Origin: an uncultured Clostridia bacterium
GTDB taxonomy: Bacteria > Bacillota > Clostridia > Christensenellales > Borkfalkiaceae
Length of the DNA stretch: 64,000 bases
Direction: 5' to 3'
NCBI GenBank assembly: GCA_947627015.1
Contig: CANQUL010000002.1
Location: forward strand, 1 to 64,000
In this document: piece by piece, positions 1-64,000 of the stretch
How the letters are laid out: each line of letters opens with the position of its first letter
Position numbering within the stretch: position 1 is the stretch's first letter
The notes under the pieces: model-generated
The model's database searches: none
The model's input: only the letters and a program-made list of their open reading frames with translations
What the model was told of the DNA's origin: nothing
Position numbers and translations under genes: made by a program

Positions 1-170
1 AGCATGGGCTCCTCGGAGCATACGACCTGCGTGGTGCCGTAGAAATCGCGGATGACGGCAAAGAGAAGGCCGCCCTTGTCGCGCTTACTGTCGAGCCAGC
101 CCGCGAGACGGACTTTTTTCCCGACGTCGCTCTCTCTCAGCTCGCCTGCGTTGTGCGTTCTGTATTCCAT
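1..170 (-). CDS. aspS: Aspartyl-tRNA synthetase, N-terminal part (runs off left edge)
   Basis: Manual reverse translation gives [56 protein letters not shown], typical of the AspRS anticodon-binding OB-fold N-terminus. Not in the supplied ORF track. Confidence 0.85.
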
Positions 171-297
171 AAACGTGCCTCGAACTTTTTTCTTTGATTA
201 TATTCCTTCCGGAAGAAAATGTCAAGTTTTCGTCGGGGCCTTGTGCGCATTTTTGCGGGAAGGCCGCAAAAAAAGAGGACGGCTCCCCGTCCCCGCC

Positions 298-1563
298 TCA
301 GCGGACGATGACAAGTTTTTTCCGCGCCCGCGTGATGGCCGTATACAGCCATGCGGCGCCCTCTTCGAACCGTCTGCTCTCGTCAAAGACGACGACATAG
401 TCGTATTCCGAGCCCTGCGCCTTGTGACAGGTGACGGCATAGGCGAACTCGAAGCGGCAGATGGTGTCCTCGCGGCGGACTCTGCGGGTGCGGAGCATCT
501 CCGTATTGTCCTCATGAACGAGGACGCCGCCCTCGAGCAGACAGGCCTTTTCGCCGTACCCGTGGAAGTATTTGCCCTCCGTAAAGACGCCCGCATCGAC
601 GGGAAGGTCATAGACCGTCTCCTCGGCATAGTCGGCACGGAAGTCGAGCTGGAAGAGCCCGTCCTCCTGCGGCCGCACGTTGTAGCATACGCCCACCGTG
701 CCGTTGACGAGGTGAAAGTCGCCCTTCTTGTCGAGGGACTTGGACCAGTCGTTGAGGGTGCATACGAGCTTTTCCCCGTCCGTGGGGAGGAGCGCGTCCT
801 CGGGGATGCCCTTGAGCGAGCGGATCTCGCGGTTGAGGCGCATGCGGGTGCGGTTGGTGCCCACGATGACCTGATCGGCCTCTGTGAGAAGGCGCCTGCG
901 CATGTCCGCCGAGATGCGGCGTTCGGACACGACGGCCGCCGAATTTCCGTAGCTCCCATAGGCGAGCGTTCCGCCGCCCCGCACGATCTCCGCCATGCGG
1001 ATGATGGGGTTGTCATAGGCCTGCCGAACGATTTCCGTAAGAGTGATCGCGGGCATGGATAGGAGATTGTTGGTCCCTCCCACCGGAGGAAGCTGTGCGG
1101 GGTCGCCGCAGAGAAGGCACTTTACGCCATAGGAAAAGAGGTCCCGTATCACGTCGTCCGACACCATGGAAGTCTCGTCCACGACGATGAGCCGGATGTC
1201 CGCGGGCAGTTTCTCCCGCCGTACAAAGCGGAGAAACCGTTCGGAGATGACTTCGCCGTCCTCATTGACTTCGATGTCCTCCTCACGGATATAGATGAGG
1301 CTGTGAACGGTGGAGGCCGGCGTTCCGCTGCGGACGAGGACGGAGGCCGCCTTGCCCGTGGGTGCGACAAAGGCCGCGCTCTCGCCGGGGACAAGCCCCA
1401 GCCGACGGACGATATGGTCGACGAGGAAGGTCTTCCCCGTGCCCGCATAGCCGCACAGCACGAAGTATTGGTAGTTCATATGAAAGAACCACTCCTCGAT
1501 GAGAGCGGCGGCTTCCTCTTGGTCGGCGGTCAGCCGGATATTGCGCGCGGGGGTCGTTTCCAT
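298..1563 (-). CDS. RecD-like / UvrD_C_2 AAA ATP-dependent DNA helicase
   Basis: Walker A GYAGTGKT, VVDETSMV, GDPAQLPPVGG, C-terminal FAYAVTCHKAQGSEYDYVVV; start taken at METTPARN. Confidence 0.85.
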   Translation of the reverse strand: METTPARNIRLTADQEEAAALIEEWFFHMNYQYFVLCGYAGTGKTFLVDHIVRRLGLVPGESAAFVAPTGKAASVLVRSGTPASTVHSLIYIREEDIEVNEDGEVISERFLRFVRREKLPADIRLIVVDETSMVSDDVIRDLFSYGVKCLLCGDPAQLPPVGGTNNLLSMPAITLTEIVRQAYDNPIIRMAEIVRGGGTLAYGSYGNSAAVVSERRISADMRRRLLTEADQVIVGTNRTRMRLNREIRSLKGIPEDALLPTDGEKLVCTLNDWSKSLDKKGDFHLVNGTVGVCYNVRPQEDGLFQLDFRADYAEETVYDLPVDAGVFTEGKYFHGYGEKACLLEGGVLVHEDNTEMLRTRRVRREDTICRFEFAYAVTCHKAQGSEYDYVVVFDESRRFEEGAAWLYTAITRARKKLVIVR

Positions 1564-1617
1564 GCCCCCATTATAGCACAACCCCGTCCCGTTTGGCAAG
1601 GATTTTGGCGGCGCGCC

Positions 1618-2022
1618 CTACATCCGGAATTCGGCATAGACATTTTTTCCGAGCACTTGGTCCTCGAACAGGATGGCGCCGTCCTCCATGCGGAAAGTCC
1701 GCGAGCCGCTTATCCCGCTCTGCACGGCGGTCAGAGTGAGTTCCCCGCGCTTGGGATCGACGGCGTACGTCCCCTCCCATTCGCCGCACCCGCCCTCTTT
1801 CGTCTCGTAGGAGAACGTAAAGCCGCCGCCGTAGTCGAGCTCGAGGCGCAGGAAGGAGAAGTCGTCGGTGCGGTTTTCGGCGCCGAACATCAGCCGGTCG
1901 CACGCGTAGACGCCCGTATAGGGCTTGGAGAGGTCCTCAAGCGAGCTCATCCGCGTGACGTCGCAGCCCGAAAAGGAGCATACGGACAGAAGGATGACAA
2001 AGACAAGCATAAACTTCCACAT
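1618..2022 (-). CDS. Putative small lipoprotein, unknown function
   Basis: Hydrophobic N-terminus with lipobox-like SFSGC (MWKFMLVFVILLSVCSFSGCD); start codon uncertain. Confidence 0.5.
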   Translation of the reverse strand: MWKFMLVFVILLSVCSFSGCDVTRMSSLEDLSKPYTGVYACDRLMFGAENRTDDFSFLRLELDYGGGFTFSYETKEGGCGEWEGTYAVDPKRGELTLTAVQSGISGSRTFRMEDGAILFEDQVLGKNVYAEFRM

Positions 2023-2066
2023 GCGGAGAGTATTTGCGTTTCGGGGGCGGATCATACGTCCGCGCG

Positions 2067-2095
2067 TTGACAAATCACGGAAAATGTGCTACACT
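2067..2095 (+). promoter_or_regulatory. Sigma-70-type promoter TTGACA-N17-TACACT
   Basis: ttgaca at 2067-2072, tacact at 2090-2095. Confidence 0.6.
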
Positions 2096-2101
2096 CTTTG
2101 C

Positions 2102-2599
2102 ATGACGATTTTCTATACAAGGGGACCGGCGGAGTCGGAAGCCTTCATCCGGACCGCCCTCCGTCTCTCGGGGATGCGCGTGCCCGCCGTCCTCTCCGTA
2201 AACGAACACGGCAAGCCCTACTGCGAAAACGGGGGCCCCTTTTTCAACCTGACGAACACGGACGGGCTCACCGCCGTCGCCGTCGGAGAGAGGGAAATGG
2301 GCATCGACGCCGAACGCGACCGCGAGCGCAGGGCAGACGCCGTAAAAAAACGGCTCGATCCCGAGGAACGGAACGAGTCGTTTCCGACCGTATGGACGGC
2401 CAAGGAGGCCTATGCGAAATTTCTCGGCGTGGGCGTGTTCTCCCTGCTGCCTTCGCTCCGCTTTCATCACGAAACGCTCTTCCGGGACGGGACGCCGCTC
2501 TCCGTCTTTCTCCGGCACATCTCCCTCGCGGGCTGTACGCTGTGCATATGCGCCGCCGAGCCCGAGAAGATCGCCTTCACCGAACTTTACACCTCATAG
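2102..2599 (+). CDS. 4'-phosphopantetheinyl transferase superfamily protein
   Basis: GKPYC...FFNLTNTDGLTAVAV, MGIDAERDRER and WTAKEAYAKFLGVG match Sfp-type PPTase motifs (GID.E, W..KEA..K). Confidence 0.85.
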   Translation: MTIFYTRGPAESEAFIRTALRLSGMRVPAVLSVNEHGKPYCENGGPFFNLTNTDGLTAVAVGEREMGIDAERDRERRADAVKKRLDPEERNESFPTVWTAKEAYAKFLGVGVFSLLPSLRFHHETLFRDGTPLSVFLRHISLAGCTLCICAAEPEKIAFTELYTS

Positions 2600-3360
2600 A
2601 AAACGCCTTCTTCGGGCACGATCGCACGCGCCCCGGGAAGGTGTTTTTGCAGGATGGGGGCGAATTTTTTGATGTTCATCGTATGCGTGAAGGGCGGGAA
2701 CGCGTCGTCGAAGTGATCGATGAGGACCCCCTTCGGCCGGAATACGTCGAGGAACCTGATCAGATAGCGGTGCATGCGCGAACGCCCCTGAAAGGGAAAC
2801 ACGAGGAGGTCGCAGTCCTTGGGATAGTCGACTTCTTCGAGGTAGCCGGCGGAGCCGAGCACCACGATGCGCTTTTCCCCGTCCGAGATCTCAAAGGCAT
2901 AGATGTCATCGTAGCAGCGGAAGTGATAGGCGTCGCGGATGAGCGAAATGCCAGCGCGGAAGCAGCCGAAATAGGTGCGGGGCGAGAATGCGACGCGGAG
3001 AATGGTCGCAAGGTCGAACACGCAGTGACGGCTCGCGTAGGTCTTTACGGTCAGATTTCCGATTTTTATCGTCTCATTCGCGGACATGGGTACCATGGAA
3101 TCGGTGGAGATATAATTTTTCTCCGCCTGTTTGAGTCCGTTGGGCGAGACATGGACGGGCACCCCTTCCATAAAGAAAGAGATGTCCTTGAAGTGATCGA
3201 AATGAGGATGGGTGATCAGGATGGCGTCCACATCCTTTCCGTCCTCCCGGTCAAAGGGAGGACGGTTCTTGGCATGTTCCTTGAGATAGGGATCGATCAA
3301 TATGCGGCTCTCCCCGCTTTCGACGAGAAGGGAGGCGGTGCCGTACCATTTTATTCTCAT
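2587..3360 (-). CDS. MBL-fold metal-dependent hydrolase
   Basis: MRIKWYGTASLLVESGESRILIDPYL and ITHPHFDHFKD (HxHxDH-type metal site). Confidence 0.85.
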   Translation of the reverse strand: MRIKWYGTASLLVESGESRILIDPYLKEHAKNRPPFDREDGKDVDAILITHPHFDHFKDISFFMEGVPVHVSPNGLKQAEKNYISTDSMVPMSANETIKIGNLTVKTYASRHCVFDLATILRVAFSPRTYFGCFRAGISLIRDAYHFRCYDDIYAFEISDGEKRIVVLGSAGYLEEVDYPKDCDLLVFPFQGRSRMHRYLIRFLDVFRPKGVLIDHFDDAFPPFTHTMNIKKFAPILQKHLPGARAIVPEEGVFYEV

Positions 3361-3481
3361 ACGTACTCTCCAAACGGGACTATTATAGCACAGTGCGGCA
3401 GATTAAGCAATCGTTTTTCCGCGCTTTCGCCGAATCGTCCCGTTTTGAGAGTTTTTCACGCCGTCGGACGCAAGGGGCCGC

Positions 3482-4729
3482 TTACTTCCCCTTGACCCGT
3501 GCGATGTCGATGTTGTCCTTCTTGCGGTCGGCGAGGGCCTTGACGGGATGGTCGGCGCCCTGCACGCGATAGTCCTGTCCCAGCCGCAGGATGGCCTTTT
3601 CGATGACGGTATGCGTGCCGACGGAATCGGGCCTGCCGTTGATCTTCGTGTTATAGCCGAAGTAGCGGAAGGTATCGGGCACCTTGTCGAGGGGTTCCCA
3701 GCCCTCTTCCACGCCCGTCAGGCGCACGCTCTTCAGCACGTCGCGGATATACTCCTTCTGCGGACGGAGCTTTAAGAGTTCGGGGAATTCGCCGCCCTCG
3801 GGAAGGACTTGCTGCCAGACCTTGCCCTCGTATGTGCGGAGAAGGTCGGCCGCCTCGTGAAGGTGCGCGACTTCTTCCTCGAAATGCTGCTCCCAGATGG
3901 CCTTGACGCGCTCGTCCGTCTCGTCCTCAAAGCAAGAATAGTAGAGGTAGCACTCGGTGTATTCGTTCATGAGAAGGCACTCCCACCACGACATGGTAGG
4001 GTCCTTTAAGCTCCCGTAGCCCGTGACGTGCTGTTCCTCGATCATGGCGATCTCGTTGTAGAGCTTGCGGCCGAGCGGCGAAGCATAGAGGTTGGCGACG
4101 TTCATATAAAAGTTCATCGTCTGCTGCTCGGCGCCCGTGATGATGTTGATGTTCAGCTTGGTTTTGAGATCGTTGAGGTAGCCGTTGATATAGAAGTTGA
4201 CGTCGTCGTGCGGATGGCGGTATTCGGCGACGGTGGGACGGCCGGGCATGATCTCGGTATAGGAGCCGACGAGCGCCTTGGGATCCCCTCCCTTTTCCAG
4301 CTCCATGAGGTCGGAATAGCGATACAGGTGGTCAAAATCCTCCAAAAGCGCAAAGTCGAGCTGCTTTTTGACATAGGAATTTTTCTCGCCGATCGCAAGG
4401 TTTGCGGTGAGGTCGACGGCGAGCTGTTCGTAGCCGATGGTGTGTTCGAGGATGCTCTCGTTCGCGGGTTTCAGACTTGCCACGCGCTTTTGCTGGATCT
4501 GCTCGCCGCGGCGCATGACGGCAAGGCGGCGCCTGACATCGTTGTTGGGGCACATGCGGGTGAAGGAGTTGGAGAGGCGTACGCTCTCGAACTCGGTGCC
4601 CGACATCAGAATGACGCGGGTGCGGGTGTAGGGGTCTACTTCGTTCTTGTCATAGGGCTTTACCAGCACCTTGTTCCAATTGGTAAAAACTTTGTCTGCC
4701 TTTTGCGGCTTTAATTCAAACGGATTCAT
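3482..4729 (-). CDS. Ferritin-like hypothetical protein
   Basis: Start at MNPFELKPQKADK with AGGAGGTT RBS. Helical protein with repeated E..H patterns (EEQH, EEEVAHLHE). The longer 717-aa ORF extends antisense across mtnN and is not used. Confidence 0.55.
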   Translation of the reverse strand: MNPFELKPQKADKVFTNWNKVLVKPYDKNEVDPYTRTRVILMSGTEFESVRLSNSFTRMCPNNDVRRRLAVMRRGEQIQQKRVASLKPANESILEHTIGYEQLAVDLTANLAIGEKNSYVKKQLDFALLEDFDHLYRYSDLMELEKGGDPKALVGSYTEIMPGRPTVAEYRHPHDDVNFYINGYLNDLKTKLNINIITGAEQQTMNFYMNVANLYASPLGRKLYNEIAMIEEQHVTGYGSLKDPTMSWWECLLMNEYTECYLYYSCFEDETDERVKAIWEQHFEEEVAHLHEAADLLRTYEGKVWQQVLPEGGEFPELLKLRPQKEYIRDVLKSVRLTGVEEGWEPLDKVPDTFRYFGYNTKINGRPDSVGTHTVIEKAILRLGQDYRVQGADHPVKALADRKKDNIDIARVKGK

Positions 4730-4958
4730 TTGAACCTCCTTTGGGGAAATTTTTGCCATTGCTCCGAAAGATATACCGCAGACGGACGACTTCTTTGAAA
4801 GAAGTGAAAAAATCGGCCGCCTGCTCCGCCGTGCGAGGGCCGCCGACATTTTTTTGCTTGCAAAGTGCGGAAGAATTTGATATAATAGAAAAAACGGGCG
4901 GAAATGCACACGTTCCGCCGGAAAAATCCGCAAGAGTCTGCGGACCGAGGAGACAGCT

Positions 4959-5618
4959 ATGATAGGGATCGTTATTGCAATGGACAGCGAAGCCGAGGTG
5001 CTCATCGATCGGATGGAGACCGAAAACATGGGTACCATGTACGGAAAGACCTTTCGCGAAGGCAAAGTTTTCGGCAAGGATGCGGTCGTCGTCGTGTCGG
5101 GCGTCGGCAAGGTGAACGCCGCCGCGGGCACATGTGCCGCGATCTCGCGGGGCGCCGACGTCATCCTCAACTTCGGCGTGGCGGGCGGCCTGAAACCCGA
5201 AAATACGGCGGTCGGCGAGGTCTTTCTCATCGATAAAGCCGTGCAGTACGACGTCGACTGTTCGCAGCCCAACGGCACCGAGATCGGCACGCTCGACGGC
5301 GAGACGGAGAACTTCCTTCCCCTCTTCTGTCCGAAGGGGCTCGGCCTTCCCCGCCGTGCGCTCGGCACGGGAGACCGCTTCAATGATTCCCCCGACGACC
5401 ATGCCCTTCTGCTCCGTCTCGGATGCGACATCCGCGACATGGAGGGGGGCGCCGTCGCCGAGGTCTGCAAGTATGCGGGCGTCCCCTGCATCTCCGTCAA
5501 GGCCGTTTCCGACGTGTACGGCGCCGGCTCGACGACGGAACAGTTCCGCATGAACTTAAAACGCGCCATGCTCGAGCTCGCGGCCGAACTGCCCGAGATC
5601 ATTGCCGCGGCAGAATGA
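4959..5618 (+). CDS. mtnN: 5'-methylthioadenosine/S-adenosylhomocysteine nucleosidase
   Basis: MIGIVIAMDSEAE, VSGVGKVNAAAGT, NFGVAGGL, DMEGGAVAEVC. Confidence 0.93.
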   Translation: MIGIVIAMDSEAEVLIDRMETENMGTMYGKTFREGKVFGKDAVVVVSGVGKVNAAAGTCAAISRGADVILNFGVAGGLKPENTAVGEVFLIDKAVQYDVDCSQPNGTEIGTLDGETENFLPLFCPKGLGLPRRALGTGDRFNDSPDDHALLLRLGCDIRDMEGGAVAEVCKYAGVPCISVKAVSDVYGAGSTTEQFRMNLKRAMLELAAELPEIIAAAE

Positions 5619-5687
5619 ACGCATTTTTGCGACATGGGGTCCGAAAAACACGAAAATTTTCGACAGAACCGAATACGGAGGCGAAAT

Positions 5688-6356
5688 ATGATCGACTTGG
5701 GAGATTGGAACCGACCGCTCGCGCCCCTCTTCTCCGATGAGCGCTATCACAAGATCCGCGAATTTCTGAAATACGAATATTCGCACTACATCGTCTATCC
5801 CGATATGTACGACCTCTATAACTGTTTCCGCTACACGCCGTACGCAAGCGTCAAGGCGGTGCTTCTCGGGCAGGACCCCTATCACAACGAGGGACAGGCC
5901 CACGGACTCTGCTTTTCCGTGCCCGACGGCATACCCATGCCCCCGTCGCTCATCAACATGTTCAAAGAGTTGAAGGACGACTTGGGATTCGATCCGCCCC
6001 GCTCGGGGGATCTCACCAAGTGGGCGAAGGAGGGCGTGCTGCTCCTCAATACGGCACTCACGGTGCGCGAACATCAGGCCAACAGCCACAAGGACTGCGG
6101 GTGGAGCTGGTTCACGGATTCCGTCATCGAACTCTTATCGCGCGAAAAGGAGCACCTCGTGTTCCTCCTCTGGGGCAGCAATGCGCGCAAGAAGAAGGAT
6201 CTCATCGACCAAAAAAAGCACCTCGTCCTCGAGTGCCCGCACCCCTCTCCCCTCTCCGCCTATGCGGGATTCTTCGGATGCCGTCACTTTTCAAAGACCA
6301 ACGCGTACCTCACGGCAAACGGAATCGAGCCCATCGATTGGGACCTCAATCAATAA
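5688..6356 (+). CDS. ung: Uracil-DNA glycosylase (family 1)
   Basis: VLLGQDPYHNEGQAHGLCFSV, LLNTALTVREHQANSH, HPSPLSAY. Confidence 0.96.
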   Translation: MIDLGDWNRPLAPLFSDERYHKIREFLKYEYSHYIVYPDMYDLYNCFRYTPYASVKAVLLGQDPYHNEGQAHGLCFSVPDGIPMPPSLINMFKELKDDLGFDPPRSGDLTKWAKEGVLLLNTALTVREHQANSHKDCGWSWFTDSVIELLSREKEHLVFLLWGSNARKKKDLIDQKKHLVLECPHPSPLSAYAGFFGCRHFSKTNAYLTANGIEPIDWDLNQ

Positions 6357-6398
6357 AATGACCGAATCCGGGCATCCCATGCCCGAGGATGAGACGAC

Positions 6399-6442
6399 AA
6401 ACGGCCGCCCGCGGCGCAAATTTGCGCCGCGGGCGGCCGTTT
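6399..6442. terminator. Bidirectional terminator-like perfect inverted repeat
   Basis: aaacggccgcccgcggcgcaaa/tttgcgccgcgggcggccgttt between convergent ung and clpC. Confidence 0.8.
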
Positions 6443-6458
6443 GTTTTGACCTTGTTTT

Positions 6459-8918
6459 TTATTCTGCGCTCCGGAACACGAACTCCGTGCCGTCGAAGTC
6501 GACCGAGACGCTTCCGCTGACCGAAATGTTCCCCTGCAGAATTTCTCCCGAGAGACGGTCCTCGAGCAGGCGCTGTACGGTCCGCTTCAGCGGGCGGGCG
6601 CCCATCTCCTCGTTGTATCCCTCTTCCACGAGGCGGTCGAGCGCGCGGTCCGTCACCGTGAGTTCCATGCCCCGCTCCCTGAGCCGTCCCGAGAGGGCGG
6701 AGAGAAGTTTCCGGCAGATGAGGCGTGCGTCCGCTCTCGAGAGCTTGTGGAAGATGACGATCTCATCGATGCGGTTCAGAAATTCGGGCTTGAACTGCCG
6801 TTTGAGTGCACCCTCGATATTCTCCTTCATCTCGTCGTAGGCCGAGCCGTCCGCTCCGCCGCCGAAGCCGAGCGCGCTCTCCTTCACTTCGTGCGCGCCC
6901 ACGTTGGAGGTCAGGATGATGACGGTATTCTTGAAGGAGACGACCCGTCCGCGGCTGTCGGTGAGACGGCCGTCGTCGAGGATCTGCAAGAGGATGTTAA
7001 AGACGTCGGGGTGTGCCTTTTCGATCTCGTCGAAGAGGACGACGGAATAGGGCTTGTGGCGCACCTTTTCGGTAAGACAGCCCTGCGTGTCGTCGTAACC
7101 GACGTATCCGGGCGGAGCGCCGATGATCTTGGTGACCGAGCCCTTTTCCATGAATTCGGACATGTCGAGGCGGATCATCATGCGCTCGTCGCCGAACAGG
7201 CTCTCGGCGAGGGCCTTGGCAAGGTCGGTCTTGCCAACGCCCGTGGGACCGACGAAGATGAAGGACCCGATGGGACGGTTGGGATCTCCCAGCCCCGCGC
7301 GCGCCCTGCGGATGGCCCGTGCGACCGCGGCCACGGCCTCCTCCTGCCCCACGATGCGGCGGTGGAGTTCCTCCTCGAGATGCAGAAGGCGGGTGCTCTC
7401 CTCTTCGGTGAGACGGGAGACGGACACGCCCGTCCAGTCGCTGACGATGGCGGCGATCTCCTCGGCGCGGATGGAGAGATGGGCCTCGTTCCGGCTCTCG
7501 TTCCATGTTCTGCGCACCTCGTCGCTCCGTTCCTGAAGGGCCGCGAGCCTGTCCTCGATCTCGGACAGCCGGTGATAGTCCTTCCACCGGAGGGCCTTGT
7601 CCTGCTCTGCGGTAAGGCGGGCGATCTTTTCTTCGAGCTCGCGGAGTTCCCCGGGCCCGATGAAGGAGTTGAGACGGGCACGGGATGCCGCTTCGTCAAT
7701 GAGGTCGATGGCCTTGTCGGGAAGAAAGCGGTCGGTCACATAGCGGTCGGAGAGCTTGACGGCGGCCTCGATGGCCGAATCGGTAATGACCACGCCGTGA
7801 TGGGCCTCGTATTTGTCCTTGAGCCCCTGCAGGATGATGATGGCGTCCTCCACGGTGGGCTGGTCCACGGTGACGGGCGTAAACCTCCGCTCGAGGGCGG
7901 CGTCCTTTTCGATGAATTTGCGGTACTCCTCCGTCGTCGTCGCGCCCACCGTCTGCAATTCCCCGCGGGCGAGCATGGGCTTTAAGATATTGGAGGCGTC
8001 CATGTTGTTGTCGGACGAACTTCCCGCACCCACGATCATGTGGATCTCGTCGATGAAGAGGATGATGGACTTATCCTTCATGATGGCGTCCGTCACCGTC
8101 TTTAAGCGCTCCTCGAAATCGCCGCGGTAACGCGCCCCCGCGAGGAGGCCCGTCAGGTTGAGCGAAAAGACCTTTTTGCCGCGCAGAAGTTCGGGCACGT
8201 CGCCGTCCACGATGGCCTGTGCAAGTCCTTCGACGACGGCGCTCTTCCCGACGCCCGGTTCGCCCACGAGCACGGGATTGTTCTTGGTGCGGCGGGAGAG
8301 GATCTGGATGACCTTTTCAATCTCCTTCCTCCGCCCGATCACGGGGTCGAGCTTTCCCTCCCGCGCCTTTTTGGTGAGGTCGACGCCGTACTGCATGTAA
8401 TCGGCCGAATCGTCATCCTCGGTCAAGGGGGGACTCGGATTTTTATAGAGCATCCGACGCTGCGGGGGCTCGCGGGTCGCGGGCTCGTCCTTGACTTCCA
8501 CAAACCCGGATACGCTCTTTTCGAGGGCGACGAGATCCGTCCCGATCGACCGCAGAATGCCGACGGCGATGCTGTCATCCTGCATCAGGGTCGCAAGCAG
8601 GACATGCTCCGTCCCGATGAAGGATCCGTGATTGTCGCAAGCGAGCTCCCACGCGACCTCAAAGACCCGTTTGGTGCGCGGCGTATAGCCATGGGTGGCC
8701 GACGAGGCGTTGGAACACTTCCGCTTGAACAGCTCGGTGTAGCGTTCGATCGTCACCCCCGCCCCGACGAGCAGACGGCCGCCCGTACTGTCGTTGACGC
8801 ACAGCATGGCGAGAAGGAAGTGCTCGGTGCCGATGTAGGACGTGTTGTAGCGCTTGGCAAGATCCTGTGCAATGATCTTGACCTGTTGCATGTGTTCGGA
8901 ATATCTTGACGAATCCAT
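6459..8918 (-). CDS. clpC: ClpC-type AAA+ unfoldase
   Basis: Clp N-domain repeats, [42 protein letters not shown]; adjacent to mcsAB. Confidence 0.95.
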
Positions 8919-8959
8919 ACTTGTCACTCCGATCGGCCCGCAACAGAGGCGGGCCGGTT

Positions 8960-10006
8960 TCAGATTTTGGGATGAAGCGCGCCAATGCGCTCCGAGATGA
9001 GTGCGGCGCGGCGGATGCACTGCTCTTCCAAGGGAAGCGGATGCCCCGCAGCTGCGTCGATCCCCGAGGGCCGCAGATCGATCGCGAGACGGTCGAGTGC
9101 GGACATGCCCCCCTCGAAATCGATGTAACCGATGACGACGCCGAGTTTTAAGTCGGCGATGCGGGCGTTCATTTCACGTTCTTCGAGGCGGCAGCAGTTG
9201 GAAAGGATGCCATAGGAACGGCACACCTTATCCTTTAAGAGCACACCCTCCTCCGCCTTCATGCGGGCGCGCTCCCGGAGCTCGGTCTCCACGATGACGG
9301 AAACGGCCCGCTCCACTTCGGCGAGGAGATCCTCTTCCTTGACGCCGAGCGTCACCTCGTTGCTCACCTGAAAGAGATCCCCCTCTGCGCCGCTCCCCTC
9401 GCCGTACACGCCGCGCACGGTGAGGCCGAGACGGGCGAGGACGGGCAGGATGTGCTTCATGCAGCCCCGCCGCGACAGGGCGGGCAGAAAGAGCATGACG
9501 GAGGCGCGGAGTCCCGTGCCGAGGTTGGAGGGACAGGCGGTGAGGTAGCCGAATTCCCCGTCATAGGCAAAGGGCAGACATTCGGCAACAATCTCGTCGA
9601 TGCCCGCGATGCGCTCATAGGCGCGGTGGACGTCGTACCCCTTCATGAAATACTGTTCGCGGAGGTGGTCCTCCTCGTTGAGCATGAGCGAAATGCTCTC
9701 GTCTTTGGAGATGAGTGCGGCCGAGATGGCCTTGTTGCGGAGAAGTTCGCGCGAGATGAGATAGCGTTCTTTGAGAAGGGCGGCGTGCGCCTCGGGAATG
9801 TCCCGCATGCGGTAGAGGGTGAAGTCCTCGACGTCGGCAAGACGGGATGCGACGAGACGGATCATCTCGGAGGCCTGTTCCTCGGCATGGGGGTCGGAAC
9901 GGAGCCGCCACGGGAAGGGATAGTCGGCAAAATTGCGCGCAAGGCGCATACGGGTCGAATAGGCGACCGATTCGTAGTCCTCGCGGAAGAGCAGATCGGG
10001 CATCAT
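8960..10006 (-). CDS. mcsB: Protein-arginine kinase McsB
   Basis: STRMRLARNFADYPFP, LTACPSNLGTGLRASVMLFLP (guanido kinase family); 4-nt overlap with mcsA. Confidence 0.92.
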   Translation of the reverse strand: MMPDLLFREDYESVAYSTRMRLARNFADYPFPWRLRSDPHAEEQASEMIRLVASRLADVEDFTLYRMRDIPEAHAALLKERYLISRELLRNKAISAALISKDESISLMLNEEDHLREQYFMKGYDVHRAYERIAGIDEIVAECLPFAYDGEFGYLTACPSNLGTGLRASVMLFLPALSRRGCMKHILPVLARLGLTVRGVYGEGSGAEGDLFQVSNEVTLGVKEEDLLAEVERAVSVIVETELRERARMKAEEGVLLKDKVCRSYGILSNCCRLEEREMNARIADLKLGVVIGYIDFEGGMSALDRLAIDLRPSGIDAAAGHPLPLEEQCIRRAALISERIGALHPKI

Positions 10007-10476
10007 TCCACCTCCCCCAGCGCCCGCGTGACACCGTCAAGTTCGCTCCGAAGGCGTTCCTCTTCGGCGGCGTCATGGGCGTCCTGCGCCTCTTTGATGC
10101 GCTCCCGGAGCTCCACTTGTCTGCGGAAGAGCTCGTATCGTTTCTCGTTCGTGCCCTCGGGCACCTTTCCCGCATGACGGCTCTTCCCCTGGATCATGCG
10201 CACCGTCTCCATGAGCTCCGCGCGGAAGTAGGTATAGCAGTCGGCGCAGCCCACGAGCCCGGTACGGCGGTAATCGTCAAGCGACACGCCGCACGTCGGA
10301 CAGGTCTTGCGGCGGCCCGCCGTCCTTCCGAGAAAGGACGCGAAAAAGTCCGCGCCCTCGCCTTCGGGATAGAGCCGCGCATAGCAATCGGGACAGAGCG
10401 TGAGCGAGAGCTCGCGGTCGCCCGTCTTTCTGTGATAGACTCTGGCACTGTCCTCGCCGCAGATGGTACAGATCAT
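10003..10476 (-). CDS. mcsA: McsA, zinc-finger/UVR-motif McsB activator
   Basis: CxxC pairs (MICTICGED, CPDC, CPTCGVS, CADC), C-terminal UVR-like region, overlaps mcsB. Confidence 0.9.
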   Translation of the reverse strand: MICTICGEDSARVYHRKTGDRELSLTLCPDCYARLYPEGEGADFFASFLGRTAGRRKTCPTCGVSLDDYRRTGLVGCADCYTYFRAELMETVRMIQGKSRHAGKVPEGTNEKRYELFRRQVELRERIKEAQDAHDAAEEERLRSELDGVTRALGEVE

Positions 10477-10718
10477 GATGTTTCCTCCCCTTCGGACTCC
10501 TCTTCGAACCGGTAGACCTGCTCGGCCGCGGGATACTTTTTCCGGTCGACTTCGGACAGAAATGCGGACATGGGTCGCGCCCAGAGCTCGCCCGCACCGT
10601 AGAGCGCACGGTATAAGACGAGCGTCCCGCCCGTCTCCGAATCGCGTGCCGTGCCCTCGACTGCGTACCTTCCTCCCTTGAAATGGCGGTACACCGCCCC
10701 AATCTTCAACGTCCTCAT
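10473..10718 (-). CDS. DUF1653-type protein
   Basis: LKIGAVYRHFKGGRYAVEGTARDSETGGTLVLYRALYG; overlaps mcsA start. Confidence 0.8.
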   Translation of the reverse strand: MRTLKIGAVYRHFKGGRYAVEGTARDSETGGTLVLYRALYGAGELWARPMSAFLSEVDRKKYPAAEQVYRFEEESEGEETS

Positions 10719-11773
10719 CGTACGATCCCGTTCCTTCGGATGCCCTCCCATGCGCCGTCGGGCAGCGGGAAGCAGTAGTCGCCGTAGCTGCAAGTGACGC
10801 GGAGGACCGTCTCCGATTGTTCCGCCTTGACGGAGAGGATGTCCTCCCACTTCAGAAAGACGCTCTCGCCGCGGCCGCTCTCCTTCCAATAGAGCCCCTC
10901 GGAATAGAGGGACAGCTCACTGCGGGCCTCCCGCCATGCGATGCCCCCGCGCAGAAGGAGCAAAATGCCGAATACGCCGACGATGGCGCCGACCGTCACC
11001 TGCCAGAGTGCGACAGGAAGGCAGGCGGCCACGAGGACCGCACCGATGCCGAAAAGAAGGTAGGCGCGCTTCCTCCGTGCGGAATCGGGCAGAAAATAGC
11101 GTTCCACCCGGGTGAATTTCTTTTTTTCGGACGTCTGTCCGCGACGCGCGCCTTCGAGCATAAGTCCGTGCCGGTCGAGCGTTTCATAGAGGCGGTCCTT
11201 GGCATCCGTCTGCACGAGTGCGGGCGTTTTTTCCGACCCCTTGTCCGCTTTTTTCTCCTTGATAAGGTAGTGGGACGGGATCTCCATGACGACCGTCCAG
11301 TCCCCCTCTTCCCGCGGCTTCGTCCGGCTGCACACCGAGAAGAACCGCATCTCGCCGTACGGGATGCGCACGCGCGCCTTGTCGGCCCCCGCGTGCAGGA
11401 CGAGCGAGTCCTCTTTGAACGTCGCAAGCGTCCCTTCTCCCACAAAAAAGCTCTCTTCGCCGTCCATGCGCTCGAGAAGGTCGTCCCTCCGGCTGCGGAT
11501 ATCCGGGATCCGGTTGGCGACAGTGACGGAAACAAGCGCAAAGAGCACCGATCCCGCGGCACATCCGCCCAACGCGGAATAGCTCACGACGTCGGACACG
11601 GAGCCGAACTGCCCGAGAAAGAGGCACACGACGATCCCGAACAGGCCGAGGATCGCGAGAAGCGCGAGGGCGAACGCGGTGCCCGTCAGACATTTTTCAA
11701 ACCTTCCGAGCGTCCGTTCCATCTTCTCGCAGAGCAATCGGTCGGCGGGAAGCGCATCGTTTATCTTGTACAT
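10715..11773 (-). CDS. Membrane protein, possibly YcxB-like
   Basis: Two paired TM regions with long soluble loops; overlaps the DUF1653 gene. Confidence 0.55.
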   Translation of the reverse strand: MYKINDALPADRLLCEKMERTLGRFEKCLTGTAFALALLAILGLFGIVVCLFLGQFGSVSDVVSYSALGGCAAGSVLFALVSVTVANRIPDIRSRRDDLLERMDGEESFFVGEGTLATFKEDSLVLHAGADKARVRIPYGEMRFFSVCSRTKPREEGDWTVVMEIPSHYLIKEKKADKGSEKTPALVQTDAKDRLYETLDRHGLMLEGARRGQTSEKKKFTRVERYFLPDSARRKRAYLLFGIGAVLVAACLPVALWQVTVGAIVGVFGILLLLRGGIAWREARSELSLYSEGLYWKESGRGESVFLKWEDILSVKAEQSETVLRVTCSYGDYCFPLPDGAWEGIRRNGIVR

Positions 11774-11824
11774 GGGTATCTCCTTTGCGGTCTACATAAA
11801 ACCGCGCCCGAGGGCGCGGCGGTA

Positions 11825-12442
11825 CTATTTTTCGACGCCGGCGCGCTTCCACCACACGAAAAAGAAGAGGGCGAGAAGCTGCAGCGGCACGCCGATGAGA
11901 AAGATGAGCCATAGGGTCGGATGATGGCCGATAATGGCGAATACGGTGAGGTAGATGCAGCCGAGGGCTGTCCAGATGAGCACCGACATGCTGAGAATGC
12001 GCGCGATGCGGTAGTGCCAGATACAGCTGAACACCAATACGACGATGGCCGACGCGGGCACGGCATAGAGAAAGGCGAGCCACAGAAATTTCAGGCCCGG
12101 AAGGATGATGCCGCCGAGCACGAATGCCACGACCGCCGCAAGCCAACATAGGCCCGTGGAGAGAAGGATGATGATGAGCCTCCTCAGGTGACGGGTCTTT
12201 TTCGGCATGATGGGCGCCTCGTCGCTGTGCTCGCGGATGAGGTCGTCGACGGAGACGTTGAAACACTCCGAAAGCTGCACGAGCGTACGCACGTCGGGGA
12301 TCCCGTTGCCCTGTTCCCACTTGGAGACGGACTTATCCGAATACCCGATGCGGTCGGCAAGTTCGAGCTGCGTCATGTTCGTCGTCTTTCTGAGGCGCAT
12401 GATGTTTGTACCGATGATCGACGCAAGTTTTTGTTCGTCCAT
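11825..12442 (-). CDS. XRE-family HTH regulator with C-terminal membrane domain
   Basis: NIMRLRKTTNMTQLELADRIGYSDKSVSKWEQGNGIPDV followed by about four TM segments. Confidence 0.85.
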   Translation of the reverse strand: MDEQKLASIIGTNIMRLRKTTNMTQLELADRIGYSDKSVSKWEQGNGIPDVRTLVQLSECFNVSVDDLIREHSDEAPIMPKKTRHLRRLIIILLSTGLCWLAAVVAFVLGGIILPGLKFLWLAFLYAVPASAIVVLVFSCIWHYRIARILSMSVLIWTALGCIYLTVFAIIGHHPTLWLIFLIGVPLQLLALFFFVWWKRAGVEK

Positions 12443-12448
12443 AGGCCT

Positions 12449-12495
12449 ATTATACCACAGATGCGGCATGTTGTCAATCGTTCTACTCACAGTAG
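12449..12495 (-). promoter_or_regulatory. Promoter TTGACA-N17-TATAAT plus adjacent dyad CTACTCACAGTAG
   Basis: Minus strand: TATAAT at 12449-12454, TTGACA at 12472-12477, CTACT-cac-AGTAG at 12483-12495. Confidence 0.65.
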
Positions 12496-12559
12496 AGTGC
12501 GTTTTCGCAGCTCTACCCGTCGAAATTTCACGAATAGAGTCGGACAGAGAAAGAGTAGG

Positions 12560-12588
12560 TTGCAATCAAGGGCGGGCTGCCTTATAAT
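12560..12588 (+). promoter_or_regulatory. Promoter TTGCAA-N17-TATAAT
   Basis: ttgcaa 12560-12565, tataat 12583-12588; no plus-strand CDS follows. Confidence 0.55.
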
Positions 12589-12593
12589 AAAGG

Positions 12594-12675
12594 CGTAACG
12601 GAAAGCGGTCCCAGCCGCTTCCAAACACTCTCCAAAGGGAAGGCGGTGCGGCGACGCGCCGCCTTTTCCGTGCCG
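12594..12675 (+). ncRNA. Candidate small RNA with two hairpins and U-run
   Basis: Hairpin GGAAAGCGG-UCCCAG-CCGCUUCC, then GGCGGUGCG-GCGA-CGCGCCGCC followed by UUUU; sits directly after the promoter. Confidence 0.45.
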
Positions 12676-12706
12676 ATTCCGATATCCTTACCCGGTTTCT
12701 TAACAA

Positions 12707-12740
12707 CAAGGGGACGGACCGAAGTCCATCCCCTCTTCTT
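12707..12740. terminator. Hairpin terminator, probably for rubrerythrin
   Basis: ggggacggac-cgaa-gtccatcccc downstream of the rubrerythrin stop. Confidence 0.5.
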
Positions 12741-12760
12741 TTGTGTTTCTTTTGTCGGAT

Positions 12761-13282
12761 TCAGTTGAAATACCGCTTGAGAAGGCCCTTGAAACCGGCG
12801 CCGTGACGGGCCTCGTCCTTTGCCATCTCGTGAACGGTATCGTGGATGGCGTCGTAGCCGAGCTGCTTGGCGCGCTTTGCGAGATTGAGCTTGCCCTCGC
12901 ACGCACCCGCCTCGGCACTTGCGCGCATCTCGAGGTTGGTTTTGGTGGAATCGGTCACGACTTCGCCGAGGAGTTCCGCGAACTTTGCGGCATGCTCCGC
13001 TTCTTCATAGGCATAGCGCTTGTAAGCCTCGGCCACTTCGGGATAGCCCTCGCGCTCTGCGACGCGCGCCATGGCAAGATACATGCCGACTTCGGTGCAC
13101 TCGCCCGTGAAGTTGGCGCGGAGGCCGTCCATGACCTCCTGATCCTCCACCTTGCCGTCTCCGACATGGTGTTCGCAGGCAAAGGCCTTTTCCTCGATGG
13201 GTTCAAACGTTTTTGCATGGCAGACGGGGCAGACTTCCACGTCGTCGGCGACGATCTCGCCGCATACAGCACATCTTTTCAT
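12761..13282 (-). CDS. Rubrerythrin with N-terminal rubredoxin domain (reverse-rubrerythrin type)
   Basis: N-terminal [14 protein letters not shown], then ferritin-like E..H helices ([25 protein letters not shown]). Confidence 0.9.
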
Positions 13283-13339
13283 ATTGTCGATCTCCTTCAT
13301 AAATTTCTTAATTTATTATACCACATCGCGCGCGCGATT

Positions 13340-13993
13340 TCAACGGTTTTCGCAAAATTTTCCGAGAAAATTTTCGAGCTCCGAGGGATCCCGGACAAAG
13401 TTCCGTGCACCCGCTTCCGCGAGCTGTTCGCGCGTACGGTACCCCCAGAGTACGGACACGGGTACCATGCCCGCGTTCTTCGCGGTCAAAACGTCCGGTT
13501 CGCCGTCGCCGACGAGGGCACAGGCCCGCAGCGGAACACGGAGCGAGAGCGCCGCATAGCGGCAAAGCGAGGGGTCGGGCTTGCAGGGGAAGGAACCGTC
13601 GTCGCCGCCGATGAAGTCGAAGAGCCCGGGATAGAACGTCCCGATGACCTTTTCGGCCGAGGCCTGCAGCTTGTTGGTGATGACGGCAAGGCGGACGCCC
13701 CTCTCTTTAAGACGGCATAAGAGCTCCCGCATGCCCGCATACGGACGGGTGAGCGCATTGTCGCTCGCCGTGTAGAGAGCGGCAAATTCGCGCAGGACGG
13801 GAGCGACGTCCGTCCCCGCGGGAAGGGCGCGTTCGATGAGCTTTTTGGCTCCGTTTCCGATATACATCCTCGTATTTTGCTCGTCGACGGGCGGATATCC
13901 GAAGGCGCCGAGCGCGGCGTTCAGAGAGGCACGGATATCGGGGAGCGTATCGAGCAGCGTCCCGTCGAGATCGAAAAAGACAGCGCGTTCCAT
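13340..13993 (-). CDS. HAD hydrolase, phosphoglycolate phosphatase-like
   Basis: FFDLDGTLLDTLPDI, VITNKLQ, VGDGEPDVLTAKNAGM. Confidence 0.88.
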   Translation of the reverse strand: MERAVFFDLDGTLLDTLPDIRASLNAALGAFGYPPVDEQNTRMYIGNGAKKLIERALPAGTDVAPVLREFAALYTASDNALTRPYAGMRELLCRLKERGVRLAVITNKLQASAEKVIGTFYPGLFDFIGGDDGSFPCKPDPSLCRYAALSLRVPLRACALVGDGEPDVLTAKNAGMVPVSVLWGYRTREQLAEAGARNFVRDPSELENFLGKFCENR

Positions 13994-13995
13994 GA

Positions 13996-15693
13996 TCACA
14001 TCTTTTCGGGCACGCCGATGCCGAGAAGCGTCAGCGCATTGGTGAGGACGGTGAGCGTCGCCGCGGTGAGCCGCAGACGGAAGGCGCGCTTCTCTTCGGT
14101 CTCCGCCCCCATGATCTTGCAGTCGATATAGAACTTGTTGAACTTCTGGGCAGTGTCTACGGCATAGCGGGCGAGATAGCTCGGTTCGTAGTCGCGCGCG
14201 GCCGCAAGGACGGTCTCGGGAAGGGCGGAAAGGGCCTTGAGAAGTTCGGCTTCCGCCGTCTCCGGGGCCGGAATTTCCGTACCCATATATGCAATTCCGC
14301 TCTCCTTCGCCTTCTGGAGCACCGACGCAGCACGCGCGCAGGTATACTGCACATACACGCTCGTCTCGCCGTCAAAGTTGAGGGCCTTTTCATAGGAGAA
14401 TGTGATGTCCTTGATCTTGCTGTTGTAGAGCGCACCGAACACGACGGCGCCGACGCCCACCGTGGTCGCAACACGGTCGCTGTCCGCAAGGCCGGGATTC
14501 TTCTCTTTAAGAATGGCGCTCGCCTTCTCGATGCAACGCGCGATCACGTCCTCCAAAAAGACGACGTTGCCCTTTCTCGTGGACATGGCCCCGTCCTCGA
14601 GGCTCACCATGCCGTATGCGACGTGCACAAGGTCCTTGGCCCATTCCTTTCCCATGAGCTCGAGCACCTTAAAAAACTGCTTGAAGTGAAGGTTCTGCTG
14701 ATAGGCGACGACATAAAGACATTTATCGAAGTCGTACGTCTTTTTGCGGTAGATGGCGGCCGCCATGTCGCGCGTGGCATAGAGGGAGGTCCCGTCCGAT
14801 TTCAGAATGATGCAGGGCGGCATGCCGTATGCCTCGAGGTCGACGATCTGCGCGCCGCGGCTCTCCACGAGCAGCCCTTTTTCGCGCAATTCTTCGACCA
14901 CAGGTGCCATTTTGTCCTGATAAAAGCTCTCCCCGGCGTACGAATCGAAGGTGATGCCGAGCAGGTCGTAGATCTTTTGCACATCCTTGAGCGTGAGCGC
15001 CTTGAACCAGTCGAACAGGGCGAGACACTCCGCGTCCCCCTCCTCGATCTTCTTGAAATAAGCGCGCGCCTCGTCGTCGAGTGCGGGATCGGCCTCTGCC
15101 TCGCGGTGAAAGCGCACATAGAGCTCATTGAGGGCACGGATACCGCCCTTTTCCACGAGTTCACGGTTACCCCAGCGCTTGTAGGCCGAGATGAGCTTTC
15201 CGAACTGCGTGCCGTAATCGCCGAGGTGGTTGATCCCCACCGTACGGTATCCGAGGAACTTGAAGATGCGGTAAAGGCTCCCGCCGAGCACCGTCGTCGA
15301 GAGGTGTCCGATGTGGAACGGCTTTGCGATATTGATAGAGGAATAATCGATACAGACAGTCTTTCCCCTACCCATGTCCGAAGAACCGTAGTCCGATCCG
15401 GCCGATTCGACCGCAGTGAGCACCTCGTTTGCGAGGCCGGCCTTGTTCACGCGGAAGTTGAGATAGCCGCCGACGGCCGAAGCGCTCTCGATGACTTCGT
15501 CCGCGGGATAGACGGCTGCAAGTTCCTCCGCAATGACCGCGGGGGACTTTTTGAGAATGCGGGCGAACTTGAAGCAGGGCAGGGCGTAGTCGCCGAGCGT
15601 CGTATCGGGCGGCACGGCCACCGCGTTTGCGATCTCCTCCGCACTCACCCCTTCGATCCGGATGCGTGCGGCAATGTAGGTTCTGTAATCCAT
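13996..15693 (-). CDS. argS: Arginyl-tRNA synthetase
   Basis: INIAKPFHIGHLSTTVLG, MSTRKGNVV. Confidence 0.95.
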   Translation of the reverse strand: MDYRTYIAARIRIEGVSAEEIANAVAVPPDTTLGDYALPCFKFARILKKSPAVIAEELAAVYPADEVIESASAVGGYLNFRVNKAGLANEVLTAVESAGSDYGSSDMGRGKTVCIDYSSINIAKPFHIGHLSTTVLGGSLYRIFKFLGYRTVGINHLGDYGTQFGKLISAYKRWGNRELVEKGGIRALNELYVRFHREAEADPALDDEARAYFKKIEEGDAECLALFDWFKALTLKDVQKIYDLLGITFDSYAGESFYQDKMAPVVEELREKGLLVESRGAQIVDLEAYGMPPCIILKSDGTSLYATRDMAAAIYRKKTYDFDKCLYVVAYQQNLHFKQFFKVLELMGKEWAKDLVHVAYGMVSLEDGAMSTRKGNVVFLEDVIARCIEKASAILKEKNPGLADSDRVATTVGVGAVVFGALYNSKIKDITFSYEKALNFDGETSVYVQYTCARAASVLQKAKESGIAYMGTEIPAPETAEAELLKALSALPETVLAAARDYEPSYLARYAVDTAQKFNKFYIDCKIMGAETEEKRAFRLRLTAATLTVLTNALTLLGIGVPEKM

Positions 15694-15761
15694 GGATATC
15701 TCCCAAAGCGTTTTTCCGCAAGTATTATACCGCATTTTGCGAAAACAGGCAACCGAAATAC

Positions 15762-15790
15762 TTGAAGTTTTACGGAAAAAGTTATATAAT
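15762..15790 (+). promoter_or_regulatory. Promoter TTGAAG-N17-TATAAT upstream of ychF
   Basis: ttgaag 15762-15767, tataat 15785-15790. Confidence 0.65.
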
Positions 15791-15834
15791 GATGGAAAGC
15801 ACTGCCCCGAGGGGCTTTTTTACGGAGAATCGCT

Positions 15835-16935
15835 ATGAAACTCGGAGTCGTAGGACTTCCCAATGTCGGAAAATCCACCCTGTTCAACGCCATCACCCAT
15901 GCGGGCGCCGAGGCGGCCAACTATCCCTTTTGCACCATCGAGCCCAACGTGGGCATCGTGGCCGTGCCCGACGAGCGGCTCACCAGACTTGCGGACCTCT
16001 ATGCAAGCAAAAAGGTGACGCCCGCCGTCGTCGAGTTCGTCGATATCGCGGGTCTCGTGAAGGGCGCAAGCCGCGGCGAAGGGCTCGGCAACAAGTTCCT
16101 CTCCCACATCCGCGAGGTGGACGCCATCGTGCACGTCGTGCGCTGTTTTGAGGACGAAAACGTGACCCATGTCGAGAATTCGGTGGATCCCGTGCGCGAT
16201 ATCACGACCATCAACCTCGAGCTCATCCTCGCCGATCTCGAGGCCGTCGACAAGCGGAGGGACCGCATCCGCAACGCGGCGCGCGGCGGTTCGGACAAGG
16301 CGGCAGCGGCCGAATTTGCCCTCCTCGACCGTCTCTATGCCCATCTCGAGACCGAACACCCCGCTTCGTCGCTCCCCGTAACCGAGGAGGAAAAGGTGCT
16401 CGTCGACAATCTCTTTTTGCTCTCCTCCAAGCCCGTAATTTACTGCGCGAACATCTCGGAGGCGGACATGGGTACCCCCGATGAGGCCTTACCGCTCGTT
16501 ATGGCCGTGAAAAATTACGCAAAAGAGCACGGCGCGGAGACCATTGTCGTATGCGCCAAGACGGAGGCGGAGCTTGCGGAACTCTCCGAGGAGGACAAGG
16601 CGCTCTTCCTCGAAGAATTCGGTCTCAAAGAGAGCGGCCTCTCCAAGCTCATAAAGGCCTCGTACAGCTTGCTCGGCCTCATTTCCTATCTCACGGCGGG
16701 CGAGAAGGAGACGCGCGCGTGGACGATCGTAAAGGGCACCAAGGCCCCGCAGGCCGCGGGGAAGATCCATACCGACTTCGAAAAGGGATTTATCCGTGCC
16801 GAAGTGGTCGATTACGAGACATTGCTCGCCTGCGGCGGACTCAACGGCGCACGCGAAAAGGGCAAGGTGCGCTCCGAAGGAAAGGACTATGTCATGAAGG
16901 ACGGCGACGTCGTCCTCTTCCGCTTTAACGTGTAA
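15835..16935 (+). CDS. ychF: YchF/OBG-family translation-associated GTPase/ATPase
   Basis: [57 protein letters not shown]-terminus. Confidence 0.97.
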
Positions 16936-16950
16936 GCCGGATCGCCGCAA

Positions 16951-16996
16951 CGGGCGCCGCGCGGCAGAAATTCTGCCGCGCGGCGCCCGTTTTTTT
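16951..16996 (+). terminator. Intrinsic terminator downstream of ychF
   Basis: cgggcgccgcgcggcagaa-a-ttctgccgcgcggcgcccg then T-run. Confidence 0.85.
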
Positions 16997-17095
16997 ACCG
17001 TTTTTCCTCTTTCTTCCCCCTTGTTCCCCATTTTTGCCGATTTTCGGCCGTAAAACAGGCCTTAACAGCCCGACTTGCCCCTTTTTGCCTCCTTA

Positions 17096-17764
17096 TCAAT
17101 CCTCCCGCCGCGGACGCTTTCCCACGGTCTCACGGCCCTTTACGATGCAGTCCGCGGGATAGACGCCGCGGCACATCGTCAGCGGATAGACGGAGGTGCG
17201 CTTCCCGAGAACGGTCCCGGGACACAGCACGGCGTTGCAGCCGACCTCGGCGTTGTCGCCCAAAAAGGCCCCGCACTTGCGAAGTCCCGTCCCTTTCCCC
17301 GCGATCGCGACCTCCGAACCGTCCGATTTGAGATTGGAAAGCACTGCCCCCGCGCCGAGATGCGCCCGATGCCCAAGGATCGAATCGCCGATATAGTTGA
17401 AATGCGGAGCTTTTGCCCCGTCGAAGAGGATGGCGTTCTTCAATTCGCTGCAATTGCCGACGACGCACCCCTCCCCGAGGAGGACATTCCCCCGCAGAAG
17501 AGCCCCGCAGCGCACTTCGCTGCCTGCCCCGATGACGGCAGGGCCGAAAATGCGCGCACCCGGATCGACGGACGCAGCCGTGTGGACAAACACCCCCTCC
17601 CCGCGCGGCTCGAATTCGGGCCCGAGCGTGGGGAGAAGTGCGGCAAAAAAGGCGGAGAGGCCGCACAGTGCCTCCCATGGATATGGGAACAAATTGAGAT
17701 AGGAGAATGCGCGCGTATGTGCAAGTGTGAACAGGTCTGCGGTCTTGGAAAGATTCGGCTCCAT
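17096..17764 (-). CDS. Left-handed beta-helix (hexapeptide) nucleotidyltransferase/acyltransferase-like protein
   Basis: Hexapeptide repeats: ARIFGPAVIGAGSEVRCGALLRGNVLLGEGCVVGNCSELKNAIL...GTVLGKRTSVYPL. Confidence 0.75.
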   Translation of the reverse strand: MEPNLSKTADLFTLAHTRAFSYLNLFPYPWEALCGLSAFFAALLPTLGPEFEPRGEGVFVHTAASVDPGARIFGPAVIGAGSEVRCGALLRGNVLLGEGCVVGNCSELKNAILFDGAKAPHFNYIGDSILGHRAHLGAGAVLSNLKSDGSEVAIAGKGTGLRKCGAFLGDNAEVGCNAVLCPGTVLGKRTSVYPLTMCRGVYPADCIVKGRETVGKRPRRED

Positions 17765-18034
17765 GGGACAGTATATGCGAAAAATCGCCCGTTTGCCCCG
17801 TCTTTTTATTTCGATTTTTATCGAAATAAGTGATTTTCGGCGATTTTTTCGGAATTTCATGCCAAATTTTGCCGAATGGTTCGAAGTTCATCGAATCGTT
17901 TGACGAGAGCGAGGCAATTTCGGACGAGGGGAAACCCGAAAGTTTTCCGATTTTTGCTCTCGTCGCACGAAAACGCGGTTTCGGCCGCTTTTTGCGTAAA
18001 AAATGTCCCCGCGGACGGTGCCGCGGAGGCGTTT

Positions 18035-18154
18035 TTACGATTGACCCGTCGAGGCAATGTTCTCATCGGGATCTTTGGGGTCGGGCACGATCATCGCATA
18101 GTGCGGATTGTGCGCGTATTCGAGGTCCTTCTTGGCTTTTCCTTTCTTGCTCAT
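18035..18154 (-). CDS. 39-aa small protein, last gene of coat-like cluster
   Basis: Manual translation MSKKGKAKKDLEYAHNPHYAMIVPDPKDPDENIASTGQS*; ATGA overlap with upstream cotF-like gene. Absent from the ORF track (below length cutoff). Confidence 0.6.
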   Translation of the reverse strand: MSKKGKAKKDLEYAHNPHYAMIVPDPKDPDENIASTGQS

Positions 18155-18447
18155 TCGTTCGAGGCGAGCTGCTTCTCGAACTTCGAGAACTTTTCGGCGT
18201 TCTGGTCGATCATCATCTTTGCGGCGGGCTGGACCTCGTAGTACCCGCGGGAAAGCATCTGCTCGAACACGCGGAACTGTGTCTCGGCGTGTGCGGTATA
18301 GTTTTTGAGGATCTCCTTGCGGAAGGGCTTACAGCTGCCCTCGGTGAGTGCGATGGCGTAGTAGTTCATGAGGAGCTTCTCCTGATCGAGAAGATCCTGA
18401 AGGGCGTCCTTCTCGGACAGCGTCGTCTGCATCTTGGACTTCTTCAT
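18151..18447 (-). CDS. Spore coat protein CotF-like
   Basis: LSEKDALQDLLDQEKLLMNYYAIALTEGSCKPFRKEILKNYTAHAETQFRVFEQMLSRGYYEVQPA. Confidence 0.75.
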   Translation of the reverse strand: MKKSKMQTTLSEKDALQDLLDQEKLLMNYYAIALTEGSCKPFRKEILKNYTAHAETQFRVFEQMLSRGYYEVQPAAKMMIDQNAEKFSKFEKQLASNE

Positions 18448-18638
18448 CGTGTACCTCCCAGAACCGAGTAGAGCGCGAGGAAGCGCTGTTCGTGTTGCGA
18501 CGCGATCTGCTCCATCTCGCCCGCGAGCGCGGCGTCCGTCAGGGTGTTGGCATACATGCGCGCCTTTTTGAACGCCATCTCCTCGCCGGTCAGAACATGG
18601 ACCAGAACGTCCAGATCCTTTGCAGTCAAATTGGTCAT
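18444..18638 (-). CDS. Small helical protein, coat-associated
   Basis: MTNLTAKDLDVLVHVLTGEEMAFKKARMYANTLTDAALAGEMEQIASQHEQRFLALYSVLGGTR; ATGA overlap with cotF-like gene; AGGAGG RBS. Confidence 0.6.
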   Translation of the reverse strand: MTNLTAKDLDVLVHVLTGEEMAFKKARMYANTLTDAALAGEMEQIASQHEQRFLALYSVLGGTR

Positions 18639-18763
18639 AAAAAACCTCCTGCCTGTATTTTGCACAAGTAGGAGAAAAGCTATTCGTTTTTGCCGCACAA
18701 AAGGTCCCGACGGCGGAAGCGCTATCCCGCCGCCTTCATCTTTGCAACCGTCCGAAGCCCCTG

Positions 18764-19396
18764 TTACCGCTTCGTCTGCGCACAGTTCCACTTGCACAGC
18801 TCCGCAAGTGCGCATGTTCCGCATGCGGGCCGCTGCGAATGGCAGACCTTGCGCCCGTGCCAGATGAGCCAATGATGCGCCTTGGACCAATCGGACTGCG
18901 GGATCGCCTTCATGAGGCCTTCCTCCACGGCAAGCGGGGTCTTTCCCTCCGCAAGGCCGAGACGGTTCGCCACGCGGAATACATGCGTATCGACGGCGAT
19001 AGCGTCTCCCCCGAAGGCGACCGAATAGACGACGTTGGCTGTCTTTCGGCCCACACCCGCAAGGCTTTGGAGGCCCTCGAGCGTGTTGGGGACCTTGCCT
19101 CCGAACTTCTCCACGATGTCACGCGAGGCGGAGAGGATATGAGCGGCCTTGTTGTGATAAAAGCCGCACGAATAGATATACGTCTCGAGTTCTTCCTGCG
19201 AGAGACCGAGCATAGTTTCGGGCGTGTTGTGAGCCTCAAACAGGACATGGGTCACCCGATTGACGCGTTCGTCCGTGCACTGTGCAGACAGAATGACGGC
19301 GACGAGGAGCTCGTACGGGCTCTCATAGCGGAGTGCGGGCCTTGCGTCGGGGTAGAGCGCGGCAAGGCGTTTTAAGACTTCTTCTTGCGTGTTCAT
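18764..19396 (-). CDS. nth: Endonuclease III
   Basis: LVAVILSAQCTDERVN, LAGVGRKTANVV, VDTHVFRVANRLGL, C-terminal Cys cluster CHSQRPACGTCALAELC. Confidence 0.96.
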   Translation of the reverse strand: MNTQEEVLKRLAALYPDARPALRYESPYELLVAVILSAQCTDERVNRVTHVLFEAHNTPETMLGLSQEELETYIYSCGFYHNKAAHILSASRDIVEKFGGKVPNTLEGLQSLAGVGRKTANVVYSVAFGGDAIAVDTHVFRVANRLGLAEGKTPLAVEEGLMKAIPQSDWSKAHHWLIWHGRKVCHSQRPACGTCALAELCKWNCAQTKR

Positions 19397-19436
19397 ATTC
19401 CCATTTTAGCATATTTTGGACAAAAACGCAAGGTCT

Positions 19437-19688
19437 TTACGGCCTGTCATAGAAAAACCAGCCGCCCGGACCCGCACGGAGAAATCCCGCAAAGGAGGGA
19501 TCCCGTCTTGCGGCCAGCACGGTCTTTGCCCGCGGGAGAAAGCGCGCGTCGAACCGGACGGAGATCCCGCATCCCACGCCCGCCTCCCGCGGAGTGGACA
19601 CGGCCTGCGCCGGGATCCCCGCCGCCTTGATCGCATTCAGAAAGTCGAGCGTATGCGCGCGCGAACGGAATACTGCCAATATCGTCAT
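19437..19688 (-). CDS. DUF3343-type protein
   Basis: MTILAVFRSRAHTLDFLNAIKAAGIPAQAVSTPREAGVGCGISVRF. Confidence 0.75.
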   Translation of the reverse strand: MTILAVFRSRAHTLDFLNAIKAAGIPAQAVSTPREAGVGCGISVRFDARFLPRAKTVLAARRDPSFAGFLRAGPGGWFFYDRP

Positions 19689-19741
19689 GATTGATTCCCT
19701 GCCTTCGTATAATACAATACAGATTTTATGAGGAGCCGACT

Positions 19742-20857
19742 ATGATCTATCTCGACAATGCCGCCACGGGCGGCTTTAAGCCATCTGCCGTCCAGAGCGC
19801 CGTGCTTGCCGCCATGCGGACGTGCGCCAATCCCGGCCGGAGCGGACACCGCCTCTCCATCGCACAGGCGGAGCATGTGCTCGCCTGCCGCAATCTCCTG
19901 TCCGAGCTGTTCGACGGCTACGGATTCGAGCGCGTCGTCTTTACGAGAAGCTGTACCGAAGCGCTCAATCTTGCCATCCTCGGAACGCTCAAGGAAGGCG
20001 ATCACGCCGTCATCACCGCGCTCGAACACAACTCCGTCATCCGTCCCATGGAACACCTCAAAGCGACGAAGGGCGTCCGTTACGACGTCGTCCCCTTGAC
20101 CGAAACGGGAGGAATCGACGCGGACATGGTGGCCTCGTTTGTTACCGATCGGACAAAATTGGTCGCGGTGACGACGGCCTCCAACGTGACGGGTTACTGT
20201 CCCGATCTGAAGGCGATCCGTGCCGCGATCGGGGAAAAAGTCCTTCTCGCCGCCGACGGCGCACAGGGTGCGGGGCACATCCCGATCTCCATGAAAGAGA
20301 TGGGGATCGACCTTCTCGCCATCGCGGGTCACAAGGGCATGCACGCCATTCAGGGAGCGGCCGCGCTCCTCTTTTCCGACCGTGTCGACCCCGAACCCGT
20401 ACTCTTCGGCGGGACGGGCAGCGAGAGCTATTCGGCCGACATGCCTGCCTTCTATCCCGACCGTCTCGAGGCGGGGACGCTGTCTTACCCCGCGATCTGT
20501 TCCCTGTTCGAGGGCGCGCTCATCGGAAAAGCGCGGATCAAAGAGAGTGCGGAGTCGCTCCTGTCGCTCACGGCCATGCTGAAAAAGGCGATCGGCGAGC
20601 TCAATGGTTACACGCCCTACTTTGAGGCCAACCCGTGCGGAATCGTCAGCTTCCGCCACGAAAGGATGGCGTCGGAGGAAGTCGCAACGCTCCTCTCCGA
20701 ACGCTTCGATATTGCCGTCCGCGGCGGTTTGCACTGCGCTCCCCTCGTACATGGTGCCCTCAAAACAGCTCCCGAGGGACTTGTGCGCGCCTCGTTCTCC
20801 TGTTTTCAGGGACGCCGCGAGGCCATTGCGCTCATCGCTGCCCTCAAGGCGCTCTAA
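19742..20857 (+). CDS. Cysteine desulfurase-like class V aminotransferase
   Basis: MIYLDNAATGGFKP, FTRSCTEALNLAI, ITALEHNSVIRP, DGAQGAGHI, AGHKGMHAIQG, RGGLHCAP. Confidence 0.92.
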   Translation: MIYLDNAATGGFKPSAVQSAVLAAMRTCANPGRSGHRLSIAQAEHVLACRNLLSELFDGYGFERVVFTRSCTEALNLAILGTLKEGDHAVITALEHNSVIRPMEHLKATKGVRYDVVPLTETGGIDADMVASFVTDRTKLVAVTTASNVTGYCPDLKAIRAAIGEKVLLAADGAQGAGHIPISMKEMGIDLLAIAGHKGMHAIQGAAALLFSDRVDPEPVLFGGTGSESYSADMPAFYPDRLEAGTLSYPAICSLFEGALIGKARIKESAESLLSLTAMLKKAIGELNGYTPYFEANPCGIVSFRHERMASEEVATLLSERFDIAVRGGLHCAPLVHGALKTAPEGLVRASFSCFQGRREAIALIAALKAL

Positions 20858-21120
20858 TCGATCCGCTTGAGCTCTTCGATGAGTTTTTCGAGCTTGCGTC
20901 TGCGGAATGCGTCGAGCATGGGCGAAAACTGTGCGTAAAATGCGTCGATCTGCTCGTTGGTCAGCGTTCCCTGCCGCTTGCCCTCGACAGCACGGGCATA
21001 GACGGCCGCGATGAGCTGCTTTTCACTCTTTCCCTGCAATGACCCGACGAGGGTCTCCGCCTCCTTGATCCATGCCTCGTCCTGCTTTTTCTTGGGCGTA
21101 AAATTTGCGAAATCATCCAT
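20854..21120 (-). CDS. Hypothetical protein
   Basis: MDDFANFTPKKKQDEAWIKEAETLVGSLQGKSEKQL...; RBS upstream. Confidence 0.55.
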   Translation of the reverse strand: MDDFANFTPKKKQDEAWIKEAETLVGSLQGKSEKQLIAAVYARAVEGKRQGTLTNEQIDAFYAQFSPMLDAFRRRKLEKLIEELKRID

Positions 21121-21183
21121 ATCGGACCTCCACTCCATCCTATGACGCGAACCATCGGATTGTTCGTTGCATAGGATGAAGGC

Positions 21184-21423
21184 ATGGAAACCATGCTTCT
21201 TCTCCTCATCCTCTTTACCGTGAACGCCGACCCCGCCATGCGGGAAAAGCTGCGCGATTTTCTCTCCTTCTATCGTGAAAACCGCGATCTGATTGTTGCA
21301 TTTACGCAAAACGGGGCACCCGTGTCCGAAACAGAACCTCCGAAAGTGCAAAAAGAGGACCCGCCCGAACAAGGGGCGAGTCCCGATCGCATGCTCGAAA
21401 ATTTTTTGGCGCACGCCCTCTGA
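21184..21423 (+). CDS. Small hypothetical protein
   Basis: 79-aa ORF METMLLLLILFTVNADPAMREKLRDFLSFYRENRDLIVAF, between convergently arranged genes. Confidence 0.4.
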   Translation: METMLLLLILFTVNADPAMREKLRDFLSFYRENRDLIVAFTQNGAPVSETEPPKVQKEDPPEQGASPDRMLENFLAHAL

Positions 21424-21424
21424 A

Positions 21425-22744
21425 TCAGGCGATCATGCCGAGAAAGCGCTCGAGAAAGATATCGGTCTTTCCGGGGAGCACGGGGGCGGGGACGGGGATC
21501 GCGCCGTCCTCTGCCCTTACGCCCGTGCCGTGGATGGTCGTGCCGTTCGGCCAATAGACGCGCGCCGTGGTGAGTTTGAGCGCCCCGCCGTACGGGCTCA
21601 TGATGGTCGTCTGCATGATGCCCTTTCCGTACGTCCGCGCCGTGCCGCCCTCTTCGCGCAGATAGATCCCGTCGTATTGCAGCGCGCCGCAGGAGACCAT
21701 CGTCCCGATCAGACATTCGGACGCGGAGGCCGTATTTTCGTCGGCAAGGACTTTGATGTGCGTGTCCTCCCCGAAATAGCGGGAGTAGTTGTTCTGCGTA
21801 TAAAGTTCGGTGCGGGAGCCGTCGTTGTAGACGGCATAACAGGCGAGCACGCGTCCCTTGTCTGCCGTACGGGGGAAGAATCCCGCGATCTGCCGGAATA
21901 CATCGATCGAGCCGCCCCCGTTGCGGCGAAGGTCTACCACGAGATTGGTCCGCCCGCGCTCGCGCATGTACGCAAGGCAGGCCTCGAATTCCTCCGCCGC
22001 CGTGCCGTAGAATCGGTCGAGGCGGATGTAGGCCGTATCCTCGGGAAGGCCCGAAAGACCGCCGATGGCGGCAGCATGTCCGAGGAGCTCGCCCGTTTTC
22101 CCTTCCCGAAGGAAGCGAACCGCCGTGCCCGAGTCCCGATAGAGGCAGTAAGAAATATAGTAATCGTCTGCACGCAGCGTGTAGAATGCGGCGTCCTCAC
22201 CCGATCCATCGAAACCCGCTTCGAGGACGAGTTCCTCTCTTCTTCCCGAGAGAAAGGCAAGGAGCTCCGTCGCACTGCCCGTGCGGAGGTCCGTCCTGTC
22301 GGGACCGAAGCGAAAGACGTACATGCCGTCCGAAAGGCCCGCGGCCTCGGCGGGCGAATTGCCCGTCACGCGGTAGATGCGGATGAGCCCGTTCGTCTCG
22401 ATACGGCTGAACGACAGCCCCGTGTCCGCGCCTTCCCCCGCATTCATGCTGCGTACGGCCTCGTACTCCTCACGGGTGTAGAACTGCGAGTAGCTGTCGA
22501 AGCGGAAGGCATCGAAGAGCCGTTCGTAGATGTCGTCCTCCGTAAGACCCGTGTAGTAGTGGTCGCGCGCTTCGCCCACGGCCCACAGAAGGTTGCGCAC
22601 ATCCGTCCCGAGCGCATACCACCGCGCCGTCCATCCGGCGAGGAATCCGAAGATGAGCGCCAACCCGACGGCGCACACCGAAACGGCGATCGCGGGGAAT
22701 TTTCTCTCCTTCCTTGCGGACATGCCCCCCTCGTTTTCGCTCAT
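21425..22744 (-). CDS. S41-family C-terminal processing peptidase (PDZ-containing)
   Basis: N-terminal TM, NSPAEAAGLSDGMYV (PDZ), NLVVDLRRNGGG, VLADENTASASECLIGTM. Confidence 0.85.
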   Translation of the reverse strand: MSENEGGMSARKERKFPAIAVSVCAVGLALIFGFLAGWTARWYALGTDVRNLLWAVGEARDHYYTGLTEDDIYERLFDAFRFDSYSQFYTREEYEAVRSMNAGEGADTGLSFSRIETNGLIRIYRVTGNSPAEAAGLSDGMYVFRFGPDRTDLRTGSATELLAFLSGRREELVLEAGFDGSGEDAAFYTLRADDYYISYCLYRDSGTAVRFLREGKTGELLGHAAAIGGLSGLPEDTAYIRLDRFYGTAAEEFEACLAYMRERGRTNLVVDLRRNGGGSIDVFRQIAGFFPRTADKGRVLACYAVYNDGSRTELYTQNNYSRYFGEDTHIKVLADENTASASECLIGTMVSCGALQYDGIYLREEGGTARTYGKGIMQTTIMSPYGGALKLTTARVYWPNGTTIHGTGVRAEDGAIPVPAPVLPGKTDIFLERFLGMIA

Positions 22745-23077
22745 AGTTCCTCCTTTTTGTGAGCGGAACGCCGCAAAGACAAAGCGCTTTTGCACGCTCC
22801 GGACGCTCCGATCTTGTTCGTTTTTCAAAATTATACCATAAATCGCGCCGAAAATCAAGGCCTTGAGGGGGAAAGTTGCCGTTTCGGCGTCCGTTCGGCA
22901 CAAAATCCCTCCGTTCGACGCCTCCATTTGTCCGAAATCGGGCAGATCGCGGGCCGATGAGAGGCAAAAAGCCAACTTGGGGTACTAAAACAGCCCCTCG
23001 GGAACCTCCCGGAAATCTTTCCCGGAAATTCCCTCGAAAATCGCACAAGAAAATTTGAGTAATTTGGCGAAACAATA

Positions 23078-23106
23078 TTGACAGGTAAAAATTTTCATGA
23101 TATAAT
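23078..23106 (+). promoter_or_regulatory. Consensus promoter TTGACA-N17-TATAAT
   Basis: ttgaca 23078-23083, tataat 23101-23106, upstream of the 858-aa ORF. Confidence 0.85.
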
Positions 23107-23148
23107 AGGAAATGTACTACGGTTTTTAATCGAAAAACGGAGGTTATT

Positions 23149-25725
<2,577 letters not shown>

Positions 25726-25730
25726 GCGAT

Positions 25731-25765
25731 AAAAAGAGAGAGCCCGTCGCGGGCTCTCTCTTTTT
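25731..25765 (+). terminator. Intrinsic terminator
   Basis: aaaaagagagagcccg-tcg-cgggctctctcttttt. Confidence 0.9.
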
Positions 25766-25808
25766 GCCTTCCGATAAGAAAAACGGAGGACGCCGTGTCC
25801 CCCGTTTT

Positions 25809-26168
25809 TTATTGTTCGTTCCGGATGCGGATGACAGCACAGATGCCGTCCGATTCGCTGAATCCGCGGCTCTCCGCGAGCGAATCGATGAGGTAGAGGC
25901 CCCGTCCGCGTTCGGACATGACGTCGGCGCAGACGCTGTGTTCGGGCGGGCAGAAGGGCTTTTCCCCGCGCACGAAGAGGCGGATCTCGTCCCCCTCCCT
26001 TGTATAGGAGAAGTATGCGCGGCCGCCGCCATAGCGGAGCGCGTTGGAGAGGAGCTCATCGGCGACGAGCTTGCTGTCAAAGAGTACTTCCTCGGGCACA
26101 TCGGAAAATTCCCTGCACATGGCCGCGAGGGCGGCGCGAAGCGCCGAAAGATCATCTACGACGTTCAC
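25809..26168 (-). CDS. RsbW/SpoIIAB-like GHKL anti-sigma kinase
   Basis: N-box DELLSNALRYGGG and G-box SERGRGLYLIDSLA. Confidence 0.8.
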   Translation of the reverse strand: MNVVDDLSALRAALAAMCREFSDVPEEVLFDSKLVADELLSNALRYGGGRAYFSYTREGDEIRLFVRGEKPFCPPEHSVCADVMSERGRGLYLIDSLAESRGFSESDGICAVIRIRNEQ

Positions 26169-26881
26169 GACATGTCCTTCCTTACGTTTTCACGGATCTG
26201 TGCGAGCACCTTCCGTTCGAGACGGGAGACGCTCATCTGCGACACCCCCATCCGCTTAGCCGTCTCGGCCTGCGAAAGGGCCTCTCCGTAGCGAAGGCGG
26301 AGGAAGGTGCGTTCCCGACGGTTGAGCCCCCTCACGGCGACCGAGAGCATGTCGGCGCTCTCCATCCGCTCGATGGACCCGTCGTCGGGTGCGGGAATGG
26401 TGTCGTAATAGTTGGAAGTGCCATCCTCGGCAGGACGGTCGAGAGAGACCGTAACGCCCGCCTCCATGGCACGGACGACCTCTTCTTCGGAGACCCGAAG
26501 GCGTGCCGCAAGTTCCGCCGCGGAGGGATTCTTTCCCGTCTCGGCGGTGAGTTCCTCCGTCGCACGGCGGATGCGGGCGCGAAGCTCCGTCACCGTACGC
26601 GGAAGATGTACGAGGCGCGCGCGGTCGCGGAAATAATTCTTGATCTCACCCGCAATGGAAGGCGTGATGTATGTGGAAAACTTGATGCCCTTTTCCGGAT
26701 CAAACCGTTCGATGCCGCGGATGAGTGCAAGCGAGGCGACCTGATAGAGGTCGTCGTATTCCACGCCCCTGCCCACGAATTTCTTTGCGATGACGGCGGC
26801 GATATAGAGGTACTTCTCGGCGATCTTGTTGCGGATGGTGACATCGCCCGTTTCCCTGTATTTTTGAAAGAGCTCGTCCAT
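26165..26881 (-). CDS. SigB/SigF/SigG-family RNA polymerase sigma factor
   Basis: YDDLYQVASLALIRGIERFDPEKGIKFSTYITPSIAGEIKNYFRD, C-terminal HTH SQAETAKRMGVSQMSVSRLERK. Confidence 0.93.
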   Translation of the reverse strand: MDELFQKYRETGDVTIRNKIAEKYLYIAAVIAKKFVGRGVEYDDLYQVASLALIRGIERFDPEKGIKFSTYITPSIAGEIKNYFRDRARLVHLPRTVTELRARIRRATEELTAETGKNPSAAELAARLRVSEEEVVRAMEAGVTVSLDRPAEDGTSNYYDTIPAPDDGSIERMESADMLSVAVRGLNRRERTFLRLRYGEALSQAETAKRMGVSQMSVSRLERKVLAQIRENVRKDMS

Positions 26882-27243
26882 TACAAGGCGAAGCGGAAGC
26901 GAAGGGTCCGCAAAACGCCCGCCTCCTTTTCGATGACGAATCCCTCGGAGAGTGCTTCGAGAAGGGCCATCGAAATCTCTTCTTCGTACATGGGTACCTT
27001 GTTTTGCGTCTTATCGGTCCCCGTGACACTGACGGAGAGACCGTCGTCCTCCGAGAAGAGGAGCTCGGCCGAACGGTATCCCGCGGAGAGCAGCATGAGG
27101 AGGCTCTCGGTGACGCAGGCCTTGCAGTCCTCGGTGTCGTCGACGCCGAGCCCGACATGCGAGCCGAGCCCGCCCGTCATGAGACGGACCGTCGTCATGA
27201 GTTCCGTACGGATGGGGAAACATACTTTCATGAGAGCATTCAT
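26881..27243 (-). CDS. Degenerate GHKL (RsbW/RsbT-like) protein
   Basis: FPIRTELMTTVRLMTGGLGSHVGLGVDDTEDCKACVTESLLMLLSAGY: kinase-like N-terminal pattern, no recognisable N-box Asn or glycine box; linked to STAS and sigma genes. Confidence 0.6.
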   Translation of the reverse strand: MNALMKVCFPIRTELMTTVRLMTGGLGSHVGLGVDDTEDCKACVTESLLMLLSAGYRSAELLFSEDDGLSVSVTGTDKTQNKVPMYEEEISMALLEALSEGFVIEKEAGVLRTLRFRFAL

Positions 27244-27545
27244 TCTTCTATCTCCATGATGGTATCGAGCGCACAGATGACGAACAGCTTTTTGATGCGG
27301 GGAGGAAGATGACGGAGCACCATGCGGTTTCCGCCCTCCTTGACCCGTTTGAGGAGCTTGACAAAGGTGCCAAGCGTCGTTGAATCGATAAAGGAGAGCT
27401 TGGCACAGTCAAAGATGAGGTCGGACGGCGCAGCCTTGTAGAGCTCCGCCACCTCCCCGTAAAATTCATCCGCGTTGCGCGCATCGATCTCCCCCGAGAG
27501 TGCGAATTCGAGGGGCGTGCGCGACAGAAGGGTCAATTCCTGCAT
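27240..27545 (-). CDS. STAS-domain anti-sigma factor antagonist
   Basis: LEFALSGEIDARNADEF...LIFDCAKLSFIDSTTLGTFVKLLKR. Confidence 0.9.
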   Translation of the reverse strand: MQELTLLSRTPLEFALSGEIDARNADEFYGEVAELYKAAPSDLIFDCAKLSFIDSTTLGTFVKLLKRVKEGGNRMVLRHLPPRIKKLFVICALDTIMEIEE

Positions 27546-27636
27546 GATGATTCACCTCCGCCGCATGGAACGGCTTTTTCTATCCCTATTATACCACACG
27601 GACGCCGAAAGTCAAACGTCCGCGGAAAAATTTTTC

Positions 27637-27662
27637 AAAAAAAGAACGGCACGCAGCCGTTC
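27637..27662 (-). terminator. Intrinsic terminator downstream of the permease
   Basis: Minus strand GAACGGC-TGCGT-GCCGTTC followed by T7. Confidence 0.75.
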
Positions 27663-27664
27663 GG

Positions 27665-28639
27665 TCAAAAGAGCAGTCCGGCCGCACAGGCAACATAGCC
27701 GACCGCGACCGAGAAGAGGAACATGCCTCCGAGCAGCAAAAGACCCTCCCGCAGCCTTCCGCGTAGGAGTACGAGATAGCCAAGCCCCGCATTGACGATG
27801 AGCCCGCAGAGCAGTCCCCCGAAGGAGATCGCGCCGAGCGAATAGGCCTCCGCGAGAATGACGGACGAGGCACAGTTGGGAATGGCGCCGACGATCCCGC
27901 AGAGCAGGGGCTGGAGCCACAGGCCGCCGCCCTGCATAAAGGAGACGACTTGCTCTTCTCCCACAAAAAAGAACAGCGCGCCGAAGGCAAGATCGATGAG
28001 AAAGACGAAGAGCGCGACCTCAAAGGTGTGCCAGAGCGGAGAGAAGAGGTAGACGGTCAGCTTGCTCTCGTGCCGATGTTCGCACGGCGTGAGTTCGTCG
28101 CAGGCGCAATCACCCGTCTCATGGTCGTCATGGTCGGCTTCTCCGTGCGTTTCGGAAGCCTCATTCCGGACATGGATGCCGTGTTCGTGCTCATGCTCAT
28201 GTTGTCCGTGTGCATGATGGGGAAGCGGCGCAAGCGTACGGCCGCGGACAAGGGCGTCGAGAAGATAGCCGAGCCCGATCCCCAAGAGCAGTTTGCTTCC
28301 GATGAGCGCCGCGGCGGAGATCAGCTTGAAAGGCCACTCGGCCGAGGAGAGCAGCAGCACGATGAGCCCCTCGTCGCTCGTTGCGACAAAGACGGCCGCA
28401 AGCGTTCCCACGGTGATGTGCCGATGCTCATAGAGCTTGGCGGCCATGACGGAAAATCCGCACATGGGTACGATCCCGAGGCCTGCGCCGAGGACGGGCG
28501 CCCACTTCCCCGTGAGTGCCGGCCGCGGTTTTCCGACCTCCGTCTTGTGCTCCATGATCTCGATGAGAAGATACAGGACAAAGAGAAAGGGCGCCAGCTT
28601 CGCGGTATCCAGCGCCGCGTCAAGAAACACGTCCCACAT
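27665..28639 (-). CDS. Putative metal transporter (ArsP_2 / MntX-like) with His-rich loop
   Basis: Two homologous membrane halves (GAGLGIVPMCGFSVMAAKLY and GIVGAIPNCASSVILAEAY) separated by HHAHGQHEHEHEHG... loop. Confidence 0.75.
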   Translation of the reverse strand: MWDVFLDAALDTAKLAPFLFVLYLLIEIMEHKTEVGKPRPALTGKWAPVLGAGLGIVPMCGFSVMAAKLYEHRHITVGTLAAVFVATSDEGLIVLLLSSAEWPFKLISAAALIGSKLLLGIGLGYLLDALVRGRTLAPLPHHAHGQHEHEHEHGIHVRNEASETHGEADHDDHETGDCACDELTPCEHRHESKLTVYLFSPLWHTFEVALFVFLIDLAFGALFFFVGEEQVVSFMQGGGLWLQPLLCGIVGAIPNCASSVILAEAYSLGAISFGGLLCGLIVNAGLGYLVLLRGRLREGLLLLGGMFLFSVAVGYVACAAGLLF

Positions 28640-28685
28640 AAGCCTCGCCCTCCTTTTTTTCGTTTTGTGCCGCCGTGCGGCCGGT

Positions 28686-29768
28686 TTATGCCCTCTTCAG
28701 GAGGGACTCCCCCGTCTTTGCGTCGAACAGGAGAATGCGCGTTCCGTCAAAGGCGAAGGTGCGTTCGCCCGGAAACTCCCCTTCCGAGGCGGTGCGGACG
28801 TCAAAGCTCCAAGGCGTCTCGCCGAGCGTCTCGCAGTGCAGAAGTCGGTCGGGGCCGATGGGCTCTTCCCCCGTAACGCACGCGCGAAACGACGTCTCGG
28901 GATGCGCCTCCGCAAAGGAGGCCTCGGGCCGGATGTCCTCGGGACGCACGGCAAATACCGCTTCGCCGTCCCGTTCCGCCGCTTGGGGAAGGACGGCCGT
29001 GAAGCCGTCCGCATGCACGGTGTTCCCCTCGACACGGACGGTGCGCAGCTTGTTGAGAGCGCCGAGATAGTCGGCGACAAAGAGCGACGCGGGGGCATCA
29101 TAGAGCTCCAGAGGCGTTCCGACCTGCTCGATGCGGCCCGCATTCATGACGGCGACGCGGGTCCCGAGCGCGAGCGCCTCGGCACGGTCCTCGGTGGCAT
29201 AGACAAAGGAGGCGTCGAGCCTGACATGCAGCTTGGCAAGTTCCGCGCACATACGGGCGTGCAACGCTTCGTCGAGATGGTTGAAGGGGTCGTCGAACAA
29301 AAAGAGCTTGGGACGGCGCACGAGCGAACGGGCAAGCAGAACGCGCTGGCGCGTCTCCACGGGCAGCGTCTTGGTCCTGCGTCCGAGCAATTCGCCGAGG
29401 CCGAATACCGCCGCCGCGGCACGGACCTCGCGGTCCACGATGTCCTCGGGCACCTTGCGGAGTCTGAGCCCGTACGCGAGGTTGTCATAGACTGTGAACT
29501 GCGCGGGAAGGCTCTGGTTCTGCCCGATCATCGCGATGTCGCGCTCCTTGGGCGTGAGGTCGTTGGCGGTCTTGCCGTCGATGCGCAGAATGCCCTCCGT
29601 CACGTCATCAAGTCCGCCGACGAGGCGGAGAAGCGTGGATTTGCCCGAACCCTGCGGCCCGAGCAGAACGAGAAATTCGCCCGCTTCCATGGCAAGGTCG
29701 GCCTCACGGAGGGCGGTCTCTCCGCCCGGATAGGTCTTGGTTACGTTTTCAAGCTGTAAGATCGTCAT
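28686..29768 (-). CDS. ABC transporter ATP-binding protein (MalK/UgpC type)
   Basis: LLGPQGSGKSTLLRLVGG, ETRQRVLLARSL, LFLFDDPFNHLD, C-terminal TOBE-like domain. Confidence 0.9.
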   Translation of the reverse strand: MTILQLENVTKTYPGGETALREADLAMEAGEFLVLLGPQGSGKSTLLRLVGGLDDVTEGILRIDGKTANDLTPKERDIAMIGQNQSLPAQFTVYDNLAYGLRLRKVPEDIVDREVRAAAAVFGLGELLGRRTKTLPVETRQRVLLARSLVRRPKLFLFDDPFNHLDEALHARMCAELAKLHVRLDASFVYATEDRAEALALGTRVAVMNAGRIEQVGTPLELYDAPASLFVADYLGALNKLRTVRVEGNTVHADGFTAVLPQAAERDGEAVFAVRPEDIRPEASFAEAHPETSFRACVTGEEPIGPDRLLHCETLGETPWSFDVRTASEGEFPGERTFAFDGTRILLFDAKTGESLLKRA

Positions 29769-29920
29769 GGTGTCCCTTCCGTATGATGATTCTATTATAC
29801 ACTTCTTTTCCAAAAAAGGCAAGAGAATTTAAGGGGCTCGCGCCGTCCGGGCCGTCCTGTGCCGTAAGACGCGCACTCCCCCGTTCTTTTCAAGCGCTCC
29901 CACGGAGACCGCAGGAAAAG

Positions 29921-29945
29921 CAAAACCGGCCGCATTGCGGTCGGC
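29921..29945 (-). terminator. Terminator-like hairpin downstream of clpX
   Basis: Minus strand CCGACCGCAATGCGGCCGG followed by TTTTGCTTTT. Confidence 0.5.
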
Positions 29946-29985
29946 GATATGCTTTTGAACGTCCTGATTCGGACATGGGTAGGCC

Positions 29986-31224
29986 TTACGCGCTCTTCTT
30001 GTAGACGAGGCGGGGCTTGGCGTCCCCCATCACGCACTCGCGGGTGATGATGACTTCCTCCACGTTCTGTTCGCTCGGGATGTCGAACATGATGTCCGTC
30101 ATGATGCCCTCGATGATGGTTCTCAGGCCGCGGGCGCCCGTCTTTAAGCGGATGGCCGTCCCCGCGATCTCGCGCACGGCGTCGTCCTCCACCGTGAGTT
30201 TGACGCCGTCGAGGCCCACGAGCTTCTGATACTGCTTGATGATGGCGTTCCTCGGCTGCGTGAGGATGTTGACGAGTGCGTCCTCGTCGAGGGCCTGCAG
30301 GGAGACGACGATGGGAATGCGGCCGACGAATTCGGGAATGAGCCCGAACTTGGTGAGGTCCTGCGGCTTGACGTCGTCGAGGAGGGTGTAGTCCACCTCG
30401 TTCTCGCCGAGCTTGACCTTTCCGCCGAAGCCGAGGCCGGAGTCGTCCTTGCGCGCCCCGACGATCTTGTCGAGGCCGACAAACGCGCCGCCGCAGATGA
30501 AGAGGATGTTGGTCGTATCGATGCGCATGCAATCCTGCTGGGGGTGCTTTCTGCCGCCCTGCGGGGGCACGTTGGCGACCGTGGATTCGATGATCTTGAG
30601 GAGTGCCTGCTGGACGCCCTCGCCCGACACGTCGCGGGTGATGGAGACGTTCTCGCCCTTTCTCGCGATCTTGTCGATCTCGTCGATATAGATGATGCCC
30701 CGCTGAGCGCGCTCGATGTCATAGTCGGCGTTCTGGATGAGCTTTAAGAGGATGTTCTCGACGTCCTCGCCCACATAGCCCGCTTCGGTGAGCGTGGTGG
30801 CGTCGCTCGTCGCAAAGGGCACGTTGAGAATTTTCGCAAGCGTCCGCGCGAGCAGCGTCTTGCCGCTGCCCGTGGGCCCGAGAAGAAGGATGTTGCTCTT
30901 TTCGATCTCCACGCCGTCATCGGCGGCGCTTCCGTCCGCAAGCGCGTTGATGCGCTTGTAGTGATTGTACACCGCGACGGACAGGACGCGCTTTGCCTTG
31001 TCCTGCCCGATGATGTACTGATCGAGTTCTTCCTTGATCTCGGCGGGTTTTTTGAGCTCGACCTTTTCCGCGGCGGGGCTTGTGCCGGGCGCCTTGGCCA
31101 TCATATCGCGGCAAAGCTCCACGCACTCGTCGCAGATCGCGACGCCATCCGGCCCCGCGATGAGCTTTTTGGTCTTGGATTTCTCCTTCCCGCAGAAGGA
31201 GCAGTGCTGTTCGAATTTGGGCAT
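29986..31224 (-). CDS. clpX: ClpX ATP-dependent protease ATPase subunit
   Basis: Zinc finger [43 protein letters not shown]. Confidence 0.97.
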
Positions 31225-31476
31225 ATTTACTCCCTTGTTTCGTAAATTCCTTCCCCGGAGAAGCTCCGTGCGGGGCGATCCGGGAAAAAGAAAATTTACG
31301 AGGAAACCTGCTTTACGCTTTCATTTTATTCGTCCTCTTTGCCGTTCCGTCCGGCATGAGGCGTGCGGCTTGGCAATCCGGAAGGCGCCCGCGGCGGAAA
31401 CCGGTTCCGCCCAAGGCAATCATTCGGAGGGCGATGTTTCGGACACGGGTGGCCGCTCTGCGGTCCGAACGTCCTT

Positions 31477-32070
31477 TTACCGCTTGGTGTAGACTCTGTC
31501 GATGAGCCCGTAGGCCATGGCCTCGTCGGCCGAGAGGTAATTGTCGCGGTCGGTATCGCGTGCGATGGTCTCGTAGCTCTTTCCGGTATTCTCGGCAAGG
31601 ATACGGGTCATTCTGTCCTTGATTTTTAAGATGTGTTCGGCCTGGATCTTGATGTCGCTGGCCTGACCCTGCGTGCCGCCGAGCGGCTGGTGGATCATGA
31701 TCTCGCTGTTCTTGAGGGCATAGCGCTTGCCCTTCGTCCCCGCGGCGAGCAGGAACGCACCCATGGACGCGGCGAGGCCGATGCAGATCGTGGACACATC
31801 GCACTTGATGTAGTTCATGGTGTCATAGATCGCCATGCCCGCGGAGACCGATCCGCCGGGACTGTTGATGTAGAGGCTGATGTCCTTGGTGGGATCCTTC
31901 CCCTCGAGGTAGATGAGCTGCGCCACGACGGTGTTTGCCATGGAGTCCTCGATCTCTCCGCTCAAAAAAATGATGCGGTCCTCGAGAAGGCGGGAATAGA
32001 GGTCATAGCTCCGCTCGCCGCCCGAGGTGCGCTCCACAACGTACGGGATCAGAATATTCTTTTCGTTCAT
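31477..32070 (-). CDS. clpP: ClpP protease proteolytic subunit
   Basis: [43 protein letters not shown]. Confidence 0.97.
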
Positions 32071-33377
32071 GCCTGTTCCTCCGTTGTCATCTGGTTATTG
32101 GCCATGAGGAATTCGAAGAGCTTGGTGACCTTGATGTCGCTCTCGAGATACGTCTTCTGGCGGGGATCCATCGTCTTTTTGTAGACTTCGGGCTCCTTGC
32201 CGACTTCGGCCGCCTGCTCGGCGATGCGCTTTTCCACCTCTTCCTCGGTCGCCTCGATGTTCTCGAGCTTTACGAGCTTTTCGACGATGAGCTGGTGCAG
32301 GACGTTCTTCTTCGCCTCTTCCTCGAAATTCTTTTTGTACTCCCCGCGCGAGGAACCGATGTAGCCGAGATAGTCGTCGAGCTTGATGCCCTGATACATG
32401 AGATTGTATTCCATGCGCTGCATGAGGGTCTCCTCCTCCGTCTCGATCATGGCGTCGGGAATCTCCGCCGTCGCATGCTCGGCAATGGCGGCGAGGACGG
32501 AGTTCTCCGTCTCGTTGCGCGAACGGTTTTCGGCATTCTTTTGGAGACGCTCCCGCACCTTGGCACGATAGGCCTCGAGGCTGTCCGACCCCATCTTCTT
32601 GCCGAATTCGTCGTTGAGTTCGGGAAGCACCTTCCCCGTGATCTTGTGAAGGGTCACGGCAAAGACCGCGGGCTTGCCCTTGAGCTCTTCTGCCTGATAG
32701 GACTCGGGAAACGTGACGTTCACGTCCCGCGTCTCGCCGATCTGCATGCCGACGACGCCCTCCTCGAAGCCCGGGATGAACTGCCCGGAACCGAGCTCGA
32801 GCTCGTAGCCCTTTGCGGAACCGCCCTCGAAGAGCTCGCCGCCGACCCGGCCCTCGAAGTCGATGGTCACGGTGTCATGAAGGGCGGCCGCACGGTCGGT
32901 GACTTCCACGCTCTCCGCGATGCGCTCGCGGACGGACTCGATCTCCCGGTCGACGTCGGCGTCCGTAACAGTATAATCGTAGCGGCGGATTTTTATACCT
33001 GTGTATTTCTCGATGGCGACATCGGGACGGACGGGGACGGTGGCAACGATGATGATGTTCCCGGCCGCAAGGTCGCTCCCCTCTCCCATTTCGAAGGAGC
33101 CCTGTCCGACGACCGTGAAGTTCTGCTTTTCGGCCTCGACGGTCTCATCGAAGTGCTCTTCGAGAAGGAGGTTGAGGGCGTCCTCATAGAAGAGGCCCTT
33201 GCCGTAGAAATTTTCGAGGATGTGCTTGGGGACCTTGCCCTTGCGGAATCCGTTGACTGCGTACTTGTGACGGGTCCTCAGGTATGCCTTGTCGTTGGCG
33301 GCGGTCCATTCGTCGGGTCCGAACGTCATGGTGATCTTGACGGTGCTCTTTTCAGCGGGGGTTGTCTGATACTTCAT
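32067..33377 (-). CDS. tig: Trigger factor
   Basis: [22 protein letters not shown]-like [35 protein letters not shown]. Confidence 0.96.
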
Positions 33378-33455
33378 AATCACTCCTAAATTTGCTTCGT
33401 ATGGTTTCGCACGGTATATTTTACCATAAAGCGCCCGAAAAGAAAAGCGTTTTTG

Positions 33456-33484
33456 TTTACATTTTTTTTGTTTTGAAGTATAAT
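33456..33484 (+). promoter_or_regulatory. Promoter TTTACA-N17-TATAAT upstream of rqcH
   Basis: tttaca 33456-33461, tataat 33479-33484. Confidence 0.7.
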
Positions 33485-33516
33485 GTTGATACCACATCCC
33501 CGGGAGGTACGGCAAA

Positions 33517-35166
33517 ATGCCGCAGGACGCCTTTACGCTCCGTCTCATTGCGGGCGAACTCGACAAGACGCTCGCCGGCGGACGCATCAACAAGATCGTG
33601 CAGCCCTCGAAGGACGAAGTGCACCTCATCCTCTATGCGGGAAGGACGTACCGGCTGATCCTGAGTGCCAACGCTTCCGACTGCGGCGCGTACTTCGACG
33701 ATGCCGATACGGAGAGCCCGCTCGTCGCACCCAACTTCTGCATGCTGCTCCGGAAGCACATCCTCGGCGCGCAGATCACCAAAGTCGCCCTCGTCGGGTT
33801 CGAACGCATCCTCGCCTTTACCCTTCTCGGCAGCACCGATTTTTCCCGTTCCGAAAAGACGTTATACCTCGAAGTGATGGGCAAGTACTCCAACCTCATC
33901 CTCACGGAAAACGGGGTCATCCTCGGCGCGCTCAAGACGACCGCCCTCGACGAGAACGTACGGCGCATCATCTTTCCGGGCGTCGGGTATGTACTTCCCT
34001 CCCCGCAGGACAAGACGGACCCGCGCGATGCAGAGGCCCTCGAAAACGTGCTCTCCGGGGCGGAAGGAGACCTCGGGCGGTACCTCTTTACCCGCGTTGC
34101 GGGACTTGCGCCTTCCACGGCCTCCTTCATTGCGGAGAGCTATGCGGGCGGAAGCCTCGCAGATCACGTCCGTGAATATATCTTTTCGGACATGGTATCC
34201 CCGTGCGTCGTCGAATGCGACGGCGTGCCCGTCGATTTCCATGCCCGTTTCCGCGAGGGAGGGATCCCCATGCCCACGCTGTCCGCGGCGCAGTCGTACT
34301 ACTACGGCATCCGCCGTGCGTCCGAACGGCGCGCCGCCGTACGCCGGACCCTCGCCGCCGCCGTCCATTCCGCCCTCAAAAAGCAGGAAAAGCGGCTCGC
34401 ACAGATCCTCGAACGGCAGACGGAATGCGCCGACTGCGAAACGCTCCGCATCAAGGGAGAGCTCCTTACGGCCAATTTGTACGCCCTCACCAAGGGCATG
34501 GGTGGGTGCGAGCTCGTCAATTGGTATGATCCCGCGGGAGGGACCGTGCGGATCGCGCTCGATCCCCGTCTCACTCCCTCCGAGAACGCACAGAGCTATT
34601 TCAAGCGGTACCGCAAGGCGCAGCGTACGCTTGCCGCCCTTGCCCCGCAGGAAACGGAGACGCGCACCGAACTCGAATATCTCAAGAGCCTTGCCGCGGC
34701 GATCGATTCGGCCGAGACGGAGGAGGACCTCGAATCCGCCAAAGAAGAACTCGAGGGAGCGGGGCTCATCCGGGCTCCCTCCGAGCGTCGCACGAAGAAG
34801 AAGGCGGAGATCCCCTTCCGCACCTTCGAGCGGGACGGATTCCGCATCTGTGCGGGACGGAACAATCTCCAGAACGACCGTCTCGTCCGCATGAGTTCGC
34901 CCGACGACCTCTGGCTGCACGCCCAACGCTATCACTCCTGCCATGTCGTCATCCGCACCGAGGGAAGAGAAGTCCCCCAAGACGTCCTGCAATTTGCCGC
35001 CGACCTCTGTGCGCGCTACTCCGATTCGAGCGGCGACCGCGTGCCCGTCGACTGCTGTCCCGTCAAGTTCGTCAAGAAGCCCAAGGGCGCCAAGGCAGGC
35101 TTCGTCACCTATTCCGGATTCATCACGCTCGCGGGCATACCTTCGACACCGAAGAGCGGCGCATAA
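33517..35166 (+). CDS. rqcH: RqcH / NFACT-family ribosome quality control factor
   Basis: LAGGRINKIVQPSKDEVHLILYAG, YLEVMGKYSNLILTE, DLWLHAQRYHSCHVVIRTEGREVPQDVLQFAA (NFACT-R). Confidence 0.95.
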   Translation: MPQDAFTLRLIAGELDKTLAGGRINKIVQPSKDEVHLILYAGRTYRLILSANASDCGAYFDDADTESPLVAPNFCMLLRKHILGAQITKVALVGFERILAFTLLGSTDFSRSEKTLYLEVMGKYSNLILTENGVILGALKTTALDENVRRIIFPGVGYVLPSPQDKTDPRDAEALENVLSGAEGDLGRYLFTRVAGLAPSTASFIAESYAGGSLADHVREYIFSDMVSPCVVECDGVPVDFHARFREGGIPMPTLSAAQSYYYGIRRASERRAAVRRTLAAAVHSALKKQEKRLAQILERQTECADCETLRIKGELLTANLYALTKGMGGCELVNWYDPAGGTVRIALDPRLTPSENAQSYFKRYRKAQRTLAALAPQETETRTELEYLKSLAAAIDSAETEEDLESAKEELEGAGLIRAPSERRTKKKAEIPFRTFERDGFRICAGRNNLQNDRLVRMSSPDDLWLHAQRYHSCHVVIRTEGREVPQDVLQFAADLCARYSDSSGDRVPVDCCPVKFVKKPKGAKAGFVTYSGFITLAGIPSTPKSGA

Positions 35167-35170
35167 AGAA

Positions 35171-35208
35171 AAAGCGGTTTGACTGTTCGTCAGACCGCTT
35201 TGATTTTT
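35171..35208 (+). terminator. Terminator downstream of rqcH
   Basis: aaagcggtttgac-tgttc-gtcagaccgcttt then tgattttt. Confidence 0.75.
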
Positions 35209-35218
35209 CAGACACGCA

Positions 35219-36142
35219 TCAAGAAAAGAGCGGGGTGGAGAGGTACCGGTCGCCGCCGTCGGGGAAGAGCACGACGACGGTCTTTCCCGCGAACTCCGGG
35301 CGCTTGGCCATGCGGATGGCCGCCCACAGCGCCGCGCCCGAGGAAATTCCCGCGAGGAAGCCCTCCTTGCCCACTTCCCGCGCACAAGAAAAGGCGTCCT
35401 CGTCGGCGACGGGAATGACTTCGTCGAGAATGTCGCGATTGAGCACTTGGGGTACAAAACCCGCGCCGATGCCCTGAATTTTATGCTTCCCCGCGACCCC
35501 CTTGGAGAGAACGGGCGAGGAGGCGGGCTCCACGGCGAAGATCTTAACGGCAGGATTCTGCGATTTGAGGAATTCCCCGACCCCCGTCACGGTGCCGCCC
35601 GTACCGACTCCGGCGACGAACGCGGCTACCATGCCCGCGGTGTCCTTCCAGATCTCCGGTCCCGTGGTCCTCCGATGGACGGCGGGATTGGCAGGATTGG
35701 TAAACTGTCCCATGATGACGCTGCCCGGGGTGCTCTCGCACAGTTCTTCCGCTTTTTTTATGGCTCCCTTCATGCCGGCGGCGCCTTCGGTCAGAACGAC
35801 CTCCGCCCCGTAGGCCTTTACGAGATTGCGGCGCTCCACGCTCATCGTCTCGGGCATGGTCAGAATGACCCGATAGCCCTTGGCGGCGCCGACGGCCGCA
35901 AGCCCGATGCCCGTGTTGCCCGACGTGGGTTCGATGATCGTCGCGCCCGGTTTGAGCCGTCCCGACTGCTCGGCGTCCTCGATCATCGCGAGGGCGACAC
36001 GGTCCTTGACGCTGCCGGCGGGGTTCGCGGATTCGAGTTTTGCATACAGCTTTGCCGTGAGCCCGTACGCCTTCTCGATGTGACAAAGTTCGACAAGAGG
36101 CGTATTTCCGATCGCCTCTGCCGCAGAATGAAAGAGTGACAT
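35219..36142 (-). CDS. cysK: Cysteine synthase A
   Basis: [53 protein letters not shown]. Confidence 0.96.
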
Positions 36143-36281
36143 AAATTGCCTCCTATGTTTTTTACATTATATCCCGCGCGCGCCGCAAAGTCAACCGTTT
36201 GAAACAACTTTTTTCGCGGACGGAGAAGAATTTTACAAGAGCAAGACAAGATATCCCCCACCCATGTTCGAAGGCACAAAG

Positions 36282-36307
36282 AAAAAACGGCCCGCAGGCC
36301 GTTTTTT
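36282..36307. terminator. Intrinsic terminator (can function on both strands)
   Basis: aaaaaacggcc-cgca-ggccgtttttt. Confidence 0.8.
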
Positions 36308-36322
36308 GATCCCAAGCGAAGG

Positions 36323-36973
36323 CTACTGCCGCGAACAGGCCTTGCCCTGCGGATAGAGCGGGAGTTCGAAGAATCCCGAGCAGACCTCCTGCGTGTATTC
36401 CTGTGCGGGCGGAATGGCGCAATAGCCGTAGCTCGGCACGAGAAGTTCGACCTGCATCGCGATCTTGAGGATGCAGGTGAGGCACGCGCTCAACGTGAAC
36501 GTTCCGTCGGCGTTGAAGGAGCCGTCGGGCGAGACGCTCGAAGCGACCGCCGTGACCGTATAGGGCATGACGGATGCCGGCGGGACATACATGAGGACGT
36601 CCTCGGTGATGGAGACGGAGCTCGTTGCGACGCCCTCCGTGCCGTTCGCGTCCACGTAGGCGATCTCGAGGGGAACGGTGACGGTCGCCTGCACGCGTGC
36701 ACAGCAGCCCTCCGGCTGCCGCTCGACGTTCAGGTTGGACACGGTACCCACCGATGAGGTCGAACGCGCACTGACGAAGGTCAGAGGATATGTAGGATTC
36801 GCGGGAGTGAACGAGGTCACGGCGGCGGTATAATTTTCAAGACGGGTCTGGATAATGCCCGCGTCGAAGATCTTTTCCGCCTGAATGCAGACCTTTTCGC
36901 ACAACCCGTTCAGCGGATTGCCCGTGATCGTGCCGGGGCAGTGGTCCGAGGAAAAATTGGAAAAGAAAGACAT
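36323..36973 (-). CDS. Cys-containing protein of unknown function (possible envelope/spore component)
   Basis: 216-aa continuous ORF with RBS; beta-rich sequence with spaced Cys residues; followed by terminator. Confidence 0.65.
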   Translation of the reverse strand: MSFFSNFSSDHCPGTITGNPLNGLCEKVCIQAEKIFDAGIIQTRLENYTAAVTSFTPANPTYPLTFVSARSTSSVGTVSNLNVERQPEGCCARVQATVTVPLEIAYVDANGTEGVATSSVSITEDVLMYVPPASVMPYTVTAVASSVSPDGSFNADGTFTLSACLTCILKIAMQVELLVPSYGYCAIPPAQEYTQEVCSGFFELPLYPQGKACSRQ

Positions 36974-37043
36974 TGATTACCTCCGTAAGACAACCGTTAT
37001 TCGGTTTACTGCATTGTATGCGGCGGGGCGGGGACTTTGTGCG

Positions 37044-37328
37044 TCACAGGAGGACCGTCTGGCCGATATACAGACAGTCGGTGCCGTTCTTTTGGCGGAA
37101 GACCGCGGGCGAACCGCAGAGAAGGCTCCTCGTCTCCCCTCCCCGCACCGTATAGAGATCGCCCGCGGCGGGCGGGATTTTGAGGACCTGCCCGAAAAAA
37201 GGCTCCTCCGTGAGACGGTTGTATACGGCGAGAAGACGGGGCGTGAGGCCGAAGGCTGCGGCACAGTCGGCGAGCGTCTGCCCCCGTTTGAGACGGTAGT
37301 ATGCGGGCACATCGAGGATCAGCTTCAT
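37044..37328 (-). CDS. LysM-domain protein
   Basis: YYRLKRGQTLADCAAAFGLTPRLLAVYNRLTEEPFFGQVLKIP. Confidence 0.75.
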   Translation of the reverse strand: MKLILDVPAYYRLKRGQTLADCAAAFGLTPRLLAVYNRLTEEPFFGQVLKIPPAAGDLYTVRGGETRSLLCGSPAVFRQKNGTDCLYIGQTVLL

Positions 37329-37384
37329 ACAACTATCGTATGCGCATGTTCATAAAACGGTGCATCCCGCGAATACAATAAGGC

Positions 37385-38917
37385 ATGAACTTGTACAAGA
37401 CCGCCGCCATCGTCACCGTGTTCACCGCCTTCGAACACGGGCTCGGCTTTCTCTACCGCATTCTCCTCTCCCGCATGCTCGGCCCCGAGGGGCTGGGCGT
37501 CTATCAGGTCGGACTCACCGTGTTTGCCGTCTTTCTGACCGTCTGCTCGAGCGGCATGCCCATCACGCTGTCGCGCGTCATCTCCAAGCACCGGGCGCAC
37601 GGTTCCCTCGAGGGCGAACAGCGCGCGACGACGGCCGCCATCCTCATGACGGCGCTCTTTGGGCTCGCCGTGACCCTCTTTCTCTTTGCCCTCCGCGGAC
37701 CCTTCACCCGCGTCTTCTCAGACCCCCGTTGCGCCGACGTCTTTTATATCCTCCTCTTCAGCTTATCTTTCACCTCCGTCTATGCCATTCTCCGCGGAAG
37801 TTTCTGGGGGAATAAGCGATTCTTCGCCTACTCCGTCATCGAACTCATCGAAGAGATCGTCATGATCGCGGCGGGCATCTTTCTGCTGCTCTTCGGCGGC
37901 TCGGGGATCGCGGACGCCAACAAGGCCGCCGTCGCCGTGCTCCTCTCCTATCTCGCTTCCTTCTCCATCGCCCTCTTCTACTTCTTCCGGAAGGGCGGGC
38001 GGCTGCGGTCGCCGCGCGGGGAGATGAAGCCGCTCGCAAAGAGCGCACTGCCCGTCACCGTGATGCGCACATCCTCCTCTCTCGTCAACTCGGCGGTCTC
38101 GGTGATCTTCCCCGCCCGTCTCATGGCGTCGGGCATGTCCTCGTCGCGGGCCATGAGCGCGTACGGCATCGTCGGCGGCATGGTCATGCCCGTCCTGATG
38201 GTCCCCAGCTCGCTCATCAGCTCCATCGCGTTGGTGCTCGTTCCCGAACTCTCCGAGAGCTATTACCGCGGGGAACGGGAGAAGCTGTCCCGCCTCGTCA
38301 AGCGGGCCGTCGAGACGACGCTGCTCATCGCGGGCGCGCTCGTCCCGCTCTACTGCGCCTGCGGGGAAGGGATCGGCATCCTGCTGTATTCCAACGCCGA
38401 GAGCGGAAAACTCATCGCGGCGGGCGCGCTCATCCTCATTCCCATGAGCATCACGCTCATCTCGACGAGCCTGCTCAACTCCATGGGCTGCGAACGGGCC
38501 ACCCTGCTCTTTTTCCTGCTCGGCTCGGCCGCCATGCTCGCGATCGTGTGGTTTCTGCCCGCCCGTCTCGGGAGCGCGGCGCTGCTCGTCGGCATGGCCG
38601 CGGACTATTCGGTGACCGCGCTCTGTTCGCTCGTTCTTCTTATAAAAAAGACGGGAAGGCTGCACATGGGGAAGTACCTCCTTCGGCTCGCACTCATCGT
38701 TTTGCTGTGCTCTGTCTTGGGCATGGGTATGCGCTCGGCGCTCATGCTGCTTCTTGACTACGTCTGGGCGCTCGCGATCACCATGCTCTTTACGGGCGGG
38801 ATCGAAGTGCTGCTCATCCATGCCTGCAAGCTCTTTGACTTCCGTGCCGCATTCGCAAAATTCTTTTCGGGGAGACGGAAAAACCCAAAATCCGAAAGAA
38901 AGCGCGCCGCTTCGTAA
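37385..38917 (+). CDS. spoVB: Stage V sporulation protein B / MATE-MurJ-like polysaccharide flippase
   Basis: GFLYRILLSRMLGPEGLGVYQVGLTVFAVFLTVCSSGMPITLSRVISK and ~14 TM segments. Confidence 0.85.
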   Translation: MNLYKTAAIVTVFTAFEHGLGFLYRILLSRMLGPEGLGVYQVGLTVFAVFLTVCSSGMPITLSRVISKHRAHGSLEGEQRATTAAILMTALFGLAVTLFLFALRGPFTRVFSDPRCADVFYILLFSLSFTSVYAILRGSFWGNKRFFAYSVIELIEEIVMIAAGIFLLLFGGSGIADANKAAVAVLLSYLASFSIALFYFFRKGGRLRSPRGEMKPLAKSALPVTVMRTSSSLVNSAVSVIFPARLMASGMSSSRAMSAYGIVGGMVMPVLMVPSSLISSIALVLVPELSESYYRGEREKLSRLVKRAVETTLLIAGALVPLYCACGEGIGILLYSNAESGKLIAAGALILIPMSITLISTSLLNSMGCERATLLFFLLGSAAMLAIVWFLPARLGSAALLVGMAADYSVTALCSLVLLIKKTGRLHMGKYLLRLALIVLLCSVLGMGMRSALMLLLDYVWALAITMLFTGGIEVLLIHACKLFDFRAAFAKFFSGRRKNPKSERKRAAS

Positions 38918-38955
38918 ATTTTGCCGAAATTTTGCGAAATTCCCCGTTTCGAATG

Positions 38956-38984
38956 TTGCCTTGGAGAGAAAATCGTGGTATAAT
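38956..38984 (+). promoter_or_regulatory. Promoter TTGCCT-N17-TATAAT upstream of pgi
   Basis: ttgcct 38956-38961, tataat 38979-38984. Confidence 0.65.
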
Positions 38985-39016
38985 AGGGAAGCAAAACCAA
39001 AACGGAGGATCCCCCT

Positions 39017-40444
39017 ATGAAACTGACGGAAACGCGCAAGAAGGAACTGCGCATCACGGTGGATTACACCAACATGACCGATAAATATCTCGGCGACAAG
39101 GGCATTTCGCACAAGACCATCGAGGCACACCGCAAGATCGCGCGCGCCGCGCACGCCTATCTCGCCGAAAACCGCGGCAAGGACGAACTGTACACGGGCT
39201 GGACCGAACTCCCCTACAATCAGGACGAGATCGTCGCAGACATTCTCGAGACGGCCAAGGCAGTCCGCAAGAAGTTCGAATACTTCGTCGTGCTCGGCAT
39301 CGGCGGATCGGCGCTCGGCCCCATCATGGCCTTCCGTGCGCTCTGCCATCTGCATTATAACGACCTCCCCCGCTCCAAGCGCAAGGGGCCCAAGTTCTAT
39401 GTCGAGGACAACGTCGACCCCGTCCGCATGAAGGAGCTGCTCGACGTCATCGACATCAAAAAGACGTGCTTCAACGTCATCTCCAAGTCGGGCGCCACGA
39501 GCGAGACGATGGCGCAGTACCTCATCATCTCCGATCTGCTCAAAAAGGCGGGCGAGAACGTCAAGGACCACCTCATCTTTACGACGGACGCCGCGCGCGG
39601 CAATCTCGTCAAGATCTCCAAGGAGCTCGGCGGCGTAAAGAGCTACGTTCTCCCCGACGGCGTGGGCGGCAGATTCTCCGAACTCTCCCCAGTAGGACTT
39701 CTCCCCGCGGCCGTTCTCGGCATCGATATCAAGGCCATGCTCAAGGGTGCGGCCGCCATGGATAAGTTCTGCAAGTCCCCCGACCTCTACAAGAATCCCG
39801 CGCTCATGCTTGCGACCCTGCAATACATCGCCATGCAGGACGGCAAGAACATCAACGTGATCATGCCCTATTCGGACAATCTCCAATACGTCTCCGACTG
39901 GTTCGCCCAGCTGTGGGCGGAATCGCTCGGCAAGAACATCACCCTCGACGGGAAGCCCTGCCACGTCGGCCAGACGCCCGTGAAGGCGCTCGGCGTGACC
40001 GACCAGCACTCGCAGGTCCAGCTCTACACCGAGGGCCCGTATGACAAGGTCATCACCTTCCTCTCCGTCGGGAGCTACAAGGAAAAGACCCCCATCCCGC
40101 GCGGCTGCGAGAACATCCCCGACGTCTCCTTCCTCGGCGGACACACGATGGAAGAGCTCATTCAGGCCGAAAACGTGGCGACGGCCTATGCCCTCACCAA
40201 GGCGGGACGGCTCAATTACACCGTCTTCCTGCCCGAAGTCAACGAGTACACGCTCGGCCAGTTGCTCTTCCTTTTTGAGATGCAGACCGCGTACACGGGT
40301 GCTATGTTCAACATCGACACCTACAATCAGCCCGGCGTGGAGGCGGGAAAGAAGGCGACGTTCGCCCTGCTCGGGAAGCCCGGCTACGAGCTCCAGCGCC
40401 GCGACCTCGCGAGCACGGGCTCGGATGCCGAATTCATGATCTGA
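39017..40444 (+). CDS. pgi: Glucose-6-phosphate isomerase
   Basis: VVLGIGGSALGPIM, VISKSGATSETMAQY, DQHSQVQLYTEGPYDKVITFL. Confidence 0.94.
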   Translation: MKLTETRKKELRITVDYTNMTDKYLGDKGISHKTIEAHRKIARAAHAYLAENRGKDELYTGWTELPYNQDEIVADILETAKAVRKKFEYFVVLGIGGSALGPIMAFRALCHLHYNDLPRSKRKGPKFYVEDNVDPVRMKELLDVIDIKKTCFNVISKSGATSETMAQYLIISDLLKKAGENVKDHLIFTTDAARGNLVKISKELGGVKSYVLPDGVGGRFSELSPVGLLPAAVLGIDIKAMLKGAAAMDKFCKSPDLYKNPALMLATLQYIAMQDGKNINVIMPYSDNLQYVSDWFAQLWAESLGKNITLDGKPCHVGQTPVKALGVTDQHSQVQLYTEGPYDKVITFLSVGSYKEKTPIPRGCENIPDVSFLGGHTMEELIQAENVATAYALTKAGRLNYTVFLPEVNEYTLGQLLFLFEMQTAYTGAMFNIDTYNQPGVEAGKKATFALLGKPGYELQRRDLASTGSDAEFMI

Positions 40445-40470
40445 CCTTTGAGCCCAAATGGTTAATGACA

Positions 40471-40514
40471 GAAAAGGAGCGCCCGACGGCAGTTGCCGTC
40501 GGGCGCTCCTTTTC
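40471..40514. terminator. Bidirectional intrinsic terminator
   Basis: gaaaaggagcgcccgacggca-gt-tgccgtcgggcgctccttttc between convergent pgi and khpA. Confidence 0.9.
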
Positions 40515-40524
40515 TTCGGCGGAG

Positions 40525-40767
40525 TTACTCCGCTTCTCGTTCCCTAATATCGATCTCGTACTTCTTGCTGTCACGGGGGGTCTTGGCGCGCACGAGCGTG
40601 CGGATCGCCTTGGCGATCTTGCCTTGCTTGCCGATGACCTTGCCCATGTCCGACCCCTCGAGAAGCACGGTGATGACGATGGCGTCCTCCTTCTCCTCGA
40701 CGGTGTACTCGACCTTATCCTTCTCCTCGGCGAACTGGCCGACGAGATACTTTACGAGTTCCAACAT
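40525..40767 (-). CDS. khpA: KH-domain RNA-binding protein KhpA
   Basis: VLLEGSDMGKVIGKQGKIAKAIRTLV; downstream of rpsP. Confidence 0.9.
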   Translation of the reverse strand: MLELVKYLVGQFAEEKDKVEYTVEEKEDAIVITVLLEGSDMGKVIGKQGKIAKAIRTLVRAKTPRDSKKYEIDIREREAE

Positions 40768-40852
40768 CTTAAAAACCTCCTGTAATCAGAGTGTGCATTC
40801 GAAACAAAGCGATTCCTTTCGGACATGGGTGCCGCGAATGCTGTCCGCATGC

Positions 40853-41146
40853 TTACTTCTTCTTTTTCTTGCCCTTGGTCTTGGCGGGGGAGAGTTTGTC
40901 GCTCTTTTCCACGGCGCCGGCCTTGACAAGGAGATTCCTGACCGTCTCGGTGGGCTGGACACCCTTGGCGAGCCATTCCTTGGCAAGCTCGGTGTCGACT
41001 TCAAGCGTCACGGGGTTGGATCTCGGATCGTAGAACCCGATCTTCTCGATGTACTCGCCCGTCGCCGCCTTGCGCGCGTCAACGACCACGATACGGTAGA
41101 CGGGAGACTTTTTGTCGCCCATACGCACCAATCTCATTTTGACCAT
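40853..41146 (-). CDS. rpsP: 30S ribosomal protein S16
   Basis: MVKMRLVRMGDKKSPVYRIVVVDARKAATGEYIEKIGFYDPR. Confidence 0.97.
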   Translation of the reverse strand: MVKMRLVRMGDKKSPVYRIVVVDARKAATGEYIEKIGFYDPRSNPVTLEVDTELAKEWLAKGVQPTETVRNLLVKAGAVEKSDKLSPAKTKGKKKKK

Positions 41147-41195
41147 ATTTGTTACCTCCGATTGATTTTCGATTTTTTATTTTATGTCTGTATGA

Positions 41196-42515
41196 TCAGA
41201 AGGGAAGGCGGAACCTGCCCTTACCGCTCTTCATGCGCTTCATGAGCTCCTTGGTCTGTTCGAACTGCTTCAGGAGCTGGTTGACGTCCTGCACCGTGGT
41301 GCCCGACCCAAGCGCGATGCGGCGCTTCCTCGACGATGCGATGATCTGCGGATTGTCGCGTTCCTTGGGGGTCATGGAGAGGATGATGGCGCGGATGCGC
41401 TCGAGCTTCTTTTCGTCGATATCCCCCTCGCGGATGCCGAGCTTGCCCGCACCGGGGAGCATGCTCATCACGGCGTTGGCGCCGCCCATCTTTTTGAGCG
41501 TCTCGAACTGCGCAAGGTAATCGGACAGCGTGAAGGAATTTTCGCGCATCTTTTTTTCGAGGGCCTTGGCCTGCTGTTCGGAAACGGCCTGCTGCGCCTT
41601 TTCGATAAGAGACAGCACGTCCCCCATGCCGAGGATGCGGCTCGCCATACGGTCGGGGTAGAAGGGCTCGAGGTCGGTGAGTTTTTCTCCCGTCCCGACG
41701 AACTTGATGGGCTTGCCCGTGACTGCCTTGATGGAGAGGCATGCGCCGCCGCGGGTGTCGCCGTCGAGCTTGGTGAGGATGACGCCCGTGACGTTGAGAC
41801 GGGTGTTGAAGGTCTCGGCCACGTTGACCGCGTCCTGCCCCGTCATGGCGTCGACGGTGAGAAGGATCTCGGTGACCGCCACCTCTTTGGCGATGTTCTC
41901 GAGCTCCTGCATGAGCTTTTCATCGATGTGGAGACGGCCCGCCGTATCGATCACGACGGTGTCATACCCCATCTTCTTGGCATAGGCGACGGCCTCTTTC
42001 GCCGTCTTGACGGGATCCTGCGTCCCCCGTTCGAACACCTCGGCGCCCGCCTTTCCCCCCACGACCTTGAGTTGGTCGATGGCCGCGGGACGGTAAATGT
42101 CGCATGCGGCGAGGAGCGGCTTTTTGCCCTGCTTTTTGAGCTGGATGGCAAGTTTTGCGCACATCGTCGTCTTGCCCGCGCCCTGAAGGCCGCACATCAT
42201 GATGACCGTGGGCGGGTTGGATGCGACTTCGAGCTTTGCGTTGGAAGGCCCCATGAGGGCGATGAGCTCATCGTTGACAATCTTGATGACCTGCTGGGCG
42301 GGGTTGAGGCTTTCGAGGACCTGCTGCCCCACGGCCTTTTCGGAGACGTCGGCGATAAAGCTCTTTACGACCTTTAAGTTGACGTCGGCCTCGAGGAGAG
42401 CGACGCGCACCTCGCGCATGGCCGAACGGATCTCGAGTTCGGTGAGCTGCCCGCGCTTGGTGAGCTTGGAAAAGATATGGTTGAGACGCTCGGAGAGCGA
42501 TTCGAAGAGTGCCAT
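41196..42515 (-). CDS. ffh: Signal recognition particle protein Ffh
   Basis: MCGLQGAGKTTMCAKLA, DTAGRLHIDEKLMQE, TKLDGDTRGGACLS, M-domain. Confidence 0.97.
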   Translation of the reverse strand: MALFESLSERLNHIFSKLTKRGQLTELEIRSAMREVRVALLEADVNLKVVKSFIADVSEKAVGQQVLESLNPAQQVIKIVNDELIALMGPSNAKLEVASNPPTVIMMCGLQGAGKTTMCAKLAIQLKKQGKKPLLAACDIYRPAAIDQLKVVGGKAGAEVFERGTQDPVKTAKEAVAYAKKMGYDTVVIDTAGRLHIDEKLMQELENIAKEVAVTEILLTVDAMTGQDAVNVAETFNTRLNVTGVILTKLDGDTRGGACLSIKAVTGKPIKFVGTGEKLTDLEPFYPDRMASRILGMGDVLSLIEKAQQAVSEQQAKALEKKMRENSFTLSDYLAQFETLKKMGGANAVMSMLPGAGKLGIREGDIDEKKLERIRAIILSMTPKERDNPQIIASSRKRRIALGSGTTVQDVNQLLKQFEQTKELMKRMKSGKGRFRLPF

Positions 42516-42935
42516 TTATTCCTCCTGACCGAGATCGATGGCCTCGCCGACCGATACCATGTCCGCGATCGCCTTGATCTCTTCGGATAATTCGGGGTGG
42601 GCTTCGGCAAATTGTTCCATCGCCCGGGTCACGCGCGTCATCATCTCCGATACCGCAAGATCATAGCGTTTCGTCATTTCGCCGAAGTGCAGCTTTTTCT
42701 CATAGGAATCGAGCAGCCGGCGGCTCGTCTTGAGCGTGTCGGAGACGGCCTGCTTGGAGATCCCCTTCTGCTCCGCGATCTCGGAGAGCGAGAGGTCGAG
42801 CGCATAGTACTGCTCGCAGATCTCGCGGCGGGTCTCGGTGAGAAGAGGGCCGTAGATGTCCCACAGCTGCAGATACCTGAGATGCTCGCCCTTGGGAACG
42901 GACTCCGGCGTTCCCTTGATGGTCGCGATAGGCAT
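42516..42935 (-). CDS. ylxM: YlxM-like HTH protein associated with ffh
   Basis: QLWDIYGPLLTETRREICEQYYALDLSLSEIAEQKGISKQAVSDTLK; adjacent to ffh. Confidence 0.85.
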   Translation of the reverse strand: MPIATIKGTPESVPKGEHLRYLQLWDIYGPLLTETRREICEQYYALDLSLSEIAEQKGISKQAVSDTLKTSRRLLDSYEKKLHFGEMTKRYDLAVSEMMTRVTRAMEQFAEAHPELSEEIKAIADMVSVGEAIDLGQEE

Positions 42936-42971
42936 CGTTTCCCCTCCCGTCAAGCTGAATTCCTTGACCTA

Positions 42972-43000
42972 TTATAGCAGATAACCGCGCTCCCGTCAAG
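42972..43000 (-). promoter_or_regulatory. Promoter TTGACG-N17-TATAAT upstream of ylxM
   Basis: Minus strand: TTGACG (complement of 42995-43000), TATAAT (complement of 42972-42977). Confidence 0.75.
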
Positions 43001-43175
43001 CGATTTTCCTTGACAGGGAGAAATTTTTTTACGGAGTTCGGGAAGAGGTGCCCGAAAGGAATAAAAAATCCGCCAAGCGGTCTGCTGGGCGGAGAAGTAA
43101 AGGTCGAACAGTTGTACGTCGTTCAAGTCCTTCATTCCACGCCCCTTTATCGCCATTACAGCAGAGAAAAAATCG

Positions 43176-43200
43176 CCCGTCAAGCATTTTACTTGACGGG
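43176..43200 (-). terminator. Terminator of the CFI-box-like gene
   Basis: Minus strand CCCGTCAAG-TAAAATG-CTTGACGGG then CGATTTTTT. Confidence 0.65.
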
Positions 43201-43236
43201 AAGAGTTTTTTGTTTGTCGGAGACGCTTCCCCTTCA

Positions 43237-43707
43237 TCAGAGAAGTTTTTCTTTCAATGTGAGCGTCATGTCGCGGTAGCGGGCAAGTGCGCCGTCGCTG
43301 TCCCCGTTCTCGATGCACGCCACGCACTCCGTGACTACGCCGTAGATGTACTCGTAGTATTCCTTCTGCTTGCCCGAAGCCTCGATCTTCTCCACGATCT
43401 TGGGTGCTACCTTATAGTACTCCTCGACGAGGGCGCTCCCCTCCGCCGTCTTTTTGAGATGATTGTCGCGGAATGCCCGCAACGTCGTGAGTTCGTAGCA
43501 ATCGTCGGGCTTGCCGAAATACCCCACACACGCGGACGTCAGGTAGCAGGAGGACGAGGAACGCTCCTCGTACCCTTTACAATACCAACGCCATTCTCCT
43601 CTAAGATGGTAGTCGCCGTCATAGTTGCAATAGTAATCGTCGTATGTAACATGATCGCCGGGTATATTCGTAAGATGAACACATTTCCCACATTTTACCC
43701 CATCCAT
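43237..43707 (-). CDS. CFI-box-CTERM-like protein with N-terminal Cys-rich region
   Basis: GVKCGKCVHL...CNYDGDYHLRGEWRWYCKGYEE, then CYLTSACVGYFGKPDDCYELTTLRAFRDNHLKKTAEGSALVEEYYKVAPKIVEKI, resembling the CFI-box pattern. Confidence 0.65.
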   Translation of the reverse strand: MDGVKCGKCVHLTNIPGDHVTYDDYYCNYDGDYHLRGEWRWYCKGYEERSSSSCYLTSACVGYFGKPDDCYELTTLRAFRDNHLKKTAEGSALVEEYYKVAPKIVEKIEASGKQKEYYEYIYGVVTECVACIENGDSDGALARYRDMTLTLKEKLL

Positions 43708-43741
43708 AATTTTTTCCTCCGTAGATAAATTTGTTAAATCA

Positions 43742-43773
43742 ATTATAACACTTCCTACCCCCCCCCTTGTCAA
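43742..43773 (-). promoter_or_regulatory. Promoter TTGACA-N20-TATAAT with G9 tract in the spacer
   Basis: Minus strand TTGACA AGGGGGGGGGTAGGAAGTGT TATAAT; C9 on plus strand at 43758-43766. Confidence 0.75.
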
Positions 43774-43925
43774 ATGTTTGAAGGGGGATCGGGAAAAAAT
43801 TTTTGCGCTTTTTCGACAAAGTTGCGGGGAATACAAAGGGCGGCACAAGCCGTAGGCGCAATACGGGGGGTGCGGCGGTCCCTGCCGCCACGACCGGGGA
43901 CACAGGGGCAGGGGGAAATGCAAAC

Positions 43926-43955
43926 TATGCGCCGCCGTGCAACTGCACGGCGGCG
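43926..43955. other. Strong intergenic hairpin
   Basis: gcgccgccgtgc-aact-gcacggcggcgc. Confidence 0.6.
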
Positions 43956-44076
43956 CTCTGTGGGAGGCGGGTCTCCTGCCGCTCCACGTCCTCATTTGCC
44001 ACACCCCGTAGGCTTAATGACTTTGAGGACAGACTATTCGCGGGCGACTCGTTGAGAGAGGCACAAATTCCGTCCT

Positions 44077-44113
44077 CGTTCAAAATCTTTTGCTTGGCAA
44101 AAGATTTTGAACG
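44077..44113. repeat. 17-bp perfect inverted repeat with 3-nt loop downstream of ftsY
   Basis: cgttcaaaatcttttgc-ttg-gcaaaagattttgaacg. Confidence 0.8.
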
Positions 44114-44118
44114 AAACT

Positions 44119-45015
44119 TTATATAAATCCTTCGACGAACTGTTCTGCGTCGAACAACTCTATATCCTCGAGTTTTTCGCCGACGCCCGCATAGACGACG
44201 GGGATCCTGAGTTCGCCGCAGAGCGAAAAGACGATGCCGCCCTTGGCGGTGCCGTCGAGCTTGGTGAGGACGATGCCGTCGAGGGAGACGGCGTCCTTGA
44301 ACACCCGTGCCTGCGAGTAAGCGTTCTGCCCCGTGGTCGCGTCGAGCACCAGAAATTTATAGAAGGCGGCCTCGGGATATTCCCGTTCCACGACGCGGTC
44401 CATCTTTCTGAGCTCGTTCATGAGATTTTCCTTGACATGGAGGCGGCCCGCCGTGTCGATGAGGAGCACGTCCGTCCCCCGCGCCTTGGCCGAAGAGACG
44501 GCGTCGAACACGACGGCGGAGGGATCGCTCCCCTCTTCGTGCTTTACGATGCGCACCTTGGCACGGTCGGCCCAGATGCCGAGCTGGTCGATGGCGGCCG
44601 CACGGAAGGTGTCCGCCGCGGCAACGGTGACCGACTTCTTTTCCCGCACGAAATAGTTGGCGAGCTTCCCGATGGTCGTCGTCTTGCCGACCCCGTTCAC
44701 GCCCACGAACATCATCACGCACGGATACTTGATCTCGGGCATGGGTGCCTCATCCAATGTCTCTTCGAGAATATCTTTGAGGAGATCGGTGACGAACCCC
44801 TCGTCCTTTATCTTGTTTCCGATCGCCTCTTCCTTGACCTCTTCGACGACGGCCGCGGCCGTCTTGACCGAGACGTCGGAGGAGATGAGGATCTCCTCGA
44901 GTTCCTCGTAAAAGGCGTCGCCGATCTTGTTTTTGAGGAAGAGCTGGCGCATCTTGGTGGAGACGTTGGCCTTTGTCTTTTTGAGTGCTTCCTTGATCTT
45001 TCCGAAAATGCTCAT
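44119..45015 (-). CDS. ftsY: Signal recognition particle receptor FtsY
   Basis: FVGVNGVGKTTTIGKLANYF, LIDTAGRLHVKENLMNEL, TKLDGTAKGGIVFS. Confidence 0.97.
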   Translation of the reverse strand: MSIFGKIKEALKKTKANVSTKMRQLFLKNKIGDAFYEELEEILISSDVSVKTAAAVVEEVKEEAIGNKIKDEGFVTDLLKDILEETLDEAPMPEIKYPCVMMFVGVNGVGKTTTIGKLANYFVREKKSVTVAAADTFRAAAIDQLGIWADRAKVRIVKHEEGSDPSAVVFDAVSSAKARGTDVLLIDTAGRLHVKENLMNELRKMDRVVEREYPEAAFYKFLVLDATTGQNAYSQARVFKDAVSLDGIVLTKLDGTAKGGIVFSLCGELRIPVVYAGVGEKLEDIELFDAEQFVEGFI

Positions 45016-45030
45016 ACCGGGGATTTCCTG

Positions 45031-48000
45031 TTATGCGATGACGGTATCGCCGCCGAGACGCTCTTCGACCTCGCTGAGCTTGACCGAGACGATCTTCGAC
45101 ACGCCCTTCTCCTCCATGGTGACGCCGAACAGCGTGTCGGCCTGATTCATGGTGGGCTTTCTGTGAGTGATGACGATGAACTGCGTGTCATGCGAGAACT
45201 TTTTGAGGTACTTGGCAAAGCGGTCGACGTTGGCTTCGTCGAGCGCCGCCTCGATCTCGTCGAGGATACAGAAGGGCATGGGGCGCGTCTTTAAGATGGC
45301 GAAGAGGATGGCGATGGCTGTGAAGGCACGCTCGCCGCCCGAGAGAAGGGAGATCTTGGTGAGCTTTTTGCCGGGCGGGCAGGCAATGATCTCGACGCCC
45401 GCTTCGAGCGGATCCTCGCACTCCGAGTAGTCGAGCTGCATCTCCGCCTTGCCGCCGCCGAAGAGCTCCTTGAAGATCTGCGTGAAGTTGGCATTGATGG
45501 CGTTGAATCCCTCGTCGAACTGCTTCTGCATGGTGTCGCGGAGCTCGTTGAGCACGCCCGTGAGGTCGACGATGCCCTTTTCGAGGTCGTCCTTTTGCGT
45601 CTGCATCTCGGTGAAGCGCGCGAGCAGGTTTTCGTAGTCCTCCTCGGCGTTCTGGTTGACGGGCCCGAGGGCGCCGATCTTGTGTTTGAGGGAATTGATG
45701 TTGGCGTTGGACTGCGAGAAATCGTAGTTGGGGTCGCGGAATTCCTGCGCGCTCTCATAGGTGAGGCCGTAGTTCTCCTCGAGACGCTGTTTCATGTTCT
45801 CGAGGATGGTCTCGGCGCGCGTGATCTCGTTCTCCGCGGCGTGCTTTTCCTCGCTCGTCGTCGTCTGACGGGTGAAGAGGTCGCGCTTTTCTTCGGCAAG
45901 TTTTTGCTGACGCTCTGAGAGCTCGCGCTTCTGCTCCTCCACCGCCGCAAGGTCGGCATGGAGCTTGGCGACGGTGCGCTGCTCCGCCTCGGTCAGCGTG
46001 GACTTGGCCTGCTCGCGCTTGGCCTGTTCGAGGTCGGCCTCGAGCTTTTTGACGTTGGCGCGCGTCTCGTCGATCTGGCGGAGACGCTCCTCCTTCTCTT
46101 CGAGCAGACGCTTGATGTTTTCTTCCTCCGCGGCGCGGCCCGACTTCGCGGTCGCACCCTCGACGAGCAGGGCATGTCTGCGATCGGCAAGTTCGTCGCG
46201 CTTCTGTTTGAGGTCCTCGATCTGCGCGGTGCGCGCCTGTGCCTCGTTTGCGGCCTCGGCACGGATCCGGTTGAGGAGCTCCTCGCTCTCCGCCGCGGAC
46301 ATGGCCTCGCCCTCGAGGTCGGTCGCCTGACGGGTGAGCCGCGAAAGCAGGGCGTCGCACTCGTCGAGGTCGGTCTGCGCGTCGGCGATGAGTTCGGCGA
46401 GCGCCAGTTCCTTTTGCGAGAGCGCGGCGAAGTTCGCCGTCTCTTCCTGCACCTTGACGCGGAATTTTTCGTACGCGGCACGGGCTTCTTCGAGCTCCTT
46501 GCTGCATGCGGCAAGCGCCGTCTTGAGCTTTTCGAGAGAGGCTTTTTTGCGGGCGATGCCCTCTTCGCACTCCTTGATGTTGCGCTCCCCCGCGAGGAGG
46601 TTTCCGCTCTCCTTGCGGTGCGAACCGCCCGTCATGGCGCCGCTCGTTGCGATGTTGTCGCCGTCGAGGGTGACGATCCGGAAGGCCCGCGGGTACTTTC
46701 TCGCGATGTTGGTCGCGCTGGCGATCGTGTCGCAGATGAGCGTGTTGCCGAGGAGATTTTTTATGACGTTTGCATAATAGGGGTTGTATTTTACGAGGTT
46801 ATTGGCAAGTCCCAGTGCGCCGTTTTCACGGAGAGCCATTTCGGCCTCGCGGGAATCGGGACGGGGCCGCATGGCCTCAACGGGGAGGAAGGTAACGATG
46901 CCGCCGCCTGTCCGCTTTAAGTATTCGATGAGGTAGCGCGCATCCTCGGCCGTCTCGGTGACGAGGTTCTGCATGGCCTGTCCGAAGGCCGTCTCGATGG
47001 CGACTTCGTACTTCTTTTCCGTCGTGACGATGTCGGCGATGGCGCCCACGATGCGCTTCCCGAGTTCGGGATTGTGCTTGGCGTCGAGCTGGAGCTTGCG
47101 GACGGAATCGCGGTAGCCGTCGAACCGGTTTTTGAGGCTAATGTACATCTCCAGATTGTTGGAGAGATTGGCGATGGAGGTATTGCAGTCGACGATCTCC
47201 TGCGAGAGCTTCTGCTCGGAACGGGAGAGGTCGGCGATCTCGCCGAGGAGCTCTTGCTCCTTCTGCGGTTTTTTGTCGAGGAACTCCGTACATGCCCCCT
47301 TCTCTTTCTGGCATTCGGTGAGCTGACGGGTGAATTCGGTATGCTTGACGCGCGCCTTGGAGATCGCCTCCTTGACCTCGGAGATACGGTCCTGCGTCAG
47401 GTCGCGCTTGGCTGAAAGGCTGCCCGCGTTGGCACGGAGATCGGCAAGATCCTCGACCGAGGAGAGCTCGCTCGCACGCTTTTCGTCGGAGATCTTTTCG
47501 AAGGCGGCGACACGGGCGTCGGCTTCGGCAAGTTTTTTGAGAAGGTCCGCGCTCTCCTTTTCGATCTCGGCGGTGCGGAGGTCGGTATCCTCGACCTTTT
47601 TGCGGCTCGCCGCGACGAGGGAATCGATCTCGGCCGTACGGCGCATGGAATAGGCGATCTCGTCCGAACTCTGTTCGAGCTGGCGGCGGTAGTTGCCGAT
47701 CCTTTCGCCCATGACGTTGACCTGCCCCGTCTTGCGCTCCATGCCGACCTCATACATGCGGAGGTCCTCGTTGATCTTTCTGAGCCGCGCATCGGCGTCG
47801 GCGATCCGGACGCGGCCATTGTTCTCTTCCACGTCCACATACGCCATGCGGCTCTCCACCTCGTCGAGCACCTTGTCGGCCTCGGCGATCCGCACGCGGT
47901 ACTTGGAAGTCTCCTGCTCGAAGGTATCGCTGCGGATGAGGTAGGCGTTGACTTCTTCGTATTTGAGCTGGGCGGTGTATTCGCGGTACTTCTTGGCCGT

Positions 48001-48630
48001 GTCCGCCTGCTTTTCGAGGGGACGGAGCTGATTCTCCGCCTCGTCCATTCTCTGGATGAACACGGTGAGGTTGTCCTGCGCGTTCTCGAGCTTGCGTTCG
48101 ATCTCGCCCTTCTGCGCCTTGAACTTCATCACCCCCGTGGCTTCTTCGAAGATGGCGCGGCGATCCTCGGGCTTGGCGTTCATGATCTGCTCGACCTTGC
48201 CCTGTCCGATGATGGAATAGCCCTCCTTTCCGATGCCGACGCCGTGCAAAAGGGCGGTGATGTCCTTGAGACGGCAGGGCTGCATGTTGAGGAGATATTC
48301 GCTCTCGCCCGAACGGTACAGGCGGCGGGTCAGCGCGACTTCGTCGTATTCGATGTCGAAGAGCTTATTGCTGTTGTCAAAGACGAGGGTCACCTCGCAG
48401 TACGAGAGCTGGCGGCGCGTTTCCGTCCCGCCGAAGATGACGTCCTGCATGTTGGAGCCGCGCAGCGTCTTGGCCGACTGCTCGCCGAGCACCCAACGCA
48501 CGGCATCCGCCACGTTGGACTTTCCGCAGCCGTTCGGCCCGACGATACAGGTGACGCCGTCATCGAACTTGATGGAGGTCTTATCCGCAAAGGATTTGAA
48601 ACCGACAAGTCTTGCTTCCTTGAAATTCAC
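45031..48630 (-). CDS. smc: Chromosome segregation protein SMC (GTG start)
   Basis: RLVGFKSFADKTSIKFDDGVTCIVGPNGCGKSNVADAVRWVLGEQ, hinge, LLSGGERAFTAIAILFAI. Confidence 0.96.
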   Translation of the reverse strand: MNFKEARLVGFKSFADKTSIKFDDGVTCIVGPNGCGKSNVADAVRWVLGEQSAKTLRGSNMQDVIFGGTETRRQLSYCEVTLVFDNSNKLFDIEYDEVALTRRLYRSGESEYLLNMQPCRLKDITALLHGVGIGKEGYSIIGQGKVEQIMNAKPEDRRAIFEEATGVMKFKAQKGEIERKLENAQDNLTVFIQRMDEAENQLRPLEKQADTAKKYREYTAQLKYEEVNAYLIRSDTFEQETSKYRVRIAEADKVLDEVESRMAYVDVEENNGRVRIADADARLRKINEDLRMYEVGMERKTGQVNVMGERIGNYRRQLEQSSDEIAYSMRRTAEIDSLVAASRKKVEDTDLRTAEIEKESADLLKKLAEADARVAAFEKISDEKRASELSSVEDLADLRANAGSLSAKRDLTQDRISEVKEAISKARVKHTEFTRQLTECQKEKGACTEFLDKKPQKEQELLGEIADLSRSEQKLSQEIVDCNTSIANLSNNLEMYISLKNRFDGYRDSVRKLQLDAKHNPELGKRIVGAIADIVTTEKKYEVAIETAFGQAMQNLVTETAEDARYLIEYLKRTGGGIVTFLPVEAMRPRPDSREAEMALRENGALGLANNLVKYNPYYANVIKNLLGNTLICDTIASATNIARKYPRAFRIVTLDGDNIATSGAMTGGSHRKESGNLLAGERNIKECEEGIARKKASLEKLKTALAACSKELEEARAAYEKFRVKVQEETANFAALSQKELALAELIADAQTDLDECDALLSRLTRQATDLEGEAMSAAESEELLNRIRAEAANEAQARTAQIEDLKQKRDELADRRHALLVEGATAKSGRAAEEENIKRLLEEKEERLRQIDETRANVKKLEADLEQAKREQAKSTLTEAEQRTVAKLHADLAAVEEQKRELSERQQKLAEEKRDLFTRQTTTSEEKHAAENEITRAETILENMKQRLEENYGLTYESAQEFRDPNYDFSQSNANINSLKHKIGALGPVNQNAEEDYENLLARFTEMQTQKDDLEKGIVDLTGVLNELRDTMQKQFDEGFNAINANFTQIFKELFGGGKAEMQLDYSECEDPLEAGVEIIACPPGKKLTKISLLSGGERAFTAIAILFAILKTRPMPFCILDEIEAALDEANVDRFAKYLKKFSHDTQFIVITHRKPTMNQADTLFGVTMEEKGVSKIVSVKLSEVEERLGGDTVIA

Positions 48631-49283
48631 GATTTTATCCCCTTTCTGAGTTTGTCGTAAAGCCTGCGGGCGGCCATGGTCTCCGCCGCCTTCTTGCTCG
48701 TGCCTTTGCCCTGTTCCGACTGCCCGAGTGCGGACACGGTACACACGAACGTGCCCTCCGCTTCTTCATGCGTCGAATAACGGGGCGTATTTTTCTGCCG
48801 CTCCTGAACGTACTCCTGCAAAATGGTCTTGTAGTTCTCGGTGTCCGTCCGGGAGAGGTATCGTTTCATGAATGCCTTGGCAGCGGGCATGCCGCCGTCG
48901 AGATAGAGCGCGCCGATGACCGCCTCAAAGAGGTTGGAAGCCGTCTTTCCGCCCACGTTGCTCTCGCTCCCCACATAGCGGAGATACGGCATGAGCCCGG
49001 CACGGTGTTCGGCTTGCTCGAGTGCGGGACGGGCGACGAACTGCTTGCGGACCTCGGTGAGCGTTCCCTCATCGCTGTCCGACCGTTCGAGGAGCTCCTC
49101 CGTCACGGCGAGTTGGAGAACGGAGTCGCCCAAAAATTCCAGCCGCTCGTTGCTCTTTCCGCCGAAGGCTTCCGCCCATGTCTCGTGGGTGAATGCCGTG
49201 AGAAGCAGGTCCCTGTCCCGGAAAACGTGCCCGAGGATGCGCTCCGCCTCCCCGTACCATTCCTGCGGACGGTCCTCACTCAC
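48627..49283 (-). CDS. rnc: Ribonuclease III (GTG start)
   Basis: NERLEFLGDSVLQLAVTEELL, NLFEAVIGALYLDGG, C-terminal dsRBD. Confidence 0.95.
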   Translation of the reverse strand: MSEDRPQEWYGEAERILGHVFRDRDLLLTAFTHETWAEAFGGKSNERLEFLGDSVLQLAVTEELLERSDSDEGTLTEVRKQFVARPALEQAEHRAGLMPYLRYVGSESNVGGKTASNLFEAVIGALYLDGGMPAAKAFMKRYLSRTDTENYKTILQEYVQERQKNTPRYSTHEEAEGTFVCTVSALGQSEQGKGTSKKAAETMAARRLYDKLRKGIKS

Positions 49284-50310
49284 GGGAGCCCTCCGCCCCC
49301 GCGCCGAAACCCGACTGTTCGAGCATGGCGGTGATGTTTTCGATGAGCTTGCCGCGATAGGCGTCGACGGCTTGTACCACGGAGGAGCAGATGCTCTTCG
49401 CCTTGGAGGAGCCGTGGCTCTTGATGACGACCTTTCTGAGACCCAAAAAGACGGAACCGCCGAGCTTTCCGTAGTCGAGCATGTCACGGAGCCCGTCGAT
49501 CTGTTTGCGGGCGGCGACGTACGCGAGCTTGCTGCCGAGATTCTTCATAAACTCCTGCTTGAGGATGGTAGAGACGGCCTTGCCGCAACCCTCGATGGAC
49601 TTTAAGGCGATGTTGCCCGAGAAACCGTCCGAGACGGCGACGTCGTAATCGCCGTACATGATGTCGCGGCCCTCGATGTTCCCCACGAAGTTGATGGGCG
49701 CTTCTTTGAGCAGCTGATGGGCCTCCTGATGGAGCGGATCGCCCTTGTGCTCTTCGGCACCGTTGGTGAGAAGGCCGACGCGCGGGTCCTTGACCCCGTA
49801 CGCTGCCTTGGCATAGGCGGAGGCCATAATGCCGAACTGCTGCAGATAGACGGGCTTACATTCCGCGTTGGCGCCGCAGTCGCAGAGCAGGGTGCGTCCG
49901 CCCGAGGTGTTGGGAATGCCCGGGCAGAGGGCGGGACGGAGCACGCCCTTGATGCGGCCGATGTGCATCACGCCGCCCGTGAGAACGGCGCCCGTGGACC
50001 CCGCGGAAACAAATCCCCCCACCGATTCGTCCTCTTTGAGCAATCGGAGGCCGACGACGAGAGAGCTGTCTCTCTTGGTGCGGACCGCAGACGTGGGGAC
50101 GTCGTCATTGGTGATGACCTCGGTGCAATGACGGACTTCGACCCGCGTTGCATCATAGGTGTATTTCCGGAGCTCGGCGTCGATGAGATTTTCGTCCCCC
50201 GTAAACACGAGCATGAAATCGGACTTTTCGTTGAGCGCATCGAGCGCTCCCTTCACGATTTCGGCAGGGGCGTGATCGCCCCCCATTGCATCCACAACGA
50301 TCTTTAACAT
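49276..50310 (-). CDS. plsX: Phosphate acyltransferase PlsX
   Basis: MLKIVVDAMGGDHAPAEIVKGA, VSAGSTGAVLTGG, DGFSGNIALKSIEG. Confidence 0.97.
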   Translation of the reverse strand: MLKIVVDAMGGDHAPAEIVKGALDALNEKSDFMLVFTGDENLIDAELRKYTYDATRVEVRHCTEVITNDDVPTSAVRTKRDSSLVVGLRLLKEDESVGGFVSAGSTGAVLTGGVMHIGRIKGVLRPALCPGIPNTSGGRTLLCDCGANAECKPVYLQQFGIMASAYAKAAYGVKDPRVGLLTNGAEEHKGDPLHQEAHQLLKEAPINFVGNIEGRDIMYGDYDVAVSDGFSGNIALKSIEGCGKAVSTILKQEFMKNLGSKLAYVAARKQIDGLRDMLDYGKLGGSVFLGLRKVVIKSHGSSKAKSICSSVVQAVDAYRGKLIENITAMLEQSGFGAGAEGSRE

Positions 50311-50429
50311 AGGTCACTCCTCATTGTCCCATGGCGCTTTCATGCGCACAAAGCAATTATACCATTTTTTTCGCAAAAAAACAATCTTTTGACGGCATCT
50401 CGCAAAAAATTTTCGCCGTCGTTTTTTAT

Positions 50430-50463
50430 AAAAAAACGAAGCGGCGGCTCTTGCCGTCGCTTC
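50430..50463 (-). terminator. Terminator of the Opp-like operon
   Basis: Minus strand GAAGCGACGGC-AAGA-GCCGCCGCTTC then GTTTTTTT. Confidence 0.8.
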
Positions 50464-50478
50464 AGATGAAAATGTTGT

Positions 50479-50754
50479 TCAGAATCGTCCCGTGAGGACG
50501 AGCACAAGGATGTAGACGAGCGTGAGTGCCATGAGCGTGATGAGGAGCGGAATGACCATCTTTTTCGCGACCGTGAAAAAGGTCTTGGCACGCTCCTTGA
50601 ACGTGGACCTCGGCTGCGGACCGTTCTTCCCGAAGGTCCCGCTCATGTCGGCCACGGTGGAGCCGTCGTCAATGTAGACGATCTTCTGCTTTTTCTTGGG
50701 CTTATCCTCGGACATGGTGCTGTCGGATCCGCTCTCATTCGGCTTTTTGCTCAT
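50479..50754 (-). CDS. Small single-TM protein terminating the Opp-like operon
   Basis: ATGA overlap with the upstream oppF-like gene; MVIPLLITLMALTLVYILVLVLTGRF C-terminal TM. Confidence 0.7.
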   Translation of the reverse strand: MSKKPNESGSDSTMSEDKPKKKQKIVYIDDGSTVADMSGTFGKNGPQPRSTFKERAKTFFTVAKKMVIPLLITLMALTLVYILVLVLTGRF

Positions 50755-52040
50755 TCTTCCTCCTGCGGATAGAGGTGGCAGGCGACGCAGTGGCCGGGCT
50801 CGTATTCCCGATAGACGGGCGCCACATGCGAACAGATCTCCATCGCCTTGGGGCAGCGGGTGTGGAACTTGCAGCCCTTGGGCGGATTGGCGGGTGACGG
50901 GATGTCTCCCTTGAGGACGATGCGGTCCATCTTGACGTCCGGGTTGGGATTGGGGACGGCCGAGAAGAGCGCCTGCGTGTACGGGTGCATGGGGTTGGAG
51001 AAGATGCTGTGCTTGTCGCCGAATTCCACCATCGACCCGAGGTACATGACGCCGATACGGTCGGAGATGTGTTTGACGACGGACAAGTCGTGCGAGATGA
51101 ACATGTAGGTGAGTCCCCTCTGCTCCTGCAGATGGCGGAGAAGATTGATGATCTGCGCCTGAATGGAGACGTCGAGCGCGGACACGGGTTCGTCGCAGAC
51201 GACGAGCTGCGGGTTCACCGACAGCGCGCGGGCGATACAGATCCTCTGGCGCTGGCCACCCGAAAATTCATGCGGGTAGCGTTCGAAGTAGTAATCCCGG
51301 AGCCCGCACTGGTCCATGACCTTGAGCACATAGTCCTTCACTTCGCCCGCGGGCACGATCTTGTGCACGTTGACGGGTTCGGAGAGGATGCCGCCCACCG
51401 TACTGCGGGGAGGCAGCGAGGAGTACGGATCCTGGAAGATGATCTGCATCTGTGTACGGAGCGGCCGCATCTGCGAGGGACGGTATTTTGCGATGTCGTT
51501 CCCGCGGAAGAAGACCTGCCCGCCCGTGGGCTGATAGAGCTTTAAGATGGCGCGGCCCATCGTGGTCTTGCCGCAGCCCGATTCGCCGACGATGCCGAGC
51601 GTTTCGCCCGCCTTCAGTTTGAAGGAGACGTCGTCCACGGCGCGCAGCCACAGCGTGACCTTTCCCCCGAGCGTGCGCTTTAAGGGGAAGTACATCTTGA
51701 GGTGACGGACTTCGAGCAGGCTCTCGCCGTCGGGGGGAAGTTTGGCGTCCTCCGCCGCACGGTCCTCGCGCAACTTTTTCTCGCGCTCGGCCTCCACTTC
51801 GTCGTTGAAGCCATCGAAGTTGCCCGCTTTGACGCACTCCGTGTTCTTTTGCTCGATCTCCGCGCGCTCTTCCGCCGTCATGGCGGGCTTGCGGGAGCCC
51901 GGCTTCTTGATTTTTGACTGCGTTGTTTCGGGCATGGGTGCCTTGTTTTCCGTCATTTCCGCTTCAGTCAGCGGTTCCTCCGCTTCGGGAGCGGGATCCG
52001 TTTCGGAAAGATCGGAGGGATTGTTCCAGTCCTCGTTCAT
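50751..52040 (-). CDS. oppF: OppF-like oligopeptide ABC transporter ATP-binding protein with long N-terminal extension
   Basis: [53 protein letters not shown]; ~110 charged residues before the NBD. Confidence 0.9.
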
Positions 52041-54049
52041 GATTCCTCCTCCTTGGCGTCATAGAGATGGCATGCGACCCAATGGGTGGGGCTGACCTGC
52101 ACCATGGGCGGATAATCGCCGAAGCAGGCCTTGACGCAGCCCGAGCAGCGCTCACGGAAGTAGCAATAATCGGGCATGTCGATGGGATTGGGCACGTTGC
52201 CGGGGATGTTGAAGAGCTTTTCGTCCGACGAGTCCATGGTGGGTTTGGACCGCTGGAGGCCGATGGTGTACGGGTGCATGGGATGGTGGAAGATCTCCGA
52301 GGCCGTCCCCTTTTCGATGATGCGGCCGGCGTACATGACGACCACATAGTCGGCCATTTCGGCGATGATGCCGAGGTCGTGCGTGATGAGCAGGATGGAG
52401 CCGTTGATGCGATCCTTGAGGTCGCGCAGAAGGTCGAGGATCTGCGCCTGAATGGTGACGTCGAGCGCCGTCGTGGGCTCGTCCGCAATGATGAGACGGG
52501 GGTCGCCGGCGAGGGCCATGGAGATCATGACGCGCTGGCGCATACCGCCCGAGAGCTCATGCGGATAGGACTTGTACACCCGTTCCGGCATGGCGATGCC
52601 GACGAGGTCGAGCATCCGGATGGAGCGCTTTTGGGCGTCCTCCTTGGAGGAACCGGGGAAGTGCAGGAGCGTCACTTCGTCGAGCTGGTTGCCGATGGTG
52701 AACACGGGGTTAAGGCTCGTCATGGGCTCCTGGAAGATCATGGCGATCTGGCGCCCGCGGAGACGGTACATCTCCTTGAGGGGCATCTGTGCGATGTCGA
52801 AGGTCTTTTCCTCCATCTCGAACTGGAGCGTGCCGTACTTGTCACGCTTCTGTCTGCGTGCGAGCACGGGCTGTCCCTTCTTGTCCGTCTTTACCACGCG
52901 CTCATGGACATAGCAGAACGTGATGTACCGCCTGTAGATGTAGGCACGGAATGCGAGCACGGCCACGAGGAGCACCGAGAACAGGATGGAGAGAACGAGC
53001 AAAGCGATCACCGCGGCGCCCGCTTCGAAGGGCGGATCGATGTCGACCTTGGGGACCCCGTTGAGCATCGCGATCGCGACAAAGAGCAACACGATGCCGG
53101 GGAGAAGCGTGAGCAGGTTGTAGTAGAAGATCCGGTCCTTTCCGCTGGCGAACTTTTCGGGCGGGTTCAGGAAGGTCCCGACGGCCAATCCTCCCGCGAT
53201 CAGGATGCCCGCGCATCCGAAGAGGATGAGCGTGGAGGTCTGCGCGGAGAAGGCGGACAGGATCTCGGCGATCTCTTTGGTGGTGGCCGCTTCGAGGCTG
53301 TCGGAGATGAGCTGATAGAAGCTGACCGCGCCGGCGCCCGTCAGAACGGCGGGGAGCGCGGCGAAGACGAAGATCAGGACGGAAAGAAGCCCCACGAGAA
53401 TGGCGGGCAGATAGCTCGACAGCGTGAAGAGCTTCCTCACGGTGAGCCCCTTCGTCTCGTCCGCAACATAGCGGTATGCCTTGGCGGGTTCGCCCGTTTC
53501 GTCGAGGACGGGCTCCCCCGTTTCGCCGACGACGTCCTCGAGGATGGGTTCGCCGTGGGCGTCGACCTCTGCGACGTGGACCTTGCCGTTCGTGTAGACG
53601 GGCTCATAGACGGGTTCGCCGTTTTCGTCGTCCTCCCAGATGGGAATGGGCTTGCCCTTTGCGTCGTGCTTGTAGTCGTAAGACTTGAACCGGATATTGC
53701 CCGAGACGATCTGGCCGTAAGGGCCCTGCAAGAGCTGCATGATGGACATGCTGGTCACGGATTTGCCGCATCCGCTCTCGCCGACGACGCCGACCGTGGT
53801 GCCCTGCGGGATCTCGAAGGACACGCCGTTGACGGCCTTGACGACGCCTTGGTCCGTGAAGAAGTAGGAATGGAGATCCTCCACCTCGAGGATGTTGGCG
53901 GGGTCCTTCATTTCGGCCGTGAATTCCGACTCGGGAGCCTTGCGCTTCTTTTTCTTTTCGAGAGCCTTGGTGACTTTGTTGTTTTCTTTTACGATCTCGC
54001 GGACTTCTTTCCCTGTGAGGTAATGCCGTGATTTCTTTTCTTCAGCCAT
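52037..54049 (-). CDS. oppD: OppD-like oligopeptide ABC transporter ATP-binding protein with a multi-TM insertion
   Basis: Walker [11 protein letters not shown] near aa 90-99, Q-loop [13 protein letters not shown] near aa 436-448, [27 protein letters not shown]; ~290 aa with about four hydrophobic segments lie between Walker A and Q-loop. Confidence 0.92.
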
Positions 54050-54055
54050 GCGCGT

Positions 54056-55138
54056 TTACCTCCTTGCCTTGGGATCGAGCGCGTCGCGGAGACCGTCGCC
54101 GATAAAGTTGAAGCCGAGCACGGCGATGACGATACAGATCCCGGGCGGGCCCCATACGTTGAAGTAGGATTCGAGGACATGGGTGTCCTCCGTGACGACG
54201 TTGATCATCGTGCCCCATGCGGCATAGGGAGCCTTGACGCCGAGGTTGAGGTAGGACAGCGTCGCCTCCTGCAGGATGATGCTGCCGAGCGAGAGCGTCA
54301 TGGAGACGATGAGCTGCGGCATGACGTTGGGAATGAGGTGCTTGAAGATCTTGCGTGTCGTGGAGAAGCCCATGGCCTCCGCCGCGACCATGTATTCCTG
54401 TTCGCGGAGGAACAGGATCTGTCCGCGGACGAGTCGGGCGATGCCCGGCCACGAGATAATGGACAAGAAGAGCATCAGAAGATAGATACGGTACTGGGAA
54501 TTGATCCCCCACGAGTCGAACAGCGTACCGATGATCAGCATGATGGGAAGGCCGGGAAGGCACATCAGGATATCGCATAGTCGCATGATGAGGTTGTCGA
54601 CCCAGCCGCCGAAATAGCCCGCGATCCCGCCGAAAATGATGCCGAGGATCGTGATGGCAAAGACGGACAGAAAGCTGATGGTGAGCGAGATCCTTCCGCC
54701 GTACATGAGACGGGTAAAGACGTCCATGCCCGTCTTATCGGTGCCGAGGATGTGCGTCCCGTCCATGGGAGCGAGCGAGTTGATCTTGCGCTCGGATTCG
54801 TTGACCTGCCAGAAGCTGTACTCCCCGCCGGCCGGACTGACTTCATAGACGGCGTATTCGATCTTGCCCCCGTCATCCTCCTGCGTCTCGCCCCACGGAT
54901 GGTAAAAGACGGGGCCGAGCCACGAGAAGAGGATGAGCACGACGATCATCACAAGACCGATGACGGACAGCTTGGAGCGGAAAAATCTGCGCGCGACCAT
55001 GCGGGCGGGCGAGAGCAGGCGAACGTTCTTGTCGAGCGCGTTGTCCTCGCTTCTCGCCTCGGCGACGGCCTCGCTGTCGAGAGGTGTGCCGTCTTCGGGG
55101 ATGGGTTCCATGAGGTTGTTCTTGTTTTCTTCGTCCAT
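54056..55138 (-). CDS. oppC: OppC-like ABC transporter permease
   Basis: HILGTDKTGMDVFTRLMYGGRISL, EYMVAAEAMGFSTTRKIFKHLIPNVMPQLIV (EAA loop). Confidence 0.93.
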   Translation of the reverse strand: MDEENKNNLMEPIPEDGTPLDSEAVAEARSEDNALDKNVRLLSPARMVARRFFRSKLSVIGLVMIVVLILFSWLGPVFYHPWGETQEDDGGKIEYAVYEVSPAGGEYSFWQVNESERKINSLAPMDGTHILGTDKTGMDVFTRLMYGGRISLTISFLSVFAITILGIIFGGIAGYFGGWVDNLIMRLCDILMCLPGLPIMLIIGTLFDSWGINSQYRIYLLMLFLSIISWPGIARLVRGQILFLREQEYMVAAEAMGFSTTRKIFKHLIPNVMPQLIVSMTLSLGSIILQEATLSYLNLGVKAPYAAWGTMINVVTEDTHVLESYFNVWGPPGICIVIAVLGFNFIGDGLRDALDPKARR

Positions 55139-55151
55139 GAAACGCCCCTCC

Positions 55152-56147
55152 TCAGTAAAGTTTGACACGCGGGTCGACGACGGCGTACATGAGGTCGGAC
55201 AAGAGCACGCCGATGACGGACAGCATGGCAAGGAACATGTTGTAGCCCATGATGAAGGGGATGTCCCCCGCCGTCATGGCTTGCAGGGCCTTGTTGCCGA
55301 TGCCCTCGAGGCCGAACACCTGCTCGGTGATCATGGCGCCCGAGAAGAGGGATGGCAGTACGCCCGCAAGCATGGTCACGATGGGGATCATCGTGTTGCG
55401 GAAGGCATGCTTGTAGATGACCTTGTTCTCGGAGAGACCCTTGGCGCGCGCCGTACGGATGTAGTCCGAATTGAGCACCTCGAGCATGTTGGTGCGCATG
55501 TAGCGCATGGTACCGCCGATGCCGAGGAGCACGATGACCGCGATAGGCAAAATCATGTGGTAGAGCCGCTCGAAGATCAGCGCAATGCCCACCGTACTGC
55601 TGCCCGGGTCCACGTTCCCGCTGTCGGGGAACCACTTGAGCTGCAAGCCGAAGAGGTTTTGCAGAACGCGTCCGAAGAAGAAGGACGGGAGCGAAATGCC
55701 GATAATGACGAGCACCGTGACGACATAATCGCGGACGGAATACTGGTGCGTGGCTGCCGTCACGCCGAGCGGGATCGCGATGAGGTATTCGAAGATCATG
55801 GCGATGAAGGCGATGGTAAAGGATGTGCCCATGTTGTCGGCAATGACCTGAAGGACGGGTCCGCCGAACTGCCAGCTGTCGCCGAGGTCAAAGCGGCAAA
55901 GGGCAAGAAGCCACTTCCCGTAGCCGCCCAAAATTCCGCCGAAGCTGTTGTCGCCCAAGCCGTAGCGCGCATTCATCGCGTCGATGAGCTCCTGGATCTT
56001 GTCCGTGTCCGACGTCTGCGTAATGGCGGTGATCCGCTGCGTGACGAAGTCATACGGCATCAGGCGCACCAAAAAGTAGATGAGGATGGAAACGCCCAAG
56101 AGGATGAGGACGGCATACGCGAGTCGTTTGATGATGTATTTCAGCAT
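55152..56147 (-). CDS. oppB: OppB-like ABC transporter permease
   Basis: MLKYIIKRLAYAVLILLGVSILIYFLVRLMP, DYIRTARAKGLSENKVIYKHAFRNTMIPIVT. Confidence 0.94.
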   Translation of the reverse strand: MLKYIIKRLAYAVLILLGVSILIYFLVRLMPYDFVTQRITAITQTSDTDKIQELIDAMNARYGLGDNSFGGILGGYGKWLLALCRFDLGDSWQFGGPVLQVIADNMGTSFTIAFIAMIFEYLIAIPLGVTAATHQYSVRDYVVTVLVIIGISLPSFFFGRVLQNLFGLQLKWFPDSGNVDPGSSTVGIALIFERLYHMILPIAVIVLLGIGGTMRYMRTNMLEVLNSDYIRTARAKGLSENKVIYKHAFRNTMIPIVTMLAGVLPSLFSGAMITEQVFGLEGIGNKALQAMTAGDIPFIMGYNMFLAMLSVIGVLLSDLMYAVVDPRVKLY

Positions 56148-56191
56148 AGGATCGCTCCGTTTGTGTTAGTTTGCTTGAAAAGTACCCGTAA

Positions 56192-56213
56192 GCCTTCCCC
56201 TTGCGGGGAAGGC
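56192..56213 (-). promoter_or_regulatory. Intercistronic stem-loop between oppA and oppB
   Basis: Minus strand GCCTTCCCC-GCAA-GGGGAAGGC. Confidence 0.7.
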
Positions 56214-56220
56214 GGGTTTA

Positions 56221-59175
56221 TTACTTGGTTTTGAGTTTGACTTCCCAGATCTTCGCAAGAGGCGAGGAGAAGGAGTTGCCGTCGACGTGGCCGCGGTTAT
56301 CGGGCTCGGAGGAGAGATTGAGCGTCGAGACGTCGATGGTGTTGGCGTTGAAGGCGTACATCGTCTTTCTCTGATAGACGGGGAGCTCCACGGCGAGGGC
56401 GAGAGACTGCTCCATGGCCTTCTTGTAGAGGCTGATACGGCCTTCGACGCCGCCCTCATCCTCCTGATTCTCGATCTCGCGGGCGTCGTCGATCAGTTCG
56501 GAGAGCGTGTTGAGGATCGTCGTCTCTTCCGCATAGGTCGACGGACTGCTCTTGATGGACGGATAGCCCCATGCCTTGACGGAAGAAGCGGTCGAATTCT
56601 TGTGGTAGACCTGATACATGTCGGGGTCGATGGTCGAGCCCCAGGCGGCTGCCCAGACGGCGAGCGAACCGGTGGCGAGCTTGGTGAGCGCATAGGTGTC
56701 GGGAACGACTTCGACGTGCCAGCCCAACCCGTTCAGAAGGTCGGCGGCGTGTTTGAACACCAGATAGCACGGGTGGTCGGTCAGGTTGGAACCCGCGATG
56801 GTAAACTTGAGCGTCATGTTCTGATCGGTCAGGTTACCCGCACCTTCGGCCGCATCCATATAGGTCTTGATGAGCTTCTTGGCGCTTTCATCGCCCGAGA
56901 ACATGGCATAATCGCATTCGTTGTCCGCTTCCATGTAGTTCGTGGGGTCGGCGGGGTTGAACTTGTTCCCGGCCGTCCTCGGATAGGCCCAGCTCATGAC
57001 GGACATGGGCCACGAGATGTTGACGGCCATACCGTCACGGTAGTACTGGAGCGCAAGCGTGGTATCCATGGCTGCCATGATGGCCTTGCGGAGGTTGATA
57101 TCCTGCACATAGGTCGCATTGACGCCGATGTAGCCGTAGCCGAGCTGCCAGAAGTCGACTTCCATGAAGCCCTTCTTGGAGAGGCTGCTCTCGATCTTTT
57201 TGAGGTTTTCGTCCGTCATCTGCGGCTCGACGAAGTCGACCTGCTTGTTCTCGAGACGGCCGAGCGCGTTGGTCGAGGAGATGACCTGATAGCGCATCTT
57301 CTTGATGTAAGGTGCGTGGAGCGATTCGTCCTTGTCCTTTACATCCGCGAAGAAGTACTCGTTGGAGGTGTAGTAGACGACGTTATCGGTGAAGAACTCG
57401 CTGTCGCGGGGATAGAGCTCGTTCTCGCGGTTGGAAGCGGCATACGGGCCGGCGCCGAGCGGCACCTTGTTCTTGTTGACGCCGTTGTAGCGGATGGTCT
57501 CGTCGCCGAACTTGTAGTCCTTGGCGACGCCCTGCAGGACGTTGGTGTGGAAGTCGAAGGAGGCATATTCCACGCCGAAATCATTATTGGCGATATCGAC
57601 CGGGTGATCCGCATCGGAGTAATAGTGCCAAGGGGCGACGGTGAAGCCGAAGTTCCACTTTGCCTTGGGGTCCACGCCGTTGATGGTGATCTCGAGGACG
57701 TCGTAGGTGTCGCCGTCGGGGACGCCGTACGCATCGCGGCCCTCTGCGGTCGCAATCTCATAGGTGTTTTCCCCGATCGTGAACGCCTTGCCGGCCATGT
57801 CCTTGGTGTGGGCAAGCGAACGGATGCCCGTCACGTTGGGAACGACGAGTCCTTCCTTTCCGTCGAGTGCGTTGTGCAGGATGACGTCTCTCGCCTGTCC
57901 GACATAGTTGTTGTACACGGTGGAACCGGTGTTGGAGTAGTAGAGGACGTTGAGGAACTTGTTCTCGATCTGTGCCCCATAGACGTAGTCGATGGCGCTC
58001 TCTCTGTCCGTTACCTTGGGGAACGAAGTCTTGAAGTTGGTCGTCTGCGCGCGGTCCGACGATTTAACGATGTGGTTGCGGTTCTCGTTCCCTTGGGCAT
58101 CGATCTCATAGGCAAGGGTGATATACCCCTCGAGATACATGAAGCAGACGAGCTCGTTTCTGAAGTCGACCAAGTCGGTCGCGCTGTTGGTCTCGACGAC
58201 CTGTCCGTGCGTCAAGGAGTTGGGGTTGTTGTCGACGACGTTGCAGTAGGGCGCGTTGGCAAAGGCGTCCTTGGCGCCCGAGAAGTCGGTCTCGAGTTCG
58301 AGGCGGTAGAGGCCCTTTTTGGCGTCCTCGGTCGCGCCGTCGGGATCGCCGACGATGGCGTTGTAGTCGGCGAGTAGCTGCTTGCGGCCGAGTTCGAGTT
58401 TTTTGGCGTTATCGTTGACCTTGTTGCCTTCCGCGTCGGTGGGAACACCGCCCGCCCAGATGGCGTCGTAGTAGTCCTCGGAAATGCTCATATTGTTGAG
58501 GATATAATCGCGCATATCGTCGATGGGCACCTCATAGTTGGTCGTGGTGCTCGGAGCATCGGGATTCAGCTTGCGATAGGCCTGAATGTACGCCGCCTCG
58601 AGCTCGGCACGGCGCATACGGGCAGACACGGCAGCCGATTCGGAGATACTGTCCTCCGTCTCCGTGCCGCTCGAACTTCCGATCGTCTGCGTACGGTAGT
58701 TCTGGAGGCCGACGATGTCCGTCGAGTACATGGTCGAAGAACCGGTGTACGTCGGGTCGAGGTAGACATAGAGGTTGAACATGACGTCGTTGATGGTGAG
58801 CGGAACGCCGTCCGAGAACTGGATGCCCTTTTTGATGACAAAGTAGTAGCGGGTACCCGGTTTGCTCTGCGTTCCCTCGGAGATGGTCACGGACTCCTGC
58901 TTGAAGTCCTTGACGACCACGGCCTCGTCATCGCCGTAAGCGATGTCCGTTCCGTCCTCTTTGGTCGAGAACATGGAGATCTGCGTTTGCCCGACGACGT
59001 CCATATCGGTGCCTGCCGTCGAATAGAAAGGATTGTAGAGGCCGTTGAGTTCCTGCGTCATGATGACGAGTGCATCCTTCGTGCCCGTGCATCCTGCAAG
59101 GGCGGAGAAGGCGCCGACGCCGATGACCGATGCAAGAGCTACGGATGCAATGCGCAATGCCTTTTTGCTTTTCAT
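56221..59175 (-). CDS. oppA: Very large (984 aa) SBP_bac_5-type peptide-binding lipoprotein
   Basis: Lipobox SALAGCTG; ELNGLYNPFYSTAGTDMDVVGQTQISMF, C-terminal KLATGSLAVWAAAWGSTIDPDMYQVYHKNS. Confidence 0.88.
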   Translation of the reverse strand: MKSKKALRIASVALASVIGVGAFSALAGCTGTKDALVIMTQELNGLYNPFYSTAGTDMDVVGQTQISMFSTKEDGTDIAYGDDEAVVVKDFKQESVTISEGTQSKPGTRYYFVIKKGIQFSDGVPLTINDVMFNLYVYLDPTYTGSSTMYSTDIVGLQNYRTQTIGSSSGTETEDSISESAAVSARMRRAELEAAYIQAYRKLNPDAPSTTTNYEVPIDDMRDYILNNMSISEDYYDAIWAGGVPTDAEGNKVNDNAKKLELGRKQLLADYNAIVGDPDGATEDAKKGLYRLELETDFSGAKDAFANAPYCNVVDNNPNSLTHGQVVETNSATDLVDFRNELVCFMYLEGYITLAYEIDAQGNENRNHIVKSSDRAQTTNFKTSFPKVTDRESAIDYVYGAQIENKFLNVLYYSNTGSTVYNNYVGQARDVILHNALDGKEGLVVPNVTGIRSLAHTKDMAGKAFTIGENTYEIATAEGRDAYGVPDGDTYDVLEITINGVDPKAKWNFGFTVAPWHYYSDADHPVDIANNDFGVEYASFDFHTNVLQGVAKDYKFGDETIRYNGVNKNKVPLGAGPYAASNRENELYPRDSEFFTDNVVYYTSNEYFFADVKDKDESLHAPYIKKMRYQVISSTNALGRLENKQVDFVEPQMTDENLKKIESSLSKKGFMEVDFWQLGYGYIGVNATYVQDINLRKAIMAAMDTTLALQYYRDGMAVNISWPMSVMSWAYPRTAGNKFNPADPTNYMEADNECDYAMFSGDESAKKLIKTYMDAAEGAGNLTDQNMTLKFTIAGSNLTDHPCYLVFKHAADLLNGLGWHVEVVPDTYALTKLATGSLAVWAAAWGSTIDPDMYQVYHKNSTASSVKAWGYPSIKSSPSTYAEETTILNTLSELIDDAREIENQEDEGGVEGRISLYKKAMEQSLALAVELPVYQRKTMYAFNANTIDVSTLNLSSEPDNRGHVDGNSFSSPLAKIWEVKLKTK

Positions 59176-60842
59176 AACTGTATCCTCCGTTTATTGGTAT
59201 TGATGGGAAGTGCCGCAGCGGACGCGGCAAGGTTGGGATCGACCCCGGGGTTCGGATTCCTTTCGACGGTAACCTTTCCGTTCTTCACGGTCGCAGTGAC
59301 GGGCCAGCCTTCGTCGTATCGGGTGCCGTCGCTGCCGATATACGGCTTGACCGACTGCACCTCCACGGTGACGGTGGCGGGGTCGAGGATGGCAGGGTCG
59401 AGAGGCCGGTTGCCGCTCAACAGCCCGATGGTGTAGTTCGTATAGTTGTTCGTGTCGTTGATCCTTCCGATGCGGATGGTGCCCGAGGTGATGTGCACGT
59501 TTTCGAGCGTGGCGCCGCTTTCGATCCTGCCTGCGAACAGGCCGTAACTCGTGGAAGTAATCGACGTGCCGTTCTGGAGACTGAAGGTGATGTTCTCGAA
59601 GGTGACATTGCGGAGGACGGCCTTCTCGGTGAGGGAACCGAATATCCCGCCCGCCTGACTGACGGAGTTGGAATTCTGCGTTCCCGTGATGTTGGAGATC
59701 GTCCTGTTGTTGCCCTCGATGGTCCCGGCGTAATCGGTGGCGATACGGGTCCATGCGGTGCCGCTGAAGTCGAGATTGTCCATCAGTTCGAACGACGCGT
59801 TCGCAGCGTAGTTATCCGAGAACTGTTTCGCGGTGTAGACCTTGAACCAATTCCCCTCTCGCCACGTCGTGTACACGGGAGTCACGCGGTTGACGGTGAC
59901 GCCCCTTTCGTAGTCGACTTCGCCCTCGTGAGGGATGCTCGTTTGGAACGGGGTCTGCATGTCGGGGTCGGCATAGGCATTGAGGAAGGTGTAGCCGTCC
60001 CGCGCGGGGACGCCGCCCATGTCGATGCGGCCCGTTGTCGGACTCCATGCGGGATACGGAACGCCGTGCTCCCCTTCCTGCTCGAGGGTGCTCGAGGGAA
60101 GGATGGCCGTCTTATATTCCTGCCATTCCCCCTTCTCGTCCTGATAGCGGAAGGAGTAGGTGAACTCGGGCGACCATGCGGCGTGCAGGACGAGACGGTG
60201 TTCCGTTCTGCCCTTCGCGTCCTTTCCCTCCGTGAAGTCGGAGGCGTGCGCGATATCCGTGTCAAAGTTCCACCTGCCCGAATAGACGATGTTCTGCGGC
60301 TTTCCGTTCTCGGAGACGAGCTCTTTGAGGTATTCGTATCCCTTTTCGATGAGGTGGCCCTCTTCGTCATAGACGTCCTCTTTGGGAATGAGGTTGCCCT
60401 CTTCGTCGTACTCGGGGTCGATGGGAATCTTTTCGCCGTTTTCGTCGAGGACGTCCCGCTCCACGTTGCAGACGTTGCCGTCCTCGTCGATGGGCTTGCC
60501 CTCCGCGTTGACGGCGGGCGTCTCGTTGCGGTACCAGCCGATCAGGAAGTACCCGTTGCGGCGGACACGGCTCGTGGTGATAGCATTTCCGCCGCGGGCG
60601 GGATCGCCCGGCTCGAGGAGCTTGAAGCCCTTGTCCGCCTGCTTCTCATTGAAGCGGTCATAGACGCCGAGGCCCGCGCTGTTGAGGATGAGTCCGCCGT
60701 TCCTGTCGTACTCCACCACATAGGTGTACCCCGCCTTGACGAGATTTTCATCGTCGAGGTCGGGCACCGCACACGCCGCGGATACGAGGGTGAGCGCGAA
60801 GAGTGCGCCGAGACCGATCAGAAGTTTTGTTTTCTTTTTCAT
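59172..60842 (-). CDS. Lipoprotein with InlB B-repeat-like and GLUG-like segments
   Basis: Lipobox-like LVSAACAV; YTYVVEYDRNGG, RNGYFLIGWYRN, GGIFGSLTEKAVLRNVTFENITF, GLFAGRIESGATLENVHIT; ATGA overlap with oppA. Confidence 0.75.
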   Translation of the reverse strand: MKKKTKLLIGLGALFALTLVSAACAVPDLDDENLVKAGYTYVVEYDRNGGLILNSAGLGVYDRFNEKQADKGFKLLEPGDPARGGNAITTSRVRRNGYFLIGWYRNETPAVNAEGKPIDEDGNVCNVERDVLDENGEKIPIDPEYDEEGNLIPKEDVYDEEGHLIEKGYEYLKELVSENGKPQNIVYSGRWNFDTDIAHASDFTEGKDAKGRTEHRLVLHAAWSPEFTYSFRYQDEKGEWQEYKTAILPSSTLEQEGEHGVPYPAWSPTTGRIDMGGVPARDGYTFLNAYADPDMQTPFQTSIPHEGEVDYERGVTVNRVTPVYTTWREGNWFKVYTAKQFSDNYAANASFELMDNLDFSGTAWTRIATDYAGTIEGNNRTISNITGTQNSNSVSQAGGIFGSLTEKAVLRNVTFENITFSLQNGTSITSTSYGLFAGRIESGATLENVHITSGTIRIGRINDTNNYTNYTIGLLSGNRPLDPAILDPATVTVEVQSVKPYIGSDGTRYDEGWPVTATVKNGKVTVERNPNPGVDPNLAASAAALPINTNKRRIQL

Positions 60843-60854
60843 GGTAAAACTCCG

Positions 60855-63800
60855 TTATTCGCCGTCGTGCTTTTTCTTTCTTGCAATGAGGATGGCCGCG
60901 ATGCCGATGACGGCAACCGCTCCCGCCGCACAGCTTCCCGCGATGACGCCGCCGCAGCCCTTGTCCTTATCGTCGTCCTCGCCGGGGGTCGGCGCGGGCT
61001 GCTGCTGACGCTTGTAGTACTCGATCGTGTTCTCCGCCGACTGCAGCTTGCTGTAATTGGAGACGAGCGCCTGCTGTGCGGGATCGGTGATGAGATCATA
61101 CTGTCTGCGGGCCTCTGCGACGAGTTCCTCATGATCGAGGGTGATCCGGTCGGGCAGGGCCGCAATGGTCGCGATGACCGAGACCGTGCGGCTGTCCGCC
61201 GCCACGCTGCCGTCGATGGTCTCGCCGAAGTAACAGCCGTAGAGGAAGGAATCGTACCCGACACCGTTGATCGGACGGATCATGGTGAGGTCGCGGTGGT
61301 TGTTCTTTCCGCCGATGTAGTCTACGAAGTTGGCACCGTAGAAGAACTGGCTTGTCGTGATGTTCCACATGATGTACTCGGTGATGTGGAGGTAGTTCGA
61401 GGGTGTTCCCGACATGCCGGGGAACAGGAATGCGTAGCCGACGGCGGGACCCGGAAGATTGCCGATGATCTGATAGTTCTCGTCGTACTCCTCTTCGAGG
61501 ATGGGGGCGTTGAGGCTCTTGAATGTGACGATCCTGAGGTCCGCACATTCGAAGAAGGCCTTGTGGCCGATGGCTCCGAGCGTCGCGGGAAGTTCCACGG
61601 AGACGAGCTTGCTGCCCGCAAAGGCGAGCGCGGAGATGCGCGCCGTACCGTCTGCGATGACATACTTGGTCCCGCCCATGGCGAGAGGATAGCTGACGAG
61701 CTCGAGTGTGCCGTTGGGGAGCGTCTTGTAGAGCGCACCGCCGATGACCTGCACGGAATCGCTCACTTCGAACGTGGTCTCGGCCTGCTGCCCGACCACT
61801 TCGCCGTCGAACTCGATGTCCGTCACCTGCGCGAAGGCATTGAGTTCGCAGCCGTAGAAGGGATTCTCGCCGAGGGAGACGAGGTTCCTTTCGGCACCGA
61901 AGTCGACGTCAGTCACGGCCGTCTCCGCAAAGGCATAGCTGCCGATCGATTGGGCCGCGGTCAGAACGAGCTTGCCCGCAAGGCCGGTGGCACGGAACGC
62001 GTTCGCGCCGATGACCGTGGCCTTGTCGAGGTTCACGACTTGAGTGAGCGCGCCGTTGGAAGCAAATGCGCCGTCGCCGATCTCCGCACCTTCGCGGAGT
62101 TCCGCGCGCTTCAGGGTGGCGGTGTCGTTGCCGTCGTCGTCCGAAACGCCGTTGGATGCAAACGCATACGCGCCGATCGTGTTCACATTGCCGAGGTCGA
62201 CTTCCGCGAGGCAGTTGCCGTAGAAGGCGTAGGATCCGACGGAGACGATGTTCTTGAGGTCGACGCTGCCGAGCGACGTATCCATGAATGCCGCATCGCC
62301 GATCGTTTCGAGATCGTCGGAGAAGGTGACGTCGGTCAGAAGGGTGTTGTAGGCGAATGCCTGCATGCCGATCTTTGTTGCCGAGGAGAGGTCGACGGTC
62401 TTGAGGCGCGGGGCCTGAATACCGGCGATATAGCCCGTGAAGGAACCTCCGGACGTGTAGATGCGGTTGAGGAAGCCCGAGAAGGCGCCGTCGCCGATCT
62501 CGACTGCCTCGGAGAGATCGACCTCTTCCAGGCCGATGGCGAGGTAGAACGCACCTTCCCCGATGACTGCGTCCGATCCGATCTCAAGCTTGGTGAGGAC
62601 GCTGCTGCCCGCAAACGAGTAAGAACCGATCTCGGGCCGATCGCCGATCGTTACGCTCTTGAGTCCGGAAGAGAACGAATAGTAGAGAACGTAGCCCGTT
62701 CCCTCGCCGATCGCGATACTCTGCCGAGAGCTGCGGACGATGCACTGGAAGGCCGCAGACCCGATCTTGACGTCGTCCCCGAGGGTGACGGACGTGAGCG
62801 TGGGAATGTTGTAGAATGCGCTGTCGCCGATCTCGACCCTGTCGCCGAGAGTGACGGACGTGAGACGGGTGGCTGCAAAGGCGCTTGCACCGATGGCGAT
62901 GTAGCTGCCCTCTTCCGCCGCCGCTATCTCGGGCATGGTCGTGATGGCGGTGCCCGCAAAGGCGTACTGTCCGACAGACTTGAGCGCCGCGGAGGAGAAG
63001 GAATTCAACCTCGTGCAGCCGTAGAAGGCGTAATCGCCGATCTCCGTGACGCCGGGAAGGTTGGCGGAGACGAGACGGTTGTTTCCGGAGAAGGCGCCCG
63101 CGCCGACCTTGGTGACTTTGGAATCCTTCGCAAGAGCAAACCGTTGGACGTTGGGAAGCGCATAGACCAGCGTGTCGCCTGCGGCGTTCACGAGGTAATC
63201 GCCCTCTGCGGAGAAGCGGCTGTTATCGGAGTTGACGCGGAACTGCGTGATCGCGGTCCCTTCGAACGCGTTGTGGCCGATCTGCTCGACGTCCTGTCCG
63301 AGTACGACGGTGGAGAGCTTGGTGCAGCCCGCAAAGGTGAAGTCGGGAATGACGGAAGCGTTGATCCGGATCTCGTCGAGCTTGGTGCACGATGCGAACG
63401 CCTGCGCTCCGAGCTTGATCTTGGAAGCGCGGATGGTGACTTCGGCAAGATCGGTACAGCCGGCAAAGGCATTCGCGCCGACGGACTGCGCCGAAACGGG
63501 AAGTTCGATCTCCATGAGACCCGTGTTGCGGAAGGCGCTGTCACCGATGCCGACGACGCTCGCGAAGTTGGACTTCGTGACGTTGCTGAGCGGGACGTAT
63601 TCGTACGAGGTGATCGCATAGGTATCCGGATCGCGGATGGGTCCGGGGGCAAAGGCGTTCTGGTTGATGAACTGAACGTTATCGAGGTTGATGGTCTTTA
63701 AGTTGGTGCATCCCATGAAGGCGCCGAGGCCGATCTTGGTGAGGGACTTGGGAAGCACGACTTCTTCGAGCGATTTGAGCCCGGCAAAGGCGTATGCACC

Positions 63801-64000
63801 GATGGTCTCGATGCCCTCGGGCAGGATGATCTTTTTGACGTCGGGGTTGTCGCCGTGATACCACGACTTGCGGGTAGCAGGATCTTCCTCGTTGATCACA
63901 TCCCCTTCCGATGCGAACTTGGGAATGTACTCATAGCCCGTGAACGCGTACTGCTGGATCTCGGTGAAACCGAGGGAGGCGGGAATGCTGACCGTGCCCG
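60855..64000 (-). CDS. BspA-type LRR_5 surface protein, C-terminal part (5' end off window)
   Basis: Repeats such as IGAYAFAGLKSLEEVVLPKSLTKIGLGAFMGCTNLKTINL; C-terminal TM VIAGSCAAGAVAVIGIAAILIARKKKHDGE. The frame stays open to the right edge (GTVSIPASLGFTEIQQYAFTGYEYIPKF). Confidence 0.9.
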   Translation of the reverse strand, partial: GTVSIPASLGFTEIQQYAFTGYEYIPKFASEGDVINEEDPATRKSWYHGDNPDVKKIILPEGIETIGAYAFAGLKSLEEVVLPKSLTKIGLGAFMGCTNLKTINLDNVQFINQNAFAPGPIRDPDTYAITSYEYVPLSNVTKSNFASVVGIGDSAFRNTGLMEIELPVSAQSVGANAFAGCTDLAEVTIRASKIKLGAQAFASCTKLDEIRINASVIPDFTFAGCTKLSTVVLGQDVEQIGHNAFEGTAITQFRVNSDNSRFSAEGDYLVNAAGDTLVYALPNVQRFALAKDSKVTKVGAGAFSGNNRLVSANLPGVTEIGDYAFYGCTRLNSFSSAALKSVGQYAFAGTAITTMPEIAAAEEGSYIAIGASAFAATRLTSVTLGDRVEIGDSAFYNIPTLTSVTLGDDVKIGSAAFQCIVRSSRQSIAIGEGTGYVLYYSFSSGLKSVTIGDRPEIGSYSFAGSSVLTKLEIGSDAVIGEGAFYLAIGLEEVDLSEAVEIGDGAFSGFLNRIYTSGGSFTGYIAGIQAPRLKTVDLSSATKIGMQAFAYNTLLTDVTFSDDLETIGDAAFMDTSLGSVDLKNIVSVGSYAFYGNCLAEVDLGNVNTIGAYAFASNGVSDDDGNDTATLKRAELREGAEIGDGAFASNGALTQVVNLDKATVIGANAFRATGLAGKLVLTAAQSIGSYAFAETAVTDVDFGAERNLVSLGENPFYGCELNAFAQVTDIEFDGEVVGQQAETTFEVSDSVQVIGGALYKTLPNGTLELVSYPLAMGGTKYVIADGTARISALAFAGSKLVSVELPATLGAIGHKAFFECADLRIVTFKSLNAPILEEEYDENYQIIGNLPGPAVGYAFLFPGMSGTPSNYLHITEYIMWNITTSQFFYGANFVDYIGGKNNHRDLTMIRPINGVGYDSFLYGCYFGETIDGSVAADSRTVSVIATIAALPDRITLDHEELVAEARRQYDLITDPAQQALVSNYSKLQSAENTIEYYKRQQQPAPTPGEDDDKDKGCGGVIAGSCAAGAVAVIGIAAILIARKKKHDGE

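Follow-up and report, generated by a model that had tools for sequence, protein, structure and literature searches.

Introduction

Most known cases of phase variation through a poly-G tract in a promoter spacer concern a small number of pathogen genes. Other homopolymers occupy the promoter spacers of opc in Neisseria (poly-C) and of vlp in Mycoplasma hyorhinis (poly-A), where surface lipoproteins or adhesins are expressed in a graded or ON/OFF manner. In porA of Neisseria meningitidis, 11 G give high expression, 10 G a 2-fold lower level and 9 G a level about 13-fold lower (PMC3639595). In the gut commensal Bifidobacterium breve UCC2003, the pilus switches rely on G10-G11 slippage at around 10% in vivo, and the same paper notes G tracts within promoter spacers as well (PMC9187656).

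The stretch of DNA analysed here, hereafter the window, covers 64,000 nucleotides of an uncultured Clostridia bacterium (Borkfalkiaceae) and belongs to contig C2 of a 1.43-Mb MAG of 89 contigs, 88% complete. It contains a promoter with nine consecutive G in the spacer, which proves to be one of a class. As in opc and vlp, a homopolymer lies within the promoter spacer, but the base is another one, the lineages are unrelated, and in some members of the class (genome G061) the spacer consists entirely of poly-G. The likeness to porA is closer: a coding-strand poly-G of 9-11 in a sigma-70 spacer, surface-protein genes downstream (for the class) and a spacing that moves with changes of 1-3 G. However, only one or a few genes per Neisseria genome are so equipped, whereas here several promoters per genome, known from sequence alone, recur across a whole genus. 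B. breve is likewise a gut commensal with G tracts, some of them in promoter spacers, although the tracts characterised there lie in coding sequence and act by frameshift (PMC9187656). The principle is already known; searches of an incomplete set of open-licence papers gave no report of such promoters recurring throughout a lineage of uncultured gut Clostridia.

Results

The promoter and its orthologues

The elements of the locus are as follows.

43237..43707, minus strand: controlled gene, encoding a 156-aa Cys-rich protein with a CFI-box C-terminal domain (ATG at 43707; profile match NF041770)
43716..43720, minus strand: ribosome-binding site GGAGG (window sequence)
43742..43747, minus strand: -10 hexamer TATAAT (window sequence; conserved in the orthologues)
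43748..43757, minus strand: remaining spacer TAGGAAGTGT, with an extended -10 (TGT) adjoining TATAAT (window sequence)
43758..43766, minus strand: G9 homopolymer tract in the promoter spacer (window sequence; orthologues without tract)
43767, minus strand: A between the -35 and the tract (window sequence)
43768..43773, minus strand: -35 hexamer TTGACA (window sequence; conserved in orthologues L071 and L072)
43762..43787, no strand assigned: inverted repeat CCCCCTT-N12-AAGGGGG spanning the -35, with one arm overlapping the G tract (sequence)

Read directly, the minus strand from 43773 to 43742 is TTGACA-A-GGGGGGGGG-TAGGAAGTGT-TATAAT, exactly the two consensus hexamers and the 20-bp spacer with G9 that the sequence-only reading had described. 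Four exact TTGACA-N15-21-TATAAT promoters occur in the window against 0.00 expected from 100 shuffles, and the remaining three have 17-bp spacers. Runs of G8 are not in excess in the window (2 overlapping matches, both of them the locus tract, against 3.16 expected from shuffles), which rules out a general G-run excess.

In both orthologues the -35, the -10 and the flanks are kept, so that the promoter proposed from the window is real by homology. L071 reads TTGACA-AGGGGAGCGGGGTATGT-TATAAT and L072 reads TTGACA-AGGGGAGTGGAGTATGT-TATAAT, each with a spacer of precisely 17 bp that has no long G run; at the position of the tract they have AGGGGAGCGGGG and AGGGGAGTGGAG, which are G-rich but tract-free. 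The earlier suggestion that a loss of three G would restore the optimal 17 bp agrees with these alleles, relative to which the window allele is +3. Since both orthologues have exactly 17 bp, the ancestral spacing was probably 17, with the window allele having gained three positions and a pure G9, and since they are without a tract, the G9 at this locus is young. This comparison covers one window allele and two orthologues, with one genome per species; both known orthologues being tract-free, tract-length differences between close relatives come from other members of the class.

The downstream gene

The gene, previously termed CFI-box-like, matches the CFI-box C-terminal domain profile NF041770 with 60.8 bits against a curated cut-off of 40. 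It thus shares with the CFI-box-CTERM domain proteins (NCBIfam NF041770) a score above the cut-off, but its product is a short protein whose N-terminus, with four Cys, is divergent. Across the window protein and its orthologues in L071 and L072, the C-terminal half is 73-86% identical and the short Cys-containing N-terminal part is very divergent. A Pfam search of the 156-aa protein gave no match, and a signal-like N-terminus was sought in it, with none apparent; the gene is an atypical member of the class, its product being apparently not secreted and not evidently a surface protein. It sits between ftsY and ylxM-ffh, all on the same strand.

After the CFI-box gene, the inverted repeats CCCGTCAAG-N-CTTGACNGG at 42992-43017 and 43176-43200 (0 expected by chance) flank the ylxM promoter region, and similar copies adjoin ylxM in G060 (L003); they may act as terminators or as an operator. 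Neither the Rfam nor the tRNA scan gave a match in the window.

Distribution of tract promoters

Genome-wide, 80 exact TTGACA/TATAAT promoters have spacers of 15-22 bp, and 4 of the genome's G8+ tracts (about 20) fall within these spacers, whose share of all strand positions is 0.05% (P about 2e-10). It is therefore the position of the tracts, not the frequency of G runs, that is non-random. Two further G8+ tracts precede TATCAT after TTGACA, and there is one G7 on C88; counting TATNAT, the genome has 7 promoters with G7-G9 between TTGACA and TATAAT or TATCAT. Besides the one in the window, they are located at C8:19747, C11:13986, C27:3752 and C28:10467 and on C74 and C88. An eighth tract, a G8 on C10, is framed by a looser TTGAAC/TAAAAT pair.

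The pattern TTGACA-N0-13-G7-N0-14-TATNAT, by which the class was defined, matches in 82 of the 103 genomes that represent the genus. As a control the pattern was reversed, and it then had 0 matches in those 103 genomes, which rules out chance as the source of the class, and a C-tract symmetry is likewise ruled out by the C7 version, with only 15 matches in 12 genomes. At order level the pattern is present in 82 of 396 genomes, which by hand count cluster in the own genus (12 of 14 sampled) and in families f19 (18/33) and f32 (19/32), with no matches in families f6, f16 and f31 of the order-wide sample. A sample taken across the phylum yielded matches in 11 of 299 other genomes. The order and phylum counts together indicate a design that is lineage-specific and common within that lineage. 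A phage origin seems unlikely, as no more than 8 of 2.9 million viral contigs carry the G8 form. Mismatch-repair loss was rejected as a cause: MutS is found in 41/41 genomes tested, hence no mutator background is implied. With MutS in all of these genomes and G9 a moderate length, slippage rates may be low.

Variation of spacer and tract length

The first listing and the hold-out listing together comprise 235 distinct tract promoters. Their spacers, mainly 13-21 bp, have a standard deviation of 2.1, with 43% at 16-18 bp, compared with 0.8 and 97% for the tract-free promoters of the own genome (n=74, no G6+ run); a 17-bp spacer is found in 23/235 (10%) of the former and 53/74 (72%) of the latter. 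The commonest tract length in the class is G9. Scatter of this kind would be expected of a spacer whose length is unstable. The apparent bimodality of the spacers, with a trough at 17 bp, had P 0.004 in the first half and P 0.27 in the hold-out half, hence it is not claimed.

Tract length also differs between homologous promoters whose flanks match. G022 and G024, whose promoter surroundings are 98.7% identical, have G8 and G9 with spacers of 16 and 17 bp; two paralogous copies in G042 with identical near flanks have G10 and G9 (17 and 16 bp); paralogues differ as 8/9 in G051 and 10/9 in G086; and G009 and G028, with matching flanks, have G10 and G7 (17 and 13 bp). A lipoprotein promoter common to three species (L085, L145, L146) has spacers of 16, 14 and 15 bp. 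Tract length is unequal in 9/15 homologous pairs with matching flanks, a proportion that is no unbiased rate because several pairs were chosen for their differing strings. The uniformity of G060, in which 18/19 near-identical tract promoters have G8, is a caution against high slippage rates everywhere. The gene examined behind one of these roughly 19 promoters (L115; others L161, L162) encodes a lipoprotein, and a promoter-plus-lipoprotein family seems to have been amplified within this one species.

Very long tracts occur in G061. One copy is intact, with the sequence TTGACA-G23-TACAAT, in which poly-G makes up the whole spacer. Another six contigs break off inside G17-G26 runs that directly follow CTCTTGACA, or a few nucleotides past them. 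Together (L171-L177, contig ends and C15:9575) they correspond to a multi-copy promoter in which CTCTTGACA is followed by an all-poly-G spacer. Given that G runs are prone to sequencing error (PMC9187656), the exact lengths of these long runs are uncertain.

Products of tract-driven genes

With one tract promoter taken per genome and a crude hydrophobicity rule instead of SignalP, signal-like N-termini were found downstream of 42/59 tract promoters, compared with 6/26 tract-free promoters from a single control genome, the own one (Fisher P 5e-5); many of the 42 have a lipobox. By this heuristic the class is predominantly secreted-like, a trait that the CFI-box protein does not share. Among the products in the own genome are a lipoprotein, a BspA-type LRR lipoprotein and two secreted proteins, each about 1000 aa long or longer; the looser C10 promoter stands before the gene of a secreted GH3 enzyme. 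ABC-transporter ATPase genes stand behind poly-G promoters in several relatives (L090, L094, L095, L100, L108) and form a second product class besides the lipoproteins.

Discussion

The promoter at 43742-43773, in common with its class, has a homopolymer between a recognisable -35 and -10, and its spacer is near but variably off the 17-bp optimum, at 20 bp against 17 in both orthologues and 13-21 in the class. We consider it likely that it is a porA-type, slippage-tuned sigma-70 promoter, belonging to a lineage-wide class that serves mainly secreted proteins and lipoproteins. This reading brings together the observed architecture, its non-randomness, the recurrence in the lineage, the scatter of the spacers, the length differences between homologues and the enrichment in secreted products. 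We propose that the sigma-70 promoter spacer holds a slippage-prone poly-G tract, in which replication slippage would gain or lose G and thereby move the -35 nearer to the 17-bp optimum or further from it, setting the level of transcription. Slippage would be the cause of the length changes, these would be reversible, and transcription would follow them: the assembled allele (G9, 20 bp) is expected to be weak or OFF, and a loss of about three G would turn it up. The extended -10 is a counter-point, as it could hold the promoter partly active at any spacing.

With several such promoters per genome, across the genus and some related families and mainly for secreted proteins and lipoproteins, each lineage would thereby show a changing subset of its surface. 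The recurrence in hundreds of promoters, mostly before surface-protein genes, suggests a slippage-driven on/off system. With somewhat more reserve, we lean towards a dispersed, genome-wide and stochastic surface switchboard, in which a number of promoters in each genome (as many as about 19 matches in one), mostly of lipoproteins and secreted proteins, would each be flipped independently by slippage of the spacer poly-G, the all-poly-G spacer being the extreme form and assemblies breaking at the switches or averaging over them.

At the locus itself, the evidence could also be read as a static, drifting promoter, in which the tract is a chance expansion of a G-rich spacer that merely weakens the promoter, with no selected or regulated switching. 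The G-rich, tract-free 17-bp spacers of the orthologues fit such drift, as do the accessory nature of the CFI-box gene, present in 8/103 genomes of the genus, and a locus at which a G9 allele and two tract-free orthologues show no length variation. Nevertheless, chance cannot account for matches in 82/103 genomes when the reversed pattern gives 0, and drift leaves unexplained the near absence from most of the phylum, the bias to secreted genes, and G8+ runs which are not above shuffles in the window yet are concentrated in promoter spacers. We therefore regard a static promoter as unlikely.

Rather less probable is regulation by a protein instead of slippage, the G run being an operator or hairpin arm (CCCCCTT-N12-AAGGGGG) or part of a long spacer activated in the MerR manner. 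The inverted repeat at the locus is what suggests it, all the more as the repeat over the -35 in L071 is longer, with 13-bp arms (92%) and an identical N12 gap. A C4 run within 60 nt upstream is however present in only 9/60 tract promoters, similar to 5/26 tract-free ones; the repeat is thus not shared by the class and is ruled out as a class-wide cause, which leaves the operator only as a local rival. A homopolymer would moreover make a poor half-site for an operator, and the class has no fixed spacer length. MerR-type promoters have a conserved 19-20 bp spacer with a palindromic operator inside, whereas the orthologues have 17 bp and the repeat spans the -35.

It seems least probable that DNA geometry, or a non-standard initiation factor tolerating 15-20 bp, maintains a fixed structural class with G kept for shape and not for instability: coding-strand G strongly favoured over C, the mode at G9 and the 18/19 G8 copies of G060 would suit it, but near-identical homologues differ in tract and spacer length, runs reach G18-G26, and tract-free promoters of the same genome keep the ordinary 17-bp spacing.

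The sequence-only reading concerned a single case, and the genus-wide class is the larger finding. If the slippage-tuned reading holds, spacer poly-G appears here as a standing regulatory layer in many uncultured gut species, aimed at surface proteins. The MAG consensus conceals such switch states, and tract length in metagenomic reads would offer a culture-free handle on the states of surface expression in the gut. Whether commensal Firmicutes have contingency loci in the style of pathogens is a question directly testable with existing reads.

Two minor observations concern other contigs of the own genome. On C74 and C88 (L075, L076) the contig end adjoins a promoter cassette; the two cassettes are 96% identical over 113 nt and have G8 and G7, respectively. 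The assembly has probably collapsed a duplicated gene family here. On C20, a G9 run at G000:C20:19394-19402 (L022) seems to lie inside a response-regulator-like reading frame and is a possible coding-sequence contingency tract.
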